Origin: Natronosalvus halobius
Lineage (GTDB): Archaea; Halobacteriota; Halobacteria; Halobacteriales; Natrialbaceae
Reading direction: 5' to 3'
NCBI RefSeq assembly: GCF_024138145.1
Contig: NZ_CP099997.1
Coordinates: forward strand, 310,001-374,000
Length of the DNA stretch: 64,000 bases
Shown: positions 1 through 64,000 of the stretch, piece by piece
Position numbering within the stretch: the first letter of the stretch is position 1
How the letters are laid out: every line of letters begins with the position of its first letter
Program-made: the position numbers and the translations under genes
Notes under the pieces: generated by a model
The model's input: only the letters and a program-made list of their open reading frames with translations
Databases searched by the model: none
What the model was told of the DNA's origin: nothing

Positions 1-169
1 TGCAATACAATTGTCCCTTTTTGCAGTAGTGGTACCGCAACTTTTCCCGCTGGTATTTGTGAGTGCGTTCCTCACTTTCAGAGCGGTCATTAATGAAGTA
101 AGGCGAGTAGAGCATCCAGATCGAGAAGTACCGCTCGAGAATTGAGTGCTGATTTTCACGCAGACTCAT
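1..169 (-). CDS. Partial hypothetical protein (N-terminal 56 residues)
   Basis: An open frame begins with ATG at 169 and runs leftwards to the window edge without a stop, giving 56 residues that start MSLRENQHSILERYF and contain an aromatic, basic stretch with one Cys near the edge. The composition is unlike its neighbours: it is not acidic and uses AT-rich codons (ATT, AAT, TAT, TTG), which suggests recently acquired DNA. It lies on the 3' side of tRNA-Pro, where integrative elements usually sit, and an att-like repeat lies between the two. I do not recognise the family. It could be a truncated mobile-element gene; a chance frame is also possible because only 56 codons are visible. Confidence 0.4.
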   Translation of the reverse strand, partial: MSLRENQHSILERYFSIWMLYSPYFINDRSESEERTHKYQREKLRYHYCKKGQLYC

Positions 170-493
170 CCCCGTGGCGACCAGGTACGACCTCGGGAAC
201 AGGAATTGCGACGTCCCCGCTGACGCCGCTCCCACAGCTCGATCGACGAGACGAATCGCACTCGCCGTACCGATGGACGCGGTCCGATGAGTTACTTAGA
301 CGCAGGGGAACTGCTCGAGATAGTCGTAGATGGAAAGCAGTGACTTTCGATTTAATCGCCGAGATACCGTCCTACAGCATCTCGAACTCCCATTGTTGCG
401 TCGCAAAATATGGGACCGCCGAGATTGAGCAAACTCGAAGAATTTGCGATGTTCGGCGGTCTCACGAATGAATGAGCACCGCGAATGAATGAG
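170..493. other. Gene-poor, relatively AT-rich stretch next to tRNA-Pro
   Basis: No convincing gene is seen. The open frames here lack haloarchaeal codon use and one of them simply reads through the tRNA. The stretch contains the att-like tRNA copy at 411-424 and two copies of CGAATGAATGAG (465-476 and 482-493) immediately beside the tRNA 3' end. I read it as the scar or edge of an integrated element. Confidence 0.4.
411..424 (-). repeat. att-like partial copy of the tRNA-Pro 3' end
   Basis: The 14 bases TGGGACCGCCGAGA at 411-424 are identical to 494-507, which is the 3' acceptor end and part of the T-arm of the tRNA-Pro gene. The match then decays. The copy lies 83 bp downstream of the tRNA 3' end in the same orientation, as expected for an attachment-site remnant left by a tRNA-targeting integrase. 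Seen directly; the integration history is inferred. Confidence 0.45.
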
Positions 494-564
494 TGGGACC
501 GCCGAGAGTCGAACTCGGGTCCTACGGACCCCATCCGCAGAGGATACCACTACCCCACGGTCCC
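494..564 (-). tRNA. tRNA-Pro (anticodon GGG)
   Basis: Reading the minus strand gives a 71-nt cloverleaf with no intron. The acceptor stem GGGACCG pairs with CGGTCCC and is followed by discriminator A. The anticodon arm TGCGG/CCGTA encloses the loop ATGGGGT, with U before anticodon GGG (plus-strand 530-532). The T-arm is CCGAG-TTCGACT-CTCGG. CCA is not encoded. The gene decodes CCC and, by wobble, CCU proline codons. Its 3' end faces the probable integrated DNA on the left. Confidence 0.93.
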
Positions 565-723
565 GCATCTGGAACGATGCGTGTGCATTGTTTAAGGGTA
601 TCGCTTCGGGGACGGGGTGCGACTCTTTCGCTCGCCGCCGCCGACCCGTCGCCCCACCTGGACGCCCACCAAGAGAGCTATCGGCGGGGGAACGTTTTTC
701 TCGTCGGGGTTCAACCTCCGCAC

Positions 724-1014
724 ATGAGCGATTTCGACCTCGACCTTCGAACCGCCGAGGAACACATCGACGACGAACTCGATCTCGAGGGGAGCATCCT
801 GCTGGACGTCTTGGACGGCTCGAAAGACCCCGAAGAGTGGCTCGAGGCCATCGACGCGGGCAACGTTTTGGTACTGAACGTAAACGGCGACGTCAACGAA
901 CTGGCGGCAGGCTTCGCTCGAGACATCAAGGAAGCGGGCGGCACGTTAGTCCACTTTCGGGGCTTCTTGATCGTCGCGCCGTCGGGCATCGACGTGGACA
1001 CGAGCCGTCTCTGA
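724..1014 (+). CDS. Small conserved haloarchaeal protein (DUF5779-like)
   Basis: The product is a 96-residue acidic soluble protein with no signal peptide or membrane segment. It starts MSDFDLDLRTAEEHIDDELD and has a hydrophobic core around residues 48-56 and 80-88 (FRGFLIVAPSG), suggesting a small alpha/beta fold. I recognise it as a haloarchaea-specific family, probably DUF5779, with no established function. The ATG at 724 was chosen over longer in-frame extensions because the family pattern starts here and the upstream extension would overlap the tRNA. It stands alone, convergent with the VOC gene 14 bp away. Confidence 0.8.
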   Translation: MSDFDLDLRTAEEHIDDELDLEGSILLDVLDGSKDPEEWLEAIDAGNVLVLNVNGDVNELAAGFARDIKEAGGTLVHFRGFLIVAPSGIDVDTSRL

Positions 1015-1028
1015 GCGAGTTTCGGTTT

Positions 1029-1748
1029 TCAATCCTCGAACACAGTCAGGTGGTGGCCGTCGGGGTCGCGCGCAACGAGCCGTGAGTTGGATCGGTCGAG
1101 CGAGCAAGCCCACCCCTCGAGCGCGGCTTCGACGGCTTCCAGGTCGTCCGTCTGGAATCCCAGGTCGACGTGGACGCCGCCCCTGGCGTCGGCCAGCCCC
1201 AGTTGGGGTTCCCAGAGTTCGAGCGCGACAGGGCCGTTCATCCGAATTCGACGCCGATCCGAGCCGCGGTCGACGGTCTCGAACCCCAGACGCCCGTAGC
1301 GGTCCTCGGCGTCCTCGAGCGACGCGACCTCGAGGACGACCTCGAAGACGCCGTCGATGCCCGGTCCTGGAACGTCGCTCTGGCCCAGTTCCACGCAGTT
1401 GCCGTCGGGGTCGTAAAGATAGAGCGAGCGAGCGTCACCGAAGGTGTGCTCCTGGAGGTCGTGTTCGTCCTCGAGTGCGTCCCACCAGTCGTCGTACTCG
1501 GCGGCCGGGATCGAGCAGGCGAAGTGAGTGTGGAGCCCGCCGCGCGGGAGCCTCGTCGGCCGTCGGAGGATCAGATCTGTCCCACCGGCGTCGAAGACGA
1601 CCGTTCGTCCGTCGTCGCCTCGCGCCTCGTCCGCGTGCCGGGCGAGGGGTCGATCCGTGGTCGACAACTCGAGGGTTTCCTCGTAGAACCGGCGCGCGGG
1701 TGCGAGGAACTCGACTTCCAGCCCCAGCCAGGCCAGCCTGGTCAGCAT
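1029..1748 (-). CDS. VOC (glyoxalase/extradiol dioxygenase) superfamily protein
   Basis: The 239-residue protein contains two vicinal-oxygen-chelate modules. The first runs from LAWLGLEVEF to YDPDGNCVELGQ (about residues 5-125), the second from VFEVVLEVASLEDAEDRYG to ARDPDGHHLTVFED at the C-terminus. Each carries the hallmark end motif DPDG followed by a metal-ligand position (Glu in the first, His in the second). Tandem VOC modules are typical of extradiol-dioxygenase-like and glyoxalase-like enzymes. The substrate cannot be told from the sequence, and the neighbours give no pathway. Start is ATG at 1748; a start 9 codons upstream exists but adds a basic tail outside the fold. Confidence 0.82.
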   Translation of the reverse strand: MLTRLAWLGLEVEFLAPARRFYEETLELSTTDRPLARHADEARGDDGRTVVFDAGGTDLILRRPTRLPRGGLHTHFACSIPAAEYDDWWDALEDEHDLQEHTFGDARSLYLYDPDGNCVELGQSDVPGPGIDGVFEVVLEVASLEDAEDRYGRLGFETVDRGSDRRRIRMNGPVALELWEPQLGLADARGGVHVDLGFQTDDLEAVEAALEGWACSLDRSNSRLVARDPDGHHLTVFED

Positions 1749-1870
1749 ACGACCGAGTACGCCGGACGGCCTCAAAGTCCCATCGCTGTCACGAACGTCG
1801 GACCGGTTCGGCGACGAAATGTTGGCGATTCTGTATGACGTTTATGGTCGTTGCGTTCGAAACAATAGCC

Positions 1871-2554
1871 ATGAGCTTTCGTGTCGACGAGAGTGAGACG
1901 GCCCTCCAGGAGATCGACCGATTCGACGGCGGCGTCGGCTGGATTGCCCATCCGGAGGAGGCGATGGAGCGGGCCAGCCACGCCCTCGAAATCGACGGCG
2001 AGGTCTGGGTTTTCGACCCCGTCGACGCCGACGGAGTCGACGAACTGCTCGCGTCGCTCGGCGAGGTGGCCGGCGTCGTCGTCATGCTCGACCGACACAA
2101 GCGCGACGCGGGAGCGATTGCCAAACGCCACGACGCCGCGGTCTACCTGCCAGAGTGGTTCGACGGCGTGAGCGAGGAGGTCGGCGCACCGGTCGTCAGG
2201 TTCGGCGACGAACTCGCGGACACGGGCCTCGAGTCGTTCGTGGTGAAGGACGGGCGCTTCTGGCAGGAGGTCGGGCTGTACGACCCCGTTCGCAGAACGC
2301 TGATCGTCTCCGAATCGCTCGGGACGGTGGCGTACTTCCGGGCGGGCGACGAACCGCTCGGCGTCCATCCAATGCGCCGTTTGTCGCCTCCGCGTGGGAC
2401 GCTCGGCGGCTACCGTCCCGAACGGATTCTGGTCGGCCACGGCGAGGGGATCCACGACGACGCGACTCGGATTCTGTCGGAGACCCTCGATACGTCGCGG
2501 CGACGGACGCCCAGAGTGTACGCCGGGGCGGTTCGACAGTTCCTGCCGTTTTGA
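1871..2554 (+). CDS. Conserved hypothetical protein, possibly a degenerate metallo-beta-lactamase-like fold
   Basis: A 227-residue soluble acidic protein, starting MSFRVDESETALQEIDRF. The middle (VVVMLDRHKRDAGAIAKRHD, then VYLPEW) and the C-terminus (RILVGHGEGI) recall the layout of haloarchaeal MBL-fold-like proteins. However, the canonical HxHxDH metal motif is absent, so a hydrolase call is not justified. A TATA-like element (CGTTTATGG, about 1838-1846) sits about 26 bp before the start, fitting a very short leader. Longer in-frame openings upstream are arginine-rich antisense of the VOC gene and are rejected. Function unknown. Confidence 0.68.
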   Translation: MSFRVDESETALQEIDRFDGGVGWIAHPEEAMERASHALEIDGEVWVFDPVDADGVDELLASLGEVAGVVVMLDRHKRDAGAIAKRHDAAVYLPEWFDGVSEEVGAPVVRFGDELADTGLESFVVKDGRFWQEVGLYDPVRRTLIVSESLGTVAYFRAGDEPLGVHPMRRLSPPRGTLGGYRPERILVGHGEGIHDDATRILSETLDTSRRRTPRVYAGAVRQFLPF

Positions 2555-2638
2555 CCCTGAGGCCCAAACGAAGGCCGCGAGCCAACCCACGACGGGAACA
2601 GGTCTTTGTAGCTTCCGGGCGGAACTCGAGTCGTAACT

Positions 2639-3064
2639 GTGGTCTACATCACCCGCGGGCTGGTCGACGTCTTGCTAGAGCTGGCAGCCGACGCCGAGCC
2701 GTCGCGACTGACGACGGGCCTCTCCGTCTCGGAGTCGTCAACACTCGAGGGTGCCGATGCGGGTGTGCTCCCCGAGGAGACGCCAGTATTCACCGACTTC
2801 TTCTTGCCCGATCCAGGCAATGCGGTCAACGCCGTCTTCGGCGTCACGCTGTCGACGCCGGCCAGGGAGACCCAGGGCCGATTCGTCTCCCATCCGACCG
2901 GCGAACTGCTGGTCACGCGACGGGACGACCTCGCGGAGGTCGTCTTCGTCGCCGTTCCGCCGTGGGAGCCGACGTCCGAGTCGTTCGCCGCGTTCGACCG
3001 GGCAGGCGAACGACTGCCGCTCGAGATCGTCGACGCGGAGCCGCCGGTGGAGTCCTTCGAGTAG
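2639..3064 (+). CDS. Conserved haloarchaeal protein, unknown function
   Basis: The product is 141 residues with a GTG start (MVYITRGLVDVLLELAADAE). It has a central segment FTDFFLPDPGNAVNAVFGV and the line GRFVSHPTGELLVTRRDDLA, followed by VVFVAVPPW. The alternation of short beta strands and helices resembles a JAB/MPN-like or ribosome-associated small fold, but the JAMM metal motif is not present, so this is only an impression. No signal peptide or membrane segment. It lies 84 bp after the previous gene in the same orientation and is followed by a 21-bp-period tandem repeat. Confidence 0.65.
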   Translation: MVYITRGLVDVLLELAADAEPSRLTTGLSVSESSTLEGADAGVLPEETPVFTDFFLPDPGNAVNAVFGVTLSTPARETQGRFVSHPTGELLVTRRDDLAEVVFVAVPPWEPTSESFAAFDRAGERLPLEIVDAEPPVESFE

Positions 3065-3081
3065 CCTGGCCTCGCGGTTCC

Positions 3082-3216
3082 CGGGACTCATGGCGCCGTT
3101 TTCGGGACCTGTGGGGCCGCTCCCGGGACTTGTGGAGTCGTTCTTGGGACAATGGCACTGTTCCCGAGGGTCGTGTCACCGTTTCCGAGGGTCGTGTCAC
3201 CGTTTTCGAGGGTCGT
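3082..3216. repeat. Degenerate 21-bp tandem repeat, about 6.4 units
   Basis: Starting at 3082 the sequence falls into consecutive 21-base units: 3082-3102, 3103-3123, 3124-3144, 3145-3165, 3166-3186, 3187-3207 and a partial seventh unit. The first three share CGGGAC at the start and end in -CGTT/CGCT-. Units 5 and 6 are nearly identical (GAGGGTCGTGTCACCGTTT plus two bases). The array fills most of the 179-bp gap between the convergent 2639-3064 and aldo/keto reductase genes, so it may lie in both 3' untranslated regions. Confidence 0.75.
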
Positions 3217-3243
3217 CGACGAACCCGCCGTCGACCCAAAGAA

Positions 3244-4008
3244 TCACTCCGGAAACAGCTCCTCACGCCGCTCGATCGCGTCGATCGCGTCGACGTCTTT
3301 CGGTTCGAGATCGATTCCGGCTGCGTCGAGATTGGCCTCGAGGTGCTCGCGACTGCTGGCTTTCGGAATCGCGTGGACGCCGTCGTGAGCGAGAACCCAC
3401 GCGAGTGCCACCGCCTCGGGCGTCGTATCGTGCTTCTCGGCGACCGCCACGACGGGCTCGAGTTCGCGTACCCGACCGCCGGAAAGCGGCGAGTACGCGA
3501 CGATGGGGTACTCGTGGCGGCGGGCGTGCTCGAGCAGTCCTGGAGATCGAAAGAGCGGGTGGAATTCGACCTGGTGGGCAGCGATTGGGGCCACGAGGAT
3601 CGATCGGGCGGTCTCGAGTTCCTCGGGTGTGAAGTTGCTCAGGCCGACGTGCTCGATCCAGCCGCGCTCGCGGAGGCTGTCGAACGCGCGGAGCGTCGCC
3701 TCGGGGTTGTAGGCCTCGATCGGTCGGTGGACGTACAGCAGATCGATCGTCTCCACCCCGAGGCGCTCACGGCTTGCGTCGGTGCTGTCGATCACGTCGT
3801 CGGGGGCGAGGCTGTCGGCCCAGACCTTGGTGGCGACGGTGAGCTCGTCTGGTGGGACGTCGCTCCGGGCGATTCCCTCACCGACGACGGCCTCGTTGCC
3901 GTAGATCTGTGCGGTGTCGAGGTGACGGTAGCCGACATCGAGGGCGGTCGCGATCACGTCGGGGTCCTCGATGCCCATCGTACCGAGACCGATCGGTGGC
4001 AGGTCCAT
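3244..4008 (-). CDS. Aldo/keto reductase
   Basis: A 254-residue NADPH-dependent oxidoreductase of the AKR superfamily (TIM barrel). The catalytic tetrad is visible: Asp31 and Tyr36 in HLDTAQIYGNE, Lys61 in ATKVW, and His94 in YVHRP. The cofactor-binding C-terminal segment contains IPKASSREHLEANLDA. This resembles the 2,5-diketo-gluconate reductase/glyoxal reductase branch that reduces small aldehydes and ketones. The ATG at 4008 (MDLPPIGLGTMG) fits the family start. Longer openings extend over the udk promoter and are rejected. Divergent from udk, with a 121-bp intergenic region. Confidence 0.88.
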   Translation of the reverse strand: MDLPPIGLGTMGIEDPDVIATALDVGYRHLDTAQIYGNEAVVGEGIARSDVPPDELTVATKVWADSLAPDDVIDSTDASRERLGVETIDLLYVHRPIEAYNPEATLRAFDSLRERGWIEHVGLSNFTPEELETARSILVAPIAAHQVEFHPLFRSPGLLEHARRHEYPIVAYSPLSGGRVRELEPVVAVAEKHDTTPEAVALAWVLAHDGVHAIPKASSREHLEANLDAAGIDLEPKDVDAIDAIERREELFPE

Positions 4009-4129
4009 GTGGAGACTAGCTGCCCGCGGTATTTCGGTGTCCCGGTCGGCTACCCGAGCCTCGTACTGCGTGGCTCTCGGGCCACCCGAGACCACCGTCT
4101 TCTTAACCGTGCGTTTCGATCCTCGAGTA

Positions 4130-4789
4130 ATGAGTATCCCCTCCTTCGTCGTCGGGATCGCCGGAGGAACGGGCGCCGGGAAGACGTCCGTCGCCCGCGA
4201 CGTCGCCGAGGCGGTCGGCGAAGCCGTCACTCGAATCCCCGTCGACAACTACTACGAGGACCTCTCGCATCTCGAATACGAGGAACGGACTGAGGTCAAC
4301 TACGACCACCCCTCGGCCTTCGAGTGGGAACTCCTGCGCGAGCACCTCGATACGCTCTCGATGGGGCAACCGATCGAGATGCCCCAGTACGACTTCGAGC
4401 GCCACAACCGGATGGACGAGACGGTCACCGTCGAGCCCACGGACGTCATCGTCGTCGAGGGGATCTTCGCGCTGTACGACGACGTGATCCTCGAGATGCT
4501 CGACCTCTGCGTCTACGTCATGACCGATGCCGACGTCCGCATCCTCCGGCGGATCCAGCGGGACGTGATCGACCGCGGTCGGGACCTGGAGGGCGTCATC
4601 GACCAGTACCTCGAGACGGTCAAGCCGATGCACGAGCGGTTCGTCGCGCCGACGAAGAAGCACGCGGACGTCATCATCCCCGAGGGAGTCAATCGGATGG
4701 CGATCGACCTGCTCACCGAGAAGATCGAGTCGGAACTCTCCGAGGAGTTCGAGCCGCGAGAGCCACTCGAGACGCTGGATCACGACTGA
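4130..4789 (+). CDS. udk: Uridine kinase
   Basis: The 219-residue protein phosphorylates uridine or cytidine to the monophosphate in pyrimidine salvage, in the cytoplasm. The Walker A loop GGTGAGKTS is at residues 12-20. The typical PVDNYYEDLS segment follows, then NYDHPSAFEWELL, the VVEGIFALYDD Walker B-like segment, and the IQRDVIDRGRDLEGV lid arginines. Length agrees with the family. The TATA-like TTCTTAACC (4099-4107) is about 26 bp before the ATG at 4130, suggesting a leaderless transcript. Confidence 0.93.
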   Translation: MSIPSFVVGIAGGTGAGKTSVARDVAEAVGEAVTRIPVDNYYEDLSHLEYEERTEVNYDHPSAFEWELLREHLDTLSMGQPIEMPQYDFERHNRMDETVTVEPTDVIVVEGIFALYDDVILEMLDLCVYVMTDADVRILRRIQRDVIDRGRDLEGVIDQYLETVKPMHERFVAPTKKHADVIIPEGVNRMAIDLLTEKIESELSEEFEPREPLETLDHD

Positions 4790-4870
4790 TCGCGGACTCT
4801 ACTGTCGAAGGAGACTCAACCTCGAGCAATTTTGCTAATAGTTGTCACAAACGTTTGGTGAGTGGTGCCC

Positions 4871-5713
4871 CTACTCGAGGGAGAGCGACCAATCTCCACC
4901 AGCCTCGACAGCCACGTATCCGACGCCATCGTGCCGGAAGGTGGTCTCTCCTTCGTATTCATCAATTTCGTTGAATACCAGTTCACCCCAGTCTCCTTCG
5001 GGTGGATACACCTGAACGATGAAGTTCCCATCACCCCTGTGTTCACCTACTGCCGTGTGACTACCGCCAAACTCGAACGGTCCGAACACTTCGTTCACGG
5101 TGCCGTCTATTGACTGTGGAAGCGAATCGCCGCTAGTCGCTCGCGGTTGGCGGATGGTGATCTCCCAGTCACCGTCGGCTTCGACGTCTAACTGGTACGT
5201 ATCGGAATCGATGAGAGCGGCTGTCGCTCCTTCGTACTCCCCGATCTCGTTTACGAACATCTCGTCGAAATCCCCCTCCGAGGGGACCAGGTGTACCTGG
5301 AAGTTGCTGCTTCCACCCGTGTGAGTGGCCTCGACGACGGTAAGACCGCCTTCGATCTCGAGGTCGTCGTGGACTTCTGCCCCCGACCCCGAGAACGTCA
5401 TTTCCTCGGGTTCAGAAGACGATTCGTCGGTATCGTCGTCATCGTCGTCATCGTCCTCGTTCGTCTCTTCAGACTCGTCCTCCGTCTCATCCTCAGTACC
5501 ATCTCCATCATCCGAGGAATCGTCCGAAGCGTCTTCAGTATCGTCGTCCGAACCGTCGCCACCCCCGGTATCGTCGTTCCCGGAATCGTCGGTCGTTTCC
5601 GTCTCGTCTTCGCCTGCCTCGTCGGACGAGCATCCCGCGAGAGTAGCGGCGAGCGTAACTCCACCAAATAACTCGACGAATTTCCGTCGCCGAAGCTGAT
5701 CTCGAGTCATCAT
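4871..5713 (-). CDS. Tat-type lipoprotein with Asp/Glu-rich stalk and duplicated C-terminal domain
   Basis: About 280 residues. The N-terminus carries a Tat-like RRRKFVELFGG motif and a hydrophobic stretch ending in the lipobox LAGC, so the mature protein should be lipid-anchored on the outer face of the membrane. An almost pure Asp/Glu/Ser/Thr stalk of about 80 residues follows. The rest is two copies of a roughly 75-residue beta domain. Each has a line of the type NFQVHLVPSEGDF..FVNEIGEYEG and ends with an aromatic DWEITI/DWSLSL strand. I do not recognise a catalytic site; a surface-binding role is likely. The ATG pair at 5713/5710 and a GTG at 5734 are possible starts; 5713 keeps the Tat signal compact. 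Confidence 0.78.
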   Translation of the reverse strand: MMTRDQLRRRKFVELFGGVTLAATLAGCSSDEAGEDETETTDDSGNDDTGGGDGSDDDTEDASDDSSDDGDGTEDETEDESEETNEDDDDDDDDTDESSSEPEEMTFSGSGAEVHDDLEIEGGLTVVEATHTGGSSNFQVHLVPSEGDFDEMFVNEIGEYEGATAALIDSDTYQLDVEADGDWEITIRQPRATSGDSLPQSIDGTVNEVFGPFEFGGSHTAVGEHRGDGNFIVQVYPPEGDWGELVFNEIDEYEGETTFRHDGVGYVAVEAGGDWSLSLE

Positions 5714-5756
5714 ATCGGAAAACAACAATCTCACTTTTGACTGTTATGCTTTACCT

Positions 5757-5764
5757 TTAAATAC
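5757..5764 (-). promoter_or_regulatory. TATA box for the 4871-5713 lipoprotein gene
   Basis: The minus strand reads TATTTAAAGG here within an AT-rich patch, at the usual archaeal box position. It predicts transcription starting near 5732, about 20 bases before the ATG at 5713. This is also compatible with the alternative GTG start at 5734 being leaderless. Confidence 0.5.
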
Positions 5765-5790
5765 ATGGGAATGTCAGCTATCCCCTCAGC

Positions 5791-7869
5791 TTACTCGCTC
5801 GTCGACTTCCCGCTCTCACCGACCGGTTCGACCTCAGCCGCGGCTGCTTTGTACTCCGGAATCTTCGCCAGCGGGTCCAGGACGTCGTTCGTCAGCGTGT
5901 TCGCCCGGGCGTCCGAAAAGTGTGGGGTGGTCCACACGACCCCCTCTTTGATGTCCTCGGTGACGTTCGCCTCCAGGACGATCTCGCCGCGACGGGACCG
6001 GAGCACGACGTACTCTCCGTCCTCGATACCCCGGTTCGCGGCGTCGGCGGGGTGAACGTCGACGAAGTTCTCGGGAGTCTTCCGGCGAAGCGTCGGCGAC
6101 CGGGTGCTCATCGTCCCCGTATTGTAGTGTTCCTCGAGTCGCGCGGTCGTGAGCACGAGCGGGAACTCGTCGTCCGGAACTTCGTCCGGGGGCTGGTGGC
6201 GAACCCCGCGGACGACGCCGAGGCCGTCCTCGGTATCGAACGATTCGGCGTAGAGGTACTGGTCGCCCTCGTCGCCCGGTTCGTAACAGGGCCACTGGAT
6301 GCCCTCGCGACCGATGCGGTCGTAGGTCATACCGTAATAGATCGGACACACCTCCCGGAGTTCCTCGAAGACGGCCTCGGGGCCGTCGAAGTCGAACCCC
6401 GAACCGAAGAGTCGGGTGCCGACGTCACAGAGGATGTCCAGGTCGTGGCGCGTGTTTCCGGGGACGTCGGTCACCTTGCGCATTCGCTGGACGCGTCGGT
6501 CGGTGTTGGTGACCGTACCGCCGCGTTCGGCCCAGGACGTGGCGGGCAAAATGACGTCCGCGAACTCCGCCGTGTCGGTCATGAAGATGTCCTGGACGAC
6601 GAGGAACTCGAGGTCGGCTATGCGTTTTTCGACCTCGAGGGCGTCGGGTTCGCTCATCACCGGGTTCTCGCCCATGACGTACAGCCCGTGGACCGAGTCG
6701 CCGATAGCGTTCGAGACCTCGACGTTCGTCAAACCGGGTTCGGGCGGAATCTCGAAGCCCCAGACCGATTCGACCGCCTCCCGGGCCTCGTCGTCGTCGA
6801 CGTTCTGGTAGCCGGGGAGGACGTTCGGCATCGCGCCCACGTCGCAGGTGCCCTGGACGTTGTTCTGGCCGCGAAGCGGGTTGACGCCCGTGCCGGGCCG
6901 CCCGACGTTGCCGGTCACCAAAGCGAGGTTGACCTCGTTTTGCACGTTGTCGACGCCGCAGGCGTGCTGGCTCATCCCCATGCCGGTGAAGATGGCGCCG
7001 TTTTCGGCCTCGGCGTAGATTCGGGCGGCCTCCTGGATGTCCTCGAGCGGGACGCCGCAGGTCTCGGCGGCCGCCGCCGCGTTGAAGTCCGCGAGGGTCG
7101 CCTCTAGATGATCGAATCCCCGCGTTCGTTCTGCCACGAAGTCCTCGTCGTACAACCCCTCCTCGAGGATCGTGTCCAGGACGACGTTCAGAAGTGGGAT
7201 GTCGGTTCCGGGCTCGAGCTGGAGGTGAATGTCCGCGTCCCGGCTCGTCTTGTTCGCGTGGGGGTCGACCTGGATGAGCGTCGCTCCCTCGCGAACGGCC
7301 CGACGGAAGTAGTTGCTGTGGGCGATGACGTGTTGCTCGGCCGGGTTCGCCCCCTGGACCCAGTAGACGTCGCCGTGGGTCTCGAGGTCGGCCATGCTGT
7401 TGGTCATCGCGCCGGCGCCGAGGCTCTGGCGGAGCGTGTATACAGTCGAGGCGTGGCACATTCGGGTACAGTTGTCGACGTTGTTCGTGCCGTAGCGCCG
7501 GGCGAGCTTCTGGAGCAGGTAGTTCTCCTCGTTCATCACCTTCGAGGAGCCGAAGAAGCCCACTGCGTCGGGGTCGTGTTCCCCGTGGATTCGCTCGAGT
7601 TCCGAGACGGTCAGGTCCAGGGCCTCGTCCCAGGTCGCTTCGCGGAACTCGCCGTCTTCACGGATCAACGGCGTCTTCAACCGATCCTCGTGGTTGACCA
7701 CCTGCGGTGAGGCGCCGCCCTTGATGCACAGCGCGCCCTCGTTTACGGGCGCGTCGAACCACGGCTTCAGGGACACCTCCCCGGGTTCCTCACCTTCCTG
7801 TAAGGTGAGTCCACAGCCCACGCCGCAGTACGGACAGATCGTCTCGACGCCCTCGTTCTCGGAGCTCAT
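5791..7869 (-). CDS. fdhF: Molybdopterin oxidoreductase, formate dehydrogenase alpha-type subunit
   Basis: The 692-residue cytoplasmic enzyme has an N-terminal 4Fe-4S motif ICPYCGVGCGL. The Mo/W ligand Cys lies in the RMCHASTVYTL segment, where formate dehydrogenases have Cys or Sec. A C-terminal molybdopterin-dinucleotide-binding domain begins near LVLTTARLEEHYNTGTMS. The GMGMSQH and LRGQNNVQG segments are typical of FdhF/FdnG relatives. The expected reaction is formate to CO2 with transfer to an unidentified acceptor. No beta (ferredoxin-like) or diaphorase subunit is adjacent, so the partner is unknown. No Tat signal. Start ATG 7869 was preferred; ATG 7887 adds six residues. The nearby YqeC-like gene may aid its cofactor. 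Confidence 0.9.
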   Translation of the reverse strand: MSSENEGVETICPYCGVGCGLTLQEGEEPGEVSLKPWFDAPVNEGALCIKGGASPQVVNHEDRLKTPLIREDGEFREATWDEALDLTVSELERIHGEHDPDAVGFFGSSKVMNEENYLLQKLARRYGTNNVDNCTRMCHASTVYTLRQSLGAGAMTNSMADLETHGDVYWVQGANPAEQHVIAHSNYFRRAVREGATLIQVDPHANKTSRDADIHLQLEPGTDIPLLNVVLDTILEEGLYDEDFVAERTRGFDHLEATLADFNAAAAAETCGVPLEDIQEAARIYAEAENGAIFTGMGMSQHACGVDNVQNEVNLALVTGNVGRPGTGVNPLRGQNNVQGTCDVGAMPNVLPGYQNVDDDEAREAVESVWGFEIPPEPGLTNVEVSNAIGDSVHGLYVMGENPVMSEPDALEVEKRIADLEFLVVQDIFMTDTAEFADVILPATSWAERGGTVTNTDRRVQRMRKVTDVPGNTRHDLDILCDVGTRLFGSGFDFDGPEAVFEELREVCPIYYGMTYDRIGREGIQWPCYEPGDEGDQYLYAESFDTEDGLGVVRGVRHQPPDEVPDDEFPLVLTTARLEEHYNTGTMSTRSPTLRRKTPENFVDVHPADAANRGIEDGEYVVLRSRRGEIVLEANVTEDIKEGVVWTTPHFSDARANTLTNDVLDPLAKIPEYKAAAAEVEPVGESGKSTSE

Positions 7870-8016
7870 ACTGTCGATTGCTACCATTACACGTATCAGT
7901 CTTTGGGAGTCTCGAGCGGACAGTCAGCGGACGGGATGGATCCGTAGGACGAATCGCCGTAACCCTTCCATCAGTTCGGCAACGGTTTTTGTCGGTTCGG
8001 ACCGTCGGTCGACTCG

Positions 8017-8628
8017 ATGGACGGACCTGCAACCGGGGAACTCGAGCGGGCGGCCGTCGCCTACGAGGAGTACGAACCGTTCGCAACCGTCGAGAACGAC
8101 CGTCTCGAGACGCTGCCTGCGGCGTTCGCCGACGGCTCGTTCCTCTGGAAGGACGTCGAGTGGGTCGTTCGCTGGTACTCTCGACGAACGCTCTCGAACG
8201 AACCACACCCGGCGGAATCGGCGTTTCGAGAGAACGAGTGGGACGAGGTCGAGACGGCGATCGAGACGGCCGTCAGTGCCGCCAAAGTGGACGCCACGAG
8301 AGCGAACGACACGAGTGCGGACGACAGGAGAGCGAACGACACGAGTGCGGCCCTCGAGGCGCTGACCGCGCTCGAGGGCGTCGACGTGCCCGTCGCCTCG
8401 GCGTTTCTGCACTACGTCGATCCCGAACGTTATCTCGTCGTCGATCAGCAGTTGTGGACCGTGATGGCCGAACACGCCTCGCTCGAGGCCCCGCCGCCCG
8501 ATCCGATCGACGTCGAGGACTACCGACGTTACCTCGAGTGCTGTCGAGAACTCGCTCGCGAACACGATCTCGGACTGGTGTCGCTGTACCGGGCACTCTG
8601 GCGACTCGGAAACGACGGACTGGCGTAA
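8017..8628 (+). CDS. Conserved hypothetical protein with possible helix-hairpin-helix segment
   Basis: A 203-residue acidic protein, starting MDGPATGELERAAVAYEEYE. The C-terminal half contains LTALEGVDVPVASAFLHYVD followed by PERYLVVDQQLWTVM. This resembles the HhH segment of DNA-glycosylase-like proteins, where a hairpin loop is followed by a conserved Asp (here in VVDQQLW). That reading is an inference from pattern. Before it lies a short hydrophilic linker containing a direct repeat of RANDTSA (residues about 95-112), which looks like a recent small duplication. No membrane segment or signal. Divergent from the formate dehydrogenase gene and followed 76 bp later by the CBS gene. Confidence 0.72.
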   Translation: MDGPATGELERAAVAYEEYEPFATVENDRLETLPAAFADGSFLWKDVEWVVRWYSRRTLSNEPHPAESAFRENEWDEVETAIETAVSAAKVDATRANDTSADDRRANDTSAALEALTALEGVDVPVASAFLHYVDPERYLVVDQQLWTVMAEHASLEAPPPDPIDVEDYRRYLECCRELAREHDLGLVSLYRALWRLGNDGLA

Positions 8629-8704
8629 CGAGTGCACCGCTTTCGAGCGGGAAGCCCGAGGCCTCGAGGGAAAACACCATACGTTTCGTGCCCGTCGTAC
8701 GGGT

Positions 8705-9088
8705 ATGTCGAACGACAGAACGACGGTCGGAGACGTCATGTCCAGTCCGTTGGAAACGATTTCGAAGGACGCGACGGTGATGGACGCCGCCCAGCGGATG
8801 CGCGACGGGGACATCAGTGCCCTGGTCGTCCGAACCACGCCGCGAGCGATCATTAGCAGTACGGACGTGCTCGAGGCGGTCGCACAGGGGCGGAACGTTT
8901 CGGAATTACAAGTGACCGACGTGATGACGACCGACGTCGAGACGGCCACCCCGGATCTCTACATGGAGGAAGTCGCTGCGATGATGACGACGTACGGGAT
9001 CAAGCACCTCCCGGTCGTCGACGGCGACTACGTCGGGATGGTGTCCTCGACCGACGTGACCGCTCACCTCTCCGAGTCTCCGCGTTGA
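8705..9088 (+). CDS. CBS-domain pair protein
   Basis: The 127-residue protein consists almost entirely of two CBS motifs forming one Bateman module. The first runs from VGDVMSSPLETISKDATVMD to TPRAIISSTDVLEA, the second from VTDVMTTDVETATPDLYM to GDYVGMVSSTDVTAHL. Such proteins bind adenine nucleotides or S-adenosylmethionine and act as ligand-sensing regulators of a partner, here unknown. The TATA-like CATACGTT about 26 bp before the ATG suggests a leaderless message. The context (formate dehydrogenase and YqeC) gives only weak hints of the partner. Confidence 0.9.
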   Translation: MSNDRTTVGDVMSSPLETISKDATVMDAAQRMRDGDISALVVRTTPRAIISSTDVLEAVAQGRNVSELQVTDVMTTDVETATPDLYMEEVAAMMTTYGIKHLPVVDGDYVGMVSSTDVTAHLSESPR

Positions 9089-9127
9089 AACTGGGCTGGA
9101 TACCCTGCGTGAAACCGGAGCCAGAAC

Positions 9128-9970
9128 TCATTCGAGGACGGTCACCAGCGGCTCCTCGCAGATCATGCTCGTGAGAACGACCGTAGAGACCCGACCCTCG
9201 CTCGCCTCGTCGTCCTCGATAATCGCCTCCCCGATGGCTCGAGCGGTCTCGAGGTCGCCGTCGTCGTCGACCATGTTCACGACCGGAACGAAGGACGTCC
9301 CCTCGGGAACCCGTTTCAGCCCGCCGTCGGGATGGGTGAGGACGGTCGCGACGTCCGTCGGCGTGATCGGCTCGCCGACAGCCCGCCCGGTGAGTTCGGC
9401 CACGCACTCGGGCCGGTGAACGGTCCCAGCGTCGAGGGGTCGCCCGACGGCGTGGCAGCTAGCGATGGCGAGAACGGTATCTGCGACGGACGGGATCTGG
9501 GGTTCGCGTTCGTTTGGCGCCTTGAACAGCCGCGTGCGGGCGCCGTCGGCCTTGACGAGCACGTGGTCGACGCCGTCGACGCCCGCTATCGCGTCGATCT
9601 GATCCGGTTCGTATCCTCGATAGCGGTCGCTCCTGTCTCGCTCGGGGACCAGTCCGAGGGGCCAGGCGGACGGGTCGCTCTCGAAACCGTTGGCACCATC
9701 GAAACCGTCGGCGCCCCCGACACCGTCGTCGTCCTCGACCCTGCCGTCGTCGGCACGCCCGAGGCGACTCTCGAGTGTCGCCACCGGGTCAGGCGTGCAC
9801 ACCACGTCGGCCACCCGCTCGTCGAAGATCGGAATGCGAACCGTCGCCGTCACCACGGCGCGCTCGAGGCGGTCGGCGAGCGCGTAGAGCGTCGATTTCT
9901 TGCCCCCGGCGCCGACGACGGCGGTCACGCCGGTATCGGCCTCGAGTGCCTGGACGAGCGCGTCTGTCAT
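9128..9970 (-). CDS. yqeC: YqeC-like molybdenum-hydroxylase accessory protein
   Basis: The 280-residue P-loop-like protein begins MTDALVQALEADTGVTAVVG and carries AVVGAGGKKSTLYALADRLE, the nucleotide-binding signature of the YqeC family. Further family landmarks are DHVLVKADGARTRLFKAPN, EREPQIPSVADTVL and PDGGLKRVPEGTSFVPVVN. In bacteria YqeC occurs with selenium-dependent molybdenum hydroxylases and is thought to act in cofactor maturation. No selenoprotein or hydroxylase gene is seen in this window, and the only molybdoenzyme nearby is the formate dehydrogenase subunit 1.3 kb away. A 20-residue Gly/Asp/Asn-rich insertion around residue 90-110 is lineage-specific. Start ATG 9970. Confidence 0.85.
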   Translation of the reverse strand: MTDALVQALEADTGVTAVVGAGGKKSTLYALADRLERAVVTATVRIPIFDERVADVVCTPDPVATLESRLGRADDGRVEDDDGVGGADGFDGANGFESDPSAWPLGLVPERDRSDRYRGYEPDQIDAIAGVDGVDHVLVKADGARTRLFKAPNEREPQIPSVADTVLAIASCHAVGRPLDAGTVHRPECVAELTGRAVGEPITPTDVATVLTHPDGGLKRVPEGTSFVPVVNMVDDDGDLETARAIGEAIIEDDEASEGRVSTVVLTSMICEEPLVTVLE

Positions 9971-10036
9971 GACTCGAGGATGGGGAGAGGTGGGCAAAAA
10001 CCTAGGCGAATGTCGGTCACTCGAACCGGGTGTCGG

Positions 10037-11059
10037 TCACTCGAGCCAGGTCAACGCCGTCGCCGCCCAGGTGTAGCCCGTTCCGGCGGCGAGGAAGCAG
10101 ACCAGGTCACCCTCCTCGAGCAGCCCCTCCCCTCGACCGTCCTCGAGGGCGAGGACCTGGTCGACGCTCTGGACGTGGCCGTAGGCGTCGAGGTAGACGC
10201 CGTCGGTCGCCGGATCGAGCCCCAGTTCCTCGAACAGCAGGTCGTGGAACGATCGCTTCATGTGGGTGACGGCGACGAAATCCAGGTCGTCGCGAGCGAA
10301 TCCGGAACGCTCGAGGGCGGTGTCCGCTACCTCGAGGTAGTTCGGGAGCGAGACGGGTGCCAGCCGTTCTTTCATACCGTCCGGGTCGGGCACGTCGAGG
10401 GTGTGTCGCCCCGCGGCGACGCTCTCCTCGCTGGCGGGGTCGATCGAGCCGCCAGCGGGCATTATAACGTCCTTCGAGAAGGAGCCGTCCGTGAGTGCCG
10501 CGCTCTCGTGAACCAGTGCCCGTGTACGGGAGCCAGGATCGACCTCGAGGACCATCGCGCTGGCCCCGGAGCCGAAGTTGAACATGAACGAGGATTGCTC
10601 GTTCTCGTAGTCGACCAGGTCTTCCTCGCGGCTGCCGGCGACGAGCAGGGCGGTATCGAGGTGGTCGACCTGGAGCTGGGCTCGTACCTGTCGGATCGCG
10701 ATCGGGGCGCCGGCACAGAGGGTGTAGCTCTCGGTGGCGAAGGCGTTCTCCGCGCCCAGCCGTTCGGCGACGTTGGCCGCGGCCGACCAGACGACGTGAT
10801 CCTTGAACTCGCTGCCGTGGTAGAGCACGAGGTCGACGTCCTCGGGATCGCAGTCGGCCATCTCGAGGGCGTCCTCGGCGGCGGCCACGCACATGTCGGT
10901 GACGTGGTCGTCGCCGGGTGGACAGACGCGCTTCTCATGGACGCCCATCTTCTCGACGACGACCGACTCGGGGATCCCGCTCTGGGCGGCGATCTCCTCG
11001 CCGGTAACGACCTCATCGGGGAGATAGCAGCCGTAGCCGGTCAGGCCGACAGTCGTCAT
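10037..11059 (-). CDS. KAS III-like 3-oxoacyl synthase (thiolase superfamily)
   Basis: The 340-residue protein has the KAS III/FabH fold. The nucleophile Cys115 lies in SYTLCAGAP, the catalytic His266 in VAVTHMKRS, and a GxGA-type loop NFGSGASAMV near residue 161. At the position where FabH has Asn (YGNT), this protein has His295 (AYGHVQS), giving Cys-His-His instead of Cys-His-Asn. It may condense or transfer acyl-CoA groups; haloarchaea do not make fatty acids by a normal FAS, so a classical FabH role is unlikely. It lies 106 bp after livM on the same strand, at the end of the liv operon, and the thiolase/DUF35 pair lies upstream of that operon. Confidence 0.85.
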   Translation of the reverse strand: MTTVGLTGYGCYLPDEVVTGEEIAAQSGIPESVVVEKMGVHEKRVCPPGDDHVTDMCVAAAEDALEMADCDPEDVDLVLYHGSEFKDHVVWSAAANVAERLGAENAFATESYTLCAGAPIAIRQVRAQLQVDHLDTALLVAGSREEDLVDYENEQSSFMFNFGSGASAMVLEVDPGSRTRALVHESAALTDGSFSKDVIMPAGGSIDPASEESVAAGRHTLDVPDPDGMKERLAPVSLPNYLEVADTALERSGFARDDLDFVAVTHMKRSFHDLLFEELGLDPATDGVYLDAYGHVQSVDQVLALEDGRGEGLLEEGDLVCFLAAGTGYTWAATALTWLE

Positions 11060-11165
11060 CGCGGGTCACCTCGCGTGGGGGAACGGTCGACTCGAGTTCG
11101 GTACCAGTGGCCGATCGGGTGGTCGCGATACCGTGGCCGTGGTCGCGGCGTGGTGAAACGTGGAG

Positions 11166-12521
11166 TCATCGTCGATAGCGTTCGATGTGGGCCGGTAATC
11201 GGTTCGCGACGGTCCCGCCGAGTCGGTCGCGGATCGACCCGAGCAAGCCGTTGGGGACGAACAGTACGAACAGCACGAAGACGATTCCCAGGTACAGCGG
11301 GGCGCGTCCGTCGATCACCGTATTGATCACGTCGAGGAACGTCACGCCGGCGACGTCCGCGTTCAGGACGCTCTCGGGGAGTCCCCCGCGGAGGTACGGG
11401 GCGAGCCCACCCTGCTGGGAGGAGAGCACGTCCTCGAGCCACTCGAACGCGAACGCGCCGAAGAGCGGTCCGGCGAGCGTCCCGATACCGCCGATGATCG
11501 TCACGATGAGCGCGTCGGCAGTGACGAGGAAGTAGAACGTCGTGTCGGGGGCGGCGCTGCTCCGGTAGGCCGCGAACAGCGCACCCGCGATGGCGGCGAA
11601 GAAGGCGCTCATGGCGAAGGCAGCCATCTTGTACCAGAAGACGTTGTAGCCGACGGCGCGGGCGCGTTCCTCGTTCTCCCGGATGGCGATCATCACGCGA
11701 CCGAACGGCGAGTGGATGATCCGCTGCATCGCGAAGTACGAGAGGACGACGATGATCCCGATGGCGTAGTAGGAAGTCATCGTCGCCGAGACGTCGATGC
11801 CGGTTCCGAGGACGTTCTCGAAGCTATCGCCGGCGAGCCGGCCGAGTGCGACCGAGAGGGAGTCGACGTAGGGGACGCCCACTTCGGGAGTCGGTCCGGC
11901 GAGGTTCGGTCCCTGCTGGGGGTTCGAGCCGACGTAGTCCCAGTTGCGCACGAGCTGGTAGAGCACCTGGGCGAACCCGAGGGTGAGCATGGCGAAGTAC
12001 ACCCCCGACAGCCGGAACGAGACCGCGCCGATCGCTAGCGCGAAAACGACGGCGAGCAGCGCCCCCAGCAGCATCGTCACCATGAACGGCGTGCTGTCGG
12101 GGAGCCCCGGCACTTTCCCGTTGGCCACGAGGACGATGAAGTACGCTCCGATGCCGTAGAACGCGGCGTGACCGAACGAGAGGTAGCCCGTGTAGCCGCT
12201 GACGAAGTCGAAGCTCATCGCGAACAGCCCCAGGAAGAGCATCGCGATCAGGAACGTCGTCGCCGGGAGGAACGCGTCGAATAACGCGCCTGGATCGACG
12301 ATTCCGACGCCGACGTCCAGCGCCGGAAATCCGGTTAGCGGGCCGTAGACGATGGGGTACACCGCGAAGAACGCGATGACGGCGACGTGCGCCAGGTGAT
12401 CGCGGAGGTACTGGCGGGGCCAGTCACTTCCAGCGTGACCGCCACCTCGGGGCTGGGTCTCCTGGACGGGCGTTTCATCGCGCTCGTCCTCGGCCTCGAG
12501 GTCAGAGGTGGGGGAGCTAAT
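11166..12521 (-). CDS. livM: Branched-chain-type ABC transporter permease LivM
   Basis: A membrane permease with about nine to ten hydrophobic segments and the typical GYLSFGHAAFYGIGAY and ITIIGGIGTLAGPLFGA loops of LivM. The clearly conserved part starts at the GTG at 12362. However, the frame continues upstream without a stop as a hydrophilic N-terminus (SSPTSDLEAEDERDE...) and a first membrane helix (AHVAVIAFFAVYPIVYG). No ATG, GTG or TTG starts this extension. An ATT overlapping the TAG stop of livH (12519-12521) is the best candidate, giving 451 residues. If GTG 12362 is used the protein has 398 residues and loses half of its first helix. Substrate: branched-chain amino acid or an organic acid. 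Confidence 0.85.
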   Translation of the reverse strand: MSSPTSDLEAEDERDETPVQETQPRGGGHAGSDWPRQYLRDHLAHVAVIAFFAVYPIVYGPLTGFPALDVGVGIVDPGALFDAFLPATTFLIAMLFLGLFAMSFDFVSGYTGYLSFGHAAFYGIGAYFIVLVANGKVPGLPDSTPFMVTMLLGALLAVVFALAIGAVSFRLSGVYFAMLTLGFAQVLYQLVRNWDYVGSNPQQGPNLAGPTPEVGVPYVDSLSVALGRLAGDSFENVLGTGIDVSATMTSYYAIGIIVVLSYFAMQRIIHSPFGRVMIAIRENEERARAVGYNVFWYKMAAFAMSAFFAAIAGALFAAYRSSAAPDTTFYFLVTADALIVTIIGGIGTLAGPLFGAFAFEWLEDVLSSQQGGLAPYLRGGLPESVLNADVAGVTFLDVINTVIDGRAPLYLGIVFVLFVLFVPNGLLGSIRDRLGGTVANRLPAHIERYRR

Positions 12522-13743
12522 GGCCGCCCACCTCCTCGACGCCGTACAGTCCCTGTGGGCGGATCACGAGGGCGATCACGAGCAACGTAAAGAGCGTGAC
12601 CTCCGAGATTCCCGGGAAGGGCACGGTTCCGGAGGTGAACAGCCACGTTGTCAGCGAGTCCGCCAACCCGACGATCAACGCGGCGACGACTGTCCCCTTG
12701 AACGAGCCGAGCCCGCCGATGACGACGACCACGAACGCGTACAGCAGGACCTCGAGGTTGAGCAGCACGCTCGGGCCGGCGGTCGGGTCCCACATGAGGA
12801 AGACGCCGCCGACGGCCGCGAGACCGGTTCCGAGGCCGAAGACGATGGTGAACGCCCGGCGGACGTCGATCCCGAGGGCCTCGACCATCTCCGAGTCCTC
12901 GCTGCCGGCTCGGATGTAAAGGCCGTACAGCGTCCTGGTCAGGAACGCCCAGACGATGACGGCCAGGATCGCACCGGCGACGATGGCGAACAGGTAGAAT
13001 CCGCGGATACGAGCACCGAACAGCGTCAACAGGATCTCAGACGGCGCGTCGAGCGCCGACGGAATCGTCGCCTGTGCCCCGGACCACTTCGGCTCGGGCT
13101 GGATGCCACGAGCGGTGGCGACGATTCTGGCGACTTCCTCCAGGATGAGCCCCACGCCGAAGGTCAACAGGATCTGGTACATGGGCGTGCGGTCGTAAAT
13201 GGGCCGGACGAGGCCGACCTCGAGAGCGGCGCCGACGGCTGTCAACAGCGCGAAGACCATGGCCACGACGACGACGAAGAAGAGGATTCGGGTGGCTGCG
13301 CCCGCGCTGGAGGCGACGAGCAGGACCATCAACACGCCGCCAACGTAGGATCCGACCATCGCGAACGCGCCGTGAGCGAAGTTGAGCACGCCCATCAGCC
13401 CGAACACGAGGGTGAGGCCGATGGCGATGATGAAGTAGATGGACGCCTTACCGAGGCCCTCGATGAGGATGCGGGCGACCGTGTCGAGGCCCTCGATCTG
13501 GGCTAGAGCGGCGACCGTTCCGAGCCACTCGAGAGCGGCCACAGAGGCGACCGTGCCGATCCACCCGATCCCGAACGAGGATTCGAGTAGTCCGACGACA
13601 CCGGGGCTGACCCCGACCTCGACCATCGTCAGGAACGAGACGAGCAGCGCGTTCGTGCCGAGCGGGAGGGACGAGAACGAACTGATGGTACCGAACGAGC
13701 CGATCGTGCCGAACGAACCGACCGCGCCGAACGAACCGATCAT
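12517..13743 (-). CDS. livH: Branched-chain-type ABC transporter permease LivH
   Basis: The 408-residue membrane permease pairs with LivM. The core with about eight membrane segments starts near residue 100 (ASIYFIIAIGLTLVFGLMG) and includes the family motifs GVLNFAHGAFAM and VVVVIGGLGSFKGTVV. The N-terminus is long for LivH by about 90 residues and begins with a three-fold hexapeptide repeat of the type GSFG(T/A)(I/V), coded by 18-bp repeats. The start is secure because ATG 13743 overlaps the livF stop as ATGA. Its stop TAG at 12517 overlaps the putative ATT start of livM. The extension looks partly hydrophobic (LLVSFLTMVEVG) and could add a helix. Confidence 0.9.
   Translation of the reverse strand: MIGSFGAVGSFGTIGSFGTISSFSSLPLGTNALLVSFLTMVEVGVSPGVVGLLESSFGIGWIGTVASVAALEWLGTVAALAQIEGLDTVARILIEGLGKASIYFIIAIGLTLVFGLMGVLNFAHGAFAMVGSYVGGVLMVLLVASSAGAATRILFFVVVVAMVFALLTAVGAALEVGLVRPIYDRTPMYQILLTFGVGLILEEVARIVATARGIQPEPKWSGAQATIPSALDAPSEILLTLFGARIRGFYLFAIVAGAILAVIVWAFLTRTLYGLYIRAGSEDSEMVEALGIDVRRAFTIVFGLGTGLAAVGGVFLMWDPTAGPSVLLNLEVLLYAFVVVVIGGLGSFKGTVVAALIVGLADSLTTWLFTSGTVPFPGISEVTLFTLLVIALVIRPQGLYGVEEVGGH
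13672..13743 (-). repeat. 18-bp tandem repeat coding GSFG hexapeptides in LivH
   Basis: Three 18-base units, differing by a few bases, code successive IGSFGA, VGSFGT and IGSFGT blocks at the very N-terminus of LivH. A decayed fourth block (ISSFSS) follows. The plus-strand core is CCGAACGAACCGA with variations. The period is a multiple of three, so the frame is kept. Confidence 0.8.
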
Positions 13744-14438
13744 GCCGAGAGATACCTCCGTATCTGTTCGTCGTCGGCACTAACGCCCTCCGTCGACCCC
13801 GACTCGACGACCGTGCCGTGATCGAGCAGGTAGAACCGGTCGGCGAGGTCCATCGCCAGCGGGAAGTTCTGCTCGACCAGCACCATCGTGGTGTCCGTAG
13901 AGACGTCGCGCAACGCCTCGACGACCTGCTCGACGATCAGCGGGGCCAGCCCCTCACTCGGCTCGTCGACCAGGAGGAGATCGTTTCCGCCGACGATGCC
14001 CCTGGCGATGGCCAGCATCTGCTGTTGCCCGCCGCTCAGGTTTCGAGCTTCCTTCTCTCGAAAACGCTCGAGGTCCGGGAACAGGTCGAACATCTCGTCT
14101 CGCAGCACGTCGAAGTCGTCCTCCGGGCCGACCGCGACCCGCAGGTTCTCCTCGACGCTGAGGTAGCCGAACATCCGTCGCTCCTCAGGCACCCAGCCGA
14201 TGCCACGGGTGGCGACCTCGTGGGTCGGGAGACCGGTGACGTCCTCGCCCGCGTAGCGAACCGTTCCCTCCCGCGGCGGCGTCAACTGGAGGATCGTCCG
14301 CAGGGTCGTCGTCTTGCCGACGCCATTGCGTCCGATCAGGGCGACGATTTCGCCCTCCTGGACGTGCAAATCGACGCCCTGGAGAATGTGGCTCTCGCCG
14401 TAGTACGTGTGGACGCCCTCGAGTTCGAGCAGGCTCAC
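13740..14438 (-). CDS. livF: Branched-chain-type ABC transporter ATPase LivF
   Basis: The 232-residue ATPase has Walker A GRNGVGKTT, the Q-loop region, the ABC signature LSGGQQQMLAIARG, Walker B LLLVDEPSEGLAP and the H-loop/switch segment MVLVEQNF, where LivF proteins have Gln-Asn as seen here. It drives uptake with LivG, LivH and LivM at the cytoplasmic face. GTG 14438 was chosen because it overlaps the livG stop as GTGA and begins at the family start (SLLELEGVHTYYG). A much longer opening upstream is antisense-like reading of livG. Confidence 0.94.
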   Translation of the reverse strand: MSLLELEGVHTYYGESHILQGVDLHVQEGEIVALIGRNGVGKTTTLRTILQLTPPREGTVRYAGEDVTGLPTHEVATRGIGWVPEERRMFGYLSVEENLRVAVGPEDDFDVLRDEMFDLFPDLERFREKEARNLSGGQQQMLAIARGIVGGNDLLLVDEPSEGLAPLIVEQVVEALRDVSTDTTMVLVEQNFPLAMDLADRFYLLDHGTVVESGSTEGVSADDEQIRRYLSA

Positions 14439-15343
14439 GATGCCACCCCCGTCGACGACTCGTTCTCGTCGTCCGTCCTGGACGCTCCGTTGGTGCTGCC
14501 TCCCTCGCTGTCGCCGTTGCCGTCGCCGTCGTATCCCCCCAGATACGCCCGCTGAACGGCCTCGCTCTCGCGAACCGTCTCGGGTTCGCCGTCGGCGATC
14601 AACTCGCCGCGGTTGAGGACGGCGATGCGGTCGCTGATCCCCATGACGACGTCCATGTTGTGCTCGATCAGCATGACCGCGTGATCGGCGGCGACGTCTT
14701 CGATGATCGCCGTCACCTGGTCGACATCCTCGCTCGAGACGCCTGCGGTCGGTTCGTCCAGCAACAGCACGTCCGGGTCGCCGGCCAGTGCGATCCCGAT
14801 CTCGAGGTTGCGCTTTTCGCCGTGGCTCAGGTTCTGGGCGGTCCGGTCGGCTTCCGCGGCGAGGCCGACACGCTCCAGGATGGCCTCGGCCTCGGCGTAG
14901 TGCTCGTCGAAGGCGCCGACATTGCGCCAGAATTGCCAGGAGTCGTTGCCGCGGTGGGCCTGGACGGCCACGCGGACGTTTTCGAGGACTGAAACGGTCG
15001 GAAAGACGTTCGTGATCTGGTAGGATCGGTGGAGGCCGAGTAGTGCCGTCTCGTGGGGCGGGGCGTGGGTGATGTCGACCCACTGCGCGGATTCGTCACT
15101 GGTGGTTACGGTCGCATCAATGTGTTCGGTACCGCTACGGTTGTTACCACTACTCGGTGCGAACTCGACCGTCCCCTGCGTCGGCTCGAGAACGCCCGTC
15201 AACAGGTTGAAAAACGTCGTCTTCCCGGCCCCGTTCGGCCCGATCACCGAGCAGAGTTCGTCAGCCTCGAGGCTGAAGTCGACGCCGTCGACGGCGGTGA
15301 TACCGCCGAACTCCTTCGTCAAATTGGTCGTCCGGAGTACCAT
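14435..15343 (-). CDS. livG: Branched-chain-type ABC transporter ATPase LivG
   Basis: The 302-residue ATPase has Walker A GPNGAGKTTFF, the LivG-type FPTVSVLENVRVA segment, signature LSHGEKRNLEIG, Walker B LLLDEPTAGVS and H-loop LIEHNMDVV. An inserted stretch of about 30 residues (around 68-95, Ser/Asn/Thr-rich) separates the first beta strands from the LHRSYQI segment. An acidic, Gly/Asp-rich tail of about 35 residues closes the protein and is typical of haloarchaeal variants. It sits 5 bp downstream of the substrate-binding protein gene, so it is co-transcribed. Confidence 0.94.
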   Translation of the reverse strand: MVLRTTNLTKEFGGITAVDGVDFSLEADELCSVIGPNGAGKTTFFNLLTGVLEPTQGTVEFAPSSGNNRSGTEHIDATVTTSDESAQWVDITHAPPHETALLGLHRSYQITNVFPTVSVLENVRVAVQAHRGNDSWQFWRNVGAFDEHYAEAEAILERVGLAAEADRTAQNLSHGEKRNLEIGIALAGDPDVLLLDEPTAGVSSEDVDQVTAIIEDVAADHAVMLIEHNMDVVMGISDRIAVLNRGELIADGEPETVRESEAVQRAYLGGYDGDGNGDSEGGSTNGASRTDDENESSTGVAS

Positions 15344-15348
15344 GACGA

Positions 15349-16797
15349 TCAGTTCAGCGAACAGCTAGCCTCGTCGGCCGGCATCATGACCTCATCGGCC
15401 GGGAGGGTCTCGACCGGTTCGCCCGGCATCACGGCGGCGTCCCAGTACTCGGCGACGTCGTCGGTCGTGGGGACTGGCCAGGCGACAGTCATCGCCGAGG
15501 CCGCCTGGTTGTTGTGCTCCTGGAAGGTGTACGCACCCTCGCCCTTCGGCGTGTCCGTGACTGTCATGCCGCGCATCGCGTCGGCGATGTCGCCGCCGTC
15601 GATCGAGCCGGTCTCGTCGATGGCCTGGACGAGCGCCGAGCCGCCGACGAACGTCCCCGCGCTGAACAGGTCGGGCATCAGGCCGTAGGCCTCGGTGTGC
15701 ATCTCGATGAAGGCGTCGTTGATCTCGTTGTCGTACTGGTTCCAGTGGTAGCGGGTCGTGAAGGGGCCGAGTCCGGACTCCTGGATGTCCTCGGCTGTGA
15801 AGTCCTCGCCGAGGGTCGCCTCGACGGTTTGACCCGTAATCTGGGTCGTCACGAGTTCCGCGAATCCGCCGAAGGCCTGGATCTCTTCGTACGCCATCGC
15901 CGTTGGGAGAAACTCCGGCAGCGTGATGAAGGTGAACCCGCCGACGACGCCGTCGGCACCCTGATCGAGGGCCTCGTCGAACAGCCCCTCGAACTCGCTG
16001 TACCCCGGCTCGACGAACCGCGGTTCGAGCACTTCGACGCCCTCGTTCTCGAGTACTTCGGTGTAGTTGTTCGCGACGCCTTCGCCGAAGGCACCCTCCG
16101 CGGCGAAGATGGCGACCGTCGAGACGTCACCCTGCTGGGCGACGTATCGACCGCCCGCACGGGCGTCCATCCCCGTGTGTTCACTCGCCCGAAAGAGCAG
16201 GTCGTGGCAGTGCTCGCTCGAGGCGGTGATGTCGGCGTCGGCTGCCGGCCCCGCGATGTACGGAATCCCGGCCTCGTCCAGGATGTTCGCCGAGATTCGG
16301 CGCGCGGAGTCGGAACTCGAGGCGCCGAACAACAGGTCGACCTCCTCGTCCAGGACGAGGCTTTCGGCGGCCTCCTGGGCCGTGTCCGGGACGAACCCGG
16401 TGTCCTCGACGACGAACTCGAAGGTTGGACCGTCCTCGGGGTCGAGGGTGTGGGTTCCCGTCGTCATCTCGGTGATGGGGTCGATGTCGTATTTGTAGGC
16501 AATCCCCGAGTAAAAGCCCATGAGGCTGATCTGGCCGTAGTACTCGAGGTCGCCGGAGACGGGCTGGAGGGCGCCGATGCGAATCGTCTCGTCGGAGACC
16601 TCCTGGCTGCCGTCGCCGTTTCCGTTTCCGTTTCCGTTCCCGTTTCCGTTGCCGCCATTGCCACCGTTCCCGTCGCCGTTGCCGCCGTTGCCGTTCCCGT
16701 TCTCGTCCGCGATACACCCTGCCAGTCCGGCCGATCCGAGCGCGGCGAGCGCGCCCGTTCGTCGGAGCACATCTCGCCGGTTGGTACCTCGTGACAT
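15349..16797 (-). CDS. livJ: ABC transporter substrate-binding lipoprotein (LivJ/LivK family)
   Basis: The 482-residue periplasmic-type binding protein carries a Tat motif TNRRDVLRRTG and lipobox GLAGC. A low-complexity linker of Asn-Gly repeats (about residues 33-62) follows. The mature domain starts at ETIRIGALQPVSGDLEYYGQ and belongs to the type-1 periplasmic-binding fold (Peripla_BP_6), with the AIFAAEGAFGEGVAN hinge region. It should capture the substrate outside the membrane and hand it to LivH/LivM. A TATA-like TTGATATAC (16839-16847) lies about 45 bp before the start, and a duplicated AT-rich element lies further upstream. It is the first gene of the liv operon. Confidence 0.93.
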   Translation of the reverse strand: MSRGTNRRDVLRRTGALAALGSAGLAGCIADENGNGNGGNGDGNGGNGGNGNGNGNGNGNGDGSQEVSDETIRIGALQPVSGDLEYYGQISLMGFYSGIAYKYDIDPITEMTTGTHTLDPEDGPTFEFVVEDTGFVPDTAQEAAESLVLDEEVDLLFGASSSDSARRISANILDEAGIPYIAGPAADADITASSEHCHDLLFRASEHTGMDARAGGRYVAQQGDVSTVAIFAAEGAFGEGVANNYTEVLENEGVEVLEPRFVEPGYSEFEGLFDEALDQGADGVVGGFTFITLPEFLPTAMAYEEIQAFGGFAELVTTQITGQTVEATLGEDFTAEDIQESGLGPFTTRYHWNQYDNEINDAFIEMHTEAYGLMPDLFSAGTFVGGSALVQAIDETGSIDGGDIADAMRGMTVTDTPKGEGAYTFQEHNNQAASAMTVAWPVPTTDDVAEYWDAAVMPGEPVETLPADEVMMPADEASCSLN

Positions 16798-17164
16798 ACT
16801 AGGTCTCTAGATGGATTCCCCCTCCTAAGCAGGGACGGTTGATATACGAACCTCGGGGCGCCGGCGCTCGTTTCGAACGTTCAGTCTCATTATAGAATAT
16901 GTATTGTTCAGTCTCATTATAGAATAAGTATTTATACAATATGGAAAATGCAGTAAAGGCGACCGTTGATCAGTCGATCTGGCTCCGCGGATCAGTGAGT
17001 CGGGGTCGCCGTCGTCGAGGGAGCTATAGAAGCAAAAAACGAACGACTTACTGCCTCGAGCGGGGCCTCGTCTGTCAGTATCGGTCCCTCCGCGCGTCAC
17101 GTTTTCGAGTACTTCGTCACCCTCGGCCACGCCCGGAACTCGAGGCCGTATCGTCGGAGACAGT
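16798..17164. other. liv operon promoter region, 367 bp
   Basis: No gene. On the minus strand, reading towards livJ, one meets a very AT-rich patch (16880-16950), a 21-bp direct repeat (16879-16926), then the TATA-like element at 16839-16847 and a GGAGGGGG run about 25 bases before the livJ start. The right part (16950-17164) is the trailer after the DUF35 gene and shows nothing clear. An apparent frame reading NTYSIMRLN twice is only the translated direct repeat. Confidence 0.6.
16879..16926 (-). repeat. Perfect 21-bp direct repeat upstream of the liv promoter
   Basis: The sequence GTTCAGTCTCATTATAGAAT followed by A occurs at 16879-16899 and again, identical, at 16906-16926, with a 27-bp spacing. 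It is AT-rich in a GC-rich genome and is centred about 35 to 80 bp upstream of the livJ TATA box. That position suits paired operator sites for a regulator, or duplicated promoter elements. Seen directly; binding is inferred. Confidence 0.7.
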
Positions 17165-17536
17165 TCAGCCGAAAACCGGCACCGGCTCGTCGACCTCGAG
17201 CACGTCCGAGAACGCAACAGCGTCGCCGATGTCGGCGTCGCTCTCGAGACGGGCGGTCACGCGGGCGTTCCCTTCCGTGCCGAGATCGATCACCGCGACG
17301 CGGTAGCCGCCCTCGAAAGCCGCCGGGGCGACGGCGATGGTCGTCTCGGTATACACCGTTCCCTCCGTCGGAAGCTCGACTGTCTCGATCTCACGGGAGC
17401 CACACTCGTTGCAGGCGGCCTTCGGCGCCGCCGTCTCGTTGCCACAGGCGCCACAGCGCTGGCCCAGGAGTCGACCGTCGCGGAGCGCCGCGGTCCACTC
17501 GGCGTGGGTCAAAGGGTCGGGGAGTGTGTCGCTCAT
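17165..17536 (-). CDS. DUF35 Zn-ribbon/OB-fold protein (thiolase partner)
   Basis: The 123-residue protein has an N-terminal helix (THAEWTAALRDGRLLGQRC) and a zinc ribbon with two cysteine pairs (RCGACGN and ACNECGS). An OB-fold domain follows (VYTETTIAVAPAAF, VAVIDLGTEGNARVTARL). DUF35 proteins form complexes with thiolase-superfamily enzymes and are thought to channel acyl-CoA between active sites. Its ATG (17536) overlaps the thiolase stop as ATGA, so the two are translationally coupled and probably form one complex. Confidence 0.92.
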   Translation of the reverse strand: MSDTLPDPLTHAEWTAALRDGRLLGQRCGACGNETAAPKAACNECGSREIETVELPTEGTVYTETTIAVAPAAFEGGYRVAVIDLGTEGNARVTARLESDADIGDAVAFSDVLEVDEPVPVFG

Positions 17537-18702
17537 GCGTCCACCTCCAGGATGGAGACGATGGTGGTTCCGGCGTCGCCACCCAGGTTGTGCGCGAGCC
17601 CGCGACGGGCGCCCTCGACCTGGCGCTCGCCGGCCTCTCCGCGGAGGTGTTCGGTGAGTTCGACCAGTTGTGCGACCCCGGTGGCGCCGATGGGGTGCCC
17701 CTTCGCTTTGAGGCCGCCGCTCGGGTTGACCGGGATGCGGCCGCCGAGGGCGGTTTCCCCGTTCGCGGCGGCCGGGCCGCCCTCGCCGTCCTCGAAGAAG
17801 CCGAGCGCCTCGATGGCCAGCACCTCCGCGCCGGTAAAGCAGTCGTGGAGTTCGACCACGTCGACGTCGTCGGGGCCGACGCCGGCCTGCTCATAGGCCT
17901 GGTCCGCGGCATCTCGAGCCGACTGGGTCGCCGTGAAGTCGGCCTTGTCCGCGAGCGGAATCGTGTCGGTGGCGTGGCCCACGCCGGAGACGGCGACGGA
18001 CTCACTTGAGAGGTCGGCCGCGGCCTCTTCGTTGGCGACGACGACGGCCGCCGCACCGTCGGAGAATGGACAACAGTCGAACAGGTGGAACGGCGAGGCG
18101 ACGATCGGACTCTCGAGGACCTCCTCGACCGTCGTCTCCGAGCCGAATTGTGCGCGCGGGTTGTAGGTCCCGTGGCGGTGGTTCTTGACCGCGACGGCTG
18201 CGAGGTCTTCCTCGGTCGTGCCGTACTCGTGCATGTGCCGCGTCGTCAACAGACCGAAGACGCCGGGGAAGGAGAGCCCGGTCGGCTGTTCGTACTGGCG
18301 ATGGGAGGCCGAGGCGAAAACGGACGTCATCTCGGGTGTGTCGAGCCCCGTCGTCGGGGTGCAGCGTTCGACCCCGCCGACGAGGACGATGTCGTGTTGA
18401 CCGGCCTCGACCGCGCGGACGGCGTGTTTGAACGCGTTCGAGGAGGTCGCACAGGCGTCCTCGTAGCGCTGGCAGGGGATACCCGCCAGGCCGATGTGAC
18501 TCGCCAGCGTTGGCGCGAGGTGGGTGTCCCGCTCGGTTTGCCCGCCCATGGCGTTCCCGAGATAGAACGACTCGATGGCGGGGGCGTCGACGCCCGCGTC
18601 GTCCATCGCGTCGAACGCCGCGCTCGAGAAGAGTTCCGGAAGCGGCCGGTCGTGGACGCCGAAGTTGGTCATGCCAACCCCGACGATACGTGCCTGGTGC
18701 AT
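17533..18702 (-). CDS. Thiolase (acetyl-CoA acyltransferase family)
   Basis: The 389-residue thiolase has the nucleophile Cys84 in EDACATSSNA, a VELHDCFTGAEVL segment and the C-terminal GGLKAKGHPIGATGVAQ with the catalytic His; the second Cys typical of degradative thiolases is not obvious. This pattern matches the archaeal SCP2-thiolase-like group coupled to DUF35 partners. It could make acetoacetyl-CoA or cleave 3-oxoacyl-CoA. The neighbouring acyl-CoA synthetase and MaoC hydratase favour acyl-CoA degradation, but this is an inference. ATG 18702 (MHQARIVGVGMTNFG) is the usual family start; a start 9 codons upstream is possible. Confidence 0.92.
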   Translation of the reverse strand: MHQARIVGVGMTNFGVHDRPLPELFSSAAFDAMDDAGVDAPAIESFYLGNAMGGQTERDTHLAPTLASHIGLAGIPCQRYEDACATSSNAFKHAVRAVEAGQHDIVLVGGVERCTPTTGLDTPEMTSVFASASHRQYEQPTGLSFPGVFGLLTTRHMHEYGTTEEDLAAVAVKNHRHGTYNPRAQFGSETTVEEVLESPIVASPFHLFDCCPFSDGAAAVVVANEEAAADLSSESVAVSGVGHATDTIPLADKADFTATQSARDAADQAYEQAGVGPDDVDVVELHDCFTGAEVLAIEALGFFEDGEGGPAAANGETALGGRIPVNPSGGLKAKGHPIGATGVAQLVELTEHLRGEAGERQVEGARRGLAHNLGGDAGTTIVSILEVDA

Positions 18703-18774
18703 ACTCGAACGAAAGTGTTCCGTGCTCAAAAACGATGTGAAATTCCCGTCTAATCGCCGGATCCGCGAGTGCCG

Positions 18775-19476
18775 TTACTCGAGGTCCTCGAGCGCATCGA
18801 CGACCCGCCGGAGGACCTTTCGCTCTGCGCGACGGACGTTCTTCGAGACGGCCGTGTCGGAAACGTCGAACTCGTTGGCGAGCATCTGCAGGGTCGCTCC
18901 CCGGGGCTGGTCAAAGTAGCCCTTCTCCGCCGCGACCGCGAGCGTCTGGCGTTCGACGTCCGAGAGAGACCGACACCCCTCGATCAGGTTGCTCGCCGCC
19001 TCGGCGTTGTCGAGCACGTCAAAGAGGTCGGGAAGGTCGAGGGCGTCTTCGGCGAGGACATCGAACTCGTTGTTGCGCTCCAGGTCGGCGAGGGCGTCGT
19101 CGGCCGTCCGGTTCTCGTCGAAGCCGACCTCCCAACGCTCGCTGCCGTCCTCGATGTGGAACGGGCCGGTGATGTAGCCGCCGTTGTCCCGAATGACACG
19201 CATCGCGTTCGTCTCGTCGATGACGGTTCGCAGGAGCGCCGTTCCCTCGTGTTTCTTGAAGAGCGTGCACTCGTACATGTTGTCGTGGGCTTGCAGGGTC
19301 GACAGGCCGGATTCGAGTGTCGACCGGTCCTCACCCTCGACCATCATCCGCGTCTCGAGTTCGCGTCGCTGGCCGTCGAACTCCCACTGAACGGCGGTGA
19401 ACGACACGTCGTGATCGTCGGTCGTGTCGATGAACGGGCAGTCGTACTGCTCCATGTCCAGGGTGAGGTCGATCAT
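18775..19476 (-). CDS. Bat-type HTH transcriptional regulator
   Basis: The 233-residue protein has an N-terminal sensory region (MIDLTLDMEQYDCPF) of the type found in haloarchaeal bat-like regulators. The C-terminal HTH domain includes LSDVERQTLAVAAEKGYFDQP and LANEFDVSDTAVSKNVRRAE, the PF04967 (HTH_10) pattern. No PAS or GAF motif is obvious. It lies between the thiolase operon and the acyl-CoA synthetase, all on the minus strand, so it is a candidate regulator of this island. ATG 19476 was preferred to a GTG two codons upstream. Confidence 0.88.
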   Translation of the reverse strand: MIDLTLDMEQYDCPFIDTTDDHDVSFTAVQWEFDGQRRELETRMMVEGEDRSTLESGLSTLQAHDNMYECTLFKKHEGTALLRTVIDETNAMRVIRDNGGYITGPFHIEDGSERWEVGFDENRTADDALADLERNNEFDVLAEDALDLPDLFDVLDNAEAASNLIEGCRSLSDVERQTLAVAAEKGYFDQPRGATLQMLANEFDVSDTAVSKNVRRAERKVLRRVVDALEDLE

Positions 19477-19552
19477 TGACACGTATTGTTAGTTAAACGG
19501 CATAACCTTACCCGTCGATTTCGGGACGGAGCGCGGGTGAACAAAGCGCGAT

Positions 19553-21265
19553 TCACGGTTCGACCTCCGCTCCGTCGTCGGTCTCGTTTCGATTCTCGTC
19601 GCCTCCCTCATCCTCACTTCGATCCCCGGTGCTCTCGCCCGCTTCCCTTCGGTCGTCGTCGCTTGCGTCGCTCTCGTCGCCCCCGAACCGATCCTCGAGC
19701 GCGACTCGATCGATCTTCGACGGGCCGCTCATCGGCATCTCGTCGACGAACGCGAGGTACTTGGGAATCTTGAATCGAGCGAGTTTCCCCGAGAGGAACA
19801 CCTCGAGGTCCGAAAGCGCCAGAGCGTCCTCGGAGGTCGCCGCGTTCGCCCGGGCTTCGTCGGTCAGTTCGACGACGGCCTTTCCGACCGTTCCCCACTG
19901 CTCGTCGGGGACGCCGACGACGATTGCTTCCGCCACCGCGTCGTGATCGGCAATCACGTCCTCGACCTCGGGCGGGTAGACGTTCTCGCCGCCGCTGACG
20001 AACATGTTCTTCTTGCGACCCTCGATGTGGTAGAAGCCGTCGTCGTCCACACGGGCAAGGTCGCCGGTCGACACCCATCGCTCCTGCTCGCCGTCGTCCC
20101 CGAACGTCTCGCTGGTCGCTTCTGGGTTGCGCCAGTAGCCCGCCGACCCGTGCGGACCGCGCAACTCGAGCTCGCCGATCTCTCCGGCTTCGAGTTCTTC
20201 GCCGCGCTCGTCGACGATCCGGGCGTCGGCGTGGAGAACCGGTTTGCCCACGCTCGCGACCTTTCCAGGGTCATACTCGTCGGGCATCGCAAAGTTGTTC
20301 GGACCGATCTCGGTGAGGCCATATCCCTGTGACATGTCGACGCCGCGGTCGCGCCAGGCCCTGACGATCGAATCCCGGCAGGGGCCGCCGCCGCTCTTGA
20401 CGAACCGGAGACTCGAGAGGTCGGTCCGCTCCCAGTCGTCGTGGGTCGCCATGGACCGCAACACCGCGGGGACGGCCACGAGAATCGTTGCCTCGTGGGT
20501 TTCGACCTGCTCCAGGACGCGCCGGGGGTCGACCTCCCGGTCGATGACCAGCGTGCCCCCCATGTGGATCAGCGGCAGGGTGATGACGTTCCAGCCGCCG
20601 GTGTGAAAGTTGGGGAACACCATCGGCGTCACGTCGTCCGGACGGAGTCCCCACGCGGTAATCGTGTTCGTGGAGTTCCAGTACAGCGAGCCGTGGGTGA
20701 TCGTCGTCTCCTTCGGCGTCCCCGTCGACCCGCCAGTGTGAAGCAGCAGGTGCGGATCTGAAAGGGCTCGTTCGCGGGTCTCGACGGGGCCGTCGTCCGC
20801 CGGAAGCCGGTCTCGATAGACGTCCCACCCGCCAGCGGGTTCGTCGGTCTCGATTTCGAGCACCGCCGGGTCCACGCTCGAGCGGGCCATCGCGTGCTCG
20901 AGGCGCTCGACGAACGGCGACTCGATGACGAGCAGGTTCGGGTCGACGAGTTCCAGCAGCTCGGCCAGCTCCGGCGGTGCGAGTCGGTACGACAGCGGCG
21001 CGAGCACGCCGCCGGTTTTGCCGGTCCCGAAGAACAGGTCGAAGACCTCGAGGCGGTTTCGCGAAACCAGGGCGACGCGGTTCCCCTCGCAAACGTCGTA
21101 GTCCTGGAGCAACCGAGCCGTGCGGTTCGCCCGCGCCTCGAGGTCCGCGTACGTGGCTCGCGTGTCGTCGGTGGCGTCGACGATGGCCGTCCGATCGGGC
21201 GAGAGCGACGCCCGCCTGGCGGTCCAGTCGCCGACCCAGCCGTAGTCGTCGTCGCTCCAGTTCAC
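19553..21265 (-). CDS. AMP-forming acyl-CoA synthetase
   Basis: The 570-residue ANL-superfamily enzyme activates a carboxylic acid with ATP and CoA. Motifs seen are the P-loop LLLHTGGSTGTPKE, the acyl/aryl pocket segment QGYGLTEIGPNN, STGDLARVDDDGFYHIEGR, the hinge RKKNMFVSGGENVYPPEVED and the C-terminal catalytic Lys in SGPSKIDRVAL. The last 40 residues are a disordered acidic tail. The substrate may be a fatty or branched acid. It overlaps the downstream hydrolase gene by 4 bp on the coding strand's 5' side (the ab-hydrolase stop and this ATG form ATGA), so the two are coupled. Confidence 0.93.
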   Translation of the reverse strand: MNWSDDDYGWVGDWTARRASLSPDRTAIVDATDDTRATYADLEARANRTARLLQDYDVCEGNRVALVSRNRLEVFDLFFGTGKTGGVLAPLSYRLAPPELAELLELVDPNLLVIESPFVERLEHAMARSSVDPAVLEIETDEPAGGWDVYRDRLPADDGPVETRERALSDPHLLLHTGGSTGTPKETTITHGSLYWNSTNTITAWGLRPDDVTPMVFPNFHTGGWNVITLPLIHMGGTLVIDREVDPRRVLEQVETHEATILVAVPAVLRSMATHDDWERTDLSSLRFVKSGGGPCRDSIVRAWRDRGVDMSQGYGLTEIGPNNFAMPDEYDPGKVASVGKPVLHADARIVDERGEELEAGEIGELELRGPHGSAGYWRNPEATSETFGDDGEQERWVSTGDLARVDDDGFYHIEGRKKNMFVSGGENVYPPEVEDVIADHDAVAEAIVVGVPDEQWGTVGKAVVELTDEARANAATSEDALALSDLEVFLSGKLARFKIPKYLAFVDEMPMSGPSKIDRVALEDRFGGDESDASDDDRREAGESTGDRSEDEGGDENRNETDDGAEVEP

Positions 21266-22137
21266 TCGCGATCACCGGTCTCGAGTGTGGCTTCTGCCGT
21301 GGATTCGCCCCCGGCCTCGAGATCTGCCTCGATGGGGTTCGCCTCGAGGAAGTCGAACACCCGGTCGTTCACCCAGTCGGACCGCTCGACGAAGAAGAGG
21401 TGGTGACCGCCGTCACAGGCCTCGAATCGGGCCTGCGGGATCAGGTTCTCGAGCAGATGGCCGTTCTCTACGGGGACGACCTGGTCGTCGCTCCCGTGGA
21501 GGATCACTACTGGGACATCGAGAGCCGACACCTCGTCCGCCGCGTCGAACTCGGCCACGCCCGCCGCCTGGGCCTGCCGGGCCGCGTCGCTCGCGTCGCT
21601 CTCGAGTCGCCAGTCGACGATGTCGTCGGCCAGGTCGGGATTCTCCTCGAAGAATGTGGGCGAAACTGCGGGGGCCATTCGATGACGAATCCGTTCGCGT
21701 TCGTCGGCATCCTCTGGAACCGCGAACATCGCTTCCTGGGTCTCCTCGGGCACCGGCACCGCCTCCGGGCCGCCCGGAGTCGTACAGAGCAAGGAGAGGG
21801 TCGCCGCGCGGTCGTACTCGAGGGCGTAGCGCTGGACGATCATCCCGCCCATGCTCGCCCCGACCAGGTGGGCGCGGTCGACACCCGCGTCAGCGAGCAC
21901 GGCTTCGAGGTCGCCCGCCATCTCCTGGATCGTGTACGGTCCCTCCGGTGCATCGGAGTCGCCCGTGCCGCGGTTGTCCCACAGGATCGTTCGATACTCG
22001 TCGGCCAGCGCCTCTCGCTGCCAGCGCCACATCCACCGGCCGTAGCCGAGTCCCTCGACGAAGACGACGGGCTCCCCATCGGGGCGTCCGCCGACCTCGT
22101 AGGCGAGTTCCACGTCGCCGTTGGTCGCTCGAGTCAT
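21262..22137 (-). CDS. Alpha/beta hydrolase
   Basis: The 291-residue soluble enzyme has the alpha/beta-hydrolase fold. The nucleophile elbow is GASMGG, the oxyanion region is VVFVEGLGYGRWMW, the Asp-bearing segment is VVILHGSDDQVVPVENG, and the His is in CDGGHHLFF. This is the general 3-oxoadipate enol-lactonase/lipase-like class; the substrate is unknown. It is the promoter-proximal gene of the pair with the acyl-CoA synthetase (ATGA overlap), which suggests that it releases the acid that the synthetase activates, perhaps by ester or lactone hydrolysis. A 25-residue Glu/Thr-rich tail follows the fold. Confidence 0.9.
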   Translation of the reverse strand: MTRATNGDVELAYEVGGRPDGEPVVFVEGLGYGRWMWRWQREALADEYRTILWDNRGTGDSDAPEGPYTIQEMAGDLEAVLADAGVDRAHLVGASMGGMIVQRYALEYDRAATLSLLCTTPGGPEAVPVPEETQEAMFAVPEDADERERIRHRMAPAVSPTFFEENPDLADDIVDWRLESDASDAARQAQAAGVAEFDAADEVSALDVPVVILHGSDDQVVPVENGHLLENLIPQARFEACDGGHHLFFVERSDWVNDRVFDFLEANPIEADLEAGGESTAEATLETGDRE

Positions 22138-22224
22138 GCTAGCCTAGTTATCGCCCGCGCTCAAGTACTCCGACGTTCGAGTATCAACCCGTGACTACAC
22201 GCGGGTTGCGACGAAAGAAGACGT

Positions 22225-22623
22225 ATGTCGACTGCCAGCCCCGGCGACCGGAGCGAGGTCAGCCAGCGAATCACGACCGACCACATCGAGCGCTTCGCCG
22301 ACCTCACCGGCGACGAGAACCCGCTCCACCTCGATCCCGAGTACGCCGCAGAGGGCCTCTTCGACGGCCCCGTCGCCCACGGCATGCTCGTGGCGGGCCT
22401 CATCTCGAGTGCCCTCGCTTCTCTCCCCGGAGACGTCGTCTACCTCTCCCAGGACCTCTCGTTCGAGGCGCCAGTCCACCCCGATCAGACGGTCACCGCG
22501 ACGGCCGAGGTGCTCGAGGACCTGGGCGACGACCGCTACCGCGTCGAGACGACCGCTCGCGTCGAGGACGACGTGGTCGTTTCAGGCGAAGCCACGGTAC
22601 TCTCGCTCGCACACGAGGGCTGA
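22225..22623 (+). CDS. MaoC-type (R)-specific enoyl-CoA hydratase
   Basis: The 132-residue hot-dog-fold protein has the hydratase-2 motif FADLTGDENPLHLDPEYA, with the catalytic Asp and His, and AHGMLVAGLISSAL. Such enzymes hydrate trans-2-enoyl-CoA to (R)-3-hydroxyacyl-CoA in acyl-CoA degradation or PHA supply. It is divergently placed from the alpha/beta hydrolase by an 87-bp region, so both promoters lie between them. It belongs functionally to the surrounding acyl-CoA island. Confidence 0.92.
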   Translation: MSTASPGDRSEVSQRITTDHIERFADLTGDENPLHLDPEYAAEGLFDGPVAHGMLVAGLISSALASLPGDVVYLSQDLSFEAPVHPDQTVTATAEVLEDLGDDRYRVETTARVEDDVVVSGEATVLSLAHEG

Positions 22624-22668
22624 CTGGCGTTCACGGCCGGGTTACGGTTTAGGAGGGTCGCTAGAGGA

Positions 22669-23595
22669 CTACACGAGTACGCGCTCGAGCGCCACGACGG
22701 TCCCCGAGTCGGCCTCGTGATCGCCGACGAGCCGACCGAGACAGACTGCTGCACCATCGGGTGTACAACAGGCCACGAGCGGGTCGTCGTCGCCTCGGTT
22801 CGTGGCGTCCACGGCGGCATCGTCGACCTCGAGTACTCCCGGCGCGTACACCGGCGCCCCGGTGGCGACCGACTCGGCCGCACTGGGGGCGATGGTGACT
22901 CGAGGGACGTCCGCGAGAATACGTTCGGCCGGTTCGACCACGTCCAGGAGCGGGTCGGGGTCGTCGTCCTCGAGCCAGAACGCGAGCGCGTCCAGGAAGT
23001 CCCGGGCCGAGTGAAGTGTCCGGTCGTCGAACGGCGTCGTCGCCGTCCGGCGGAGGTGACCCATGTGGCCGCCCGTCCCCAGCGCGAGGCCGAGGTCGTG
23101 ACAGAGTTTTCGGACGTAGGTGCCGCTTTCACAGCGGATTCGGAGGAGGACCTGCCGATCGCTCGTTTCGAGCACCTCGAGGCGGTAGATCTCGCGCACG
23201 CGGACCCGTCGCGAGACGGCGCTCTTTCGTGGCGGCTTCTGGTAGATCGGCCCCTCGAACTCCTCGATGACGGACTCGGCGTCGTGGGGGACCGGGGCGT
23301 GACACTCGAGGACGGCCACGTACTCCTTGTGGCCCTCGAGGAATACCGGCGCCAGCCGAGTCGCGTGGCCGAGCATGATCGGCAGACAGCCCGTGACCTT
23401 CGGATCGAGCGTCCCCGCGTGAGAAGCTCGATCGATCGGCTCCGATCCGGTTGCTTCGAGGGTCTCGGCGACGGTGTCGCGCAGCCAACCGCTGACCTGG
23501 TGGGAAGACGGTCCCGGCGGCTTGTCGAGATTGACGACGCCGAACTGAAGGAGCGCCGCCGGCGACCGTTCCTCGGGGGGACCGCGACGGATCAT
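22669..23595 (-). CDS. cbf5: tRNA/rRNA pseudouridine synthase Cbf5 (TruB family)
   Basis: The 308-residue enzyme is the catalytic subunit of the archaeal H/ACA RNP and can also make Psi55 in tRNA. The catalytic Asp lies in the SHAGTLDPKVTGCLPI segment, preceded by VNLDKPPGPSSHQVSGWL. The C-terminal part forms the PUA domain (from VTIAPSAAESVATGAPVYAP). It sits directly downstream of cmk, with a 1-bp TGATG overlap, as in the conserved archaeal adk-DUF106-cmk-cbf5 cluster. Confidence 0.94.
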   Translation of the reverse strand: MIRRGPPEERSPAALLQFGVVNLDKPPGPSSHQVSGWLRDTVAETLEATGSEPIDRASHAGTLDPKVTGCLPIMLGHATRLAPVFLEGHKEYVAVLECHAPVPHDAESVIEEFEGPIYQKPPRKSAVSRRVRVREIYRLEVLETSDRQVLLRIRCESGTYVRKLCHDLGLALGTGGHMGHLRRTATTPFDDRTLHSARDFLDALAFWLEDDDPDPLLDVVEPAERILADVPRVTIAPSAAESVATGAPVYAPGVLEVDDAAVDATNRGDDDPLVACCTPDGAAVCLGRLVGDHEADSGTVVALERVLV

Positions 23596-24170
23596 CAGAA
23601 CTCGTAGTCGACGTCGACGGGCGTTTTCCCCTCGTCGGCGGCCGGATCGTACGCCTCGACGGCCGTCACGAGTGTGTCGGCGACGGCCTCGGGGCTCCAG
23701 CGGGACGTGTTCATAGAGAGGTCGTAGATGCTCAGGTCGCCGAACTCGATACCGTAGTACTCGCGATATCGTCCGACCTCGCTGGCTTCCCGTGCGCGCG
23801 TCTCCTCTGTCGCCCGCTCTGGGGTTTTGTCCTCGCGGTCGGCGATTCGCGTTCCCCTGACCGACAGCGGAGCGTCGAGCCAGAACTTGAGGTCGGCCTG
23901 CTCGGCCGCCAGCCAGCCGGCCAGTCGGGACTCGAGGACGACGTCGTCGCGCTCGACGGCGATTTCACGCAGTCGTCGGTCGAGGTCACGGTCGATCTGG
24001 TCGTTCTCCTCGGCGAGTTTGTTGAACTCGAGGGGGGTGTAGCCGCGTTCGTCGGCCAGTTGACGGAAGATGTCGCCGCCGCTGACGTGTTCGAGTCCGA
24101 ACTCCTCGGCCAGCAATGCCGCGTTCGTCGTCTTTCCTCCGCCCGGCGGTCCGGAGACGGTTAGTAACAT
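23595..24170 (-). CDS. cmk: Cytidylate kinase (CMP kinase)
   Basis: The 191-residue kinase phosphorylates CMP and dCMP. It has P-loop [11 protein letters not shown] at residues 7-17, a short NMP-binding region with ISGGDIF-type motif [16 protein letters not shown], and [12 protein letters not shown]. This archaeal AAA-type CMP kinase is about 190 residues, as here. ATG 24170 starts directly at the P-loop strand ([10 protein letters not shown]); longer openings are low-complexity. Linked to cbf5 by a 1-bp overlap. Confidence 0.93.
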
Positions 24171-24346
24171 ACTCGATGTGCGCGGGGCCACCTCAAAGGG
24201 GTTTTGAATCGTTCGAGTGGCGAGTGGAGGGGTGGACGAGCGCGAACCGGGTGTGAACGGCGTCGAGATGTGAAAACGCAACGATGGAGGAGCAAAATGC
24301 GAAGATGCGAAAAGGCGAAAACGCGAAAAGGTGACAGCCGACTCGC

Positions 24347-25303
24347 TCAACTCGTGTCGGGAGACATGTCGATGTTGAGCGCCTTGCGCAACAGCTGGAC
24401 GAATCCCATTGAGCACAGGAAGTACCAGACGATCCACGCGCGCATGGGACCGATGATGCCCTCCTGCCACTCGACCTCGCCGACCATCGGCATGACCACG
24501 GTCTGCTCGATGGTCTGGGGGCCGGTGCCGTGGATCCGGTAGTACATCCACAGGAACAGCGGAATCGTAAAGAGCATGATCCAGACCATCGGGCGGAACT
24601 GCTCTTTGAACATCCCGAGGTTGTCGGCCATCGCCTCCATCTGCTCTTCTTGCACCTGCTGGAGTTCGTTGTCGAGTTTCTCGATCTCGGCTTCGCTCGC
24701 GTCCCGCTCCTCGGCTTCTTTCTTCCGGTCCTGGACCTCGGAGCGCTTGTCCTGCATGGCCTTCATGCGCTCCTGGTACTTCCCCATTCGCTCCATATCC
24801 ATCAGATTCGCCTGCAGGAGCGTCGAGTACAGGCCCGTCATGATCGCGATGGCGAGAATCACGGTGTAAAAGGGCATACTCGTCGCCAGCGGCCCGAGGG
24901 CGATGTCGAGCACCTCACCGACGGTGTCCCTGACGGAGGTGATCCAGTAGCCAAACATGAAGAGCAACGCGGTCACCCCCGCAATCTTGTCCCACTGCGA
25001 CCACTTCGATGCCTCGGCGTCGATCTCGGGCAGGTCCTCGGAGAGGCCGCCGTCCTCGCCGTCGCCGTCGAGGGCGTCGTCGAACGCCGATCGATCGGCG
25101 ATCTCGAACCCGTCCTGGCCGTCGACGAGGATCCCCTTCTCGATGAGTCGACCCCACTGGCCACTCGACAGGTCGTTGCGGACGTCCGCCCACTCGACCT
25201 CGCCGCCGTTCTCGTCGGCCTTCCGGCGAATCGCCTCGAGGGCCTCCTCGAACGACGAGTCCTCACGGACGAGGGCGCCTATTTTCTCCGCTGTGCGCGT
25301 CAT
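24347..25303 (-). CDS. DUF106/EMC3-TMCO1-like membrane protein
   Basis: The 318-residue protein has an N-terminal cytoplasmic domain of about 110 residues (a winged-helix-like region, DNDLS..), then three membrane helices and a long charged coiled coil between them (about residues 175-245, [18 protein letters not shown] type). This is the Oxa1/YidC/Get1/EMC3 layout of archaeal DUF106 proteins, which act in membrane-protein insertion. It lies in the classic secY-adk-DUF106-cmk-cbf5 neighbourhood, though here adk is 3.1 kb upstream. The acidic linker after the N-terminal domain is specific to halophiles. Confidence 0.9.
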
Positions 25304-25370
25304 CTGTTTTGGGCTAGGTCACCTTCGGTATACAAGTGTTTATCTTCGGTGGCGAGGCAACAGTGTTGGG

Positions 25371-25450
25371 GCGATGCTGAAGGCGGTGGTAGTGACGGGG
25401 GCGTTAGTGCCAGAGCGATGCTGAAGGCGGTGGTAGTGATGGGGGCGTAG
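25371..25450. repeat. 44-bp-period direct repeat, two copies
   Basis: The core GCGATGCTGAAGGCGGTGGT, continuing as AGTGAYGGGGGCG, occurs at 25371-25403 and again at 25415-25447 with one internal mismatch (C/T). The flanks (GTTAGTG and GTAGTG) continue the similarity. It lies in the non-coding gap just upstream of the DUF106 gene. It is most simply a recent tandem duplication; a regulatory role is unknown. Confidence 0.75.
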
Positions 25451-25744
25451 TGACAGAGCGGTGGTGACGGCCCGTTGATGATCGAACGGTGGTGACGGTC
25501 AGATTATCTCTCACTCGACCCGAGGCCTCGGTGATCAGTGATCCGCGAGCGACTACGCGCTAGTGAGTCGTTCGTAGACGCTCGTGACGGGGGACCACCA
25601 CTGTTTCAACGACGCCTATCCGTTCTGGCGTTCGGTTCAATCCGTCCTATCCCTGCGGAAAGGGGTGACTGAGCCACCGGACCGTCTGGTGGTTTCACGG
25701 CTCCGGCGCTGTGAACATTGGTTTCGAACAATCGTATCTGGTAG

Positions 25745-25763
25745 TTTTTTATAATTTAAATAT
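25745..25763 (+). promoter_or_regulatory. TATA region of the vWA gene
   Basis: A run of T and A (TTTTTTATAATTTAAATAT) in otherwise GC-rich DNA. TTTAAATA at 25756-25763 predicts transcription starting near 25785, which would favour the second ATG at 25794. The preceding TTTATAAT predicts about 25776, which favours ATG 25779. The two cannot be separated by reading. Confidence 0.55.
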
Positions 25764-25778
25764 CTTGAATACAGTGAT

Positions 25779-28379
25779 ATGTTTGGTGCATCTATGGGGT
25801 GTCGTACTGTGGACCGGGGGGCCGCCCCCCTGGTCGGCATCGTCCTGCTGTTCGGGATGGTGTTCGTCGGTGCTGCACTGGTCGGGGTAACCGGGATGAT
25901 CGCGTTAGACGCGCTCGAGGGTGATCTCGGCGACGAACGAACCGAACAGACGTTCTCCACGTTCGACCACGAACTGACGACGTTGCTGCACTCGAGTTCG
26001 AATTCGGCGGCGGTCACGATTCCGGACAGCGAAGACGGGACCTACGAACTGACCGACTCGGCATCGGCGTCGCTGACCGTGGCCAATCGATTCGGACAGT
26101 CGTGCACGGTGCTCGACGACACCACGCTCGGGACGCTCGAGTACGAATCCGACGGGCAGCGACTGGCCAAGCAGGCTGGGGGGACCTGGAGACACACCGA
26201 CGACGGAACCGTCATGCAGTCGAAACCGGATCTTCGGTACGTCGCGGACGACCGCGGGACGCAGTACCTCGAATTCTCCGTCTCGGATCTCCAGGGGGAC
26301 GTTGGAGTCGGTGAGCACTCGATGACGACGACGCGTTCCGAGACCAGGACGGCCGACTGCGTGTCTGACCTCGGATTCGCCCGGTACGTCCATCTCGAGG
26401 TCACCGACGATACGTATCACGACGGCTGGTACGACTTCGTGCGTGAGGAGTTCGAGGCGGTCGACGTGGGGGATGCAGCAGTCGAGGACTGCTCGCTCGA
26501 GAACGCGGGCGACGAGAACGTCGTCTGTCACGACGAATCGACGGGGACGGTGTCAGTTCTCGCCACGGTCGACGTCGACCGTCCCATCGACGACTATCTC
26601 GGCGTCGAACCCACGATCTACGGCGGCCTCTACGTGTCGGACGAGACGGTCCAGTTCGGAACCCACGAATCTCTCGTCGTCGACTCCTACGATGGACGCG
26701 CGGGATCGTACGCCGAATCCACTACCGTCACTGACGACCTGTTCGTTGCGGATGTCGATACGCTCTGGATTCAACAGGCCGAGATCACCGGCTTTCCCGT
26801 GGTGAACGGCGATATCCAGATCCAGCCCGAAGCGGACGTCTCACCGGCCGCATTGTACGTCGGGGACGATCTCTCGCCGGCGAGCGTCGACGTTCCAACC
26901 GCGAGGATGGCGACCGCGTTCGATGGAATCCAACCGATCGACGACGAGATTGCGCGCACGACGACGCTGCTCGAAAACGAGCCGAAACTCGAGGAGGACG
27001 CAGACGGCAACATCGACGCCGGAGCGTACTCCGTTGACGGCGATTTCACCCGCGAAGGCATCGAATTCGACACGGCCAGTGGCGACATCTACGTCGCTGT
27101 CGACGGCGACGTCTCCCTCGAGGACGTCACCGTCGTCGGCTCGGGGCAGGTCAGTATCTACGCCGACGGCTCCGCAATCGACATCGAGTCCGTGACGGTC
27201 CAGGACGATCGGGCATCACAGCTCTGGGTATACGGAACGAGCGAAACCGACGTCACCGTCGCAGGCACGGTCCAGGGTGTCGTCTACGCGCCGGGTGACG
27301 GTTCTCTCGAAGTCCAGGACGGGGCCGAAATCTACGGCGCCATCGTGAGCGGGACGTTCGAAGGGATCGGCGGATCGGGGAACGCCGACAGCGGCTCTCA
27401 CCTGGAGGTGCACTTCGATCGCTCACTTCGAACCGACGTCCCGATTCCGGAGGAGAACCGAACGCTCGAGTTCGAGAACGTGATGACCAGGAACCCGATC
27501 GATGTCGGATTCGTCCTGGATCGGTCGGGATCGATGGGGCCGCACACGATCCGTGAGCGTTACGATCACGGTCCGTGGCAACATCCAATTCACACCGGTG
27601 ACGTCGTTGCAGGGGGCGATCTGGAGATCAATCGTGCGACAGGAGGAATTGAAGAATTGAGCTATGGTGACAGAACGACGCTCAGCGACGGTGACACGGT
27701 ACGTTCTAGTCAGACGCACCCCTGGTGGGGTAACGTTTCGGTAGCCGTCGATCATCAGCATCCAGGATACGATCCCAACGGCCTCCGCGTTGACGCCACG
27801 CGATCGTTCATCGGTGAGTTGAATGCATCGAACGCGCTAGATCCCGACTACCGTGATCGGGCGGCGGTTTTCGAGTTCAACAGCACTTCTCATCGCGCCC
27901 ATGGTCTGTCTACCAACCTCGAGACGGTAAACGACAGCGTCGAAAACAACGTTGGTGGCGCCACCAACATGGCTGCCGGACTCGAGGCCGGCGTCAACGA
28001 ACTCGAGGCTAATCTGCGAGACGCCGACAGTATCCTAGTCTTGTTGAGCGATGGCTTCAATGACCCGTCCGATCACGACGACGCTACGCTCGAAACCGCT
28101 GAAGCCGCTGCTGATGCGGAAATTACGATTTACACAATTGGGCTCGGAGACGGGGCGGACGAGGAATTATTGCAAACGGTCGCCCGTACGACTGGTGGAG
28201 AGTACAGACACGCCGACAACGCGGATGATCTCATGGATATCTTCGACGGGATTGCAGAGGACGTCATCGAGGCGGATACGCGTTTCGAGGTCCACGCCGA
28301 CCACTCCGCCGTCGGCGGATCGAACGACTACGCCATCGCCATCGATCACTGGAACGTCGAGATTTCAGAAGAATCCTAA
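25779..28379 (+). CDS. Large surface protein: pilin-like N-terminus, DUF7305-like beta region, vWA domain
   Basis: The 866-residue protein begins with a short basic segment and one hydrophobic helix (RGAAPLVGIVLLFGMVFVGA), the arrangement of haloarchaeal type IV pilin/DUF7289 proteins. A beta-rich region follows (about residues 80-380). Next is a repetitive, bactofilin-like segment (about 410-530, with DIYVAVDGDVSLEDV and VYAPGDGSLEVQDGAEIYGA), like the polymer-forming DUF7305 part of such proteins. Last is a von Willebrand factor A domain with a complete MIDAS site: DRSGS near residue 585, a Thr in GGATNMAAGL, and Asp in LLSDGFND. It resembles bacterial TadG. It should be membrane-tethered with the vWA part outside, for adhesion or assembly. 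It lies between adk and DUF106, on the opposite strand. The start (25779 or 25794) is uncertain. Confidence 0.85.
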   Translation: MFGASMGCRTVDRGAAPLVGIVLLFGMVFVGAALVGVTGMIALDALEGDLGDERTEQTFSTFDHELTTLLHSSSNSAAVTIPDSEDGTYELTDSASASLTVANRFGQSCTVLDDTTLGTLEYESDGQRLAKQAGGTWRHTDDGTVMQSKPDLRYVADDRGTQYLEFSVSDLQGDVGVGEHSMTTTRSETRTADCVSDLGFARYVHLEVTDDTYHDGWYDFVREEFEAVDVGDAAVEDCSLENAGDENVVCHDESTGTVSVLATVDVDRPIDDYLGVEPTIYGGLYVSDETVQFGTHESLVVDSYDGRAGSYAESTTVTDDLFVADVDTLWIQQAEITGFPVVNGDIQIQPEADVSPAALYVGDDLSPASVDVPTARMATAFDGIQPIDDEIARTTTLLENEPKLEEDADGNIDAGAYSVDGDFTREGIEFDTASGDIYVAVDGDVSLEDVTVVGSGQVSIYADGSAIDIESVTVQDDRASQLWVYGTSETDVTVAGTVQGVVYAPGDGSLEVQDGAEIYGAIVSGTFEGIGGSGNADSGSHLEVHFDRSLRTDVPIPEENRTLEFENVMTRNPIDVGFVLDRSGSMGPHTIRERYDHGPWQHPIHTGDVVAGGDLEINRATGGIEELSYGDRTTLSDGDTVRSSQTHPWWGNVSVAVDHQHPGYDPNGLRVDATRSFIGELNASNALDPDYRDRAAVFEFNSTSHRAHGLSTNLETVNDSVENNVGGATNMAAGLEAGVNELEANLRDADSILVLLSDGFNDPSDHDDATLETAEAAADAEITIYTIGLGDGADEELLQTVARTTGGEYRHADNADDLMDIFDGIAEDVIEADTRFEVHADHSAVGGSNDYAIAIDHWNVEISEES

Positions 28380-28404
28380 TAGCTGCTCAATCAATCGGCC
28401 GCCG

Positions 28405-29040
28405 TTACGCGTTTTCTTCGATCGTCGCCTTCACGTCCTCCCACACCTCGCCGGGCGCCTGCTCACCGTCGACGCGCTCGAGCGACCCCTCGTCCTCGTA
28501 GTACTCGAGTACCGACGCCGTGTTCTCTTGGTACACGCGCAGGCGCTCGCGGACGGTTTCCTCGGTGTCGTCCTCGCGCTGCTCGAGGCGTTCCTCGACC
28601 TCGGGGTCCTCCGGCGGGTTGTACTCCACGTGATAGATATCGCCCGTCTCGGGATCCATCCGCCGGCCCGTCAGCCGGTGAACGAGCTCCTCCTCGCCCA
28701 CGTCCAGCGCCAGGACAACGTCCAGGTTGGTCATCTCTTCGAGGGCCTCGACCTGCTCGAGGTTGCGCGGGTAGCCGTCCAGGATGAAGCCGTCGGCCGA
28801 CGAGAGCGCCTCGTCGACGATGGCGTTGACGACCTCGTCGGGGACGAGTTCGCCCTGGTCCATGTACTCGGCCGGGGTATCGTACTCGAGGCCGAGATGG
28901 GAGATGTCCATCTGTTTGTTCGACCGGAGGGCGTCGCCAGTGGTGATGTGTTCGATGTCGAAGTGCTCCGTGATCTTTGCGCTCTGAGTTCCTTTCCCCG
29001 CTCCGGGGGCACCGAGGATGAGAATCCGTGGCTGTGCCAT
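28405..29040 (-). CDS. adk: Adenylate kinase
   Basis: The 211-residue kinase interconverts AMP, ADP and ATP. It has P-loop [10 protein letters not shown] at residues 10-19, the AMP-binding HITTGDALR, the core motif [12 protein letters not shown] and a LID region of the short/long hybrid type ([20 protein letters not shown]) without the four Cys of zinc forms. The ATG at 29040 is preceded on the minus strand by TTTAAGCC, a TATA-like element, giving a near-leaderless transcript. It normally precedes DUF106 and cmk; here the vWA gene lies in between, convergent with adk. Confidence 0.94.
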
Positions 29041-29062
29041 ACCTCGTCTTTCTGCCCCAGCG

Positions 29063-29078
29063 CATAAAGGCTTAAAGA
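29063..29078. promoter_or_regulatory. Shared divergent promoter of adk and the 29100-29510 gene
   Basis: The AT-rich block CATAAAGGCTTAAAGA reads on the minus strand as TCTTTAAGCCTTTATG. It provides a TATA element about 26 bp from ATG 29040 (adk) and, on the plus strand, about 26 bp from ATG 29100. The 59-bp intergenic region is too short for two separate promoter cores, so the two genes probably compete for one box region. Confidence 0.5.
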
Positions 29079-29099
29079 ATGGCGCACAATCGTCCGGGT

Positions 29100-29510
29100 A
29101 TGACGCGATTCTCGGCCGCCGACCCACAGGAACGTCGACGCCTGATCGTCGACGCTATCGTCGCCCACCGCGAGCGAGCGAGCCCGTTTCTGACCATCGA
29201 AGTCGACGAAGCCGTCCTCGAGCGCGATGACGCCCCGGATCCCGACCTCGGCGTGCCCTGGATCCAGTTCGCCGACGGGGTCGTGAGCCTCGACTGTACG
29301 GACGGCGAACTCGAGCGATTGAAAACGCTACTGAACGAGTACCCCGCGTTCAAAACCGACGAGTTGACGCGGCCTGAAGACGCCGAAGGAACGAACGTAC
29401 GCGTGAGCGCGAAGGCCGATCCCAATCGGATCGCCCAGTTCTGCGAGCACGTTTTGCGTGCGGTGTTCGAGTGTCCAGAGGATGCGACGATCTGGATCGC
29501 CGCGGTGTGA
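29100..29510 (+). CDS. Conserved haloarchaeal protein, unknown function
   Basis: A 136-residue acidic soluble protein, starting [20 protein letters not shown]. Helical N-terminal half, then [22 protein letters not shown] and, at the C-terminus, [22 protein letters not shown] with two cysteines. I recognise the type (a haloarchaea-specific small protein near adk) but no function. ATG 29100 is preferred over ATG 29079, because the shared TATA region at 29063-29078 would overlap a start at 29079. Divergent from adk. Confidence 0.75.
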
Positions 29511-29572
29511 CGAATGCGGCGCTTGAGTGCTTGCGTGATCGGATGCTCGAGGCAACTACGACCGGCCCGGAA

Positions 29573-29863
29573 TCAGGAAATCGTCAGGGAGCCGTCACCG
29601 GTTCCGTTCTCGTCGTCTCCTTCCTCCCACTCGAGTTCGAGCTCGACGCTGAACTCGGCTGGACCGCCCGACCGCGAGGTTTCGCGTTCGGCCTTGACTT
29701 CGAACGTCGGCCGGCCCGGCGGCTGCATCGTGACCGAGTCGCTCCCACTCTCGAGGACGAGCTCGTCGCCGCTCTCGAGTCGATCGGCAACGGTCCGGAG
29801 GTAATCGGCGATTTCAGCGCGCGTCAGTGATTGCTCGAACGTAAAGAGTACTTCTTCTGGCAT
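29573..29863 (-). CDS. Amphi-Trp domain protein
   Basis: The 96-residue acidic protein starts MPEEVLFTFEQSLTRAEIAD and has the amphi-Trp domain layout (PF20068): an N-terminal beta strand, the helix AEIADYLRTVADRLESGDEL, then strands ending in VELELEWEEGD, with a short Gly/Asp tail. Members are small haloarchaeal and bacterial proteins of unknown role, sometimes near gas-vesicle or redox genes. The ATG lies about 26 bp from the TATA-like block at 29885-29898, so a leaderless message is expected. Confidence 0.82.
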   Translation of the reverse strand: MPEEVLFTFEQSLTRAEIADYLRTVADRLESGDELVLESGSDSVTMQPPGRPTFEVKAERETSRSGGPAEFSVELELEWEEGDDENGTGDGSLTIS

Positions 29864-30237
29864 ACCCGTTCTTGGATGCCCAGGTGTAAATAATATACGC
29901 AGAAATCGGGGCAAGGTGTTCACCGGGACTGGCCGACGTCCGATAATCGGGCATTGCTCGAACAGCTCCCGAACATGTTTCCGCCAAGGTTCACCCGTGC
30001 CGGCGGTGTCCATCCGCAAGAACGATAGACAAAAGGTACCCGAGTCAATCGGTCTACGTAAGGGCACATTCGGGGGTTCCTACGAGACTCCGCAGGCGGC
30101 CACAAAGCGTCCCGCCGGCGCCAGACTACGGTCGCCGTCGGGCGTTTCCAAATAGATAAGTGCACGCGGCAATGAGCCCCCACTAAGAGACCCGTATAAT
30201 TGAGGTGAACACAATCTCCACTCCACTCCAGACGCCG
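29864..30237. other. Intergenic stretch before coxB
   Basis: Apart from the amphi-Trp promoter at 29885-29898 there is no supported gene. A plausible-looking frame continuing the amphi-Trp gene upstream is arginine- and proline-rich and ignores the TATA box. The right end contains AATAGATAAGTG (about 30152-30163) and TATAATTGAGG (30195-30205), candidate promoter elements of coxB. No RNA gene is recognisable. Confidence 0.5.
29885..29898 (-). promoter_or_regulatory. TATA box of the amphi-Trp gene
   Basis: The minus strand reads GTATATTATTTAC, centred about 28 bp before ATG 29863. It is the only AT-rich patch in this interval and fits a leaderless start. Confidence 0.55.
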
Positions 30238-31245
30238 ATGACGCGTGTCGATATCTTCCAGGAGCTCTTCCTCGTGTTCCTGGGATTAGGGACGATCGTC
30301 GGCATCATCGTCGTAGCGTACATCCTGTACAATGCGTACAAATACCGTGACGACGGAGAGCGCCACCCGGACGAGGACCTGCCGACGCTCGGAGAGCTTC
30401 CGACTGGCGGAACCGGCGGGAAGAAACTCTTCGTGTCGTTCTTCCTGAGCGCGCTTATCGTCATCTCGCTCACGCTCTGGTCGTATGGCATGCTAATCGA
30501 CGTCGAGAGCGGTCCTGAGGGCCCAAGCGAGGATGCCCTCGAGGTCGACGTGGAAGGCCAGACCTTTAGCTGGTCGTTCTACTACGAGAACGGCGTCGAG
30601 TCCAGCAACGAACTCGTCGTTCCCGCGGGGACACCAGTCTGGGTCGATGTGACATCCGTCGACGTGTGGCACTCGTTCGGCATCACTTCACAACGGGTGA
30701 AAGCCGACGCAATTCCGGGTGAGCACGACCAGACGTGGTTCCAGGCCGACGACGAGGGTGAGTACCTGATCGAGTGCTTCGAACTCTGCGGGCCCGGACA
30801 CTCCAGCATGGAGGGGACACTCACCGTGATGAGCCAGGAGGACTACGAGCAGTGGGTCCAGGATCAGCTCACACTCACGCTGACCCTCGAGGACGGCGAG
30901 GGCGAACAGCTCAACGAAACCGAGAACGTCGAGGTCACGGTCCAGGACTCCGACGGCGAAACGGTCGGAACCTACACTGGTGAGGACTTCGACGACGAGG
31001 GCGCCCTCGAAATCGGCGTCGAGCAGGGTGACACCTACACCGTGATCGTCGAATCGACCGATGGCTCCTTCGAGACCACGGAGGACGACTTCGAGATCGT
31101 CGACGGCCCCGAAGAATCGCTTCAGATTGGCGGGTCCGACGACGGAAACGGCAACGACGAATCCAGCAGTGACGGTGATGAAGATGGTAATGGAAACGAA
31201 GACGAAAACGAAAACGAAACCGACGACAGCGGAGGTGAGAACTGA
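30238..31245 (+). CDS. coxB: Cytochrome c oxidase subunit II with C-terminal extension
   Basis: About 335 residues. Two membrane helices (FLGLGTIVGIIVVAYIL and FVSFFLSALIVISLTLW) are followed by an extracellular cupredoxin domain with the binuclear CuA site. The site is seen as a His in DVWHSFGI and the motif CFELCGPGHSSM (two Cys, His, Met). After the domain (about residue 205) there is a lineage-specific extension: an Ig/carboxypeptidase-regulatory-like beta domain (VEVTVQDSDGETVGTY) and an acidic Asn-rich tail. The start is ATG 30238 or the in-frame GTG 30205. The stop overlaps the coxAC start (TGATG), so the two are coupled. Confidence 0.92.
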   Translation: MTRVDIFQELFLVFLGLGTIVGIIVVAYILYNAYKYRDDGERHPDEDLPTLGELPTGGTGGKKLFVSFFLSALIVISLTLWSYGMLIDVESGPEGPSEDALEVDVEGQTFSWSFYYENGVESSNELVVPAGTPVWVDVTSVDVWHSFGITSQRVKADAIPGEHDQTWFQADDEGEYLIECFELCGPGHSSMEGTLTVMSQEDYEQWVQDQLTLTLTLEDGEGEQLNETENVEVTVQDSDGETVGTYTGEDFDDEGALEIGVEQGDTYTVIVESTDGSFETTEDDFEIVDGPEESLQIGGSDDGNGNDESSSDGDEDGNGNEDENENETDDSGGEN

Positions 31246-33734
31246 TGTCCGATGACTTTCCACCGATGACGTCCGTCAAGCGGTGGCTGGTCACGACCAA
31301 CCACAAAGACGTCGGGATACTCTATATGGCGACGGCCCTGTTCTTCTTGCTGTTCGGTGGGCTGATGGCGCTCCTGTTCCGAGCCCACCTCTGGCAGAGC
31401 GGCGGTGCCGGTCTCCTCACCGATAGTGCCTACAACCAGGCGGTGACCGCCCACGGACTGTTGATGGTGTTCTGGTTCCTCTCACCCATCGCCTCGGGCT
31501 TCGCGAACTACTTCGTCCCACTCCAGATTGGGGCAAAAGACCTCGCGTTCCCCCGTCTGAACGCCCTGAGCTACTGGTTCTACCTATTCTCTGGTGCGAT
31601 GTTCATGATCTCGTTCTTCCAGGGTGGGACGTTCGAGGGCGGCTGGACGATGTACGCGCCGCTGAACGTGCCGACGTACACGCCCGCCGTGGAAGCGACC
31701 ACCGGCGGAACCGCAACAGTTCTCGCGTTGATGCTGTTCGTGTTCTCGATCACGCTGGGGACGGTCAACTTCCTCACGACGATCCACCGTTCGCGCGCGG
31801 AGGGCCTCGGCCTGTGGAACATGCCGATGTTCACCTGGTCGTGGCTCCTGACCGTCTGGATGATGCTGTTCGCGTTCGCGGCCCTGCTCGCCGCATTGCT
31901 GTTGCTCGGGGTCGATCGAATCTTCCTGACCCAGTACTTCGCGACGGATCAGGGCTCGAGTTTACTCTGGGCCCACGTCTTCTGGTTCTTCGGCCACCCC
32001 GAGGTGTACATCGTCTTCTTCCCCGCACTGGGGATCATGTTCGAGACGTTCCAGACCTTCTGTGGTCGGCGTCTCGTCGGCCGGAAGTGGGTCATCATCG
32101 CGATGGTCCTCGTCGCGGTGCAATCCTTCCTGGTCTGGATGCATCACATGTTCCTGACGACGATCAACCTCGAGATCAAAACACTGTTCATGGCCACCAC
32201 GATCGGGATCTCGCTGCCGTTCGACCTGATGGTCTTCGCGCTGATCTACACGATGGTCAAGGGCCGAGTGCGGTTCACCACGCCGTTCCTGTTTAGCCTG
32301 GGCGCGCTCTTGCTGTTCATCCTCGGTGGCATCACCGGGGTGTTCCTCGGCGCCGTCGTGCTCGACTACGAGTTCCGCGGCACCTACTGGGTCGTCGCTC
32401 ACTTCCACTACGTGATGGTTTCGGGCGTGACCGCGCTGGTCGCCGGTATCTACTACTGGTGGCCAAAGATCAGCGGGAAGATGTACGACGAGACCCTCGG
32501 AAAGATCCACTTCGCGATCTACTTCTTCGGGTTCAACCTGCTCTACTTCCCGATGTTCCTCGCCTGGGAGACCCCACGACGCGTCTTCCACTTCAGTGAG
32601 GGGTTAGAGATCTACCACCAGCTCGCGACGGTCGGCGCGTTCATCTTCGGCGCGTCGTTCCTACTCATGTTCTACATCCTGGGCAAGAGCCTGATTTCGG
32701 GGCCGGACGCGCCGGACAACCCGTGGGAGTTCTCCCGCACGGCTGAGTGGGCGGTTCCGTCCCCGCCCCCGCTCGAAAACTGGTCTGGTCGCCCGAGTTA
32801 CGCGAGCGGTCGCCTCGAGTTCGTCGACGACGAGCCTGGCGCCGCAACCGACGGCGGGACCGTCGCCGTTCCCGAAACAGGCCAGGGTCACGCGACGCCG
32901 GCAACGGTTCAGCACGCCCACGAGGAAGAACACGCCGACCACGCCAGCATCTGGCCGTTCGGAGTCGGGCTCTCACTGGCCGTCTTCTTCCTCGGGCTGG
33001 CCGGATTGACGCCGTACGTCGCCGAATTCGCCGCAGCGAATGGGGCCGACGTCTCCGCCCAGGAGCCGACCCTTCTCTCTCCGGCGCTGATCGTTCTCGG
33101 GGTGGGGATGCTCGGCTACACCCTCTGGAACTTCGGCATGGAACAGTTCAACCCCCCGGTGATGGACGTCGCCGAGCGCTGGCCGTTCGAGGGCGTCAAC
33201 AACACGAAGCTCGGCGTCTGGTTCTTCCTGGCGTCGGACGTGGTCGTCTTCGGGGCGGCCATTGGCGCGTTTGTGTTCATGCGCATCCACATGGGGTGGT
33301 CTGCCTGGGAGTTCGACGCGATCCCCATGGCCGGACTCGTCAACACCTACATCCTGTTGACCTCGAGTTTCACGGTCATCCTGGCGCTGGTGATGGCCGA
33401 ACGCGGGAACAAGAAGGGCCTGCTCGCCACGATGAGCGCGACAGTCCTGCTCGGCCTGACGTTCATGGGCGTCAAGGGCTGGGAGTGGGGCCAAAAGTTC
33501 TCCCACGGCGACTACTGGTTCAACGGCCTCGAGTACTCGATCTACTACGTCACGACGGGGCTTCACGCTCTGCACGTGATCCTGGGGCTGCTCGTCGCTG
33601 GCTTCATGATCTACCGCGTGGCCACGGTCGACGCTTACCTCGAGGATCACCGGCCGGTCGAGTACTTCGGGCTCTACTGGCACTTCGTCGACATCGTCTG
33701 GGTGTTCCTCTTCCCGCTGTTCTACCTGATGTAG
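31245..33734 (+). CDS. coxAC: Fused cytochrome c oxidase subunits I and III
   Basis: The 829-residue protein joins subunit I (about residues 1-500, twelve helices) with subunit III (about 620-829, seven helices). Heme-copper oxidase ligands are present: His in VTAHGLLM (low-spin heme), His and Tyr in FGHPEVY (CuB; includes the proton-pathway Glu), HH in MHHMF (CuB), and HFHYVM (heme a3 and a). This is the A-type family. The linker of about 100 residues is hydrophilic and His/Glu-rich (HAHEEEHADHAS). With CoxB it reduces O2 to water and pumps protons. No heme A synthase or other oxidase gene is adjacent. Start ATG 31245. Confidence 0.95.
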   Translation: MSDDFPPMTSVKRWLVTTNHKDVGILYMATALFFLLFGGLMALLFRAHLWQSGGAGLLTDSAYNQAVTAHGLLMVFWFLSPIASGFANYFVPLQIGAKDLAFPRLNALSYWFYLFSGAMFMISFFQGGTFEGGWTMYAPLNVPTYTPAVEATTGGTATVLALMLFVFSITLGTVNFLTTIHRSRAEGLGLWNMPMFTWSWLLTVWMMLFAFAALLAALLLLGVDRIFLTQYFATDQGSSLLWAHVFWFFGHPEVYIVFFPALGIMFETFQTFCGRRLVGRKWVIIAMVLVAVQSFLVWMHHMFLTTINLEIKTLFMATTIGISLPFDLMVFALIYTMVKGRVRFTTPFLFSLGALLLFILGGITGVFLGAVVLDYEFRGTYWVVAHFHYVMVSGVTALVAGIYYWWPKISGKMYDETLGKIHFAIYFFGFNLLYFPMFLAWETPRRVFHFSEGLEIYHQLATVGAFIFGASFLLMFYILGKSLISGPDAPDNPWEFSRTAEWAVPSPPPLENWSGRPSYASGRLEFVDDEPGAATDGGTVAVPETGQGHATPATVQHAHEEEHADHASIWPFGVGLSLAVFFLGLAGLTPYVAEFAAANGADVSAQEPTLLSPALIVLGVGMLGYTLWNFGMEQFNPPVMDVAERWPFEGVNNTKLGVWFFLASDVVVFGAAIGAFVFMRIHMGWSAWEFDAIPMAGLVNTYILLTSSFTVILALVMAERGNKKGLLATMSATVLLGLTFMGVKGWEWGQKFSHGDYWFNGLEYSIYYVTTGLHALHVILGLLVAGFMIYRVATVDAYLEDHRPVEYFGLYWHFVDIVWVFLFPLFYLM

Positions 33735-33921
33735 GCGGCGGGCAGAGCCCGGACTGGCTGTTTTCGCGTTCGAGGCTGTTTTCGAGGATCCGTCTCAGTT
33801 TCGTCTTCGGATCACCTAGAACAGTGTGTTCCGCAGTCGATTCGCATAACCGTTCGAGAAGTACGTGCGATGTGGCTCGACAAATTGACGTCGTCTGGTC
33901 TTCGCTACCGCCGTCGAGTCC

Positions 33922-35211
33922 CTACTCGGGTTGCGGCGTCGGCAACGACCGGTGCCGTCGCGGCGGAACCAGGTAGTTCGCCCGACGTCGAACGGTCATG
34001 TACTGGAGGATGCCGTTGTTCGTCCGCGCGCCGATCGCGGACTGCTCGGCGACGTCGGTCCCGTTCATCGCCTCGCGTGTTTTTACGAAGTCCTGGATGC
34101 GACGCTGGTGGGAGAGGAAGTGAAGCCCCGCCTCGTCGGCGTCCGTCGAATTGAAGTCCCGGCGAAGGATGATCGGTTCGTCGTTCTCGCGGGCACGCGC
34201 CGACTTCTGGGAGTGGCCTACGGTCCCGTACTCGCGGGCGTCCTCAAGCGTGTCCGCTGGGCAGTTGCCAAGTTGACTCGAGTCGCCGAGATTGTCGCCC
34301 GCGCCCTCGATTTTCCCCTCGTCGGCGTGGGCCGGGCAGAACATCTTCCGTTCGCGAATCGTTCGACTGTCCTGTTCGTACCACTGGTCGAGCGAGAGAC
34401 GAATGCGAGAGAGGTGGGTCGTGGTTCCCTCGGCGAACGGTCCCTCCTGGATCGTCACACGGTCCTCGGTGGCCTGGTTCTTCTTGAATCCGGATTTGAA
34501 GCCCATGAACATCGGGGCGTCCTCGGAGACGGGTTCGCTGTCGGGAATTCCGCGAACGCCATCCTGGTTCTTCGCGGGTAATCCGGCGCCTGTGAACCCG
34601 GTTCGGCGTTCCTCGACCTCGAGGATGCCCTCGACTGTGGTTTCGACGTCGACGCCGTTGATCGACTGGAGTTCGCCGGTGAGTGCCTCCTCGGCGCTCA
34701 ACACGACCGACCCGCGGTCGCTGGCGAGGTGGACCATGGCGTCGTAGCTGTCGAACTCGGGCGTTTCGATGGGCGCGAGCGCCGTCGGTTCGGGGAGGTC
34801 GACGTGCTCGGTGAGGGTCTCATCGAACCGGTCGAAGTAGGCGGGGCCGTAGCCGACGGTGAACAGCAAGCCCTCGTTGCTCCGGGCGTACGCTCGCTCG
34901 AGGGTTTCGAACGCCGTCTCCACTTGTTCGCGCTCCTCGTCGGTCGGACCGTCGCCGACGTATGCGAGGTGGAGAGCGACGTGGTGTTCGGGGACGAGCG
35001 GGTTGCCGTGCTTGTCGGTCCGCTGGGCGGCCGTCCAGGCGTGCTGGCGCTCGGGGAGAGCCTCGAGTTCGTCGGTGTCGGCGCCTCGAGGCGGGGCGTC
35101 CGCATCTCCGCTCTCTCGATCGAGGCAGGCGGAGAGGGCGCTCGCGCCGCCGATGGCGACGGCACTGCGGACGAAGGACCGGCGCGAAATCGTGCGCGAC
35201 GAACGCGTCAT
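33922..35211 (-). CDS. Tat-exported lipoprotein, DUF7405/Dyp-peroxidase-like
   Basis: The 429-residue protein has a Tat signal (SRRSFVRSAVAIGG) and a lipobox-like ALSAC, so it is exported and probably lipid-anchored. The body resembles haloarchaeal DUF7405 proteins, distant relatives of Dyp-type peroxidases. It contains HAWTAAQRTDKHGNPLVPEHH, FTVGYGPAYFDRF and, near the C-terminus, a LHFLSHQRRIQDFVKTREAMNG stretch shortened here. The heme-axial His/Asp pair cannot be assigned with confidence. ATG 35211 begins the Tat signal; an upstream 80-residue in-frame run of His/Pro/Thr is translated repeat and is rejected. Confidence 0.78.
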   Translation of the reverse strand: MTRSSRTISRRSFVRSAVAIGGASALSACLDRESGDADAPPRGADTDELEALPERQHAWTAAQRTDKHGNPLVPEHHVALHLAYVGDGPTDEEREQVETAFETLERAYARSNEGLLFTVGYGPAYFDRFDETLTEHVDLPEPTALAPIETPEFDSYDAMVHLASDRGSVVLSAEEALTGELQSINGVDVETTVEGILEVEERRTGFTGAGLPAKNQDGVRGIPDSEPVSEDAPMFMGFKSGFKKNQATEDRVTIQEGPFAEGTTTHLSRIRLSLDQWYEQDSRTIRERKMFCPAHADEGKIEGAGDNLGDSSQLGNCPADTLEDAREYGTVGHSQKSARARENDEPIILRRDFNSTDADEAGLHFLSHQRRIQDFVKTREAMNGTDVAEQSAIGARTNNGILQYMTVRRRANYLVPPRRHRSLPTPQPE

Positions 35212-35326
35212 ATATCGGCTCTCGGGACTGCGCGGTAATGGGGGTTGTGGTGGGGTCGTGCGGTGGTGAGGTGGCGGGTCGAGAGGTGGCAATCGGTGAA
35301 GTGTGTGGTGACAGGTGTGAGAGGAC

Positions 35327-35390
35327 GTGATGGTAGTTGGCGAGGTATGAGATGGTAGTTGGCGAGGTATGAGATGGCAGTTGGTGAGAA
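35327..35390. repeat. 22-bp tandem repeat, about 2.9 units
   Basis: Units at 35327-35348 and 35349-35370 differ only in the second base (GTGATGGTAGTTGGCGAGGT followed by AT versus GAGATGG...). A third, partial and mutated unit lies at 35371-35390. The repeat lies upstream of the Tat lipoprotein and SRPBCC genes in a purine/GT-rich stretch (35215-35400) whose other parts, such as GGTGAGGTGGCGGG, look like weak copies of the same theme. Confidence 0.75.
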
Positions 35391-35449
35391 GGTGAACGCA
35401 CCCCACGTGACCGACAGGTGCTTTGCCATTCGCCACGTTCGCTGCTACC

Positions 35450-35896
35450 ATGGAACAACTCGAGGTGTTCGAGACGATCGACGCTCCACCGGAGACCGTC
35501 TGGCAGGTCCTTCTCGAGTTCGACGCCTATCCCGAGTGGAACCCGTTTCTCCGCTCCGTCGAGGGACTCCCCGTCGAAGGGGAGCGGCTGATGATTCGCG
35601 TCCGGTTGCCGGGTGGTCGAAGCCGGACGATCTGGACCAGGGTTCTCACCGTCGAGACGAACCGTCGGCTCGTCTGGCTCGGTCGGCTGGGAGTTCCGTT
35701 CGCCTTCGACGGCTACCACGAATTCCACCTCGAGCCGATCGACGGCGGGCGACGAACGCAGCTGCTCCAGCGGGAGACGTTTCGAGGAGCGCTGGTTCCA
35801 GTGCTGTTTCACCGGCGTCGAATCGAACGAGGTTTTCGTGCGATGAACCGGGGACTCAAGGAGCGAGCGGAGCACCGGGTTCGGGCGACCGCCTGA
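35450..35896 (+). CDS. SRPBCC (START/PYR-like) family protein
   Basis: The 148-residue protein begins MEQLEVFETIDAPPETVWQV, the first strand and helix of the SRPBCC fold. It has AYPEWNPFLRSVEG, RLVWLGRLGVPFAFDGYHEF and a long C-terminal helix RIERGFRAMNRGLKERAE. Such proteins bind hydrophobic ligands in a deep cavity; the ligand is unknown. Its promoter lies within 240 bp shared with the divergent Tat lipoprotein gene, where the 22-bp repeat also lies. Confidence 0.88.
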   Translation: MEQLEVFETIDAPPETVWQVLLEFDAYPEWNPFLRSVEGLPVEGERLMIRVRLPGGRSRTIWTRVLTVETNRRLVWLGRLGVPFAFDGYHEFHLEPIDGGRRTQLLQRETFRGALVPVLFHRRRIERGFRAMNRGLKERAEHRVRATA

Positions 35897-35945
35897 ACGT
35901 TGTTTTGAGAGGGTCGACACGCCGAGAACGCAATCTGGCGACCGG

Positions 35946-36617
35946 TCAGGATGGCGGCTCGAGCTCCGTCAGCGCCTCGAGGGACGTGATCTCGTGGGTA
36001 GGCTCGCCGTCGTAGCCGAAGTCTGTGAACGCGTAGTTCTCACGGTGGGACCGACGGATGAACGCCGAGTCGATCTCGAGGGCCTCCGCGACCGCGACAT
36101 CGACCCAGCTGTCGCCGACGTACAGCGGGTTCGAACACGCCAGGTCGTCGATCGCTCGCTCGAGGTAGTACGGCGTGGGCTTCTTTCGTCTGATGCCGTC
36201 GACGGTCGGCTCGCGGCCGTAGTACGGGTCGAAGGCTTCGAGTTCGAAGTGGGCGACGATATTCTCGATGGTCTCGTGCTGGTTGTTGCTCACGATAGCC
36301 ATTGGGACGTCGACGGTTTCGAGTGTCGTCACGTCGTCGTAGAGCGTCTTGTTCCCGTCCAGGAGTTCCTCGCGCTGGACTTCGATCGCCGCCCGTTCGC
36401 GGGCCGCCCAGAGTGACTCCGTCTCGAGGCCGTACCGATCAGTGACGGCCTCGAGTTCGTCGATCGTCGGGGAGATCAGGGTCTCAAGGTCGTCCTGGAC
36501 GGGGTCGTCGATGCCGTGGCGTTCGAACGCGAGGGTCATCGCTCGTGTCAGCGCCTCGTAGCTTGTCGGAGTCGTCAACACACCGTCGTTGTCGAAGACG
36601 ACTGCGTCGTATGCCAT
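35946..36617 (-). CDS. HAD-family hydrolase
   Basis: The 223-residue enzyme has motif I DNDGVLTTP with an Asn instead of the usual second Phe/Leu context, but both Asp residues are present (VVFDNDGVL). Motif II lies in VPMAIVSNNQHE, and the motif III/IV region in KPTPYYLERAI and YVGDSWVDVAVAE. This is the phosphoglycolate-phosphatase-like group with a helical C1 cap. The substrate is unassigned. It converges with the SRPBCC gene and stands alone. Confidence 0.9.
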   Translation of the reverse strand: MAYDAVVFDNDGVLTTPTSYEALTRAMTLAFERHGIDDPVQDDLETLISPTIDELEAVTDRYGLETESLWAARERAAIEVQREELLDGNKTLYDDVTTLETVDVPMAIVSNNQHETIENIVAHFELEAFDPYYGREPTVDGIRRKKPTPYYLERAIDDLACSNPLYVGDSWVDVAVAEALEIDSAFIRRSHRENYAFTDFGYDGEPTHEITSLEALTELEPPS

Positions 36618-36678
36618 TCACCGGGGATAGGGGGCGAAAGGGTTTTGGCTTTACGCCGGGTGGGATGTGGGATCGTCC

Positions 36679-36734
36679 GGTGTCCGGTGTCCGGTGTCCG
36701 GTGTCTGGTGTCTGGTGTCCGGTGTCTGGTGTCG
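36679..36734. repeat. Heptamer tandem repeat GGTGTCY, eight units
   Basis: Eight consecutive 7-base units read GGTGTCC, GGTGTCC, GGTGTCC, GGTGTCT, GGTGTCT, GGTGTCC, GGTGTCT and GGTGTCG. It is a short microsatellite that could change length by slippage. It lies between the HAD and DUF6735 genes, outside coding sequence. Confidence 0.88.
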
Positions 36735-36827
36735 GATCGGCAGATCGGCGGACAGCGGGCCGTCGATCACCCGCTGACGACCCGGGAGTTCAAGTACCAG
36801 TCCGCGGCCAAAGGGGGGTGATGCACT

Positions 36828-36863
36828 CCCGTTCGCGTATCCGAGCCCGTTCGCGTATCCAAG
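36828..36863. repeat. 18-bp direct repeat
   Basis: CCCGTTCGCGTATCCGAG (36828-36845) is followed immediately by CCCGTTCGCGTATCCAAG (36846-36863), with one mismatch. It is located about 65 bp upstream of the DUF6735 start, so it could be a duplicated regulator site or a simple slippage product. Confidence 0.8.
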
Positions 36864-36929
36864 CCGTCCGCCGGATCGCTGCTCGTCCCTGTCGACCGCC
36901 GACCCAGCGGCACCGATCGAGGTGGCACG

Positions 36930-37484
36930 ATGGGGCATAGAGCGCTCGTCGCCTACCGACGCCCCGACCGACTCTACGACCTCCGGTACAGCCACTGGGG
37001 CGGCGACGAACTCAGCGTCTTCGAGTCCCTCTCCGTCGACGCACCGCTCGCAGGTGGACGAATCGACTCCGACCTCCTCGCTGACTCCGTCGCCCTGGAC
37101 AGCGTCCTCACCGACTACCTCGATCCCTGTGGATACGAGGCGCTGATTCTGGTGTCTCCCGAGTACGAGATTCGCGCCTACCGCGTCTGCTGGCTCGAGT
37201 GGGGCGACGGCCGCGAACAGGGTCGAGGCGCGCTCGTCGCCGTCGAACCTGGGGAACGCGACTTCGCTGTCCGGACCTGGTTTCGCGCCACGAAGACCGT
37301 CCTGGCCGACGTCGTCGAGATGGGCGTCCTCTCGCGGCGGGCCGCCCAGTCGTACCTCGAGACCCGGATCGCCGAGGACGAGAACGGCTACTTCTACACG
37401 TACGGTGACGCTGACGGCGTCGGTGTGGACGACGGACCGGCGGATGCATTCGACGCGTTTCTCGGGAGCGAGGGGCTCGAGTGA
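36930..37484 (+). CDS. DUF6735 family protein
   Basis: The 184-residue haloarchaeal protein begins MGHRALVAYRRPDRLYDLRY, typical of DUF6735, and contains YSHWGGDELSVFESL, DPCGYEALILVSPEYEIRAY and ENGYFYTYGDAD. It is soluble and acidic, with no export signal. The family has no known biochemical role. It stands between repeats and the convergent ilvE gene. Start ATG 36930 matches the family. Confidence 0.85.
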   Translation: MGHRALVAYRRPDRLYDLRYSHWGGDELSVFESLSVDAPLAGGRIDSDLLADSVALDSVLTDYLDPCGYEALILVSPEYEIRAYRVCWLEWGDGREQGRGALVAVEPGERDFAVRTWFRATKTVLADVVEMGVLSRRAAQSYLETRIAEDENGYFYTYGDADGVGVDDGPADAFDAFLGSEGLE

Positions 37485-37547
37485 AGGTCCACGGGTGAAC
37501 GACGGGGGCTGTGTGAACCACGGGGGACTCGAAAAACGAAACGCGGT

Positions 37548-38483
37548 CTACGCTTCGACGTATTCGAACCACTCCTCGTACTCGTCGGTCCGGCGCTCGA
37601 CGACGTCGAAGAATTTCTGCTGGATCTCCTCGGTGATCGGCCCGCGGGTTCCCTCGCCGATCGTGACGTTGTCGACGCGCTTGATCGGGGTTACCTCCGC
37701 GGCGGAGCCAGTGAAGAAGAGTTCGTCGGCCGTGTTGAGTTCGCCTCGGGAGATGGAGACGGTATCGTGGACGGTGTAGCCCAGGTCGCGGGCGATTCGA
37801 ATGACCGCGTTGCGGGTGATCCCGTCGAGGATCGACTCGGAGAGGCCGGGCGTGAAGATTTCGCCGTCGCGCACGAGGAAGAGGTTCTCTCCGGGGCCCT
37901 CTGCGACGTTGCCCTCCTTGTTGAGGACGATGGCTTCGGCGAACCCGTTGCGGCGGGCCTCTTCCCCGGCTAGTAAGCTGTTGACGTACAATCCCGTCGT
38001 CTTGGCGTTCGTCGGAATCTGGCTCGAGGCGTGCTTGCGCCAGGACGAAACTTTGACGTCGATGCCGTTCTCGATGGCGTCCTCGCCAAGGTAGGCGCCC
38101 CAGGGCCAGACGGCGATGGTGGTCTTCGTCGGACAGTCCTGGGGGCTGACGCCGAGACTCTTGTAGCCGTAGTAGACGAGCGGGCGGATGTAACACGACG
38201 AGAGGTCCTGGCGGCGGATGAGTTCCTTGGTTGCCTCCGTCAGTTCCTCGTGGGAGTGACCGATTTCCATCTCGTAGGGCTTACAGGACTGAAAGAGGCG
38301 GTCGACGTGTTCCTCCCAGCGAAAGAGCGCGGGTCCGTTCTCGGTGTCGTAACAGCGCGCCCCCTCGAAGACGCCGGTCCCGTAGTGGAGTCCGTGCGTG
38401 AGGACGTGGATCTGCGCGTCCTCCCAGTCGACGAACTCGCCGTCCATCCAGATCGTGTCGACGTCCATCTCGTCAAATCCCAT
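37548..38483 (-). CDS. ilvE: Branched-chain amino acid aminotransferase
   Basis: The 311-residue PLP enzyme transaminates leucine, isoleucine and valine. It has the class IV layout: HGLHYGTGVFEGARCY, the Arg in SCYIRPLVYYG, the Schiff-base Lys161 in PTNAKTTGLYVNSLLA, VAEGPGENLFLV and DELFFTGSAAEVTPIKRVDN. Length is normal for IlvE. The conserved start is MGFDEMDVDTIWMDGEFV (ATG 38483); a longer upstream opening is rejected. It diverges from the epimerase gene 165 bp away. Confidence 0.94.
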   Translation of the reverse strand: MGFDEMDVDTIWMDGEFVDWEDAQIHVLTHGLHYGTGVFEGARCYDTENGPALFRWEEHVDRLFQSCKPYEMEIGHSHEELTEATKELIRRQDLSSCYIRPLVYYGYKSLGVSPQDCPTKTTIAVWPWGAYLGEDAIENGIDVKVSSWRKHASSQIPTNAKTTGLYVNSLLAGEEARRNGFAEAIVLNKEGNVAEGPGENLFLVRDGEIFTPGLSESILDGITRNAVIRIARDLGYTVHDTVSISRGELNTADELFFTGSAAEVTPIKRVDNVTIGEGTRGPITEEIQQKFFDVVERRTDEYEEWFEYVEA

Positions 38484-38647
38484 ACCCGGAGGGACGAAGC
38501 CCTTCGTAATGAACGTTGGCGATTGCTCGTGCGTCGGTCTCGAGTGTGGTTCGATTGCGCTCGAGCGTATCGCTCGTCTCTCGGCCAGCCGAACGTCTCC
38601 CTCGCCGCCTCCGCCACCGTTTTGACCCTCTCGGGCGAGCGTTCGGT

Positions 38648-39637
38648 ATGGACACCGCACTCGTCATCGGCGGCACGCGATTCATCGGCCGCCACCTCGT
38701 CACCGACCTCCTCGAACACGACTACGACGTCACCATCTTCAATCGCGGAAACCACGACGACCCCTTCGCAGACGACGAGCGGGTCGATCACGTCCAGGGC
38801 GACCGGACGAACGACTCGGCGCTCGAGGCCGCCGCGGCCGACGTCGATCCGGACGCCGTCTTCGACTGCGTGGCCTACTACCCGCGGGACGTGCGCGCGG
38901 CCACCGAAATCTTCGCCGGCGTCGACGCCTACGTCTACATCTCGAGCGGGGACGCCTACGGCCGCGAGGAGATTCCCAAGCGGGAAGACGAGACGCCGAT
39001 GCGACCCTGCACCCCTGACCAGGCGACCGACGAGTCGGACGACACCTACGGCAACCGAAAGGCTGAGGGCGACCGCGCGGTCGTCGCCGCGGCCGACCGT
39101 GGGATCAACGCCACGTCGGTCCGCCCCTGTATCGTGTACGGCCCCCACGACTATACCGAGCGGATGGACTTCTGGCTCGACCGCGTCCTGGAGTACGACC
39201 GCGTGATCGTTCCCGGCGACGGTACCAACGTCTGGCACCGCGCCTACGTCGAGGACGTCGCCAGTGCCCTTCGGATCGTCGCCGAACGCGGCGAGCCGGG
39301 CGAGTTCTACAACGTCGGGGACCGCCGGATCGTCACGCTCGAGGAGATGGTCGACCTGATCGCCGACGCCGCAGGTAGGGACGTCGAGGTCGTCCACGCC
39401 GGCCCGCGCGAACTCGAGGCCGGCGGCCTCTCGACGGACGAATACGTCCTCTACCGCGACTATCCGCACGTCCTCTCGACTGCGAAACTCGCCAACCTCG
39501 GCTGGGAGTCGACCCCGCTCCAGGAGGCGATGATGCGGACGCTCGAGGAACACGAGGTGAGCGGTCGGGACGGGAGCGAGTACGATCCTGGACGAGACGC
39601 CGAAGAACGAGTGCTTGGGATTCTCGATACGCTCTGA
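38648..39637 (+). CDS. NAD-dependent epimerase/dehydratase family protein
   Basis: The 329-residue short-chain dehydrogenase-like protein binds NAD(P) through GGTRFIGRH (residues 8-16), which lacks the third Gly spacing of GxxGxxG but keeps it as GGTRFIG. Active-site residues are Ser in ISSGDAYG and the YGNRKAEGD motif (Tyr and Lys). It is of the extended-SDR type and may be an isoflavone-reductase-like or nucleotide-sugar epimerase. No sugar cluster is next to it, so a sugar substrate is uncertain. Start ATG 38648. Confidence 0.85.
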   Translation: MDTALVIGGTRFIGRHLVTDLLEHDYDVTIFNRGNHDDPFADDERVDHVQGDRTNDSALEAAAADVDPDAVFDCVAYYPRDVRAATEIFAGVDAYVYISSGDAYGREEIPKREDETPMRPCTPDQATDESDDTYGNRKAEGDRAVVAAADRGINATSVRPCIVYGPHDYTERMDFWLDRVLEYDRVIVPGDGTNVWHRAYVEDVASALRIVAERGEPGEFYNVGDRRIVTLEEMVDLIADAAGRDVEVVHAGPRELEAGGLSTDEYVLYRDYPHVLSTAKLANLGWESTPLQEAMMRTLEEHEVSGRDGSEYDPGRDAEERVLGILDTL

Positions 39638-39725
39638 GACGTTCGGAACGGATCTGCTCTGTGTGCGCCGCCTCGAGCGGGGGTATCCCTTCTTGACTCG
39701 CGGTGTCGTGTGACGAAGCAACGAG

Positions 39726-42101
39726 ATGGACGATCATAGAGACGCCGACGGTGAGGGACCCGACGGCGGCCATCGTGACCACGACCACAGCCATCGTCAC
39801 GACCCGGAGACGACCGAGAACCAGGAAATTGACGCCGAGGCCGATCGGTCGGAACCCCGCGTAGAACAGTCTATGCTCGAGGAGGAAGCCGAAGATGCCG
39901 ACGAAGCGAGACGCGAGGTCGATGACCGGTACGAACGTAGGGCTGGACACGACGACCATGGAGGCGGCGGCCACGATGACCACGGAGGCGGCGACCACAA
40001 CCACGGCGGCATGCACGAGGGCCACGAGCAAATGTTCCGACGACGATTCTTCGTCTCGACGCTGCTTTCGATCCCCGTTCTTCTGTACAGCGAGACTCTG
40101 CAATCGTGGCTCGGCTTCTCGGTTCTGGCGTTCCCCGGCAGCGAGTGGATCAATCCGGTCTTCGCGGTAATCGTCTTCGCTTACGGTGGCGTTCCCTTCC
40201 TGCGGATGGCCGTCCCCGAACTCGAGGACCGGTCGCCGGGAATGATGACGCTCATCTCGATGGCGATCACCGTCGCGTTCGTCTACAGCCTGGCGAGCGT
40301 CGTCTTCCCCACCCAGTCGGCGTTCTTCTGGGAACTGGTGACGCTGATCGACATCATGTTGCTCGGTCACTGGATCGAGATGCGGTCGGTTCGGCGGGCC
40401 TCGAGCGCGCTCGACGAGTTGGCGAAACTGCTCCCGGACACCGCAGAACGCATCACCGAGGACGGTGAAACTGAAGAGGTCCCCGTCAGCGACCTGTCGG
40501 AGGGCGATCTCGTACTCGTTCGTCCCGGGGCGAACGTCCCCGCCGACGGCGTCGTCGAGGAGGGTGACTCGGACGTGAACGAGTCGATGATCACCGGCGA
40601 GTCGAAACCGGTTGCGAAGGACCCGGGTGACGAGGTGATCGGCGGCACGATCAACGGCGACGGAAGCCTTCGCGTTCGGATCAGCGCGACGGGCGAGGAA
40701 ACGACGTTGGCGGGGATCATGCGGCTCGTGGAGGAGGCCCAGCGAAGCGAGTCCAGGACACAGATGCTGGCCGACAGGGCGGCAGGCTGGCTGTTCTACG
40801 TCGCCCTGGCCGCCGCGGTGGTGACGGCCATCGCCTGGACCGCCGCCGTCCAGTTTAACGCCACGGTCATCGAGCGCGTGGTGACCGTCCTGGTGATCGC
40901 CTGCCCGCACGCCCTCGGACTCGCTATCCCGCTCGTCGTCGCGATCAACACGTCTCTCGCCGCGCGAAACGGGATGCTGATCCGGGACCGGATCGCCATG
41001 GAACGGGCGCGGGACCTGGATACGATCGTCTTCGACAAAACGGGAACGCTCACGGCGGGCGAACAGGGCGTCGTAGACGTTGCGACGGTCGACCTCGTGG
41101 ACGAGGACGAGGCGCTCGCGCTCGCGGCCGCCGTCGAGAGCGATTCAGAGCACATGATCGCCCAGGCGATGCGCGAGGCCGCGGCCGACCGCGGTCTGAA
41201 GCCGCCGAACGTCTCGGATTTCGAGGCGCTCAAGGGTCGTGGGGTGCGCGCGACCGTCGACGGCGACGCGATATACGTCGGCGGTCCGAACCTCCTCTCT
41301 CACCTCGAGGCCGAGGTCTCCCCGGAACTGGCGGGGTTCGCTGAACGGTCCGGAGAAAACGCACGAACGGTCGTCTACCTCGTTCGCGAGGGCGGTCGCG
41401 ACGGCGACTCGAGCGCCCAGGCGAACACAGAGGCAGGTGCCGGTCAGGAGCCAGGTACCGACCAGGCGAGGCCAATCGCGGCCTTCGCCCTCGCGGACGT
41501 GATCCGCGAGGAGAGCTACCGGGTCGTCGATGCGCTTCACGACCTCGGCATCGAGGTGGCGATGCTGACCGGCGACAGCGAGGACGTCGCCGCGGCCGTC
41601 GCAGACGAACTCGGCATCGAGACGGTCTTCGCCGAGGTGTTGCCCGAGGACAAGGACGAGAAGGTGACCGAACTGCAGGACCAGGACAAACTGGTGGCGA
41701 TGGTCGGCGACGGCGTCAACGACGCCCCGGCGCTGGTCCGCGCCGACGTCGGGATTGCCATCGGATCCGGGACCGACGTCGCCGTCCAGTCGGCGGACAT
41801 CGTTCTCGTGCAGAACAACCCGATGGACGTGGCCCGACTCGTCAAACTGAGCCGAGCGAGTTACCGAAAGATGCAGGAAAACCTCGTCTGGGCGGCGGGG
41901 TACAACGTCTTCGCCATCCCGCTCGCGGCCGGCGTTCTCGCGCCGGTTGGAATCCTTCTCTCGCCCGCTGTCGGGGCCCTGCTCATGTCGCTCAGCACCG
42001 TGATCGTCGCGATTAACGCGCAGTTACTCCGGCGAGTGGATCTCTCGATTCCGCAGTTGTCCGGTTTGTCTCCGGCGCAAAAAGCACAACCCGCGAGATG
42101 A
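39726..42101 (+). CDS. copB: P1B-type copper-transporting ATPase with His-rich N-terminus
   Basis: The 791-residue pump lacks the usual CxxC heavy-metal domains. Instead residues 1-105 are His-, Asp- and Gly-rich ([10 protein letters not shown], then [20 protein letters not shown]). The core has a CPH motif ([13 protein letters not shown]) typical of CopB-type ATPases, phosphorylation motif [14 protein letters not shown] in the actuator domain ([11 protein letters not shown]) and hinge [12 protein letters not shown]. About eight membrane segments. CopB-type pumps export Cu(II) or silver. It has no adjacent regulator or chaperone. Start ATG 39726. Confidence 0.92.
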
Positions 42102-42204
42102 GTCTAACCGGTCTCGTCCGACGTACCATCTGGGGACGATTCGAACGCTCTCCTCGAGGTCCCTCGTCTCGAGAGGCTACCACCGCACGATCGACGGGAA
42201 CGCC

Positions 42205-42211
42205 TTTATAT
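42205..42211 (+). promoter_or_regulatory. TATA box of egsA
   Basis: TTTATAT, centred 26 bp before ATG 42234, predicts that transcription begins at or within one base of the start codon, so egsA is probably a leaderless message. Confidence 0.6.
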
Positions 42212-42233
42212 CGTTCCCCGCCTCCTCTCACCT

Positions 42234-43295
42234 ATGTTCGAGAAGTCGACGTGGATCCGCCTCCCGCGGAACGTCGTCGTCGGTCACGACGTCCTCGCCG
42301 AAACCGTGAGCGTCGTCGACGACCTTCACCTGGAGGGGCGGCCACTGCTGGTCACGAGCCCAACGCCGCGAAAACTCGCGGCCGAACCGATCGCCGCCGA
42401 TTTCGAGGAACGCGGTATCGAACCCGCCATCGTCACCGTCGAGGAGGCGAGTTTCGAGGCCGTGGAGTCGGTCATTGACGCCGCCGAAGACGTCGGGGCA
42501 TCGTACCTAATCGGTGTCGGCGGCGGGAAGGCCATCGACATCGCCAAGATGGCCACCGACCACCTCGGTACCGGCTTCCTCTCGGTGCCGACGGCCGCGA
42601 GTCACGACGGCATCGTCAGCAATCGTGGCTCGGTCCCGGACGGAAACACGCGCCACAGCGTCGCCGCCGAACCGCCACTCGCCGTGATCGCCGACACCGG
42701 GATTCTGGCGAACGCACCCTGGGAACTGACGACCGCGGGCTGTGCCGACATCATCTCTAACTACACCGCGGTGATGGACTGGCGACTCGCCCACCGACTC
42801 AAAAACGTCGAGTACTCCGAGTACGCGGCCGCCCTCGCGGAGATGACCGCCGAAATCCTCGTCGGTAACGCCGACATGATCCGCCCCGGTCTCGAGGAGT
42901 CCGCCTGGATCGTCACCAAGGCGCTCATGTCCTCGGGAGTGGCGATGTCCATAGCGAGTTCTTCTCGCCCGGCCAGCGGCGCCGAGCACCTCTTTTCCCA
43001 CCAGCTAGATCGCCTCGCGCCCGGCGCAGCCCTCCACGGTCACCAGGTCGGCGTCGGCTCGATCATGACGGCCTATCTGCACGAGGGGGAGTCGGGCATC
43101 TGGACCGAAATCCGGGACGCCCTGGCGAGCATCGACGCGCCGACCACGGCCGCCGATCTCGGCATCGACGACGAAACCGTGATCGAGGCACTGACGACCT
43201 GTCACGCCATCCGTGACCGATACACGATTCTCGGCAACGGGATGGACGAGCGGGCCGCTCGAGAGGTTGCGGTGAAGACGGGCGTTATCGGTTGA
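42234..43295 (+). CDS. egsA: sn-glycerol-1-phosphate dehydrogenase
   Basis: The 353-residue NAD(P)-dependent enzyme makes sn-glycerol-1-phosphate from dihydroxyacetone phosphate, the first step of archaeal ether-lipid backbones. Its fold is that of iron-dependent alcohol dehydrogenases: cofactor motif LIGVGGGKAIDIAK, VPTAASHDGIVSNRGS, metal-ligand segments including EHLFSHQLD and LHGHQVGVG. Length fits the archaeal family. A TATA box 26 bp before the ATG suggests a leaderless message. No partner lipid genes are adjacent, although the next gene would belong to the lipid flippase-like family. Confidence 0.95.
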   Translation: MFEKSTWIRLPRNVVVGHDVLAETVSVVDDLHLEGRPLLVTSPTPRKLAAEPIAADFEERGIEPAIVTVEEASFEAVESVIDAAEDVGASYLIGVGGGKAIDIAKMATDHLGTGFLSVPTAASHDGIVSNRGSVPDGNTRHSVAAEPPLAVIADTGILANAPWELTTAGCADIISNYTAVMDWRLAHRLKNVEYSEYAAALAEMTAEILVGNADMIRPGLEESAWIVTKALMSSGVAMSIASSSRPASGAEHLFSHQLDRLAPGAALHGHQVGVGSIMTAYLHEGESGIWTEIRDALASIDAPTTAADLGIDDETVIEALTTCHAIRDRYTILGNGMDERAAREVAVKTGVIG

Positions 43296-43355
43296 CCGGG
43301 CATTATCGGTAGACGGGGCCTCGTCAACTGGACGGATCTCGTCGACTGAACGGGA

Positions 43356-44407
43356 TCACCCATCGACACGAACCAGCCCGACGCCGGTGGCCGACACGTA
43401 CGTCGCACCGATTCCGCCGAAACCGACGTGCACCCAGTAGGTACACAGCCGGTAGAGTAACGCAGCGGCAGTCGCGACGTCGCTCGAGACCGCGGTCGTC
43501 GCGACCAGTAGCCCGGCTAGGAACACCTCGACACCGCCCATCCCGCCCGGAAGCGGAACCACAGCTGCCACCGTGGACAGCGGTACACAGAGGAGCGCGA
43601 CCGCGAACGGGGCGTCGATGCCGAGAGCGATCAGCGAGAGGAACAGCGCAAGCGCGTTGAAGATCCAGCTCGCCAGCGCGACCGTCACCGCGCCCAGCAG
43701 GACCGACCGATCCGCCGCGACGTCGTCGATCGTCGAGAGGAACCCACGGACGCGGGTTCGAACGGCGGCGCGCTCGACGCCGGGCAGCCTGGCCAGCGTT
43801 TCCTCGAGCCGAGCAGTGATCCCGAACAGGATGGTCCGTGCGACGCCGTCGCGGGTGACGGAGACGGCTGAAGCGGCGACGAGGACGGCCGCGAACAGCG
43901 CTCCCAGGAGGCCGGTCGCGAGACGGTTCGACGGGGCCGACCCGACGGTCACGCTCGAGCCGACGTCGACGGAACCGTTCGAAACGACCCCGACGAGTCC
44001 GACGACGGCAACGACGACGGACGTGAGGAAGACGAGCACCTCCGCACGCTGATGACGGCGGCGTTGTCCTCGAACGGCGACTCGGACGACCCCGCGAGCA
44101 GGTACGCGGTCACGGCGACACCGACGGACTGTCCCCACGGTACGACGCTCCGGGAGAAGTACCCCGCCAGGAACGCGCCGACGAAGTCAGCCCCGCGGGC
44201 CGATCCCTCGACCGGCCCGAGCAGTCGGTAGACGATCAGGGCGCGCAGCGCGAGCATCGTCGCTCCGGCAACTGCGCCGCCGGCGATTAGAATCGGATCG
44301 GCGCGACGGATGCTCGAGACCACGGCCTCCCAGCCGGTGCCGTAGACAAGTATCCCGGTGACCAGGAGGGCAACCGCGAAGCCGGCGGCGACCCGCAATC
44401 GGCGCAT
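43356..44407 (-). pseudogene. Lysylphosphatidylglycerol synthase TM-region/UPF0104 protein, frameshifted
   Basis: The gene starts at ATG 44407 (MRRLRVAAGFAVALLVTGIL), and reads cleanly to about 44050 (FEDNAAVISV). It then needs a frame change to continue as AEVLVFLTSVVVAVVGLVG, after which it runs to the stop at 43356 (about 350 residues in total). The two halves together match an eight-helix AglD/UPF0104-type protein with the GGMGGVEVFLAGLL motif. The repair is simple: the minus strand reads ATCAGCGTGCGGAGGTG where ATCAGCGTCGCGGAGGTG would restore the frame. This is one missing base near 44047. It may be a true pseudogene, a sequencing error or programmed frameshift. Confidence 0.85.
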
Positions 44408-44486
44408 CTGCCGGGAGCAACGACATTCACTGACTTGAACGTACTGTCGGGGAACGGAACGTTCTCGACGTCGAACCGAGGACAGT

Positions 44487-45539
44487 TCACTCGAGCATCG
44501 CGTCGAGTCGCTCGACGCGGCGGTCGATGGAGTGGCGATCGACGAGGAGGTCGAACGTACGGCTCGAGTTTCGGGGCACGTGCCCGAGAGCTGCGATTCG
44601 TTCGAGCGCGTCTCTCATTGCACTCGCACTCGTCGTCGACGCGGCGAATGCGTCAGCCTCGTACTCGTGGGCGAGTTCTCTCCGTTTACTGGTATAAAGG
44701 AAGACGAAAACGACGGGGGCAAACAGGAACGAGTGAACAAACGTGAGCAACATTGCTGCCACTAGTGCTGCGTGCCAGAACGCCCGTCGTTCCAGGTGCC
44801 GACGTTGGACGTGCCCCAGTTCGTGTATGACGACGGCCTCGAACTCCGTCGGCTCCAGCCTAGTTCTCAGGGAGTCGGATACGAAAATCGTTCGTAGACC
44901 GGGAACGATCCCGGATGCGAGCGCGTTCGAACGGTCGTCGTCGACGAGTCGAAACCGAATGTCGACGTCGGCCGCTGCTGCGAGCCGTTCACAGCGATCG
45001 GCGACCTCGGAGGGGAGTTCAGCCGTGTCGTTCAGTCGATCGACGAGCCACGGGCCGATCGCGAAGTACGCGAGCGTCACGACGACGCCGAGCGGGACTA
45101 TCTCGTAGGGCGAGGTGCGTACGAGGGTGAATACGAAGGGAATGCTAGCGCAAACGAATACGCCGTGGACACCTGTCGAAATCGCCGCTCGTCGTCGGTT
45201 CCCGTACTCGGTCAGCTTGAGCAAATCGAACGCGGAGAGTGGGAGGATGGCAGCGGTGCCGATACCGAATCCCAGAATACCGGCGACACCAGTGACGAGA
45301 ACCCCGATTAGCAGGTCATCGATGAGTACAATCGCCGTGAAGCTACCGGCAACAGTGAAACACACGAGGGGAGCACCCGCCCCGATGAGGTACCACTGTA
45401 CCCGTCTCGTCGCGAGGCCGGAGGCTGTCGCGGGTGCGATGAACCGTTTACAGACGCCCCATCCGATTCCGGCGGTGGCGATCGAGAGGCCAATTCCGAC
45501 GACAAGAAGTCCACCAACGAGAATCGCAACGGCAGTCAT
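44487..45539 (-). CDS. M48-family zinc metalloprotease (HtpX-like)
   Basis: The 350-residue membrane protease has four or five helices. The zinc motif HELGH lies in AVVIHELGHVQRRHLERR, and the third ligand Glu in LAHEYEADAFAAS. N-terminal helices start at MTAVAILVGGLLVVGIGL. These enzymes degrade misfolded membrane proteins under stress. It stands next to the frameshifted flippase-like gene, both on the minus strand, with no operon overlap (80 bp gap). ATG 45539 removes a basic run-in. Confidence 0.9.
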   Translation of the reverse strand: MTAVAILVGGLLVVGIGLSIATAGIGWGVCKRFIAPATASGLATRRVQWYLIGAGAPLVCFTVAGSFTAIVLIDDLLIGVLVTGVAGILGFGIGTAAILPLSAFDLLKLTEYGNRRRAAISTGVHGVFVCASIPFVFTLVRTSPYEIVPLGVVVTLAYFAIGPWLVDRLNDTAELPSEVADRCERLAAAADVDIRFRLVDDDRSNALASGIVPGLRTIFVSDSLRTRLEPTEFEAVVIHELGHVQRRHLERRAFWHAALVAAMLLTFVHSFLFAPVVFVFLYTSKRRELAHEYEADAFAASTTSASAMRDALERIAALGHVPRNSSRTFDLLVDRHSIDRRVERLDAMLE

Positions 45540-45644
45540 CTCTCGTCCTCTTCGATCAACCACGTGGCTGCCCGTTTTGCCATGGGATATTCGTGAGGTC
45601 TAAGCAGGAAAGTAAATAGCTTCTGGTACCTGGAGACGGACGCG

Positions 45645-47495
45645 TTACACGTGCTCCTCGAGGAACTCGGCGATCGCCGAGTAGGCCTCGATTCGGTTCT
45701 CGAGCTTGCTGAAGCCGTGGCCTTCGTCCTCGAAGATGAGCTTGCGGACGGGGACGCCCTGCTCGCGTGCCTCTTCGGCGATCTGTTCGGCCTCCCCGAC
45801 CGGAACGCGGGGATCGTTCGCGCCATGGAGAACGAACAGCGGGGCCTCGATGTTCTCGACGGTGTTGATCGGGGAGATGGACTCGAGGAACTCGCGATCC
45901 TCGACCAGCGAGCCATATTCGGCCTCGCGGAGTTTCCGGCGCCAGTCGCCCGTATTCTCGAGGAACGTGACGAAGTTGGCGATGCCGACGACGTCGACGC
46001 CGGCGGCCCAGAGCTCTGGATACTCGGTGAGCGAGGCCAGCACCATGAACCCGCCGTAGGAGCCGCCCATGGCGACGACTCGATCTGGGTCGATCGCTTC
46101 GTGGCCTGAAAGCCACTCGACGCAGGCCGCGACGTCGGCGACGGAGTCCATCCGCTTTTCGACGTCGTCCAGGCTGGCGTACTCGCTCCCGTATCCCGAA
46201 GACCCGCGCACGTTGGGCTCGAAGTAGGCGTAGCCCCGGTTCAGGAAGTACTGCTTGACGCTCGAGAACGAGGGTCGGCGTTGACTCTCGGGGCCGCCGT
46301 GGATGTCGACGATGACGGGGTAGCCGTCGTCGGCGGTTCCGTTCCCATCCACAACGCCCTCGAGCACTCCCGCCGACCCCTCCGGGAGCGTCAGAAATCC
46401 TGGCACTTCGAGGCCGTCGAAGCTCTCGACGTGAACGAGTTCCGAGGACCGGAAGGTCTCGGGCGGGATTCCTGCCGTGGGGGCGAGGGTCCACTGCTCG
46501 CTCTCGCCGGATTCGACGTCGACGACGAAGACGTTCGCGTTGACCGCATCGCCAGTCGTCGAGCAGGCGAAGACCTCGGCGTCCGGGCCGAAACTCACGC
46601 CCCCCGAGAGTCCGCCCGGCAGGTCGGGTTCGGGGAACGTCTCGAACGCCGTTGGGTCATCGCCTGCGAGTTCGCCTGCGGTGAGCTCCGTGTATCCCTC
46701 CACGTTTCGCGAGTAGACGAACCGACCCGTCTCGTCGTCCAGGGCGAGCCCGTCGACGTTCCATCCTGCTCCCTCGACGACCGTCTCGATCTCGAGGGTC
46801 TCGAGGTCCAGATAGGCGAGCGCGAGCGTGTCGGTCTCCTCGTCGGTCACGAGGTAGAGGCCCTCGCCGTCGGGTGCCCAGGAGGCGCTCTGGTAGCGAA
46901 CGTCGCCTTCGTGGGGCGTGAGGTGGGTCATCTCGCTGGTTGCGAGGTCGAGGCTGTAGAGGTCCTGGTCGAAGTTCGAGTACGCCTGGGAGACCAGCAG
47001 TCGTGAGTCATCGGGGCTCCAGCCGCCGACCGTGAGCCAGCCGTCTCCCTCGGCCACGAGTTCGGCGTCGTCGCCGGTGTCCGCTCGGCCCTGGACGTAC
47101 ACGTCGAAGACGCTCTCGTCCCGGCGATTCGAGGTGAACGCGAACTGCTCGCCGTCGTGGCTCCAGCCGCCCCAGCGGTGTTTCGCCTCCGGCATCCCAG
47201 TCAGGTTCGTGATCTCGCCCGTCTCGGCGTCGAGTCGGTACAGTTGCGCGCGCTCGTTGCCACCTTCGTCCATCCCGAACGCCAGTTCCGCTCGTTCGGG
47301 CGACCAGGAGGCGAACGTCACCCGCTCGTCGTAGAACGTTCGCTGTTCGGGCCACGCCTGGGCGTCCTCGAGCGTCCAGACCTGGGGCGTTCCGGTGGTG
47401 TTCATCAGAAACGCCAGTCGGTCGCCCGCCGGTCCGAGAGAGGCGCCGTAGGCGCTTCGAATATTGAGATAGCGCTCGATGTCGTACGGTCCCAT
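45645..47495 (-). CDS. S9-family prolyl-oligopeptidase-like serine peptidase
   Basis: The 616-residue cytoplasmic enzyme has an N-terminal seven-bladed beta-propeller (WD/Kelch-like repeats rich in WSPD and DLATS segments, about residues 15-370) and a C-terminal alpha/beta-hydrolase domain. The triad is Ser in MGGSYGGFMVLAS, Asp in LHGANDPRVPVGE and His in EDEGHGFSKLEN. This is the acylaminoacyl-peptidase/DPP IV-like type; it releases short peptides. ATG 47495 starts a normal S9C-like N-terminus (MGPYDIERYLNIRSAYG). Confidence 0.92.
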   Translation of the reverse strand: MGPYDIERYLNIRSAYGASLGPAGDRLAFLMNTTGTPQVWTLEDAQAWPEQRTFYDERVTFASWSPERAELAFGMDEGGNERAQLYRLDAETGEITNLTGMPEAKHRWGGWSHDGEQFAFTSNRRDESVFDVYVQGRADTGDDAELVAEGDGWLTVGGWSPDDSRLLVSQAYSNFDQDLYSLDLATSEMTHLTPHEGDVRYQSASWAPDGEGLYLVTDEETDTLALAYLDLETLEIETVVEGAGWNVDGLALDDETGRFVYSRNVEGYTELTAGELAGDDPTAFETFPEPDLPGGLSGGVSFGPDAEVFACSTTGDAVNANVFVVDVESGESEQWTLAPTAGIPPETFRSSELVHVESFDGLEVPGFLTLPEGSAGVLEGVVDGNGTADDGYPVIVDIHGGPESQRRPSFSSVKQYFLNRGYAYFEPNVRGSSGYGSEYASLDDVEKRMDSVADVAACVEWLSGHEAIDPDRVVAMGGSYGGFMVLASLTEYPELWAAGVDVVGIANFVTFLENTGDWRRKLREAEYGSLVEDREFLESISPINTVENIEAPLFVLHGANDPRVPVGEAEQIAEEAREQGVPVRKLIFEDEGHGFSKLENRIEAYSAIAEFLEEHV

Positions 47496-48029
47496 GGCTC
47501 ACCAGTCTCGATTCGATATGGTAACGGTTTCGACTCGGTCCCTCGATGTGCCAGGGCGGGTCGGCGTCCCCAGTCCCATCCAATTCCGGCATTGTGTCCT
47601 CGACGAAACCGGTCAGTCGATGCTTTCCAGGAGAAGAGGCCCTCGAGACGAGCAGCGTCACTCGATTCCGGTAAAATAAATTCTCATTACCGGGGTCACG
47701 ACCGTTCGCTCGCAGATCCAGTGTTTTAGCACTGAACGAGGAGAGTCGGAACGGTGTCCGCCGATATGGGTGAAACGGCGCGGCTAGAACCCGTTACTCG
47801 CACTCGAGATGCGGTAAGACGGCGACCGTTTCTGGCCGTAGTGTTCACCCGTTTCTGTGAATCGGCGAGCGCGTGAAATCGTCGTCAAGCAACGACGTTG
47901 TTCCCGGCGAGCGGGGTCCATCGCTCCGCAGGCTACACAGCGGTTACAGGGCTCGGGCCGTGAATTAACGGCTGAAACGGTCGCGGTCCCTTTTGAGAGC
48001 GTGTGTTCATCCAGGTTTAGGGGTTAAAA
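47496..48029. other. 534-bp gap before the glycan locus
   Basis: No gene. AT-rich GGTAAAATAAATTCTC (about 47671-47686) is a possible promoter reading towards the S9 peptidase on the minus strand or a relic. The right side shows GAATTAACGG (about 47963) and GGGGTTAAAAATG immediately before the first glycan gene. No RNA gene or hairpin of note; AACGACGTT near 47893 is a short palindrome. Confidence 0.55.
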
Positions 48030-48605
48030 ATGAGAGACACCGAATTACTGAGCGGACCAACCGAAGGTTCGTCGGTTGGATACGAGTACGACGACGATAC
48101 GCGATCGCCGGTCATCGGCGCCGATCCGACGATCAGGACAGGGACGATTATCTACGACGACGTCCTGATCGGCGATCGATTCACCACTGGTCACTACGCG
48201 CTGATACGCGAGCGAACCCGAATCGGCGACGACGTGCTCGTCGGGACGAACGCAACCATAGACGGGACGTCGACCGTCGGTTCGAACGTGAGCATGCAGA
48301 CCAGCGTCTACGTACCCGCAGGGACCACCATCGGGGATCACGTGTTTCTCGGTCCGAACGCCGTCCTGACGAACGACCCCTATCCACTCCGTCGGGAGGT
48401 CGAACTCGAGGGCCCGACCCTCGAGGATCACGTCTCGGTCGGCGCCAACGCGACGATCCTCCCCGGTGTGACCGTCGGGCGAGGCTCGTTCGTCGCCGCG
48501 GGTGCGGTCGTCTCGGCGGACGTCCCCGAGGAGACGCTGGCCGTCGGCGTGCCGGCGAGACACGAACCGCTTCCGGCGTCGCTTCGAGGGGGAAACGCTG
48601 CATGA
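48030..48605 (+). CDS. Left-handed beta-helix N-acetyltransferase (WbpD/WlbB-like)
   Basis: The 191-residue protein is a hexapeptide-repeat acyltransferase, with many turns of the type [LIV]Gxxxx (VIGADPTIRTGTIIYD, RIGDDVLVGTNATIDG, TIGDHVFLGPNAVLTND). The cap NDPYPLRREVELEG is the loop with the conserved Pro-X-Pro/His-like region in this group. In bacteria, WbpD-type enzymes acetylate the 3-amino group of UDP-2-acetamido-3-amino-glucuronate. The next gene is the matching Gfo/Idh oxidoreductase, supporting this reading. Start ATG 48030. Confidence 0.82.
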   Translation: MRDTELLSGPTEGSSVGYEYDDDTRSPVIGADPTIRTGTIIYDDVLIGDRFTTGHYALIRERTRIGDDVLVGTNATIDGTSTVGSNVSMQTSVYVPAGTTIGDHVFLGPNAVLTNDPYPLRREVELEGPTLEDHVSVGANATILPGVTVGRGSFVAAGAVVSADVPEETLAVGVPARHEPLPASLRGGNAA

Positions 48606-48644
48606 TCGCCATCATCGCGTTCGCCAGGGGGGTGAGCGTCGCGT

Positions 48645-49634
48645 ATGCAGCCTGAACGACGGATAGACGTCGGCGTCATCGGCGTCGGGTCGATGGGGAG
48701 ACAGCACGCGCGCGTCTACGCCGGACTGTCGGAGGCGAATCTAGTCGGCGTCTTTGACGTCGACGACGAACGCGCCGCTCGCGTCGCGGACGAACACGGC
48801 ACGACCGCCATAGACCTGGAGTCGCTCCTCGCGTCGGTCGACGCCGCTTCGATTGCTGTCCCGACCGTGCATCACTACGACATCGCCGTGCAGTGTCTGG
48901 AGGCGGGCGTCGCGATGCTCATCGAGAAACCTCTCGTCACGAATATCGAGGAAGGGCGACGGCTCCGTTCGAGAGCGAACCGCGCCGACGTGGCGGTACA
49001 GGTCGGTCACGTCGAGCGGTTCAACCCAGCCGTGGTGACGCTCCGCAAAATCGTCGAGGATCTCTCGATCATCAGTATACACGCAGAACGGCTCGGACCG
49101 CCACCGAACCGTCGAATCGACGACAGCGCCGTCCTCGACCTGATGATCCACGACATCGACGTCGTGCTCTCGTTGCTCGACGAGTCGCCGACGAGCGTCA
49201 AGAGCACCGGCGTGAACGACAACCGCCACGCATCGGCACTGCTCGAGTTCGACTCCGGGATCATGGCGTCGCTCACTGCCAGCCGACTCACCCAGCGAAA
49301 AGTGCGTCGACTCACTGTGACCGCCAGAGAGTGTCTCGTCGAACTCGACTACATCGCCCAGTCGATTGCAATCCACCGCAACTCGGTCCCCAAGTACGCC
49401 GAACGCGACGGCAACGTTCGATTCCAGCACGAGAGCGTCGTCGAACGACCGCACGTGCCGAACGAGGAACCGCTACGGAACGAACTCGAGGCGTTCGTCG
49501 ATGCCGTCGCGTCGAACGAGACGCCGCTCGTGACCATCGACGACGGATTGGCCGCGCTCGAGTTGACCCACCAGATCGAAGCACAGGCCCTGGGCGACCG
49601 ATCTAACATCGGGGTGAGGGTGGCCGATGACTGA
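48645..49634 (+). CDS. Gfo/Idh/MocA oxidoreductase (WbpB-like)
   Basis: The 329-residue NAD-dependent oxidoreductase has an N-terminal Rossmann motif GVIGVGSMGRQHARVY, the family EKPLVT motif and the second-domain line VQVGHVERFNPAVVT. It probably oxidises the 3-hydroxyl of UDP-GlcNAcA. A strong GGGGGGTGAG run sits about 10 bases before the ATG. The stop overlaps the next start by 8 bp (ATGACTGA). Its place beside acetyltransferase and nucleotide-sugar dehydrogenase fits UDP-ManNAc3NAcA-type synthesis. Confidence 0.88.
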   Translation: MQPERRIDVGVIGVGSMGRQHARVYAGLSEANLVGVFDVDDERAARVADEHGTTAIDLESLLASVDAASIAVPTVHHYDIAVQCLEAGVAMLIEKPLVTNIEEGRRLRSRANRADVAVQVGHVERFNPAVVTLRKIVEDLSIISIHAERLGPPPNRRIDDSAVLDLMIHDIDVVLSLLDESPTSVKSTGVNDNRHASALLEFDSGIMASLTASRLTQRKVRRLTVTARECLVELDYIAQSIAIHRNSVPKYAERDGNVRFQHESVVERPHVPNEEPLRNELEAFVDAVASNETPLVTIDDGLAALELTHQIEAQALGDRSNIGVRVADD

Positions 49635-51174
49635 TCGACAATCGGTCGCCAAGGCCGACGAACTCGAGGTCGCGGATACTGACGGTCTCGAGGTCGTCGT
49701 GGCCGACGGCGGAACAGTCGATCGTGCAGACGACCGAGACTCGTCAGCGGAATCCACAGCGGTGAGCACCCGACCGTACGGAACCGGCCGCTCGAGCGAA
49801 CGACTGCGTCGCGCGTTCGTCTCGGGATCGATTCCGGTGGCCGTCTACGGACTCGGAAAGATGGGACTCCCCCTCGCCGCAGTGTTCGCCGAGACGACCG
49901 GCAACGTCCTCGGCGTCGATATCGACCCCGACGTCGTGGCGAAGATTCGGGCCGGAGACTGTCACGTCAAACGAGAACCCGGCCTGGACGACCTGGTCTC
50001 CGAGCGAGTGTCCGCCGGCGCGCTCGAGGCGACGACGAACCCTCGTGAGGCTGCAGCGCAATGCGCGGTTCACGTCGTCATCGTGCCGACGCCGATCACG
50101 GACGAGCGAGCGCCCGACCTCTCGATCCTGGACGCCACGATCGAGGCGATCGGAACCGGACTGGACCCGGGCGATCTGGTGCTCGTCGAGTGTACCGTTC
50201 CACCCCGGACGACCAGCGATCGGGTACGTCCGGCGCTCGAGGCGGCGTCGGGACTCACGCGCGGGACGTTCGGCGTGGCTTTCTGCCCCGAACGGACGTC
50301 CTCGGGACGGGCGCTCCAGGACATCCACGGCGCGTACCCGAAGGTCGTCGGCGGCGTCGACGCGGAGAGTACCGCAGCTGCGCGAGCAATTTACGAGACC
50401 ATCAACGATGAGGGCGTGATTACGGTCTCCGATGCGACCACGGCCGAGTGCGTCAAGGTCTTCGAGGGACTGTACCGCGATGTCAACATCGCGCTCGCGA
50501 ACGAACTCGCGACGTTCACGGACGAGTTCGGAATCGACGTCCGCGAAGCGATCGACGTCGCGAACACCCAGCCCTACTGTGACATACACGAACCGGGACC
50601 CGGCGTCGGCGGCCACTGCATCCCGTTCTACCCGTACTTCGTGATCGACCCCTTCGAGACCGACGCCCCGCTGCTCGAGACCGCTCGAGCGGTCAACGAC
50701 TCGATGCCGGCGTTCACGGTCACAAAACTGCGCGACGGCCTCGAGGCGGAAGGGACGGCGCTGTCGGACGCGACGGTACTGGTTCTCGGGCTGACGTACA
50801 GGCCTGGTGTCGAAGAGATCAGGGCCTCGCCGTCGATCGATATCGCCGCCGAACTCTCCGCGGCCGGTGCGACGGTCTACGGCGTCGACCCAATGCTCGA
50901 GTCGGACGACCTGGAGGCCTTCGACCTGGAGGCGATTTCGTTCGAGGCGGCGTACGACCTCCCAATCGACGGCGTGATTCTCGTTACACCGCACGAGGAG
51001 TTCGACGAGATTCGGTGGGCTGACCTGGGAACGGACCGTGAGGACGAACCCAGTGCTCGTAGAGATCACCGTCCGGTCGTCGTCGACGGTCGCGGAACCG
51101 TCGCTGGCCCGATCGATTCGTGGGTATACGAAATCGGTGGCGGGGTTCGTGAGGAGCGGGGGTGGGATTCGTGA
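49627..51174 (+). CDS. wecC: Nucleotide-sugar dehydrogenase (WecC/WbpA-like), first copy
   Basis: The 515-residue enzyme oxidises a UDP-hexosamine at C6 in two NAD steps. It has a Rossmann motif VYGLGKMGLPLAAVF after a 70-residue acidic extension, the Lys-bearing VKVFEGLYRDVNIALANE, and the catalytic Cys in GVGGHCIPFYPYFV. LGLTYRPGVEEIRASPS marks the third domain. The pattern resembles UDP-ManNAc/UDP-GlcNAc dehydrogenases. The extended N-terminus and the C-terminal 40 residues are specific to this lineage. Its stop overlaps the next start by 4 bp (GTGA). Confidence 0.9.
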   Translation: MTDRQSVAKADELEVADTDGLEVVVADGGTVDRADDRDSSAESTAVSTRPYGTGRSSERLRRAFVSGSIPVAVYGLGKMGLPLAAVFAETTGNVLGVDIDPDVVAKIRAGDCHVKREPGLDDLVSERVSAGALEATTNPREAAAQCAVHVVIVPTPITDERAPDLSILDATIEAIGTGLDPGDLVLVECTVPPRTTSDRVRPALEAASGLTRGTFGVAFCPERTSSGRALQDIHGAYPKVVGGVDAESTAAARAIYETINDEGVITVSDATTAECVKVFEGLYRDVNIALANELATFTDEFGIDVREAIDVANTQPYCDIHEPGPGVGGHCIPFYPYFVIDPFETDAPLLETARAVNDSMPAFTVTKLRDGLEAEGTALSDATVLVLGLTYRPGVEEIRASPSIDIAAELSAAGATVYGVDPMLESDDLEAFDLEAISFEAAYDLPIDGVILVTPHEEFDEIRWADLGTDREDEPSARRDHRPVVVDGRGTVAGPIDSWVYEIGGGVREERGWDS

Positions 51175-52487
51175 GCAATACCGCGAATGCGAGCAGTGCT
51201 TTCACTCCGTCTGCCAACCGGATCTGCGTCGTTGGACTCGGCTACGTCGGACTCCCGCTCGCGTGCGAGTTCGATAGCGTCGGGTACGACGTCCGCGGCT
51301 ACGACGTCGATACGGACAAGGTTCGAACGCTCGAACGCGGACTCGATCCGACGGGCGACGTCAGCGACCGATCGATCGCCGAGAGTTCAATACAGTTTAC
51401 GACCGATCCAAGGGTGATATCGACGGCCGATTACGTCGTCGTGGCGGTGCCGACTCCGGTCGACGAACTCGAGAAGCCGGACCTCAGCCTGGTCGAACGG
51501 GCGGGGGAGACAGTCGGCGAACATCTCACCGCGGGGGCGACTGTCGTCCTCGAGTCGACGGTGTATCCGGGGGCGACTCGCGAGCTATTCGTTCCGGCAC
51601 TCGAACGAGGCTCGAGCCTGACGGCGGGCGAGGATTTCGGCGTCGGCTATTCACCCGAACGAATCGTCCCGGGCGACGACGATCACGATCTGCGCAACGT
51701 CGTCAAGATCGTGAGCGGATTGACCGAGAGGTCGCGGGCGGATCTCGTCGACCTCTACGGATCGATCGTCGACGCAGGCGTCCACGAAGCGCCGACGATC
51801 GAAACTGCCGAAGCCGCGAAGTGCGTCGAGAATACGCAGCGCGACCTCAACATTGCGCTGGTGAACGAACTCGCGGTGGCGTGTACGCACCTGGGGATCG
51901 AGACACAGGCCGTGCTCGACGCGGCGAAGACGAAGTGGAACTTTCACGACTACCGACCTGGCCTCGTCGGCGGTCACTGTATTCCGGTCGATCCGTTCTA
52001 CCTCGCCTACGAGAGCGAACGAAACGGCTTCAAACTCGAACTCGTTCGAACCGCGCGCGAGATCAACGACTACGTACCAACCCACGTCGGAGAGATGACT
52101 GTAAAGACCCTGAACGACGCCGAAAACGTGCTCAAGCACAGTACCGTCCTGATCCTCGGACTGACTTACAAGCCGAATGTGGCGGATCTCAGATCGTCGA
52201 TCGGCGGCGTGATCGACTACCTCCGCGAGTACGGCGTCTCCGTCGTCGGATACGACCCGCACGCGGCCGACGCCGAGATCCGAGAGCGCTTCGATATCGA
52301 CGTCGCTCCCGAACCGTCCGGGGAGGGAATCGACGCCGTTGTGATCGGAACGCCCCACGACGTCTTCGACGAACTCGACGTCGGTGGGTTACTCGCCGAG
52401 ATGAACGAGAATCCCGTCCTCGTCGACGTCGACGGGACGTTCGAGGACCGGGCGGGCGAACACAATTGTCGCTACTGGAGGTTGTGA
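51171..52487 (+). CDS. Nucleotide-sugar dehydrogenase, second copy
   Basis: The 438-residue paralogue has a Rossmann motif VVGLGYVGLPLACEF, the Lys-bearing segment KCVENTQRDLNIALVNE, the catalytic Cys in GLVGGHCIPVDPFYLAY and LGLTYKPNVADLRSS. The Cys-bearing motif GGHCIPVDP is of the UDP-N-acetyl-galactosamine/glucosamine dehydrogenase (WbpA/WbpO) type, while the first copy has FYPYFV. This suggests that the two act on different UDP-sugars. GTG 51171 overlaps the previous stop. Its TGA overlaps the GT2 start (TGATG). Confidence 0.88.
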   Translation: MSNTANASSAFTPSANRICVVGLGYVGLPLACEFDSVGYDVRGYDVDTDKVRTLERGLDPTGDVSDRSIAESSIQFTTDPRVISTADYVVVAVPTPVDELEKPDLSLVERAGETVGEHLTAGATVVLESTVYPGATRELFVPALERGSSLTAGEDFGVGYSPERIVPGDDDHDLRNVVKIVSGLTERSRADLVDLYGSIVDAGVHEAPTIETAEAAKCVENTQRDLNIALVNELAVACTHLGIETQAVLDAAKTKWNFHDYRPGLVGGHCIPVDPFYLAYESERNGFKLELVRTAREINDYVPTHVGEMTVKTLNDAENVLKHSTVLILGLTYKPNVADLRSSIGGVIDYLREYGVSVVGYDPHAADAEIRERFDIDVAPEPSGEGIDAVVIGTPHDVFDELDVGGLLAEMNENPVLVDVDGTFEDRAGEHNCRYWRL

Positions 52488-53560
52488 TGTACCGAAATCA
52501 CTCCGTCGCCGCTGTCGTTCCGGCGTACAATGAGGAACGATTAATCGGCGACGTCGTCAGGAAGATGCCTCCGTTCGTCGACCGACTGTACGTCGTGAAC
52601 GACTGTTCCACGGACGGCACGTGGGAGGCAATTCTCGAGGCAGCGCGGTCGGACGCACGCCGTCGGGTCGACCGAGAGGGAGCCGTTGCGGACCGGGTCG
52701 AACGAATTCGGACCGACGGTGGAGAGAACCACGCGCTCGCAGCGAGAGCAACCGTTCACGACCCGATCGGTCGCGTCGTCCCGATCGATCACCGCGAGAA
52801 CCGCGGCGCCGGAGGCGCGATCAAGACCGGCTATCTGGCGGCACGGGCCGGGCGACTCGACATCGTCGTCACCGTCGACGGCGACGGCCAGATGGATCTC
52901 GAGGCGATGCCGAAACTCCTCGACCCGATCGTCGACGGGGTCGCGGACTACGCGAAGGGGAATCGACTGCTCGCTACCGATCATCAGCGATCGATGCCGC
53001 GGTTTCGACTGTTTGGCAACGCGATCCTCTCGCTGCTGACGAAAATCGCTTCGGGATACTGGAAGCTGAGTGACCCCCAGAACGGTTACACGGCGATTTC
53101 GAGGGACGCGCTAGAAGCCGTCGACCTCGAGTCGATGTACGAGTACTACGGCTACTGCAACGACCTCCTCGTGAAGCTGAACGCCAGAAGTACCCGTGTC
53201 GCCGACGTTTCGATTCCTGCAGTCTACGGCGACGAGGAGTCGAGCATCGTCTACTCGACGTACGTCCGGAACGTCTCGGGAATGCTCCTACGGAACTTCA
53301 TCTGGCGACTCGAGACCCGATACCTTCGGTTCGATTTCCACCCTATCGTCCTGTTCTACCTCTTCGGTGCGGGTGCGTCCGCACTCGGGACGCTCGGCGT
53401 GCTCTGGTCGTTCCTCTCTCGCGACCGTTCCAGAGAATCGCCATTCATTCGCGTCCTCATGAGTGCCCTCCTGTTTCTCACCGGCTGGCTGTTCCTGCTG
53501 TTCGCGATGGTGTTCGACATGCAGGAAAACGAAGATCGTGAAGTGGTGATTCACGAATGA
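52487..53560 (+). CDS. Family 2 glycosyltransferase with C-terminal membrane helices
   Basis: The 357-residue protein has a GT-A fold: VAAVVPAYNEERLIGDVVR, VVNDCSTDGT, the DxD-type IVVTVDGDGQMD, and NGYTAISRDALEAVD. After the catalytic part (about 300 residues) come two helices (VLFYLFGAGASALGTLGV and LMSALLFLTGWLFLLF), as in dolichol-phosphate-sugar synthases. An insertion of about 45 residues (around residues 45-90, Arg-rich) separates the first two strands. It probably loads a sugar on dolichol phosphate or a lipid-linked glycan. ATG overlaps the previous stop. Confidence 0.9.
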   Translation: MYRNHSVAAVVPAYNEERLIGDVVRKMPPFVDRLYVVNDCSTDGTWEAILEAARSDARRRVDREGAVADRVERIRTDGGENHALAARATVHDPIGRVVPIDHRENRGAGGAIKTGYLAARAGRLDIVVTVDGDGQMDLEAMPKLLDPIVDGVADYAKGNRLLATDHQRSMPRFRLFGNAILSLLTKIASGYWKLSDPQNGYTAISRDALEAVDLESMYEYYGYCNDLLVKLNARSTRVADVSIPAVYGDEESSIVYSTYVRNVSGMLLRNFIWRLETRYLRFDFHPIVLFYLFGAGASALGTLGVLWSFLSRDRSRESPFIRVLMSALLFLTGWLFLLFAMVFDMQENEDREVVIHE

Positions 53561-54648
53561 CGGCGACCGTTCTGTTCGATATCGGCCATCCGGCACACGT
53601 CCACCTGTTCAAACACGCTATTCGCGAACTCGAGGACCTCGGTCACGAAACGCACGTGTTCTCCCGGGAAAAGGACCTCACAGTCACACTCCTCGACCGG
53701 TACGGGATCGACCATACCCCCCTCTCTCGGAAGCGGTCGAGCGAACTCGGGTTGTTTCTCGAGCTGCTCGAGCGCGAGATCCGAACTCTCCGCGCCACGC
53801 GGCGAATCGATCCAGACGTGGTCGTCAGTTCACCGATCCCGCCGGCCGCCCACGCCGCTCGATTAAACGGGACGCCAATGATCCTCTTCGACGACAGCGA
53901 GGTCGCCACGTTGCAAGCGCGGCTGACGCATCCGTTTGCGACCAAGATCTGTACGCCGGTGAACTACGGTCGCGACCTCGGCGCGAAACAGGAGCGGTAC
54001 GCGGGATATCACGAACTCGCGTACCTCCATCCGAATCGGTTCGAACCTGATCCAGACCGACTCAGGGCTGTCGGCGTCGATCCGCACGAGCGTTACTCGG
54101 TCTGTCGGTTCGTCTCCTGGAGCGCCAGTCACGACAGCGGCAACCGCGGGTTCTCACGTGAGGGAAAACGCGAACTACTTTCGCTCCTCTCCGAGGAGGG
54201 GCCGGCGTACGTCACCAGCGAGGATCCGCTTTCACCGGAATTCGAGCCCCATCGTCTCCCGATTCCGCCTGAACTGATTCACGATCTGCTCTACTACGCC
54301 GACCTCTACGTCGGCGACTCCCAGACTATGGCGACGGAGGCGGCTATCCTGGGGACGCCGGCGATCCGATCGAACTCGTTCGTCGGCGACGGCGACATGA
54401 GCAACTTCGTGGAACTCGAGTCCAAGTACGGCCTCCTCTACTCTCGGTCGGACGAGCGGGAGACGCTGGCGCTCGCTCGCGATCTCTTGACCGATCTCGA
54501 CGCGAAAGCACACTGGAGGCGAAAGCGACGGAAACTCCTCGATGACAAGATCGACGTGACTGCGTACCTCCTCGAGACGATTCTCGAGACGGCGGGCGAA
54601 CCGCGCGAAAAACCTGGGATCGACCTCGAAACGGGGATCGGTCGATGA
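53557..54648 (+). CDS. DUF354 family protein (glycosyltransferase-like)
   Basis: The 363-residue protein begins TATVLFDIGHPAHVHLFKHA, the mark of archaeal DUF354 (PF04007), which is a GT-B-like fold related to UDP-GlcNAc 2-epimerase and MurG. Other lines are VVVSSPIPPAAHAARLNGTP and YYADLYVGDSQTMATEAAILGT. The Arg/Lys-rich C-terminal helix may contact membrane. The function is not known; the location between a GT2 and wecB suggests glycan assembly. The start overlaps the GT2 stop by 4 bp (ATGA). Confidence 0.85.
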   Translation: MTATVLFDIGHPAHVHLFKHAIRELEDLGHETHVFSREKDLTVTLLDRYGIDHTPLSRKRSSELGLFLELLEREIRTLRATRRIDPDVVVSSPIPPAAHAARLNGTPMILFDDSEVATLQARLTHPFATKICTPVNYGRDLGAKQERYAGYHELAYLHPNRFEPDPDRLRAVGVDPHERYSVCRFVSWSASHDSGNRGFSREGKRELLSLLSEEGPAYVTSEDPLSPEFEPHRLPIPPELIHDLLYYADLYVGDSQTMATEAAILGTPAIRSNSFVGDGDMSNFVELESKYGLLYSRSDERETLALARDLLTDLDAKAHWRRKRRKLLDDKIDVTAYLLETILETAGEPREKPGIDLETGIGR

Positions 54649-55709
54649 AGGTACTCACCGTCGTCGGCGCCCGTCCACAGTTCGTGAAGGCGTCGGCCGT
54701 TTCGCGTGCGCTGAACGCAGCGGGCCACGACGAGCAACTCGTCCACACCGGCCAGCACTACGACGAGGAACTCTCGGACGTCTTCTTCGAGGAACTCGAG
54801 ATTCCCGACCCCGCCTACGAACTGGGGGTCGGTTCGGCATCTCACGGCGCGCAAACAGCGGCGATGATCGACGGCCTCGAATCGGTCGTCGCCGAGGTCG
54901 AACCAGACGTAATCGTCCTCTACGGGGACACGAACTCGACGCTCGCCGGCGCGATCGTCGGTTCGAAGGTCGACACGACAGTCGCTCACGTCGAGGCCGG
55001 TCTGCGGAGTTTCACCGACATGCCCGAAGAGGTGAACCGACGACTGACGGATCACGCGGCGGACCTGCTATTTGCGCCAACGGCGAGAGCGGTTACGAAC
55101 CTCGCCGCTGAAGGCCTCAAAGAGGGCGTCTACCGGAGTGGCGACGTAATGTACGACGTGCTCTTGCGGGTCGTCGATCTTCCAGTCGATCGGACGACGA
55201 TTCTCGAGCGATTCGAGGTGACGCCTGGAAACTACGTCCTGGCGACCGTCCACCGCGAGCGAAACACGGACGATCCGGCCAGGCTTCGATCGATCGTCGA
55301 CGCGCTCTCGACGTCGTCGCTTCCGGTCGTATTCCCGGCGCACCCTCGAACTATCGATCGGCTCGAGCGCAACGACCTCCTCGACCGAGCGAGACGCGAT
55401 CTACACCTTACCGAGCCGGTTGGGTACCTTGACTTCGTCCGGTTACTCGACGCGGCCGACCGTGTCGTCACCGACTCGGGCGGGGTCCAGAAGGAGGCGT
55501 TTTTCCTCGATACCCCCTGTGTCACGCTCCGGGAGGAGACCGAGTGGGGCGAAACGGTCGAATGTGGCTGGAACGAACTCGTCGGCACGGATGGACGAGC
55601 GATCGAGCGTGCCCTGGAACGAGAACGCTCACTCGAGGACAAGCCGTCGCCGTACGGCGACGGACGGGCAGCCGAATCCATCATCGAGGTGCTCGAACGT
55701 GCTCGATGA
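54645..55709 (+). CDS. wecB: UDP-N-acetylglucosamine 2-epimerase (non-hydrolysing)
   Basis: The 354-residue enzyme epimerises UDP-GlcNAc (or a 3-acetamido relative) at C2. Motifs: LTVVGARPQFVKASAVSRAL, VHTGQHYDEELSDVFFEELE, VLYGDTNSTLAGA, HVEAGLRSFTDMPEEVNRR, VVTDSGGVQKEAFFLD and CVTLREETEWGETV. Complete and of normal length. Start ATG 54645 overlaps the DUF354 stop. With the nucleotide-sugar dehydrogenases it would give UDP-ManNAcA or, with the first two genes, a di-acetamido-mannuronate. Confidence 0.93.
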   Translation: MKVLTVVGARPQFVKASAVSRALNAAGHDEQLVHTGQHYDEELSDVFFEELEIPDPAYELGVGSASHGAQTAAMIDGLESVVAEVEPDVIVLYGDTNSTLAGAIVGSKVDTTVAHVEAGLRSFTDMPEEVNRRLTDHAADLLFAPTARAVTNLAAEGLKEGVYRSGDVMYDVLLRVVDLPVDRTTILERFEVTPGNYVLATVHRERNTDDPARLRSIVDALSTSSLPVVFPAHPRTIDRLERNDLLDRARRDLHLTEPVGYLDFVRLLDAADRVVTDSGGVQKEAFFLDTPCVTLREETEWGETVECGWNELVGTDGRAIERALERERSLEDKPSPYGDGRAAESIIEVLERAR

Positions 55710-56598
55710 GCACGCGTTCGCGGTCTGTCTCACGCACGACGTCGACCGACCGTACAAAACGTACCAGGCGCCGTACTACGCCCTCATGAACCGAGACCCT
55801 TCGCAACTGCGGTCCCTGTTCTCGAGGGATCGACCGTACTGGCAGTTCGAGGAGATCATGGCCCTCGAGGAGGACCTCGGCGTCAGGTCGACGTTCTTCT
55901 TTCTGAACGAGCAGAATCTGTTCCGCGACAAATCGCCGCGGGAGTGGCTGCGACCGGCGAACTGGAAACACTTCGTGGGCCGATACGAGATCACGGATCC
56001 GGCGATCGTCGACGTCATTCGTGAGCTCGATGCCGGCGGGTGGGAAGTCGGATTGCACGGTTCTTACGAGTCTCCTGACGATCCGGTTCGGTTGAGAGAG
56101 GAGAAGTCGCAGTTGGAGCGAGTCCTGGGTCACGAAATCACCGGTGGGAGGCAGCACTATCTCCGACTGACTCGGCCGGACACGTGGGAAATTCACCGAA
56201 ATATCGGGTTACGGTACGACGCCAGTCTCGGTTCGACGGACGAGGTCGGCTTTCAACACGAGTACGGTCTTTTGCGCCCCTTCGACGACGAGTTCGCGGT
56301 CTTCCCACTCACCGCGATGGAGGTTGCCCTTCTCGGGCCGGAAACAGACCTCGAGTCGGCCCGGGAACGAGGCTACGAACTGCTCCGTGAGGCCGAGCGA
56401 AACGACGCCGTCGCCACGTTGCTGTGGCACCCACGGTTTTTCAACGAGGACGAATTCAGTGGGTATCGCCAGTTGTACATCGACCTCGTCGAGTACGCCC
56501 AGGAACGCAACGCCTGGATCGGCTCCTGCGCGGAGTTCCTCCGACGTATCGACGAATCGAACGAATTGGAACGAAAGCCAGTTCGAGAGCGTCCATAG
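55699..56598 (+). CDS. Polysaccharide deacetylase-like protein
   Basis: The 299-residue protein begins (GTG) MLDEHAFAVCLTHDVDRPYK. The DHDVD-like motif (HDVD) is the usual first metal motif of carbohydrate esterase family 4 and related proteins. WEVGLHGSYESPDD carries the second (HGS.E), and ATLLWHPRFF the C-terminal His. An insertion with a helix (RDPSQLRSLFSRDRPYWQFEEI) lies after the first motif. It should remove acetyl groups or act on a sugar chain. It overlaps the wecB stop by 11 bp and lacks a signal peptide, so it acts in the cytoplasm. Confidence 0.82.
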   Translation: MLDEHAFAVCLTHDVDRPYKTYQAPYYALMNRDPSQLRSLFSRDRPYWQFEEIMALEEDLGVRSTFFFLNEQNLFRDKSPREWLRPANWKHFVGRYEITDPAIVDVIRELDAGGWEVGLHGSYESPDDPVRLREEKSQLERVLGHEITGGRQHYLRLTRPDTWEIHRNIGLRYDASLGSTDEVGFQHEYGLLRPFDDEFAVFPLTAMEVALLGPETDLESARERGYELLREAERNDAVATLLWHPRFFNEDEFSGYRQLYIDLVEYAQERNAWIGSCAEFLRRIDESNELERKPVRERP

Positions 56599-56691
56599 CT
56601 CTCAGGGACGACTCATGAAAGAAATACAAAATATTCGCTCGAGTGGAACGGATTGGGAGATTTATGGGGTTCGACGAGGTACGACTGACGA

Positions 56692-57474
56692 ATGAATACC
56701 GACCTATTCACGGACAGAAAGCGGGCAGAGATGGATCGTTACAACGAAGACGACGACGAGGGCAAGTGGATTGCTGACTATCTATCTACTGATGGGTACA
56801 ACGACCTCATGGATGCTGGACATCACCGACTCGTTCGCGAGACGCTGGCGAAACACCTGACATCGAACGCGTCGGTCCTGTCGATCGGAGCGGGACAAGG
56901 TGACTGGCTCCGCGAGTCTACCAGGCACGATCCGCGACATTCCCTCGCACTGGACATCTCTGTCAACGAACTACGACGAGGATCGAACGCGGAGAACGGA
57001 GACCGGATCGAGTGGCTCTGCGGCGACGCCGAACGGTTGCCCGTCCGCGACGACTCGATCGATTTTGTCCTGGCCGCGGCTGTACTACACCACCTCCCGC
57101 AATGGAAAGACGCGATCCTGAACGAAATCTGTCGCGTTCTCAGCCCCGATGGGGTGTTCCTCTTCTTCGATCCATTGCGATACAATCCGTTCGCCATGTT
57201 CGCGCGTCGATTTCTCGAGACGCGAAAGCGGACCGAGGCCGAAGTTCCACTGAATCCGTTCACGCTTCGATCGACGCTGGAGGCGTCGTTCGAAACGGTC
57301 GATCTAACCGGGTTTTACGTAATCTCTCCGATCTGTACGCTCCTGGATGCGATCGCACCAATCGACCTCGAAGGAGCGATATACGAACTCGCCGAAATCG
57401 AACGACGGCTCTCGAAACGAGGGTTACTGCCGATGACTGCAGAGGTCGTCGGGATCGCTACCGATCCGCGGTGA
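56692..57474 (+). CDS. Class I SAM-dependent methyltransferase
   Basis: The 260-residue enzyme has motif I VLSIGAGQGD, motif II LALDISVNELRRG, DAERLPVRDDSIDFVLAAAV and ILNEICRVLSPDGVFLFFD, in the Methyltransf_11 pattern. A long C-terminal region ends with NLRRLSKRGLLPMTAEVVGI-type segment. It could methylate a sugar or a lipid-linked glycan. A TATA-like GATTTATGG (56658-56666) about 28 bp before the ATG suggests its own promoter and leaderless transcript, so it need not belong to the preceding operon. Confidence 0.88.
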   Translation: MNTDLFTDRKRAEMDRYNEDDDEGKWIADYLSTDGYNDLMDAGHHRLVRETLAKHLTSNASVLSIGAGQGDWLRESTRHDPRHSLALDISVNELRRGSNAENGDRIEWLCGDAERLPVRDDSIDFVLAAAVLHHLPQWKDAILNEICRVLSPDGVFLFFDPLRYNPFAMFARRFLETRKRTEAEVPLNPFTLRSTLEASFETVDLTGFYVISPICTLLDAIAPIDLEGAIYELAEIERRLSKRGLLPMTAEVVGIATDPR

Positions 57475-57531
57475 GCCGCTCCGACCGGCGTCGGCCATGA
57501 CACCGGCGAATTCGACGTCCTGGAGGGCCGC

Positions 57532-59580
57532 CTAGAGGTCGTCGGCGGCGACTTCCTCGCCGTCCCACTCGAGCCAGAAGGCGGGGTCGGCGTCGGTATC
57601 GGCGTTCTCGGCCTCGAAGGTGACGATGTCACCCTCGACGACGAAGCCGTCGCCCCAGCCGTTGCCCGTCAGCCCCTCGACTTCGTAGTACCCGGTCTCG
57701 TAGTAGGTGATGGTGTCGTTGTCGTTCGCCGAGATCGGGTTGCCGGAGGGGGACGTCCCGAGGTCGGCAGCGGTGACAGGCCCGTTGGCGATGAACCGGT
57801 AGCGCACGCGGTCGGCCCCCGGTTCGGTCAGGATTGCGAACTCGGCCGGTTCCGGTTCGTCGTCTTCGTCGTTCTCACCGGTAAGGTCGTCAACGGCGAT
57901 CTCTTCGCCGTTCCACTCGAGCCAGAAGGCGGGGTCAGTATCGACGTCGGCGTTTTCGGCCTCGAAAGAGATAATATCACCCTCGATGATGAAGCCGTCG
58001 CCCCAGCCGTTGCCCGTCACCCCTTCAATCTCGTAGGTGCCGTCTTCACGCTCGGTGATCGTATCGTTGCCGTTCGCCGAGACCGGGTTGCCGGAGGGCG
58101 ACGTCCCGAGATCGGCAACCGTAACTGGACCGTTGGCAACGAATCGGTAGCGCACGCGGTCGGCGCCGGGTTCCGTCAGAATCGCCAGTTCGTTCTCGCC
58201 GCTGGTATCGTCTTCTGTTCCTTCTTCCTTGTCAGCGACCAATTCGTCGACGGCGATCTCCTCGCCGTTCCACTCGAGCCAGAAGGCCGGATCAGCGTCT
58301 GCGTCGGCGTTCTCGGCCTCGAAGGTGACGATATCGCCATCGATGGCGAACGCATCGCCCCAGCCGTTACCCGTGAGCCCCTCGACCTCGTAGGTGCCGT
58401 CTTCACGCTCGGTGATCGTATCGTTGCCGTTCGCCGAGACCGAACCACCCGAGGGCGAGGTGCCGAGATCGGTGGCGGTGACGGGTCCGTCGGCGACGAA
58501 CCGGTAGCGCACGCGGTCGGCGCCGGATTCCGTCAGAATTGCCAGTTCGTTCTGGTCCCCGGTGTCGTCGGTCTCCTCCTCGTCTCCATCGTCGCCGCTA
58601 CCACTCTCCCCACCGTCGTAGTTTAGCCAGTCCTCGCGGGTCCCATTGACCAGCATCACGTGATTGTCGAAGTAGATCGTGTACGGATCGTTGTCCTGGT
58701 AGAGGTCGTACCCGTGCGGACCCGCGTACTCGATCCCGTTTCCGTCGGCGGACCGCCACGCGAAGTTCTCCCGCTCGTAGGCGAGTTCGTCGTTCACCCA
58801 CGCGCGGAAGACGCCGTCGTTGTTCATCGACCCGCTCGAGGTGTACGTATTCAGCTTCTGGTAGGTTTCGATCTTCACCCACTCGTTCATCGGCATCTGG
58901 ACCCGGTTGCCGAACTCGAGGTACGGGGTCGTGCTGTCGGTGAGTCGCGCGTCGTAGGAGTAGACGAAGAACGTGTACGTGTCGGGGTGATCGTGGTTCT
59001 CCCGACGGGTGAAGCCGAGCCGGACCGACCACCCGTCTTCGCCCGTGAACGGGGGCGGCGTGACGAAGTTTCCGCTGTCCTGGTCTCCCTCGCTCCGTAA
59101 TCCAGCCCAGAAGAACCGCATCGTGTTGTTCTCCGAGAGCCACATCCCATTGGGGTGGACGTAGAACCGCTGGTACAGCTCGTCGACCTCCGTGTCGTAG
59201 TGGTCGTCGAACGGGTACACCGTATTCGCGCTCATCTGGTCGCCGTCGAGATAGTGCGCACAACTCGTCTCTCCCGTTCGGGAGGTGCTCGACGTGATGT
59301 CGGGGCTCGTCCTCGAGCGCTGGTTCCACACGTCGTAGACGTCACCCAGACCGTTGTACGATGACGACGGATCGTAGTACTCGTCGTAATCGATCTCGAT
59401 CAGATCCTGGTCGTGAGAATCGGCTGCGGCGGTGCCCGAACTCAGGAGCGCCCCACCGGCAATCGCGGTTGAGCCGAGTACCTTGAGGTACGTTCTGCGT
59501 TCGATGTCGTTCGCCGTGCTGTTCTCTTTACCGCTTTTCAGTGTGTTATCGATTGCTCGTTTCGAGCGCTCACGTGCCAT
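57532..59580 (-). CDS. Tat-exported beta-sandwich protein with tripled C-terminal domain
   Basis: The 682-residue protein has a Tat motif IERRTYLKVLGSTAIAGG and a cleavable signal. An N-terminal region of about 320 residues (from IEIDYDEYYDPSSSYNG to NHVMLVNGTRED) resembles polysaccharide-lyase/concanavalin-like beta sandwiches, with FYVHPNGMWLSEN and FWAGLRSEGDQ segments. An acidic linker follows, then three copies (about 88 residues each plus linker, period 348-357 bp) of a beta domain starting LAILTE.GADRVRYRF and ending DPAFWLEWNGEE. The catalytic site is not assignable. It is probably an exported glycan-binding or glycan-cleaving protein. The second gene of the pair (59887-60852) lacks the tripled domain. 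Confidence 0.82.
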   Translation of the reverse strand: MARERSKRAIDNTLKSGKENSTANDIERRTYLKVLGSTAIAGGALLSSGTAAADSHDQDLIEIDYDEYYDPSSSYNGLGDVYDVWNQRSRTSPDITSSTSRTGETSCAHYLDGDQMSANTVYPFDDHYDTEVDELYQRFYVHPNGMWLSENNTMRFFWAGLRSEGDQDSGNFVTPPPFTGEDGWSVRLGFTRRENHDHPDTYTFFVYSYDARLTDSTTPYLEFGNRVQMPMNEWVKIETYQKLNTYTSSGSMNNDGVFRAWVNDELAYERENFAWRSADGNGIEYAGPHGYDLYQDNDPYTIYFDNHVMLVNGTREDWLNYDGGESGSGDDGDEEETDDTGDQNELAILTESGADRVRYRFVADGPVTATDLGTSPSGGSVSANGNDTITEREDGTYEVEGLTGNGWGDAFAIDGDIVTFEAENADADADPAFWLEWNGEEIAVDELVADKEEGTEDDTSGENELAILTEPGADRVRYRFVANGPVTVADLGTSPSGNPVSANGNDTITEREDGTYEIEGVTGNGWGDGFIIEGDIISFEAENADVDTDPAFWLEWNGEEIAVDDLTGENDEDDEPEPAEFAILTEPGADRVRYRFIANGPVTAADLGTSPSGNPISANDNDTITYYETGYYEVEGLTGNGWGDGFVVEGDIVTFEAENADTDADPAFWLEWDGEEVAADDL
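57540..58545 (-). repeat. Three tandem in-gene domain repeats, about 350 bp each
   Basis: The three units, seen by the sequences GCGATCTCCTCGCCGTTCCA at about 58253, GCGATCTCTTCGCCGTTCCA at 57896 and GCGACTTCCTCGCCGTCCCA at 57548, recur at 348-357 bp. They are nearly identical at the DNA level even at third positions, so the tripling is recent or homogenised. Linkers differ in length by a few codons. Confidence 0.85.
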
Positions 59581-59886
59581 GCAACTTGACTAGCCAACTA
59601 TGCTGACCTCAACGCTCTCATGAACATACCGGAACTTTATACGTCGACGAATTACTGTCAGGTTAGCTGTTGTATCCTCTTACGCCTTCGGAAAACGACC
59701 CCGTCTTCCAGATGTACAAACCGGTTATTTAGGCGTATTCAGTACCGTCAGACTCGGTTCACGGGTCCGGCGATCAGTGGTTCGTCTGCGGACCAGAGCA
59801 ATTGCTCGAGTGAGAAATCGACACGCGGGCGTCCCGTTCTGAGCGTCTCGAGGTCCGGTATCAAATAGATTGCCGCCTTCGGATGC
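59581..59886. other. 306-bp gap between the two Tat beta-sandwich genes
   Basis: Minus-strand TATAAAGT (about 59637-59644) is a fair TATA element for the 57532-59580 gene, about 60 bp before its start. The right half (59748-59880) has an AT-richer frame of 40-odd residues that could be a coding relic, but rare codons make it doubtful. Nothing else is recognised. Confidence 0.5.
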
Positions 59887-60852
59887 TTAGGACCGCGTTG
59901 GTGACACGATATTCTCGGGAACTCCGCCGGCGACGATGTGGTGATCGTCGAAGTAAACGGTCTCACCGTTCTGGTTCGATCCCCACCAGTAGCCGTGCGG
60001 ACCGGCCTCTTCGATGCCCTGTCCTGGAATGCTGGTCCAGCGGTAGTCGGTTCGCTCGAACGCTAGTTCGCCGTTCACCCAGACGCGGATTTCGCCGTCG
60101 GCGTTCGCCCGGCCGTTCCCGACCGTATTCAGCACCTGGTGACATCGGAAATCGTTCCACTCGTTCATCCGAACGCCCGTATCCGTGACGTTCAATTCGG
60201 GGACCGGGTTAACCTGATCCATGTGGTATACGTAGACGAAGAGCGGGTACTCGTCGGGATGGTCGTGGGAGCCACGTCGGGCGTATCCCAGTCGAATGGA
60301 CCACCCGTCTTTCCCGTTCGGAATATCTTCCTGGGTCGTCCCGCCCGATGACGTCGGCCCGTTCCGGATTCCTGCCCAGAAGAACCGGAAGGTCCCCCTG
60401 TCCGCTAATGTCATCCCGTTTGGGTGGAACCGGAACCGCTGGTACGTTTCCTCTACGACGTCGTCGTGATTAGCGGCAAACGAGTAGACCGTATTGGCAG
60501 TCATCTGGTTCCCCTGGAAGTGGTGTGCGAGACACCGGTCCCCGGGTCCTGGCTGACCGACTACAATCTCCGGATCAGCTCCCGAGCGCTGGTTCCACAC
60601 GCGATAGACGTCGTCCAGACCGTTGTACTTCGAGGACGGGTCGTAACACTCGCCGTAATCGACGTCGACGAACTCGAGGTCGGTTTCCGCCGAACCGCCT
60701 GCCTCTCCACGAACCGCGTTCGAGAACAGTGCGCCCGTCGCCGTCGCCCCCAGCAGTGAGAGATACGAGCGTCGGCCGAGCGTGCCCCTTTTCGTTCGTG
60801 GCTTATCGTCACGGGGCTTGTCGCCGGAAACATCAGATTGCTTGCCTCGCAT
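59887..60852 (-). CDS. Tat-exported beta-sandwich protein, short paralogue
   Basis: The 321-residue protein has a Tat motif GRRSYLSLLGATATGALF and is homologous to the first 320 residues of the 57532-59580 protein. Matching lines include YGECYDPSSKYNGLDDVYRV, FHPNGMTLADRGTFRFFWAG, DGWSIRLGYARRGSHDHPDE and AGPHGYWWGSNQNGETVYFD. It lacks the acidic linker and the tripled domain. It is probably secreted and acts on the same type of ligand. Start ATG 60852 begins a basic leader; a longer frame upstream ignores the AT-rich promoter. It lies 306 bp upstream of its paralogue, same strand. Confidence 0.82.
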   Translation of the reverse strand: MRGKQSDVSGDKPRDDKPRTKRGTLGRRSYLSLLGATATGALFSNAVRGEAGGSAETDLEFVDVDYGECYDPSSKYNGLDDVYRVWNQRSGADPEIVVGQPGPGDRCLAHHFQGNQMTANTVYSFAANHDDVVEETYQRFRFHPNGMTLADRGTFRFFWAGIRNGPTSSGGTTQEDIPNGKDGWSIRLGYARRGSHDHPDEYPLFVYVYHMDQVNPVPELNVTDTGVRMNEWNDFRCHQVLNTVGNGRANADGEIRVWVNGELAFERTDYRWTSIPGQGIEEAGPHGYWWGSNQNGETVYFDDHHIVAGGVPENIVSPTRS

Positions 60853-61189
60853 ACAAAACCGGGGAAGTAACCTCTGGTTATCAACCTTGTCGTGTGAAAA
60901 TCGTACATTTATCTCATAAATCGGAATCTTACTTTCCACCTCAAAAAACACTCAAGATTGGAGAACGTACTGGTGGTCAGGAGGCAATCTGGCCGATCAG
61001 ACCGTCCGGAGCGAACCCTGGAAGGGCGACGTTCGCGTATTCGGTTCGTGATTCCGACGTTTCACTCGGTTTCACGCCGGTCAACCACGCAGGCAGTGAG
61101 GCTGCACGAGCGGGAAAACAGGGGTTACCGAACGCAATGATCGAGTACCACCGGTTGGCTTTTCACGGAGGGCGGTGGTTACGAACTCT
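60853..61189. other. 337-bp gap between the short paralogue and the ATP-grasp gene
   Basis: Divergent region. The minus strand holds ATTTATGAGATAAATG (about 60908-60923), a promoter candidate for the 59887-60852 gene. The plus side has a GGAGGGCGGTGG run just before the ATP-grasp start and no clear TATA box. No RNA gene or repeat is seen. Confidence 0.5.
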
Positions 61190-62425
61190 ATGTCTGCCGA
61201 TCCGACGGTCCTCCTTCTCGATGGAGATTACCCGACTGCGCTGACCGTCGCAAAGGAACTCTCCGAGGATCTCGGTGCGACGATCGTCGGCGTCGGAACG
61301 ACGCGATACAGTCGCCTGCTCCGATCGAGGTACTGCGACGAGAAAATCCTCGCCCCTCCGCCGGAGAGCGAGAGATACGGCGACGCCGTCGAGTCGGCGG
61401 TTCGGACCTATCGCCCGGACTTCGTCTTGCCAGTCGGGTACCAATCGACGGTTGCAGTCGACCGACTTCGATCGATCCTCCCCTCCTCTGTTTCTACCTC
61501 TCTCCCCTCGAGCGAGTCGCTCCATGCCGGAGCCGACAAGTCCGTTGTCCTCGACCGTGCGGCCCGTCTCGGAATCGACGTTCCGGAGGAGTACTCGAGC
61601 GTCGTCGAGCAAATCGACGCGAACGGGCGACCGAGGGGTGCTCTCGAGCGACTGAACTTCCCCGTGTTTCTCAAGGCCAGACACGAATCCGGCGGTGGCG
61701 AGACGACGGCCAGGGTCGACGACCCTGCTCGCTTCTGGCGAACCTACGACCACATTGCGGCGGTTGCGCCGGGAGGGGACGTGCTCGTCCAGGAGCTAAT
61801 CGAGGGGACGAGGTCGACCTACGGGATCGGCGTCCTCTGTTCGGACAACGACGTCGTGCTCAGGTTCGGTCACGAGGAACTTCGGTCCGTTCCTCGTTGG
61901 GGCGGAAGTGGGACACATCTCCGAACCTACCGGAACCCCTCTCTCGAGACCCAGGCAACGGCCTTGCTACAGGACATAGGGTGGAACGGAATCGCACTTG
62001 TCGAGTTCAAACGCCGGTCCGACGGTTCGTTCGTGCTCATGGAGGTGAACCCGAAGTTCTGGGCGTCGTACGCGCTGGCCAGCGAGCGCGGCTACCGATT
62101 CGCCTCGACGATGGTCGCCTCCGCTCTCGGCCTGAACGTCGACATACCGGTCAGGACCCTCGAAACGGTCGACGAAATGGTATTTCCGCTTCGGGAACTC
62201 CAGTACTGCGTTCGGCAACCGACCCGAAGCGAAATCTCGGCCGCTGCCAGGACGGTACTGACCCCAGGTGCGAAGTGGAGCCTCGACTGGACCGACCCCA
62301 TCGCCTGGCTGATGCCACCCGTCGCCGCGATGGAACGAGTCACCGACGTAGAGACTCGACTCGAGGCCGCCGTCGAGACCGTAACCGGCCGCCGATCGCG
62401 GAACGTCAGGGAGGATCGACGATGA
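61190..62425 (+). CDS. ATP-grasp domain ligase (carbamoyl-phosphate/D-Ala ligase-like)
   Basis: The 411-residue cytoplasmic protein has an N-terminal Rossmann-like domain (TVLLLDGDYPTALTVAKELS), then an ATP-grasp domain: FPVFLKARHESGGGETTA (the ATP-binding Lys), VLVQELIEGTRSTYGIGVL and the metal-binding Asp/Glu/Asn line GIALVEFKRRSDGSFVLMEV followed by NPKFWAS. It joins an acid to an amine or phosphate; the substrate is unknown. Its place in a glycan locus suggests amidation or peptide-like modification of a sugar. The stop overlaps the 82-aa gene start (ATGA). Start 61190 or GTG 61175 (closer to the GGAGG). Confidence 0.85.
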   Translation: MSADPTVLLLDGDYPTALTVAKELSEDLGATIVGVGTTRYSRLLRSRYCDEKILAPPPESERYGDAVESAVRTYRPDFVLPVGYQSTVAVDRLRSILPSSVSTSLPSSESLHAGADKSVVLDRAARLGIDVPEEYSSVVEQIDANGRPRGALERLNFPVFLKARHESGGGETTARVDDPARFWRTYDHIAAVAPGGDVLVQELIEGTRSTYGIGVLCSDNDVVLRFGHEELRSVPRWGGSGTHLRTYRNPSLETQATALLQDIGWNGIALVEFKRRSDGSFVLMEVNPKFWASYALASERGYRFASTMVASALGLNVDIPVRTLETVDEMVFPLRELQYCVRQPTRSEISAAARTVLTPGAKWSLDWTDPIAWLMPPVAAMERVTDVETRLEAAVETVTGRRSRNVREDRR

Positions 62426-62464
62426 CGGGTATCAGTGAGAACCGAATCGACGATGACGGGTATC
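62415..62464 (+). repeat. 19-bp direct repeat around the 82-aa start
   Basis: ATCGACGATGACGGGTATC occurs at 62415-62433 and again, identical, at 62446-62464 (31-bp spacing). The first copy contains the ATGA stop/start overlap; the second lies in the 82-aa gene in a different frame, so the repeat is not at the protein level. It could be a duplicated start-region sequence or a hairpin-free regulatory repeat. Confidence 0.7.
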
Positions 62465-62670
62465 TGCGAATCGATCGTGAACCCTACACTGGTCGCTCTA
62501 CCGAGGTCGACAGCCGGGTCGCACGTCTCGAGAGCACATCTGTCGGTCTCGAGCGTGCCTCCATCGGGTCATTCGTCCAGGACGGCGAGCGATTTTCGAA
62601 CGTACCTCGGGGAGTGACCACCGACCGGAAATCGCTGAGAGACGGCCAGAAGGGGCGTGGTAGTGCATGA
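62422..62670 (+). CDS. 82-residue hypothetical protein between ATP-grasp and membrane protein
   Basis: The start ATG 62422 overlaps the ATP-grasp stop (ATGA) and the stop overlaps the next start (ATGA), which is the best evidence for a real gene. The product MTGISENRIDDDGYLRIDRE... is hydrophilic, acidic at the start and basic at the end, with no Cys, no membrane segment and no known motif. Its size suits a small carrier, adaptor or regulator of the ligase-membrane protein pair. No family recognised. Confidence 0.62.
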   Translation: MTGISENRIDDDGYLRIDREPYTGRSTEVDSRVARLESTSVGLERASIGSFVQDGERFSNVPRGVTTDRKSLRDGQKGRGSA

Positions 62671-64000
62671 AGACGATGTTCGACCGTGCCTACCTTGTTT
62701 CGAAGTTATTCTTGATTCCCATCGCTGTCCTGGGCGTCGCTGGCCCATACGTCGTCGGTCGCGTGAACCTCTCTATCCTGGGACTCTACCTGGCCCTGCC
62801 GATGACGCTGGCCGTCGTCGTACTGTGGCGCGGAGGGAACCGTCGCGACCGAGAACCGGTCGGATGGATTGCCGTCGACTGGCGCGTGTTCTCCATCGGT
62901 TTTCACCTCGTCGTCTCCAGCCTCGTCGTTTCGCTTGCGATTTACGATGTCCGTCCTCTCGCGTTCTTCGTCGGACTCGCCGTCCTGTACGGACTGATCA
63001 TCGTGTTGATCTGGTTGCCTAACCTCGCCCCCAGACGCACGCCGGTCTGCCTGTACCACATGGTCGTTGCCTTCGCGCTCACCGTGTTCAGCGTGACGTT
63101 GAAGTATGACTTTTTTATCGGGAACACGGATTTGACCGTTCACGTCTCGCTGATCGATTCGCTCGTCGAAACCGGTGCGCCGGTGTCGTTGGAACTGTAC
63201 GAACCGTTTCAGCTGTGGCACGTGTACGCGGCGACGACGCACCAGCTGCTGGGCGGTTACTTGACGACCCACCGAACGGTGTACGTGCTCAGCGGGGTGC
63301 TGTTCGGAGCCGGCGTCCTCGCAGCGTACGGATTCGGACGGCGGGTCACGCTGAACGAACGCGTGGCGCTCCTGACGGCGCTGTTCACAATATTTCACCC
63401 GTTCTATATCTTCTACGGAATGTACTCGATTCCGCGGAGCGTCACCTCAATTGTCTTTCTTGCGCTCCTCATCACCCTCCTCGGCCGGACGGCCCCCGGT
63501 ATGCGCCTCGCTGGCCTGGTGTTTCTCGTCGCAATCGTCGTTTATCACCCCGTCTCTATTCCGTTCGTGTTCATCATCATGACGATCGTTTACGCGGTCG
63601 AACGAATCGTCAGGCGCTCGTCTGCGGTCGAGACCCAACCGCCGACCGTCGATTCCTTCACGATGGTAGCCACGGGACTGGTGACGCTCACCTACTGGCT
63701 GTACGCGGCCGAACCCCTGGTCGAAACGATCCTCGGAGCACTGACGAGCGCCGCATCGGGTTCTCGAACCGAACCGCCGCCGCAGGGGGTCGTTGCCAGT
63801 CCGTGGGCGGAGGTTGCAAACTACGTCCCGTACTCGTTTTTCATCTTCTTCATGCTCCTCGGTGCATTGCTGTGGCTCCGGGACGACACGCGCGAGTGGA
63901 TCGCCACCGGCGTTATCGGCATCTCCGCGCTGCTGCTCGTTCCTCTCTCCGTCCCGGGACCCACACTCCTCCTCGAGGGTCTCGCCGGGATCAACGTCAA
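62667..64000 (+). CDS. Multi-helix membrane protein, GT-C/oligosaccharyltransferase-like, partial at the right edge
   Basis: The frame runs open from ATG 62667 (MKTMFDRAYLVSKLFLIPIA) to the window edge, giving about 444 residues so far with at least ten hydrophobic segments. The first large loop after helix five contains IGNTDLTVHVSLIDSLVETG, a TDL/DxD-like acidic position as in GT-C glycosyltransferases. YEPFQLWHVYAATTHQLLGGY follows. Several short Arg/Ser loops lie between helices. It resembles archaeal membrane proteins of polysaccharide and S-layer glycan loci (GT39/DUF2206-like). The protein continues beyond the window, so catalytic residues cannot be completed. Start overlaps the previous stop by 4 bp. 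Confidence 0.82.
   Translation, partial: MKTMFDRAYLVSKLFLIPIAVLGVAGPYVVGRVNLSILGLYLALPMTLAVVVLWRGGNRRDREPVGWIAVDWRVFSIGFHLVVSSLVVSLAIYDVRPLAFFVGLAVLYGLIIVLIWLPNLAPRRTPVCLYHMVVAFALTVFSVTLKYDFFIGNTDLTVHVSLIDSLVETGAPVSLELYEPFQLWHVYAATTHQLLGGYLTTHRTVYVLSGVLFGAGVLAAYGFGRRVTLNERVALLTALFTIFHPFYIFYGMYSIPRSVTSIVFLALLITLLGRTAPGMRLAGLVFLVAIVVYHPVSIPFVFIIMTIVYAVERIVRRSSAVETQPPTVDSFTMVATGLVTLTYWLYAAEPLVETILGALTSAASGSRTEPPPQGVVASPWAEVANYVPYSFFIFFMLLGALLWLRDDTREWIATGVIGISALLLVPLSVPGPTLLLEGLAGINV

Follow-up and report, generated by a model that had tools for sequence, protein, structure and literature searches.

A predicted palindromic operator and a tandem repeat upstream of the liv operon of Natronosalvus halobius

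Upstream of the liv-type ABC operon of the Natronosalvus genome, a conserved 16-bp palindrome was identified which is predicted to serve as the operator of a linked HTH_10 regulator. Close to it lies a tandem repeat, and the joint reading that we consider probable, based on sequence comparison, is that this repeat is a young duplication and that an HTH_10 regulator acting at such palindromes drives liv, abH and MaoC. The repeat matters little; the conserved operator and the predicted HTH_10 regulon are the worthwhile result. The features concerned, numbered from the first letter of the window (the whole stretch of 64,000 nucleotides that was analyzed), are as follows.

11166-15343, minus strand: livG, livF, livH and livM-like transporter genes
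15349-16797, minus strand: livK-like substrate-binding protein (Peripla_BP_6), encoded first in the liv operon
16824-16829, minus strand: CTTAGG, putative non-canonical TATA position, located by eye and with a presumed role
16837-16852, minus strand: predicted conserved palindromic operator GGTTCGTATATCAACC, 16 bp, ending 39 nt before the livK ATG
16879-16905, no strand assigned: repeat copy 1, 27 bp, nearer the liv operon
16906-16932, no strand assigned: repeat copy 2, 27 bp, one mismatch, farther from the liv operon
17165-18729, minus strand: Zn-ribbon/OB-fold (ChsH2-type) gene and thiolase gene of the same cluster
18775-19482, minus strand: HTH_10 regulator (HVO_2525_N and HTH_10 domains), candidate binder, helix SDTAVSKNVRR
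21262-22137, minus strand: abH, alpha/beta hydrolase, predicted target of operator 2
22174-22189, plus strand: second, weaker predicted operator CGTTCGAGTATCAACC, midway between the divergent abH and MaoC genes
22225-22623, plus strand: MaoC-like dehydratase, predicted target of operator 2

The tandem repeat

The perfect 21-bp direct repeat with 27-bp spacing that the original prediction had described is present: the 21-mer GTTCAGTCTCATTATAGAATA occurs at 16879-16899 and 16906-16926, 27 nt from start to start, and forms the perfectly matching core of two 27-bp units which are arranged head to tail and are 26/27 identical. Both units are located in the 367-bp space between the livK-like gene (15349-16797) and the Zn-ribbon/OB-fold gene (17165-17536), each on the minus strand, and the regulator gene, placed 1.9 kb away by the same prediction, ends approximately 1.85 kb from the repeat. 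A chance origin was excluded because the 21-mer, with up to three mismatches allowed, had no match in 100 shuffles of the window. Close direct repeats are nevertheless not a rare kind of feature. The window contains six direct repeats that are exact over 20 nt or more at a spacing of 10-60, and 29 clusters of comparable close direct repeats were found in the DNA of relatives (0.94 Mb from 78 loci, mostly coding); the repeat upstream of liv is a real but ordinary duplication.

A whole-genome search for further copies, as suggested along with the original prediction, returned only the two known ones from 3.85 Mb at up to three mismatches. At the same stringency none of seven congeners, one of them represented by a genome only 66% complete, contained a match. 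When the window was aligned with four congeners, repeat copy 2 fell opposite a gap, which measured 27 nt for G007, G002 and G004 but 20 nt for G003, and the single-copy counterpart of repeat copy 1 was CATTCTATAG in G007 and CATTTTATAG in G002, each with a short TATA-like element. Based on this distribution, we read the 27-bp repeat as a young, species-specific duplication within an AT-rich part of the region upstream of liv, for which replication slippage is probably the simplest explanation. With short tandem duplications of the slippage type it shares two head-to-tail units, restriction to one lineage and an intergenic location; it differs from them in lying beside a promoter and in being AT-rich, a composition which is unusual since none of the relatives' 29 clusters is AT-rich.

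The repeat had been proposed to bind an activator, and near-perfect tandem copies near a promoter are what two 27-bp transcription factor sites in an array would look like. We consider such an array very improbable, and the activator role is left unsupported: the unit is confined to this one place in the genome and went unmatched in the seven congeners, one copy falls in a 27-nt gap in three of the four aligned, no resemblance of the unit to the conserved operator was seen, and the window has other close direct repeats. The repeat unit may still not be neutral, because G007 and G002 keep a single TATA-like element there. Each copy carries TTCTATAATG on the minus strand, and CTATAG or TTATAG stands at the aligned position in G007, G002 and G004, approximately 43 nt above the palindrome in the first two (counted by eye) and farther away in G004. 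Together with an AT-richness that sets the repeat apart from all 29 clusters of the relatives, this would fit a duplication of the CTATA TATA-like element of a second, upstream liv promoter, so that this species would have a modified and perhaps constitutive promoter above the regulated one. That explanation is unlikely; loci L005, L006 and L007 (from G003, G005 and G001) have no counterpart that is clear by eye, and the CTATA element is short and lies in AT-rich DNA.

The palindrome upstream of livK

The palindrome emerged when the livK upstream regions of the window and 20 relatives were compared. Its arms have the form GGTT-N8-AACC in the window and mostly GTT-N8-AAC in the relatives. The liv TATA box of the original prediction is presumably GTATATC on the minus strand, which is indeed TATA-like but forms the centre of the palindrome at 16837-16852. 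If it were read as a TATA box, 25-28 nt above the transcript start, a leader of approximately 20 nt would be implied. Many relatives have ACATGT at the centre, which does not resemble a TATA box, at a similar distance from the start codon.

Since no more than 30 of 195 genomes contained the exact pattern GGTTNRYATRYNAACC, a matrix was used in its place. It was symmetric and was built from the 21 livK sites of the window and its 20 relatives, where the best site is found by construction (lowest training score 13.2 bits). When the matrix was applied to 58 held-out livK loci, which are not independent trials because many come from related species, a site of at least 12 bits no more than 450 nt upstream was detected in 55, as against 0.3 expected from shuffles. 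The three misses were L089, where a site of 11.0 bits stands at the same place as in relatives, and L122 and L125, where nothing was found and there is doubt about either the start of livK or the stretch that was scanned. A separate collection of 79 named loci, overlapping in species, gave the operator in 72 of the 78 usable (L137 was left out as having too little upstream DNA); L146, L148, L179, L189, L196 and L197 were below 12 bits. The distance from operator to called start was 35-42 nt in 49 of 74 named loci and took other values in 25, start codons having been called crudely and 4 of the 78 lacking a called start.

In the genome of the window (G000), the palindrome with up to two mismatches was located at 14 places, compared with 2 for the reversed control, and only the livK site was exact. 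The 13 inexact places (L033-L045) were screened for a start codon 30-45 nt away and a frame of at least 60 aa. Three of these had one, namely L033 (34 and 35 nt, GTG), L039 (44 nt, 485 aa) and L044 (34 nt, 69 aa), and none was taken to be a target.

Two tandem operators were observed upstream of livK in L084, L093 and L105, consisting of GGTTGATATGTGAACC and, nearer the gene, TGTTCACATGTTAACC or CGTTCACATGTTAACC. For the comparison of helices and operators described below, the one nearer livK was chosen by hand.

The HTH_10 protein as candidate binder

The original prediction had also treated this stretch as regulatory and had pointed to the bat-type regulator gene close by. The regulatory reading stands and the HTH_10 regulator probably matters, but its likely site is the palindrome at 16837-16852 and not the repeat. 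The protein matched HTH_10 (PF04967) over residues 173-224 with 59.4 bits, against a curated cut-off of 23.1. It could not be assigned as Bat, the BAT domain scoring 19.5 bits, under the cut-off of 25.8, and Pfam at E 0.001 gave no GAF or PAS match. As judged from gene linkage and from the agreement of recognition helix with operator, the linked HTH_10 protein is most likely the binder of the palindrome.

An HTH_10 gene was present within 6 kb of livK and on the same strand in 68 of 79 loci (15/21 training and 53/58 held-out). The remaining 11 had no linked HTH_10 gene in the DNA examined; L054 ends with its contig, and for L123 (G205), one of the 11, a relative is located past the opposite end of the liv genes (L213). 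After these 11 and L122, which has no operator, were dropped, helix and operator could be compared in 67 of the 79 loci, using operator classes that were written after the sequences had been seen. A recognition helix beginning SDT was accompanied by a TATA-type operator in 16 of 16 loci, and SKP by an ACATGT, ACATAT or ATATGT centre in 46 of 48, the other two being unclassified. The three loci with an STA helix comprised one TATA-type and two unclassified operators. Every helix type forms a single clade on the HTH_10 tree, and the match between helix and operator therefore rests on few evolutionary changes.

Operator distance correlated with the distance between DNA-binding domains when livK distance was allowed for (partial r 0.42, p 0.0005, 2000 permutations), and showed no correlation with the N-terminal part when the DNA-binding domain was allowed for (partial r -0.22). 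The distance between whole HTH_10 proteins explained operator distance worse than livK did (partial r 0.09, p 0.09, versus 0.43), a result which would suit a palindrome bound by some other regulator, with the linkage merely reflecting conservation of the cluster. So would the situation in G024, G032, G110 and G118, which have the livK operator and whose best HTH_10 match is only 52-54% identical; in these genomes perhaps an HTH_10 paralog serves or another protein binds. In favour of the HTH_10 protein, G001 has its liv operon and its HTH_10 cluster at separate places and keeps an operator at each. We nevertheless hold a different regulator to be rather improbable, since the type of operator agrees with the type of helix and similar palindromes are found at HTH_10 paralog loci.

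The paralog set consisted of 20 loci surrounding HTH_10 genes that were either different ones or unlinked. In 11 of them one or more sites reached 12 bits, whereas a chance rate of approximately 0.1 site per 20 kb would suggest less than 1 for the set. For the paralog helix SKTAVSMN, five of six loci (all but L214) had a palindrome in the space separating the HTH_10 gene from a divergent gene, 39-46 nt before the start of the divergent gene, which we take to be short-chain-dehydrogenase-like from its glycine motif. For SKTAASKN, a palindrome stood 40 nt upstream of the divergent gene in two of three loci, and the remaining locus had a site elsewhere.

These paralogs include a second HTH_10 protein of the window's own genome, 52% identical to that of the window (G000:C1:1705849-1706547; L205 3347-4048), and the palindrome CATTGATATGTTAACA lies between its gene and a divergent dehydrogenase-like gene.

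Promoter geometry, predicted targets and related systems

In many loci a TTTGC-like element was seen by eye approximately 7-9 nt below the palindrome, and its counterpart in the window is CTTAGG. For Haloferax volcanii, 72% of protein-coding transcripts are described as leaderless (PMC4983044). If this pattern applies here, the operator would abut the core promoter and the TTTGC-like element would be at the TATA position. We propose that a dimer of the HTH_10 protein (18775-19482) would bind the palindrome at 16837-16852 and assist TBP/TFB in using the poor TATA-like element immediately below, giving a liv transcript that may be leaderless or nearly so. The effect would presumably be activation rather than repression, possibly in response to a substrate.

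The HTH_10 protein might instead bind the palindrome and repress, blocking the core promoter until substrate is present, as could be imagined from an operator which adjoins the presumed core promoter in most loci examined. We regard repression as doubtful. A poor TATA position below the operator (CTTAGG in the window) suits an activated promoter, and in Haloferax mediterranei the nos and nor promoters are reported to be significantly weaker once a similar semi-palindrome is mutated (PMC10062603).

Under the activation model, the single operator at 22174-22189 would allow the HTH_10 protein to drive abH and MaoC in both directions. This site, CGTTCGAGTATCAACC, is 36 nt from the start codon of abH and 35 nt from that of MaoC. 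It scores 10.4 bits, a range in which 0.8 sites (of at least 10 bits) are expected per 64 kb, and is counted as an operator because of its position and conservation: it is identical at the same place in L048 and L049 and differs at a single base in L050 and L053. A scan of the window together with 78 loci, at a threshold of 13 bits, yielded 136 sites, of which 54 were unassigned to livK, some of these being livK-promoter sites missed by the assignment. In 30 of the 79 loci, abH and/or MaoC had a site 36-38 nt upstream, and in 22 of the 30 one palindrome stood between both divergent starts, 36-38 nt from each; four loci had a site 37 nt before thiolase. These counts include loci from which the genes are absent. 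In the window, no good site was found at the expected position upstream of DUF35, thiolase, HTH10, AMP-ligase, HMGS-like, livM or livH.

It is plausible, though we would not put it higher, that HTH_10 proteins of this type make up an order-wide family which reads GTT-N8-AAC through the two or three residues at the head of the recognition helix (DT, KP, KT) and which switches on leaderless promoters lacking a proper TATA box, including divergent pairs that share one operator exactly midway. With its near-fixed promoter geometry, its gene targets and the match between helix and operator, the predicted operator bears on how HTH_10 proteins choose their genes, and also on the workings of promoters with poor TATA boxes.

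HTH_10 proteins, among them NarO, are abundant in haloarchaea, but only a small number of their target sites are known. In Halobacterium, the upstream activator sequence of bop adjoins the TATA box. No description of the livK operator was found among the open-access papers listed, a set that mostly leaves subscription journals outside. The nearest described motif found was the denitrification semi-palindrome CGAAYATDKTYG of H. mediterranei and other haloarchaea, with the form CGAACATGTTCG at nos and nor, which is likewise a short inverted repeat upstream of haloarchaeal genes (PMC10062603). Its mutation is reported there to have significantly lowered the activity of the nos and nor promoters, while the drop for nir and a slight rise for nar were non-significant. 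The form CGAACATGTTCG shares AACATGTT with many ACATGT-type operators of the window's relatives. The ends differ, being CG...CG in the denitrification motif and GTT...AAC in the livK operator, as do the genes and the distance to the ATG, which is described there as 66-79 nt for nir, nor and nos and is mostly 35-42 nt here. The window operator, as GGTT-N8-AACC, could not be classed with the CGAAC-type denitrification operator CGAAYATDKTYG. The same source gives NarO as a regulator proposed in H. volcanii, and reports the gene or a homolog to be absent from H. mediterranei (PMC10062603). Bat of Halobacterium is described as an activator with a C-terminal helix-turn-helix, acting with an upstream activator sequence at bop (PMC3184054); the window protein resembles it in the C-terminal helix-turn-helix and differs in having an HVO_2525_N domain.

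Several other features were observed. The gap between livK and the OB-fold gene is approximately 1.1-1.2 kb in G002 and G003 (L049 9001-10091 and L050 9001-10247), compared with approximately 340-370 bp in the window and G007. By eye, the longer gap includes the apparent C-terminus of a dehydrogenase-like gene, and an operator-like site of 12.7 bits lies above it (L049 10021, L050 10155). The livK-like protein of the window has a low-complexity Asn-Gly linker (16610-16706) after a signal-peptide-like start and a lipobox-like cysteine. Elsewhere in the window, a 357-bp unit occurs in tandem at 57538-58570 (2.9 copies, 80% matches), and short tandem repeats are located at 25371-25471 (approximately 44 bp, 2.3 copies), 35329-35388 (22 bp, 2.7 copies) and 36675-36733 (7 bp, 8.4 copies).

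Follow-up and report, generated by a model that had tools for sequence, protein, structure and literature searches.

Exported PL14/PL36-like proteins as putative lyases of a haloarchaeal glycan locus

The window analyzed here, a 64,000-nucleotide stretch of the Natronosalvus halobius genome (GCF_024138145.1, NZ_CP099997.1:310001-374000), contains a glycan locus with genes for two exported proteins, P1 and P2, whose shared domain is predicted to be a beta-jelly roll of the PL14/PL36 type. Genes of this family accompany one particular polymerase-like gene across the Natrialbaceae, and we consider it probable that P1 and P2 are dedicated secreted lyases acting on the uronate polymer of their own locus, P2 in a bare and P1 in an anchored form. 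To our knowledge, the enzymes by which archaea trim, release or recycle their own exopolysaccharides are hardly known. The P1/P2 family is a concrete and widely conserved candidate for such turnover with a named polymerase-like neighbor, and it offers a testable active site (Arg plus Tyr-x-Tyr) as well as an accessory module, likewise testable, that is seen again on many haloarchaeal proteins.

Two exported paralogs in one locus

Both open reading frames are found on the minus strand at the coordinates that an earlier sequence-only reading had proposed, within an arm of the glycan locus whose other genes are on the plus strand, a placement confirmed by the neighboring genes (Table 1). The Tat export expected from that reading agrees with a twin-arginine motif in each protein, RRTYLK at residue 28 of P1 and RRSYLS at residue 27 of P2. 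Their paralogy also stands, with about 46-47% identity across the shared lyase-like domain, but this domain spans ~265 residues rather than the 320 first given, the remainder of P2 being signal and leader. P1 continues after the lyase-like domain with three repeat domains joined by acidic linkers. Compared with the congeners, both genes are under purifying selection (dN/dS about 0.14-0.16; about 0.14 for P1), and the P2 orthologs are 93% and 88% identical. The host family, judged by relatives, is the Natrialbaceae.

Table 1. Features of P1, P2 and the surrounding glycan locus, in window coordinates
Feature	Position	Strand	Basis or detail
P1, 682-aa exported protein (Tat signal, PL14/PL36-like domain, three repeat domains)	57532..59580	-	ORF
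P1 leader with twin-arginine signal, RR at residues 28-29	59419..59580	-	sequence
P1 lyase-like beta-jelly-roll domain, residues 57-325	58606..59412	-	key positions R155, S185, R187, Y207, Y209, D210
P1 repeat domain copy 1	58243..58545	-	
P1 repeat domain copy 2 (beta sandwich model, pLDDT 89.7)	57886..58188	-	
P1 repeat domain copy 3 (orthologous in three species, support 100/100)	57535..57840	-	
P2, 321-aa exported protein, Tat signal and shared lyase-like domain only	59887..60852	-	ORF
P2 lyase-like domain, residues 57-321	59890..60684	-	key positions R156, S185, R187, Y207, Y209, H210
ATP-grasp protein of the locus, near lyase genes in several relatives too	61175..62425	+	
Polymerase-like membrane protein, 610 aa, about 10 hydrophobic segments, extends past window end	62667..64000	+	
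Upstream arm of the glycan locus	48030..57474	+	

In the tree of the lyase family, which has some long branches and an unsure deep order, P1 and P2 are sisters (100/96), and the long/short pairs of other genera branch separately from them; thus, such pairs, with one copy bare and the other extended, have apparently evolved on more than one occasion. Elsewhere, extended copies terminate in divergent forms of the module found in P1 (for the longest, E 1e-7 to 1e-19 with an iterated profile).

Fold and family of the shared domain

The shared domain was modeled with AlphaFold2 from an alignment of 42 sequences, comprising the window proteins and those of related loci, and the model of the P2 domain reached a pLDDT of 87.7 and a pTM of 0.87. 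Its seven best Foldseek hits, at E 1e-10 to 2e-9, are PL14/PL36 lyases without exception. By VIA, the model aligns with AkAly30 (PL14, 5GMT) at Z 21.6 and an rmsd of 2.8 over 227 residues, with vAL-1 (PL14, 3A0N) at Z 20.7 and with the jelly roll of the PL36 alginate lyase Aly36B (6KCW, 6KCV and 6KZK) at Z 21.4-21.6; all six PL14/PL36 entries listed score Z 20.2-21.6, and the next rows are clearly lower at Z 17. The C-terminal jelly-roll strands are conserved with vAL-1 and AkAly30, although identity over the structural alignment is 12-14%. Profile searches agree with these comparisons, since the shared-domain alignment finds Aly36B as its best match (E 1.4e-10), followed by vAL-1 (1.8e-5) and AkAly30 (0.0023), and among 36 relatives the Pfam families Polysacc_lyase and Polysacc_lyase_14 are matched at E <= 0.01 in 22 and 11 sequences, respectively. 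The P1/P2 domain is, on the strength of this model, a ConA-like beta-jelly roll of the PL14/PL36 type, and the structural relatives are carbohydrate lyases rather than some non-carbohydrate protein, the outcome that would have told against the original proposal.

At the curated Pfam cut-offs for the lyase families PF21294 and PF14099, P1 matches neither, and P2 scores 13.2 bits against PF14099, where the cut-off is 29.9; other relatives match better. Weak Pfam matches of P1 (SnoaL, POM152 Ig-like domain, phage tail domain, DUF3804) all lie below cut-off and were rejected as chance, and the phmmer matches of whole P1 to PDB entries were likewise taken as chance. A search of genome contigs with the P2 sequence alone returned no relatives, whereas the alignment-based search did find them. 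The best reading is that P1 and P2 work, putatively, like PL14/PL36 enzymes; because the curated cut-offs are not reached and the catalytic lysine is missing from both proteins, we file them in neither family.

An arginine in place of the catalytic lysine

Bacterial-type relatives carry a GGKLPG motif, whose aligned counterparts are the GGK of AkAly30 and vAL-1 and K143 of Aly36B, the latter numbered from PDB titles (the K143A/Y185A and K143A/M171A mutants) and printed alignments. K143 is reported to act as both base and acid (a reference title in PMC8618178). This column holds Arg in P1 (R155) and P2 (R156), in contrast to the lysine of all three characterized enzymes, although one HMM alignment moves it by one residue. 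Arg occupies the column in 47 of 52 haloarchaeal rows, P1 and P2 included, with 31/36 in the glycan-locus set and 16/16 in the stand-alone set, whereas the bacterial type has Lys throughout (15/15). Lysine content is low in both proteins (1.0% in P1, 1.9% in P2), and the general lysine depletion of haloarchaeal proteins could explain the change from Lys to Arg without a change of mechanism.

The Tyr-x-Tyr pair of the cleft strand (Y207/Y209 in both proteins) is kept in 35/36 clade members. P2 reads YVYH here, like the Tyr-x-Tyr-His motif of Aly36B (Y185 region), and P1 reads YSYD; the replacement of His by Asp suggests a possibly altered activity of P1.

These residues bear directly on the main rival explanation, by which P1 and P2 are non-catalytic, glycan-binding pseudo-lyases whose jelly roll and repeats keep the secreted polymer attached to the cell or give it order while it is being assembled. 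The prevalence of Arg at the catalytic column, the loss of the His in P1 and the presence of three accessory domains on P1 would all suit such a role, and lectins commonly have this fold, as do proteins for which convincing lyase activity is lacking, such as Cip1 (PMC3764139). However, the near-invariance of the Tyr-x-Tyr pair, a GWS motif and further positions across distant clades exceeds what binding needs, and Lys is still present in 5 of the 36 glycan-locus clade members. We therefore regard purely binding proteins as unlikely, while taking this alternative seriously. The original suggestion that the pair may bind or cut the polymer of the locus is well supported in its general form by the fold and the gene linkage, but its cutting half is weakened by the Arg.

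Linkage to polymer biosynthesis genes

The upstream arm encodes a hexapeptide acetyltransferase, a UDP-sugar 3-dehydrogenase-like GFO oxidoreductase and two nucleotide-sugar 6-dehydrogenases, together with a GT2 and a DUF354 glycosyltransferase-like protein, a WecB-type 2-epimerase, a deacetylase-like protein and a methyltransferase. On the other side lies the 610-aa membrane protein, which has no Pfam or NCBIfam match and is presumably the polymerase. Two congeners show synteny over the entire locus, and their proteins are about 78-98% identical, gene by gene. More distant Natrialbaceae loci, including those of Natrinema zhouii, Haloterrigena salina, Natronorubrum thiooxidans, Natronococcus pandeyae and N. 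jeotgali, hold one to three lyase-family members each, next to homologs of the UDP-sugar dehydrogenase, GFO oxidoreductase, GT2, DUF354, deacetylase-like, ATP-grasp, FemAB-like and polymerase-like proteins. Such glycan-locus neighbors are common to 10 of the 13 loci examined, and an eleventh is interrupted by a contig end.

Across 125 genomes of the family, 47 of the 54 strong relatives are no more than 15 kb away from the polymerase-like gene, which itself occurs in 29 genomes, almost always beside lyase-like genes, and the co-occurrence at genome level is highly significant (Fisher P = 3e-19, with genomes treated as independent though related). A single-sequence search placed a lyase gene near 22 of the 29 polymerase-like sites. 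The apparent absence from the other seven is partly an artefact of sensitivity, as three of them (G007, G008 and G110) have adjacent members found only by the profile search, so that 25/29 sites across the Natrialbaceae have between one and three lyase-like genes at most 15 kb away. The last four comprise two sites whose assemblies are fragmented and carry the lyase gene on a different contig (G116 and G035) and two sites in G102. The conserved link to polymer biosynthesis is much stronger than the sequence-only reading, made from one locus, could know. A limited search of the open-access literature, which is weak evidence, found no description of a link between haloarchaeal PL14-like genes and exopolysaccharide loci.

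A distinct clade with the same fold, in Natrialba and others, stands alone, away from glycan loci; thus, not every branch of the family is tied to them. The expectation that relatives would keep to glycan loci therefore holds family-wide for the clade of P1 and P2 and fails for this separate clade of Natrialbaceae. These stand-alone genes lend something to the view that P1 and P2 serve catabolism, as secreted lyases that break down foreign uronate polysaccharides (alginate or glucuronan, for example), their placement in the locus being incidental. So does a natronoarchaeal (Natrarchaeobius) PL14 enzyme with an annotation as a putative alginate lyase (PMC12343721). Such a role is nevertheless improbable, since the linkage to one particular polymerase-like gene goes far beyond chance, the neighboring genes serve biosynthesis, and among those scanned none for uronate uptake or catabolism was recognized. 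Least credible, and indeed very improbable, is that the shared domain belongs to another kind of enzyme in the ConA-like superfamily, be it a glycoside hydrolase, a transglycosylase or an attachment enzyme: the jelly rolls of this superfamily do include GH16 and others at Z about 15, but the PL14/PL36 matches exceed the GH rows by 5-7 Z units, and the conserved motif is the lyase Tyr-x-Tyr, not an acidic catalytic pair.

The likely polymer

The enzyme set of the locus, taken with a DegT-type aminotransferase that related loci add, resembles the Wbp pathway, a known route to N-acetylated aminouronic acids. The GFO oxidoreductase is closest to archaeal UDP-GlcNAc 3-dehydrogenase, below cut-off, and the WecB 2-epimerase scores above cut-off. 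We infer that nucleotide-activated (amino)uronic acids are the products of the locus. Which sugar exactly is uncertain because the DegT-type aminotransferase is absent from this locus, although several are encoded elsewhere in the genome. A beta-eliminating lyase would presumably need a 4-linked uronate. There are precedents for both polymer and enzyme: the exopolysaccharide of Haloferax denitrificans consists of 4-linked 2,3-diacetamido-glucuronic acid (PMC3191746), and the phage lyase LKA1gp49 cuts a diacetamido-mannuronate O-antigen by beta-elimination (PMC5701251). By analogy with these two cases, a lyase for such a diacetamido-uronate polymer would be chemically reasonable. A bacterial parallel for the arrangement is RbmB of Vibrio cholerae, a lyase of the biofilm gene cluster that cleaves the cell's own biofilm polymer and has a role in dispersal (PMC11637428). 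Like P1 and P2, RbmB is secreted and encoded in a matrix gene cluster, but it is a beta-helix protein of unrelated sequence and thus a functional analog only.

A widespread accessory module

The repeat of P1 belongs to no Pfam family, carbohydrate-binding modules included (all hits of the copies are at chance level and below cut-off), and its profile found no meaningful sequence relative among solved structures. The model of copy 2 (pLDDT 89.7) is nearly all beta. Structure comparison gave a best Z of 5.1, with archaeal chitin-binding domains at 4.8, level with unrelated folds, and Foldseek returned nothing at E <= 0.001. Viral contigs searched with the repeat held no relatives.

The proposed search for the repeat in other proteins was productive: it occurs in 93 of 391 Halobacteria genomes, spread over 39 of 86 genera, and tandem copies are frequent. 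A scan of 20 host proteins gave matches to Peptidase_S8 in six, to a beta-helix in five and to a lyase-type domain in three. These haloarchaeal subtilases and beta-helix proteins carry one to several copies, as P1 does, but their main domains differ. The repeat domain is an old and widespread haloarchaeal module without a name so far. Because it is shared by proteases and polysaccharide-active enzymes, attachment to something common, for example the cell surface or its glycan, is the function it suggests.

How P1 and P2 may act

As lyases of their own locus, P1 and P2 would bind the polymer chain in the jelly-roll cleft, where R155 or R156 would stand in the position of the PL14/PL36 lysine and the Tyr pair would remove the C5 proton and protonate the leaving O4. 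Cleavage would trim, release or turn over the coat, with P2 as the freely diffusing form and P1 as a form held on the polymer or cell surface through its three accessory modules. Several observations count against this explanation: P1 and P2 fall below the Pfam lyase cut-offs, Arg is a poorer general base than Lys, the fold includes non-lyases, and a sister clade sits away from glycan loci. A broader conjecture, which we offer only tentatively and think more doubtful than not, is that an archaeal lyase family with Arg for Lys is the standard partner of one archaeal polymerase type and sets the length or release of a uronate coat, and that separate lineages each reached bare and anchored copies, the anchored ones using a surface-binding module also found on secreted proteases.

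Age of the repeat copies in P1

The sequence-only reading had also described three near-identical copies of an 88-residue domain, almost identical at third codon positions, as a recent expansion. There are indeed three tandem copies, but the unit is ~100 residues long (start-to-start spacing 348-357 nt), and the copies are 80-84% identical in protein and 65-70% identical at third codon positions. Their dS of 0.56-0.69 is larger than that between P1 orthologs of different species (0.25-0.35, or 0.32-0.47 for the linker-and-repeat part alone). The same three copies are present in P1 of two congeneric genomes, and in the tree the copy 3 sequences from all three species cluster in a single clade (100/100), separate from copies 1 and 2. 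Thus, the tripling is older than the split of the sampled species, and a recent triplication is ruled out. Copy 1 of two species clusters as well (99/97). In the third species, copies 1 and 2 pair with each other (83/83), perhaps as a result of gene conversion.

Other genes in and near the glycan locus

Close to the Tat-exported lyase-like pair (P1 and P2) and on the same strand, a gene just past the window end encodes a 519-aa beta-helix protein, possibly a second glycan-cutting enzyme. It is kept in both congeners, and no homologue was seen in the remaining glycan loci examined. In the downstream arm, formyltransferase and polysaccharide deacetylase genes, overlapping by ~10 bases, adjoin FemAB-like acyltransferases, and thus the locus polymer may carry unusual N-acyl groups. 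The methyltransferase adjoining P1 is also present in congener G112, and no homologue was found in the stretch fetched from congener G114, where the remaining locus is syntenic; this presence/absence possibly reflects variation in polymer decoration. Unlike related loci, window positions 48030-49634 contain no DegT-type aminotransferase gene; either a copy encoded at another site may complete the pathway, or a different sugar may be made.

Related domains elsewhere in Natrialbaceae

In six S8 subtilases, the catalytic domain is followed by the Pfam-less repeat domain of P1, a candidate new accessory-domain family of haloarchaeal enzymes. The lyase-like proteins clustered in G015 and G068 have a lysine motif (GKLPG or a variant) and are placed among bacterial-type sequences in the tree; these clusters probably go back to an acquisition separate from that of the other relatives.

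Features in the window and in fetched stretches (L); G000:C1, window contig
Feature	Position	Strand	Remark
Methyltransferase	window 56692-57474
DegT-type aminotransferase	L111:17206-18297		example, related locus
Beta-helix protein	L103:568-2127 (G000:C1:374568-376127)	-	pectate-lyase-like; PF12708, E 5.5e-11
Formyltransferase	L103:6502-7284
Polysaccharide deacetylase	L103:7275-8090
S8 subtilase	L078:4699-7134		repeat domain
S8 subtilase	L064:4443-6494		repeat domain
S8 subtilase	L067:5509-7755		repeat domain
S8 subtilase	L076:4165-6138		repeat domain
S8 subtilase	L080:4813-6804		repeat domain
S8 subtilase	L082:5687-8443		repeat domain
Lyase-like cluster	L098:4536-6765		genome G015
Lyase-like cluster	L102:9351-14021		genome G068
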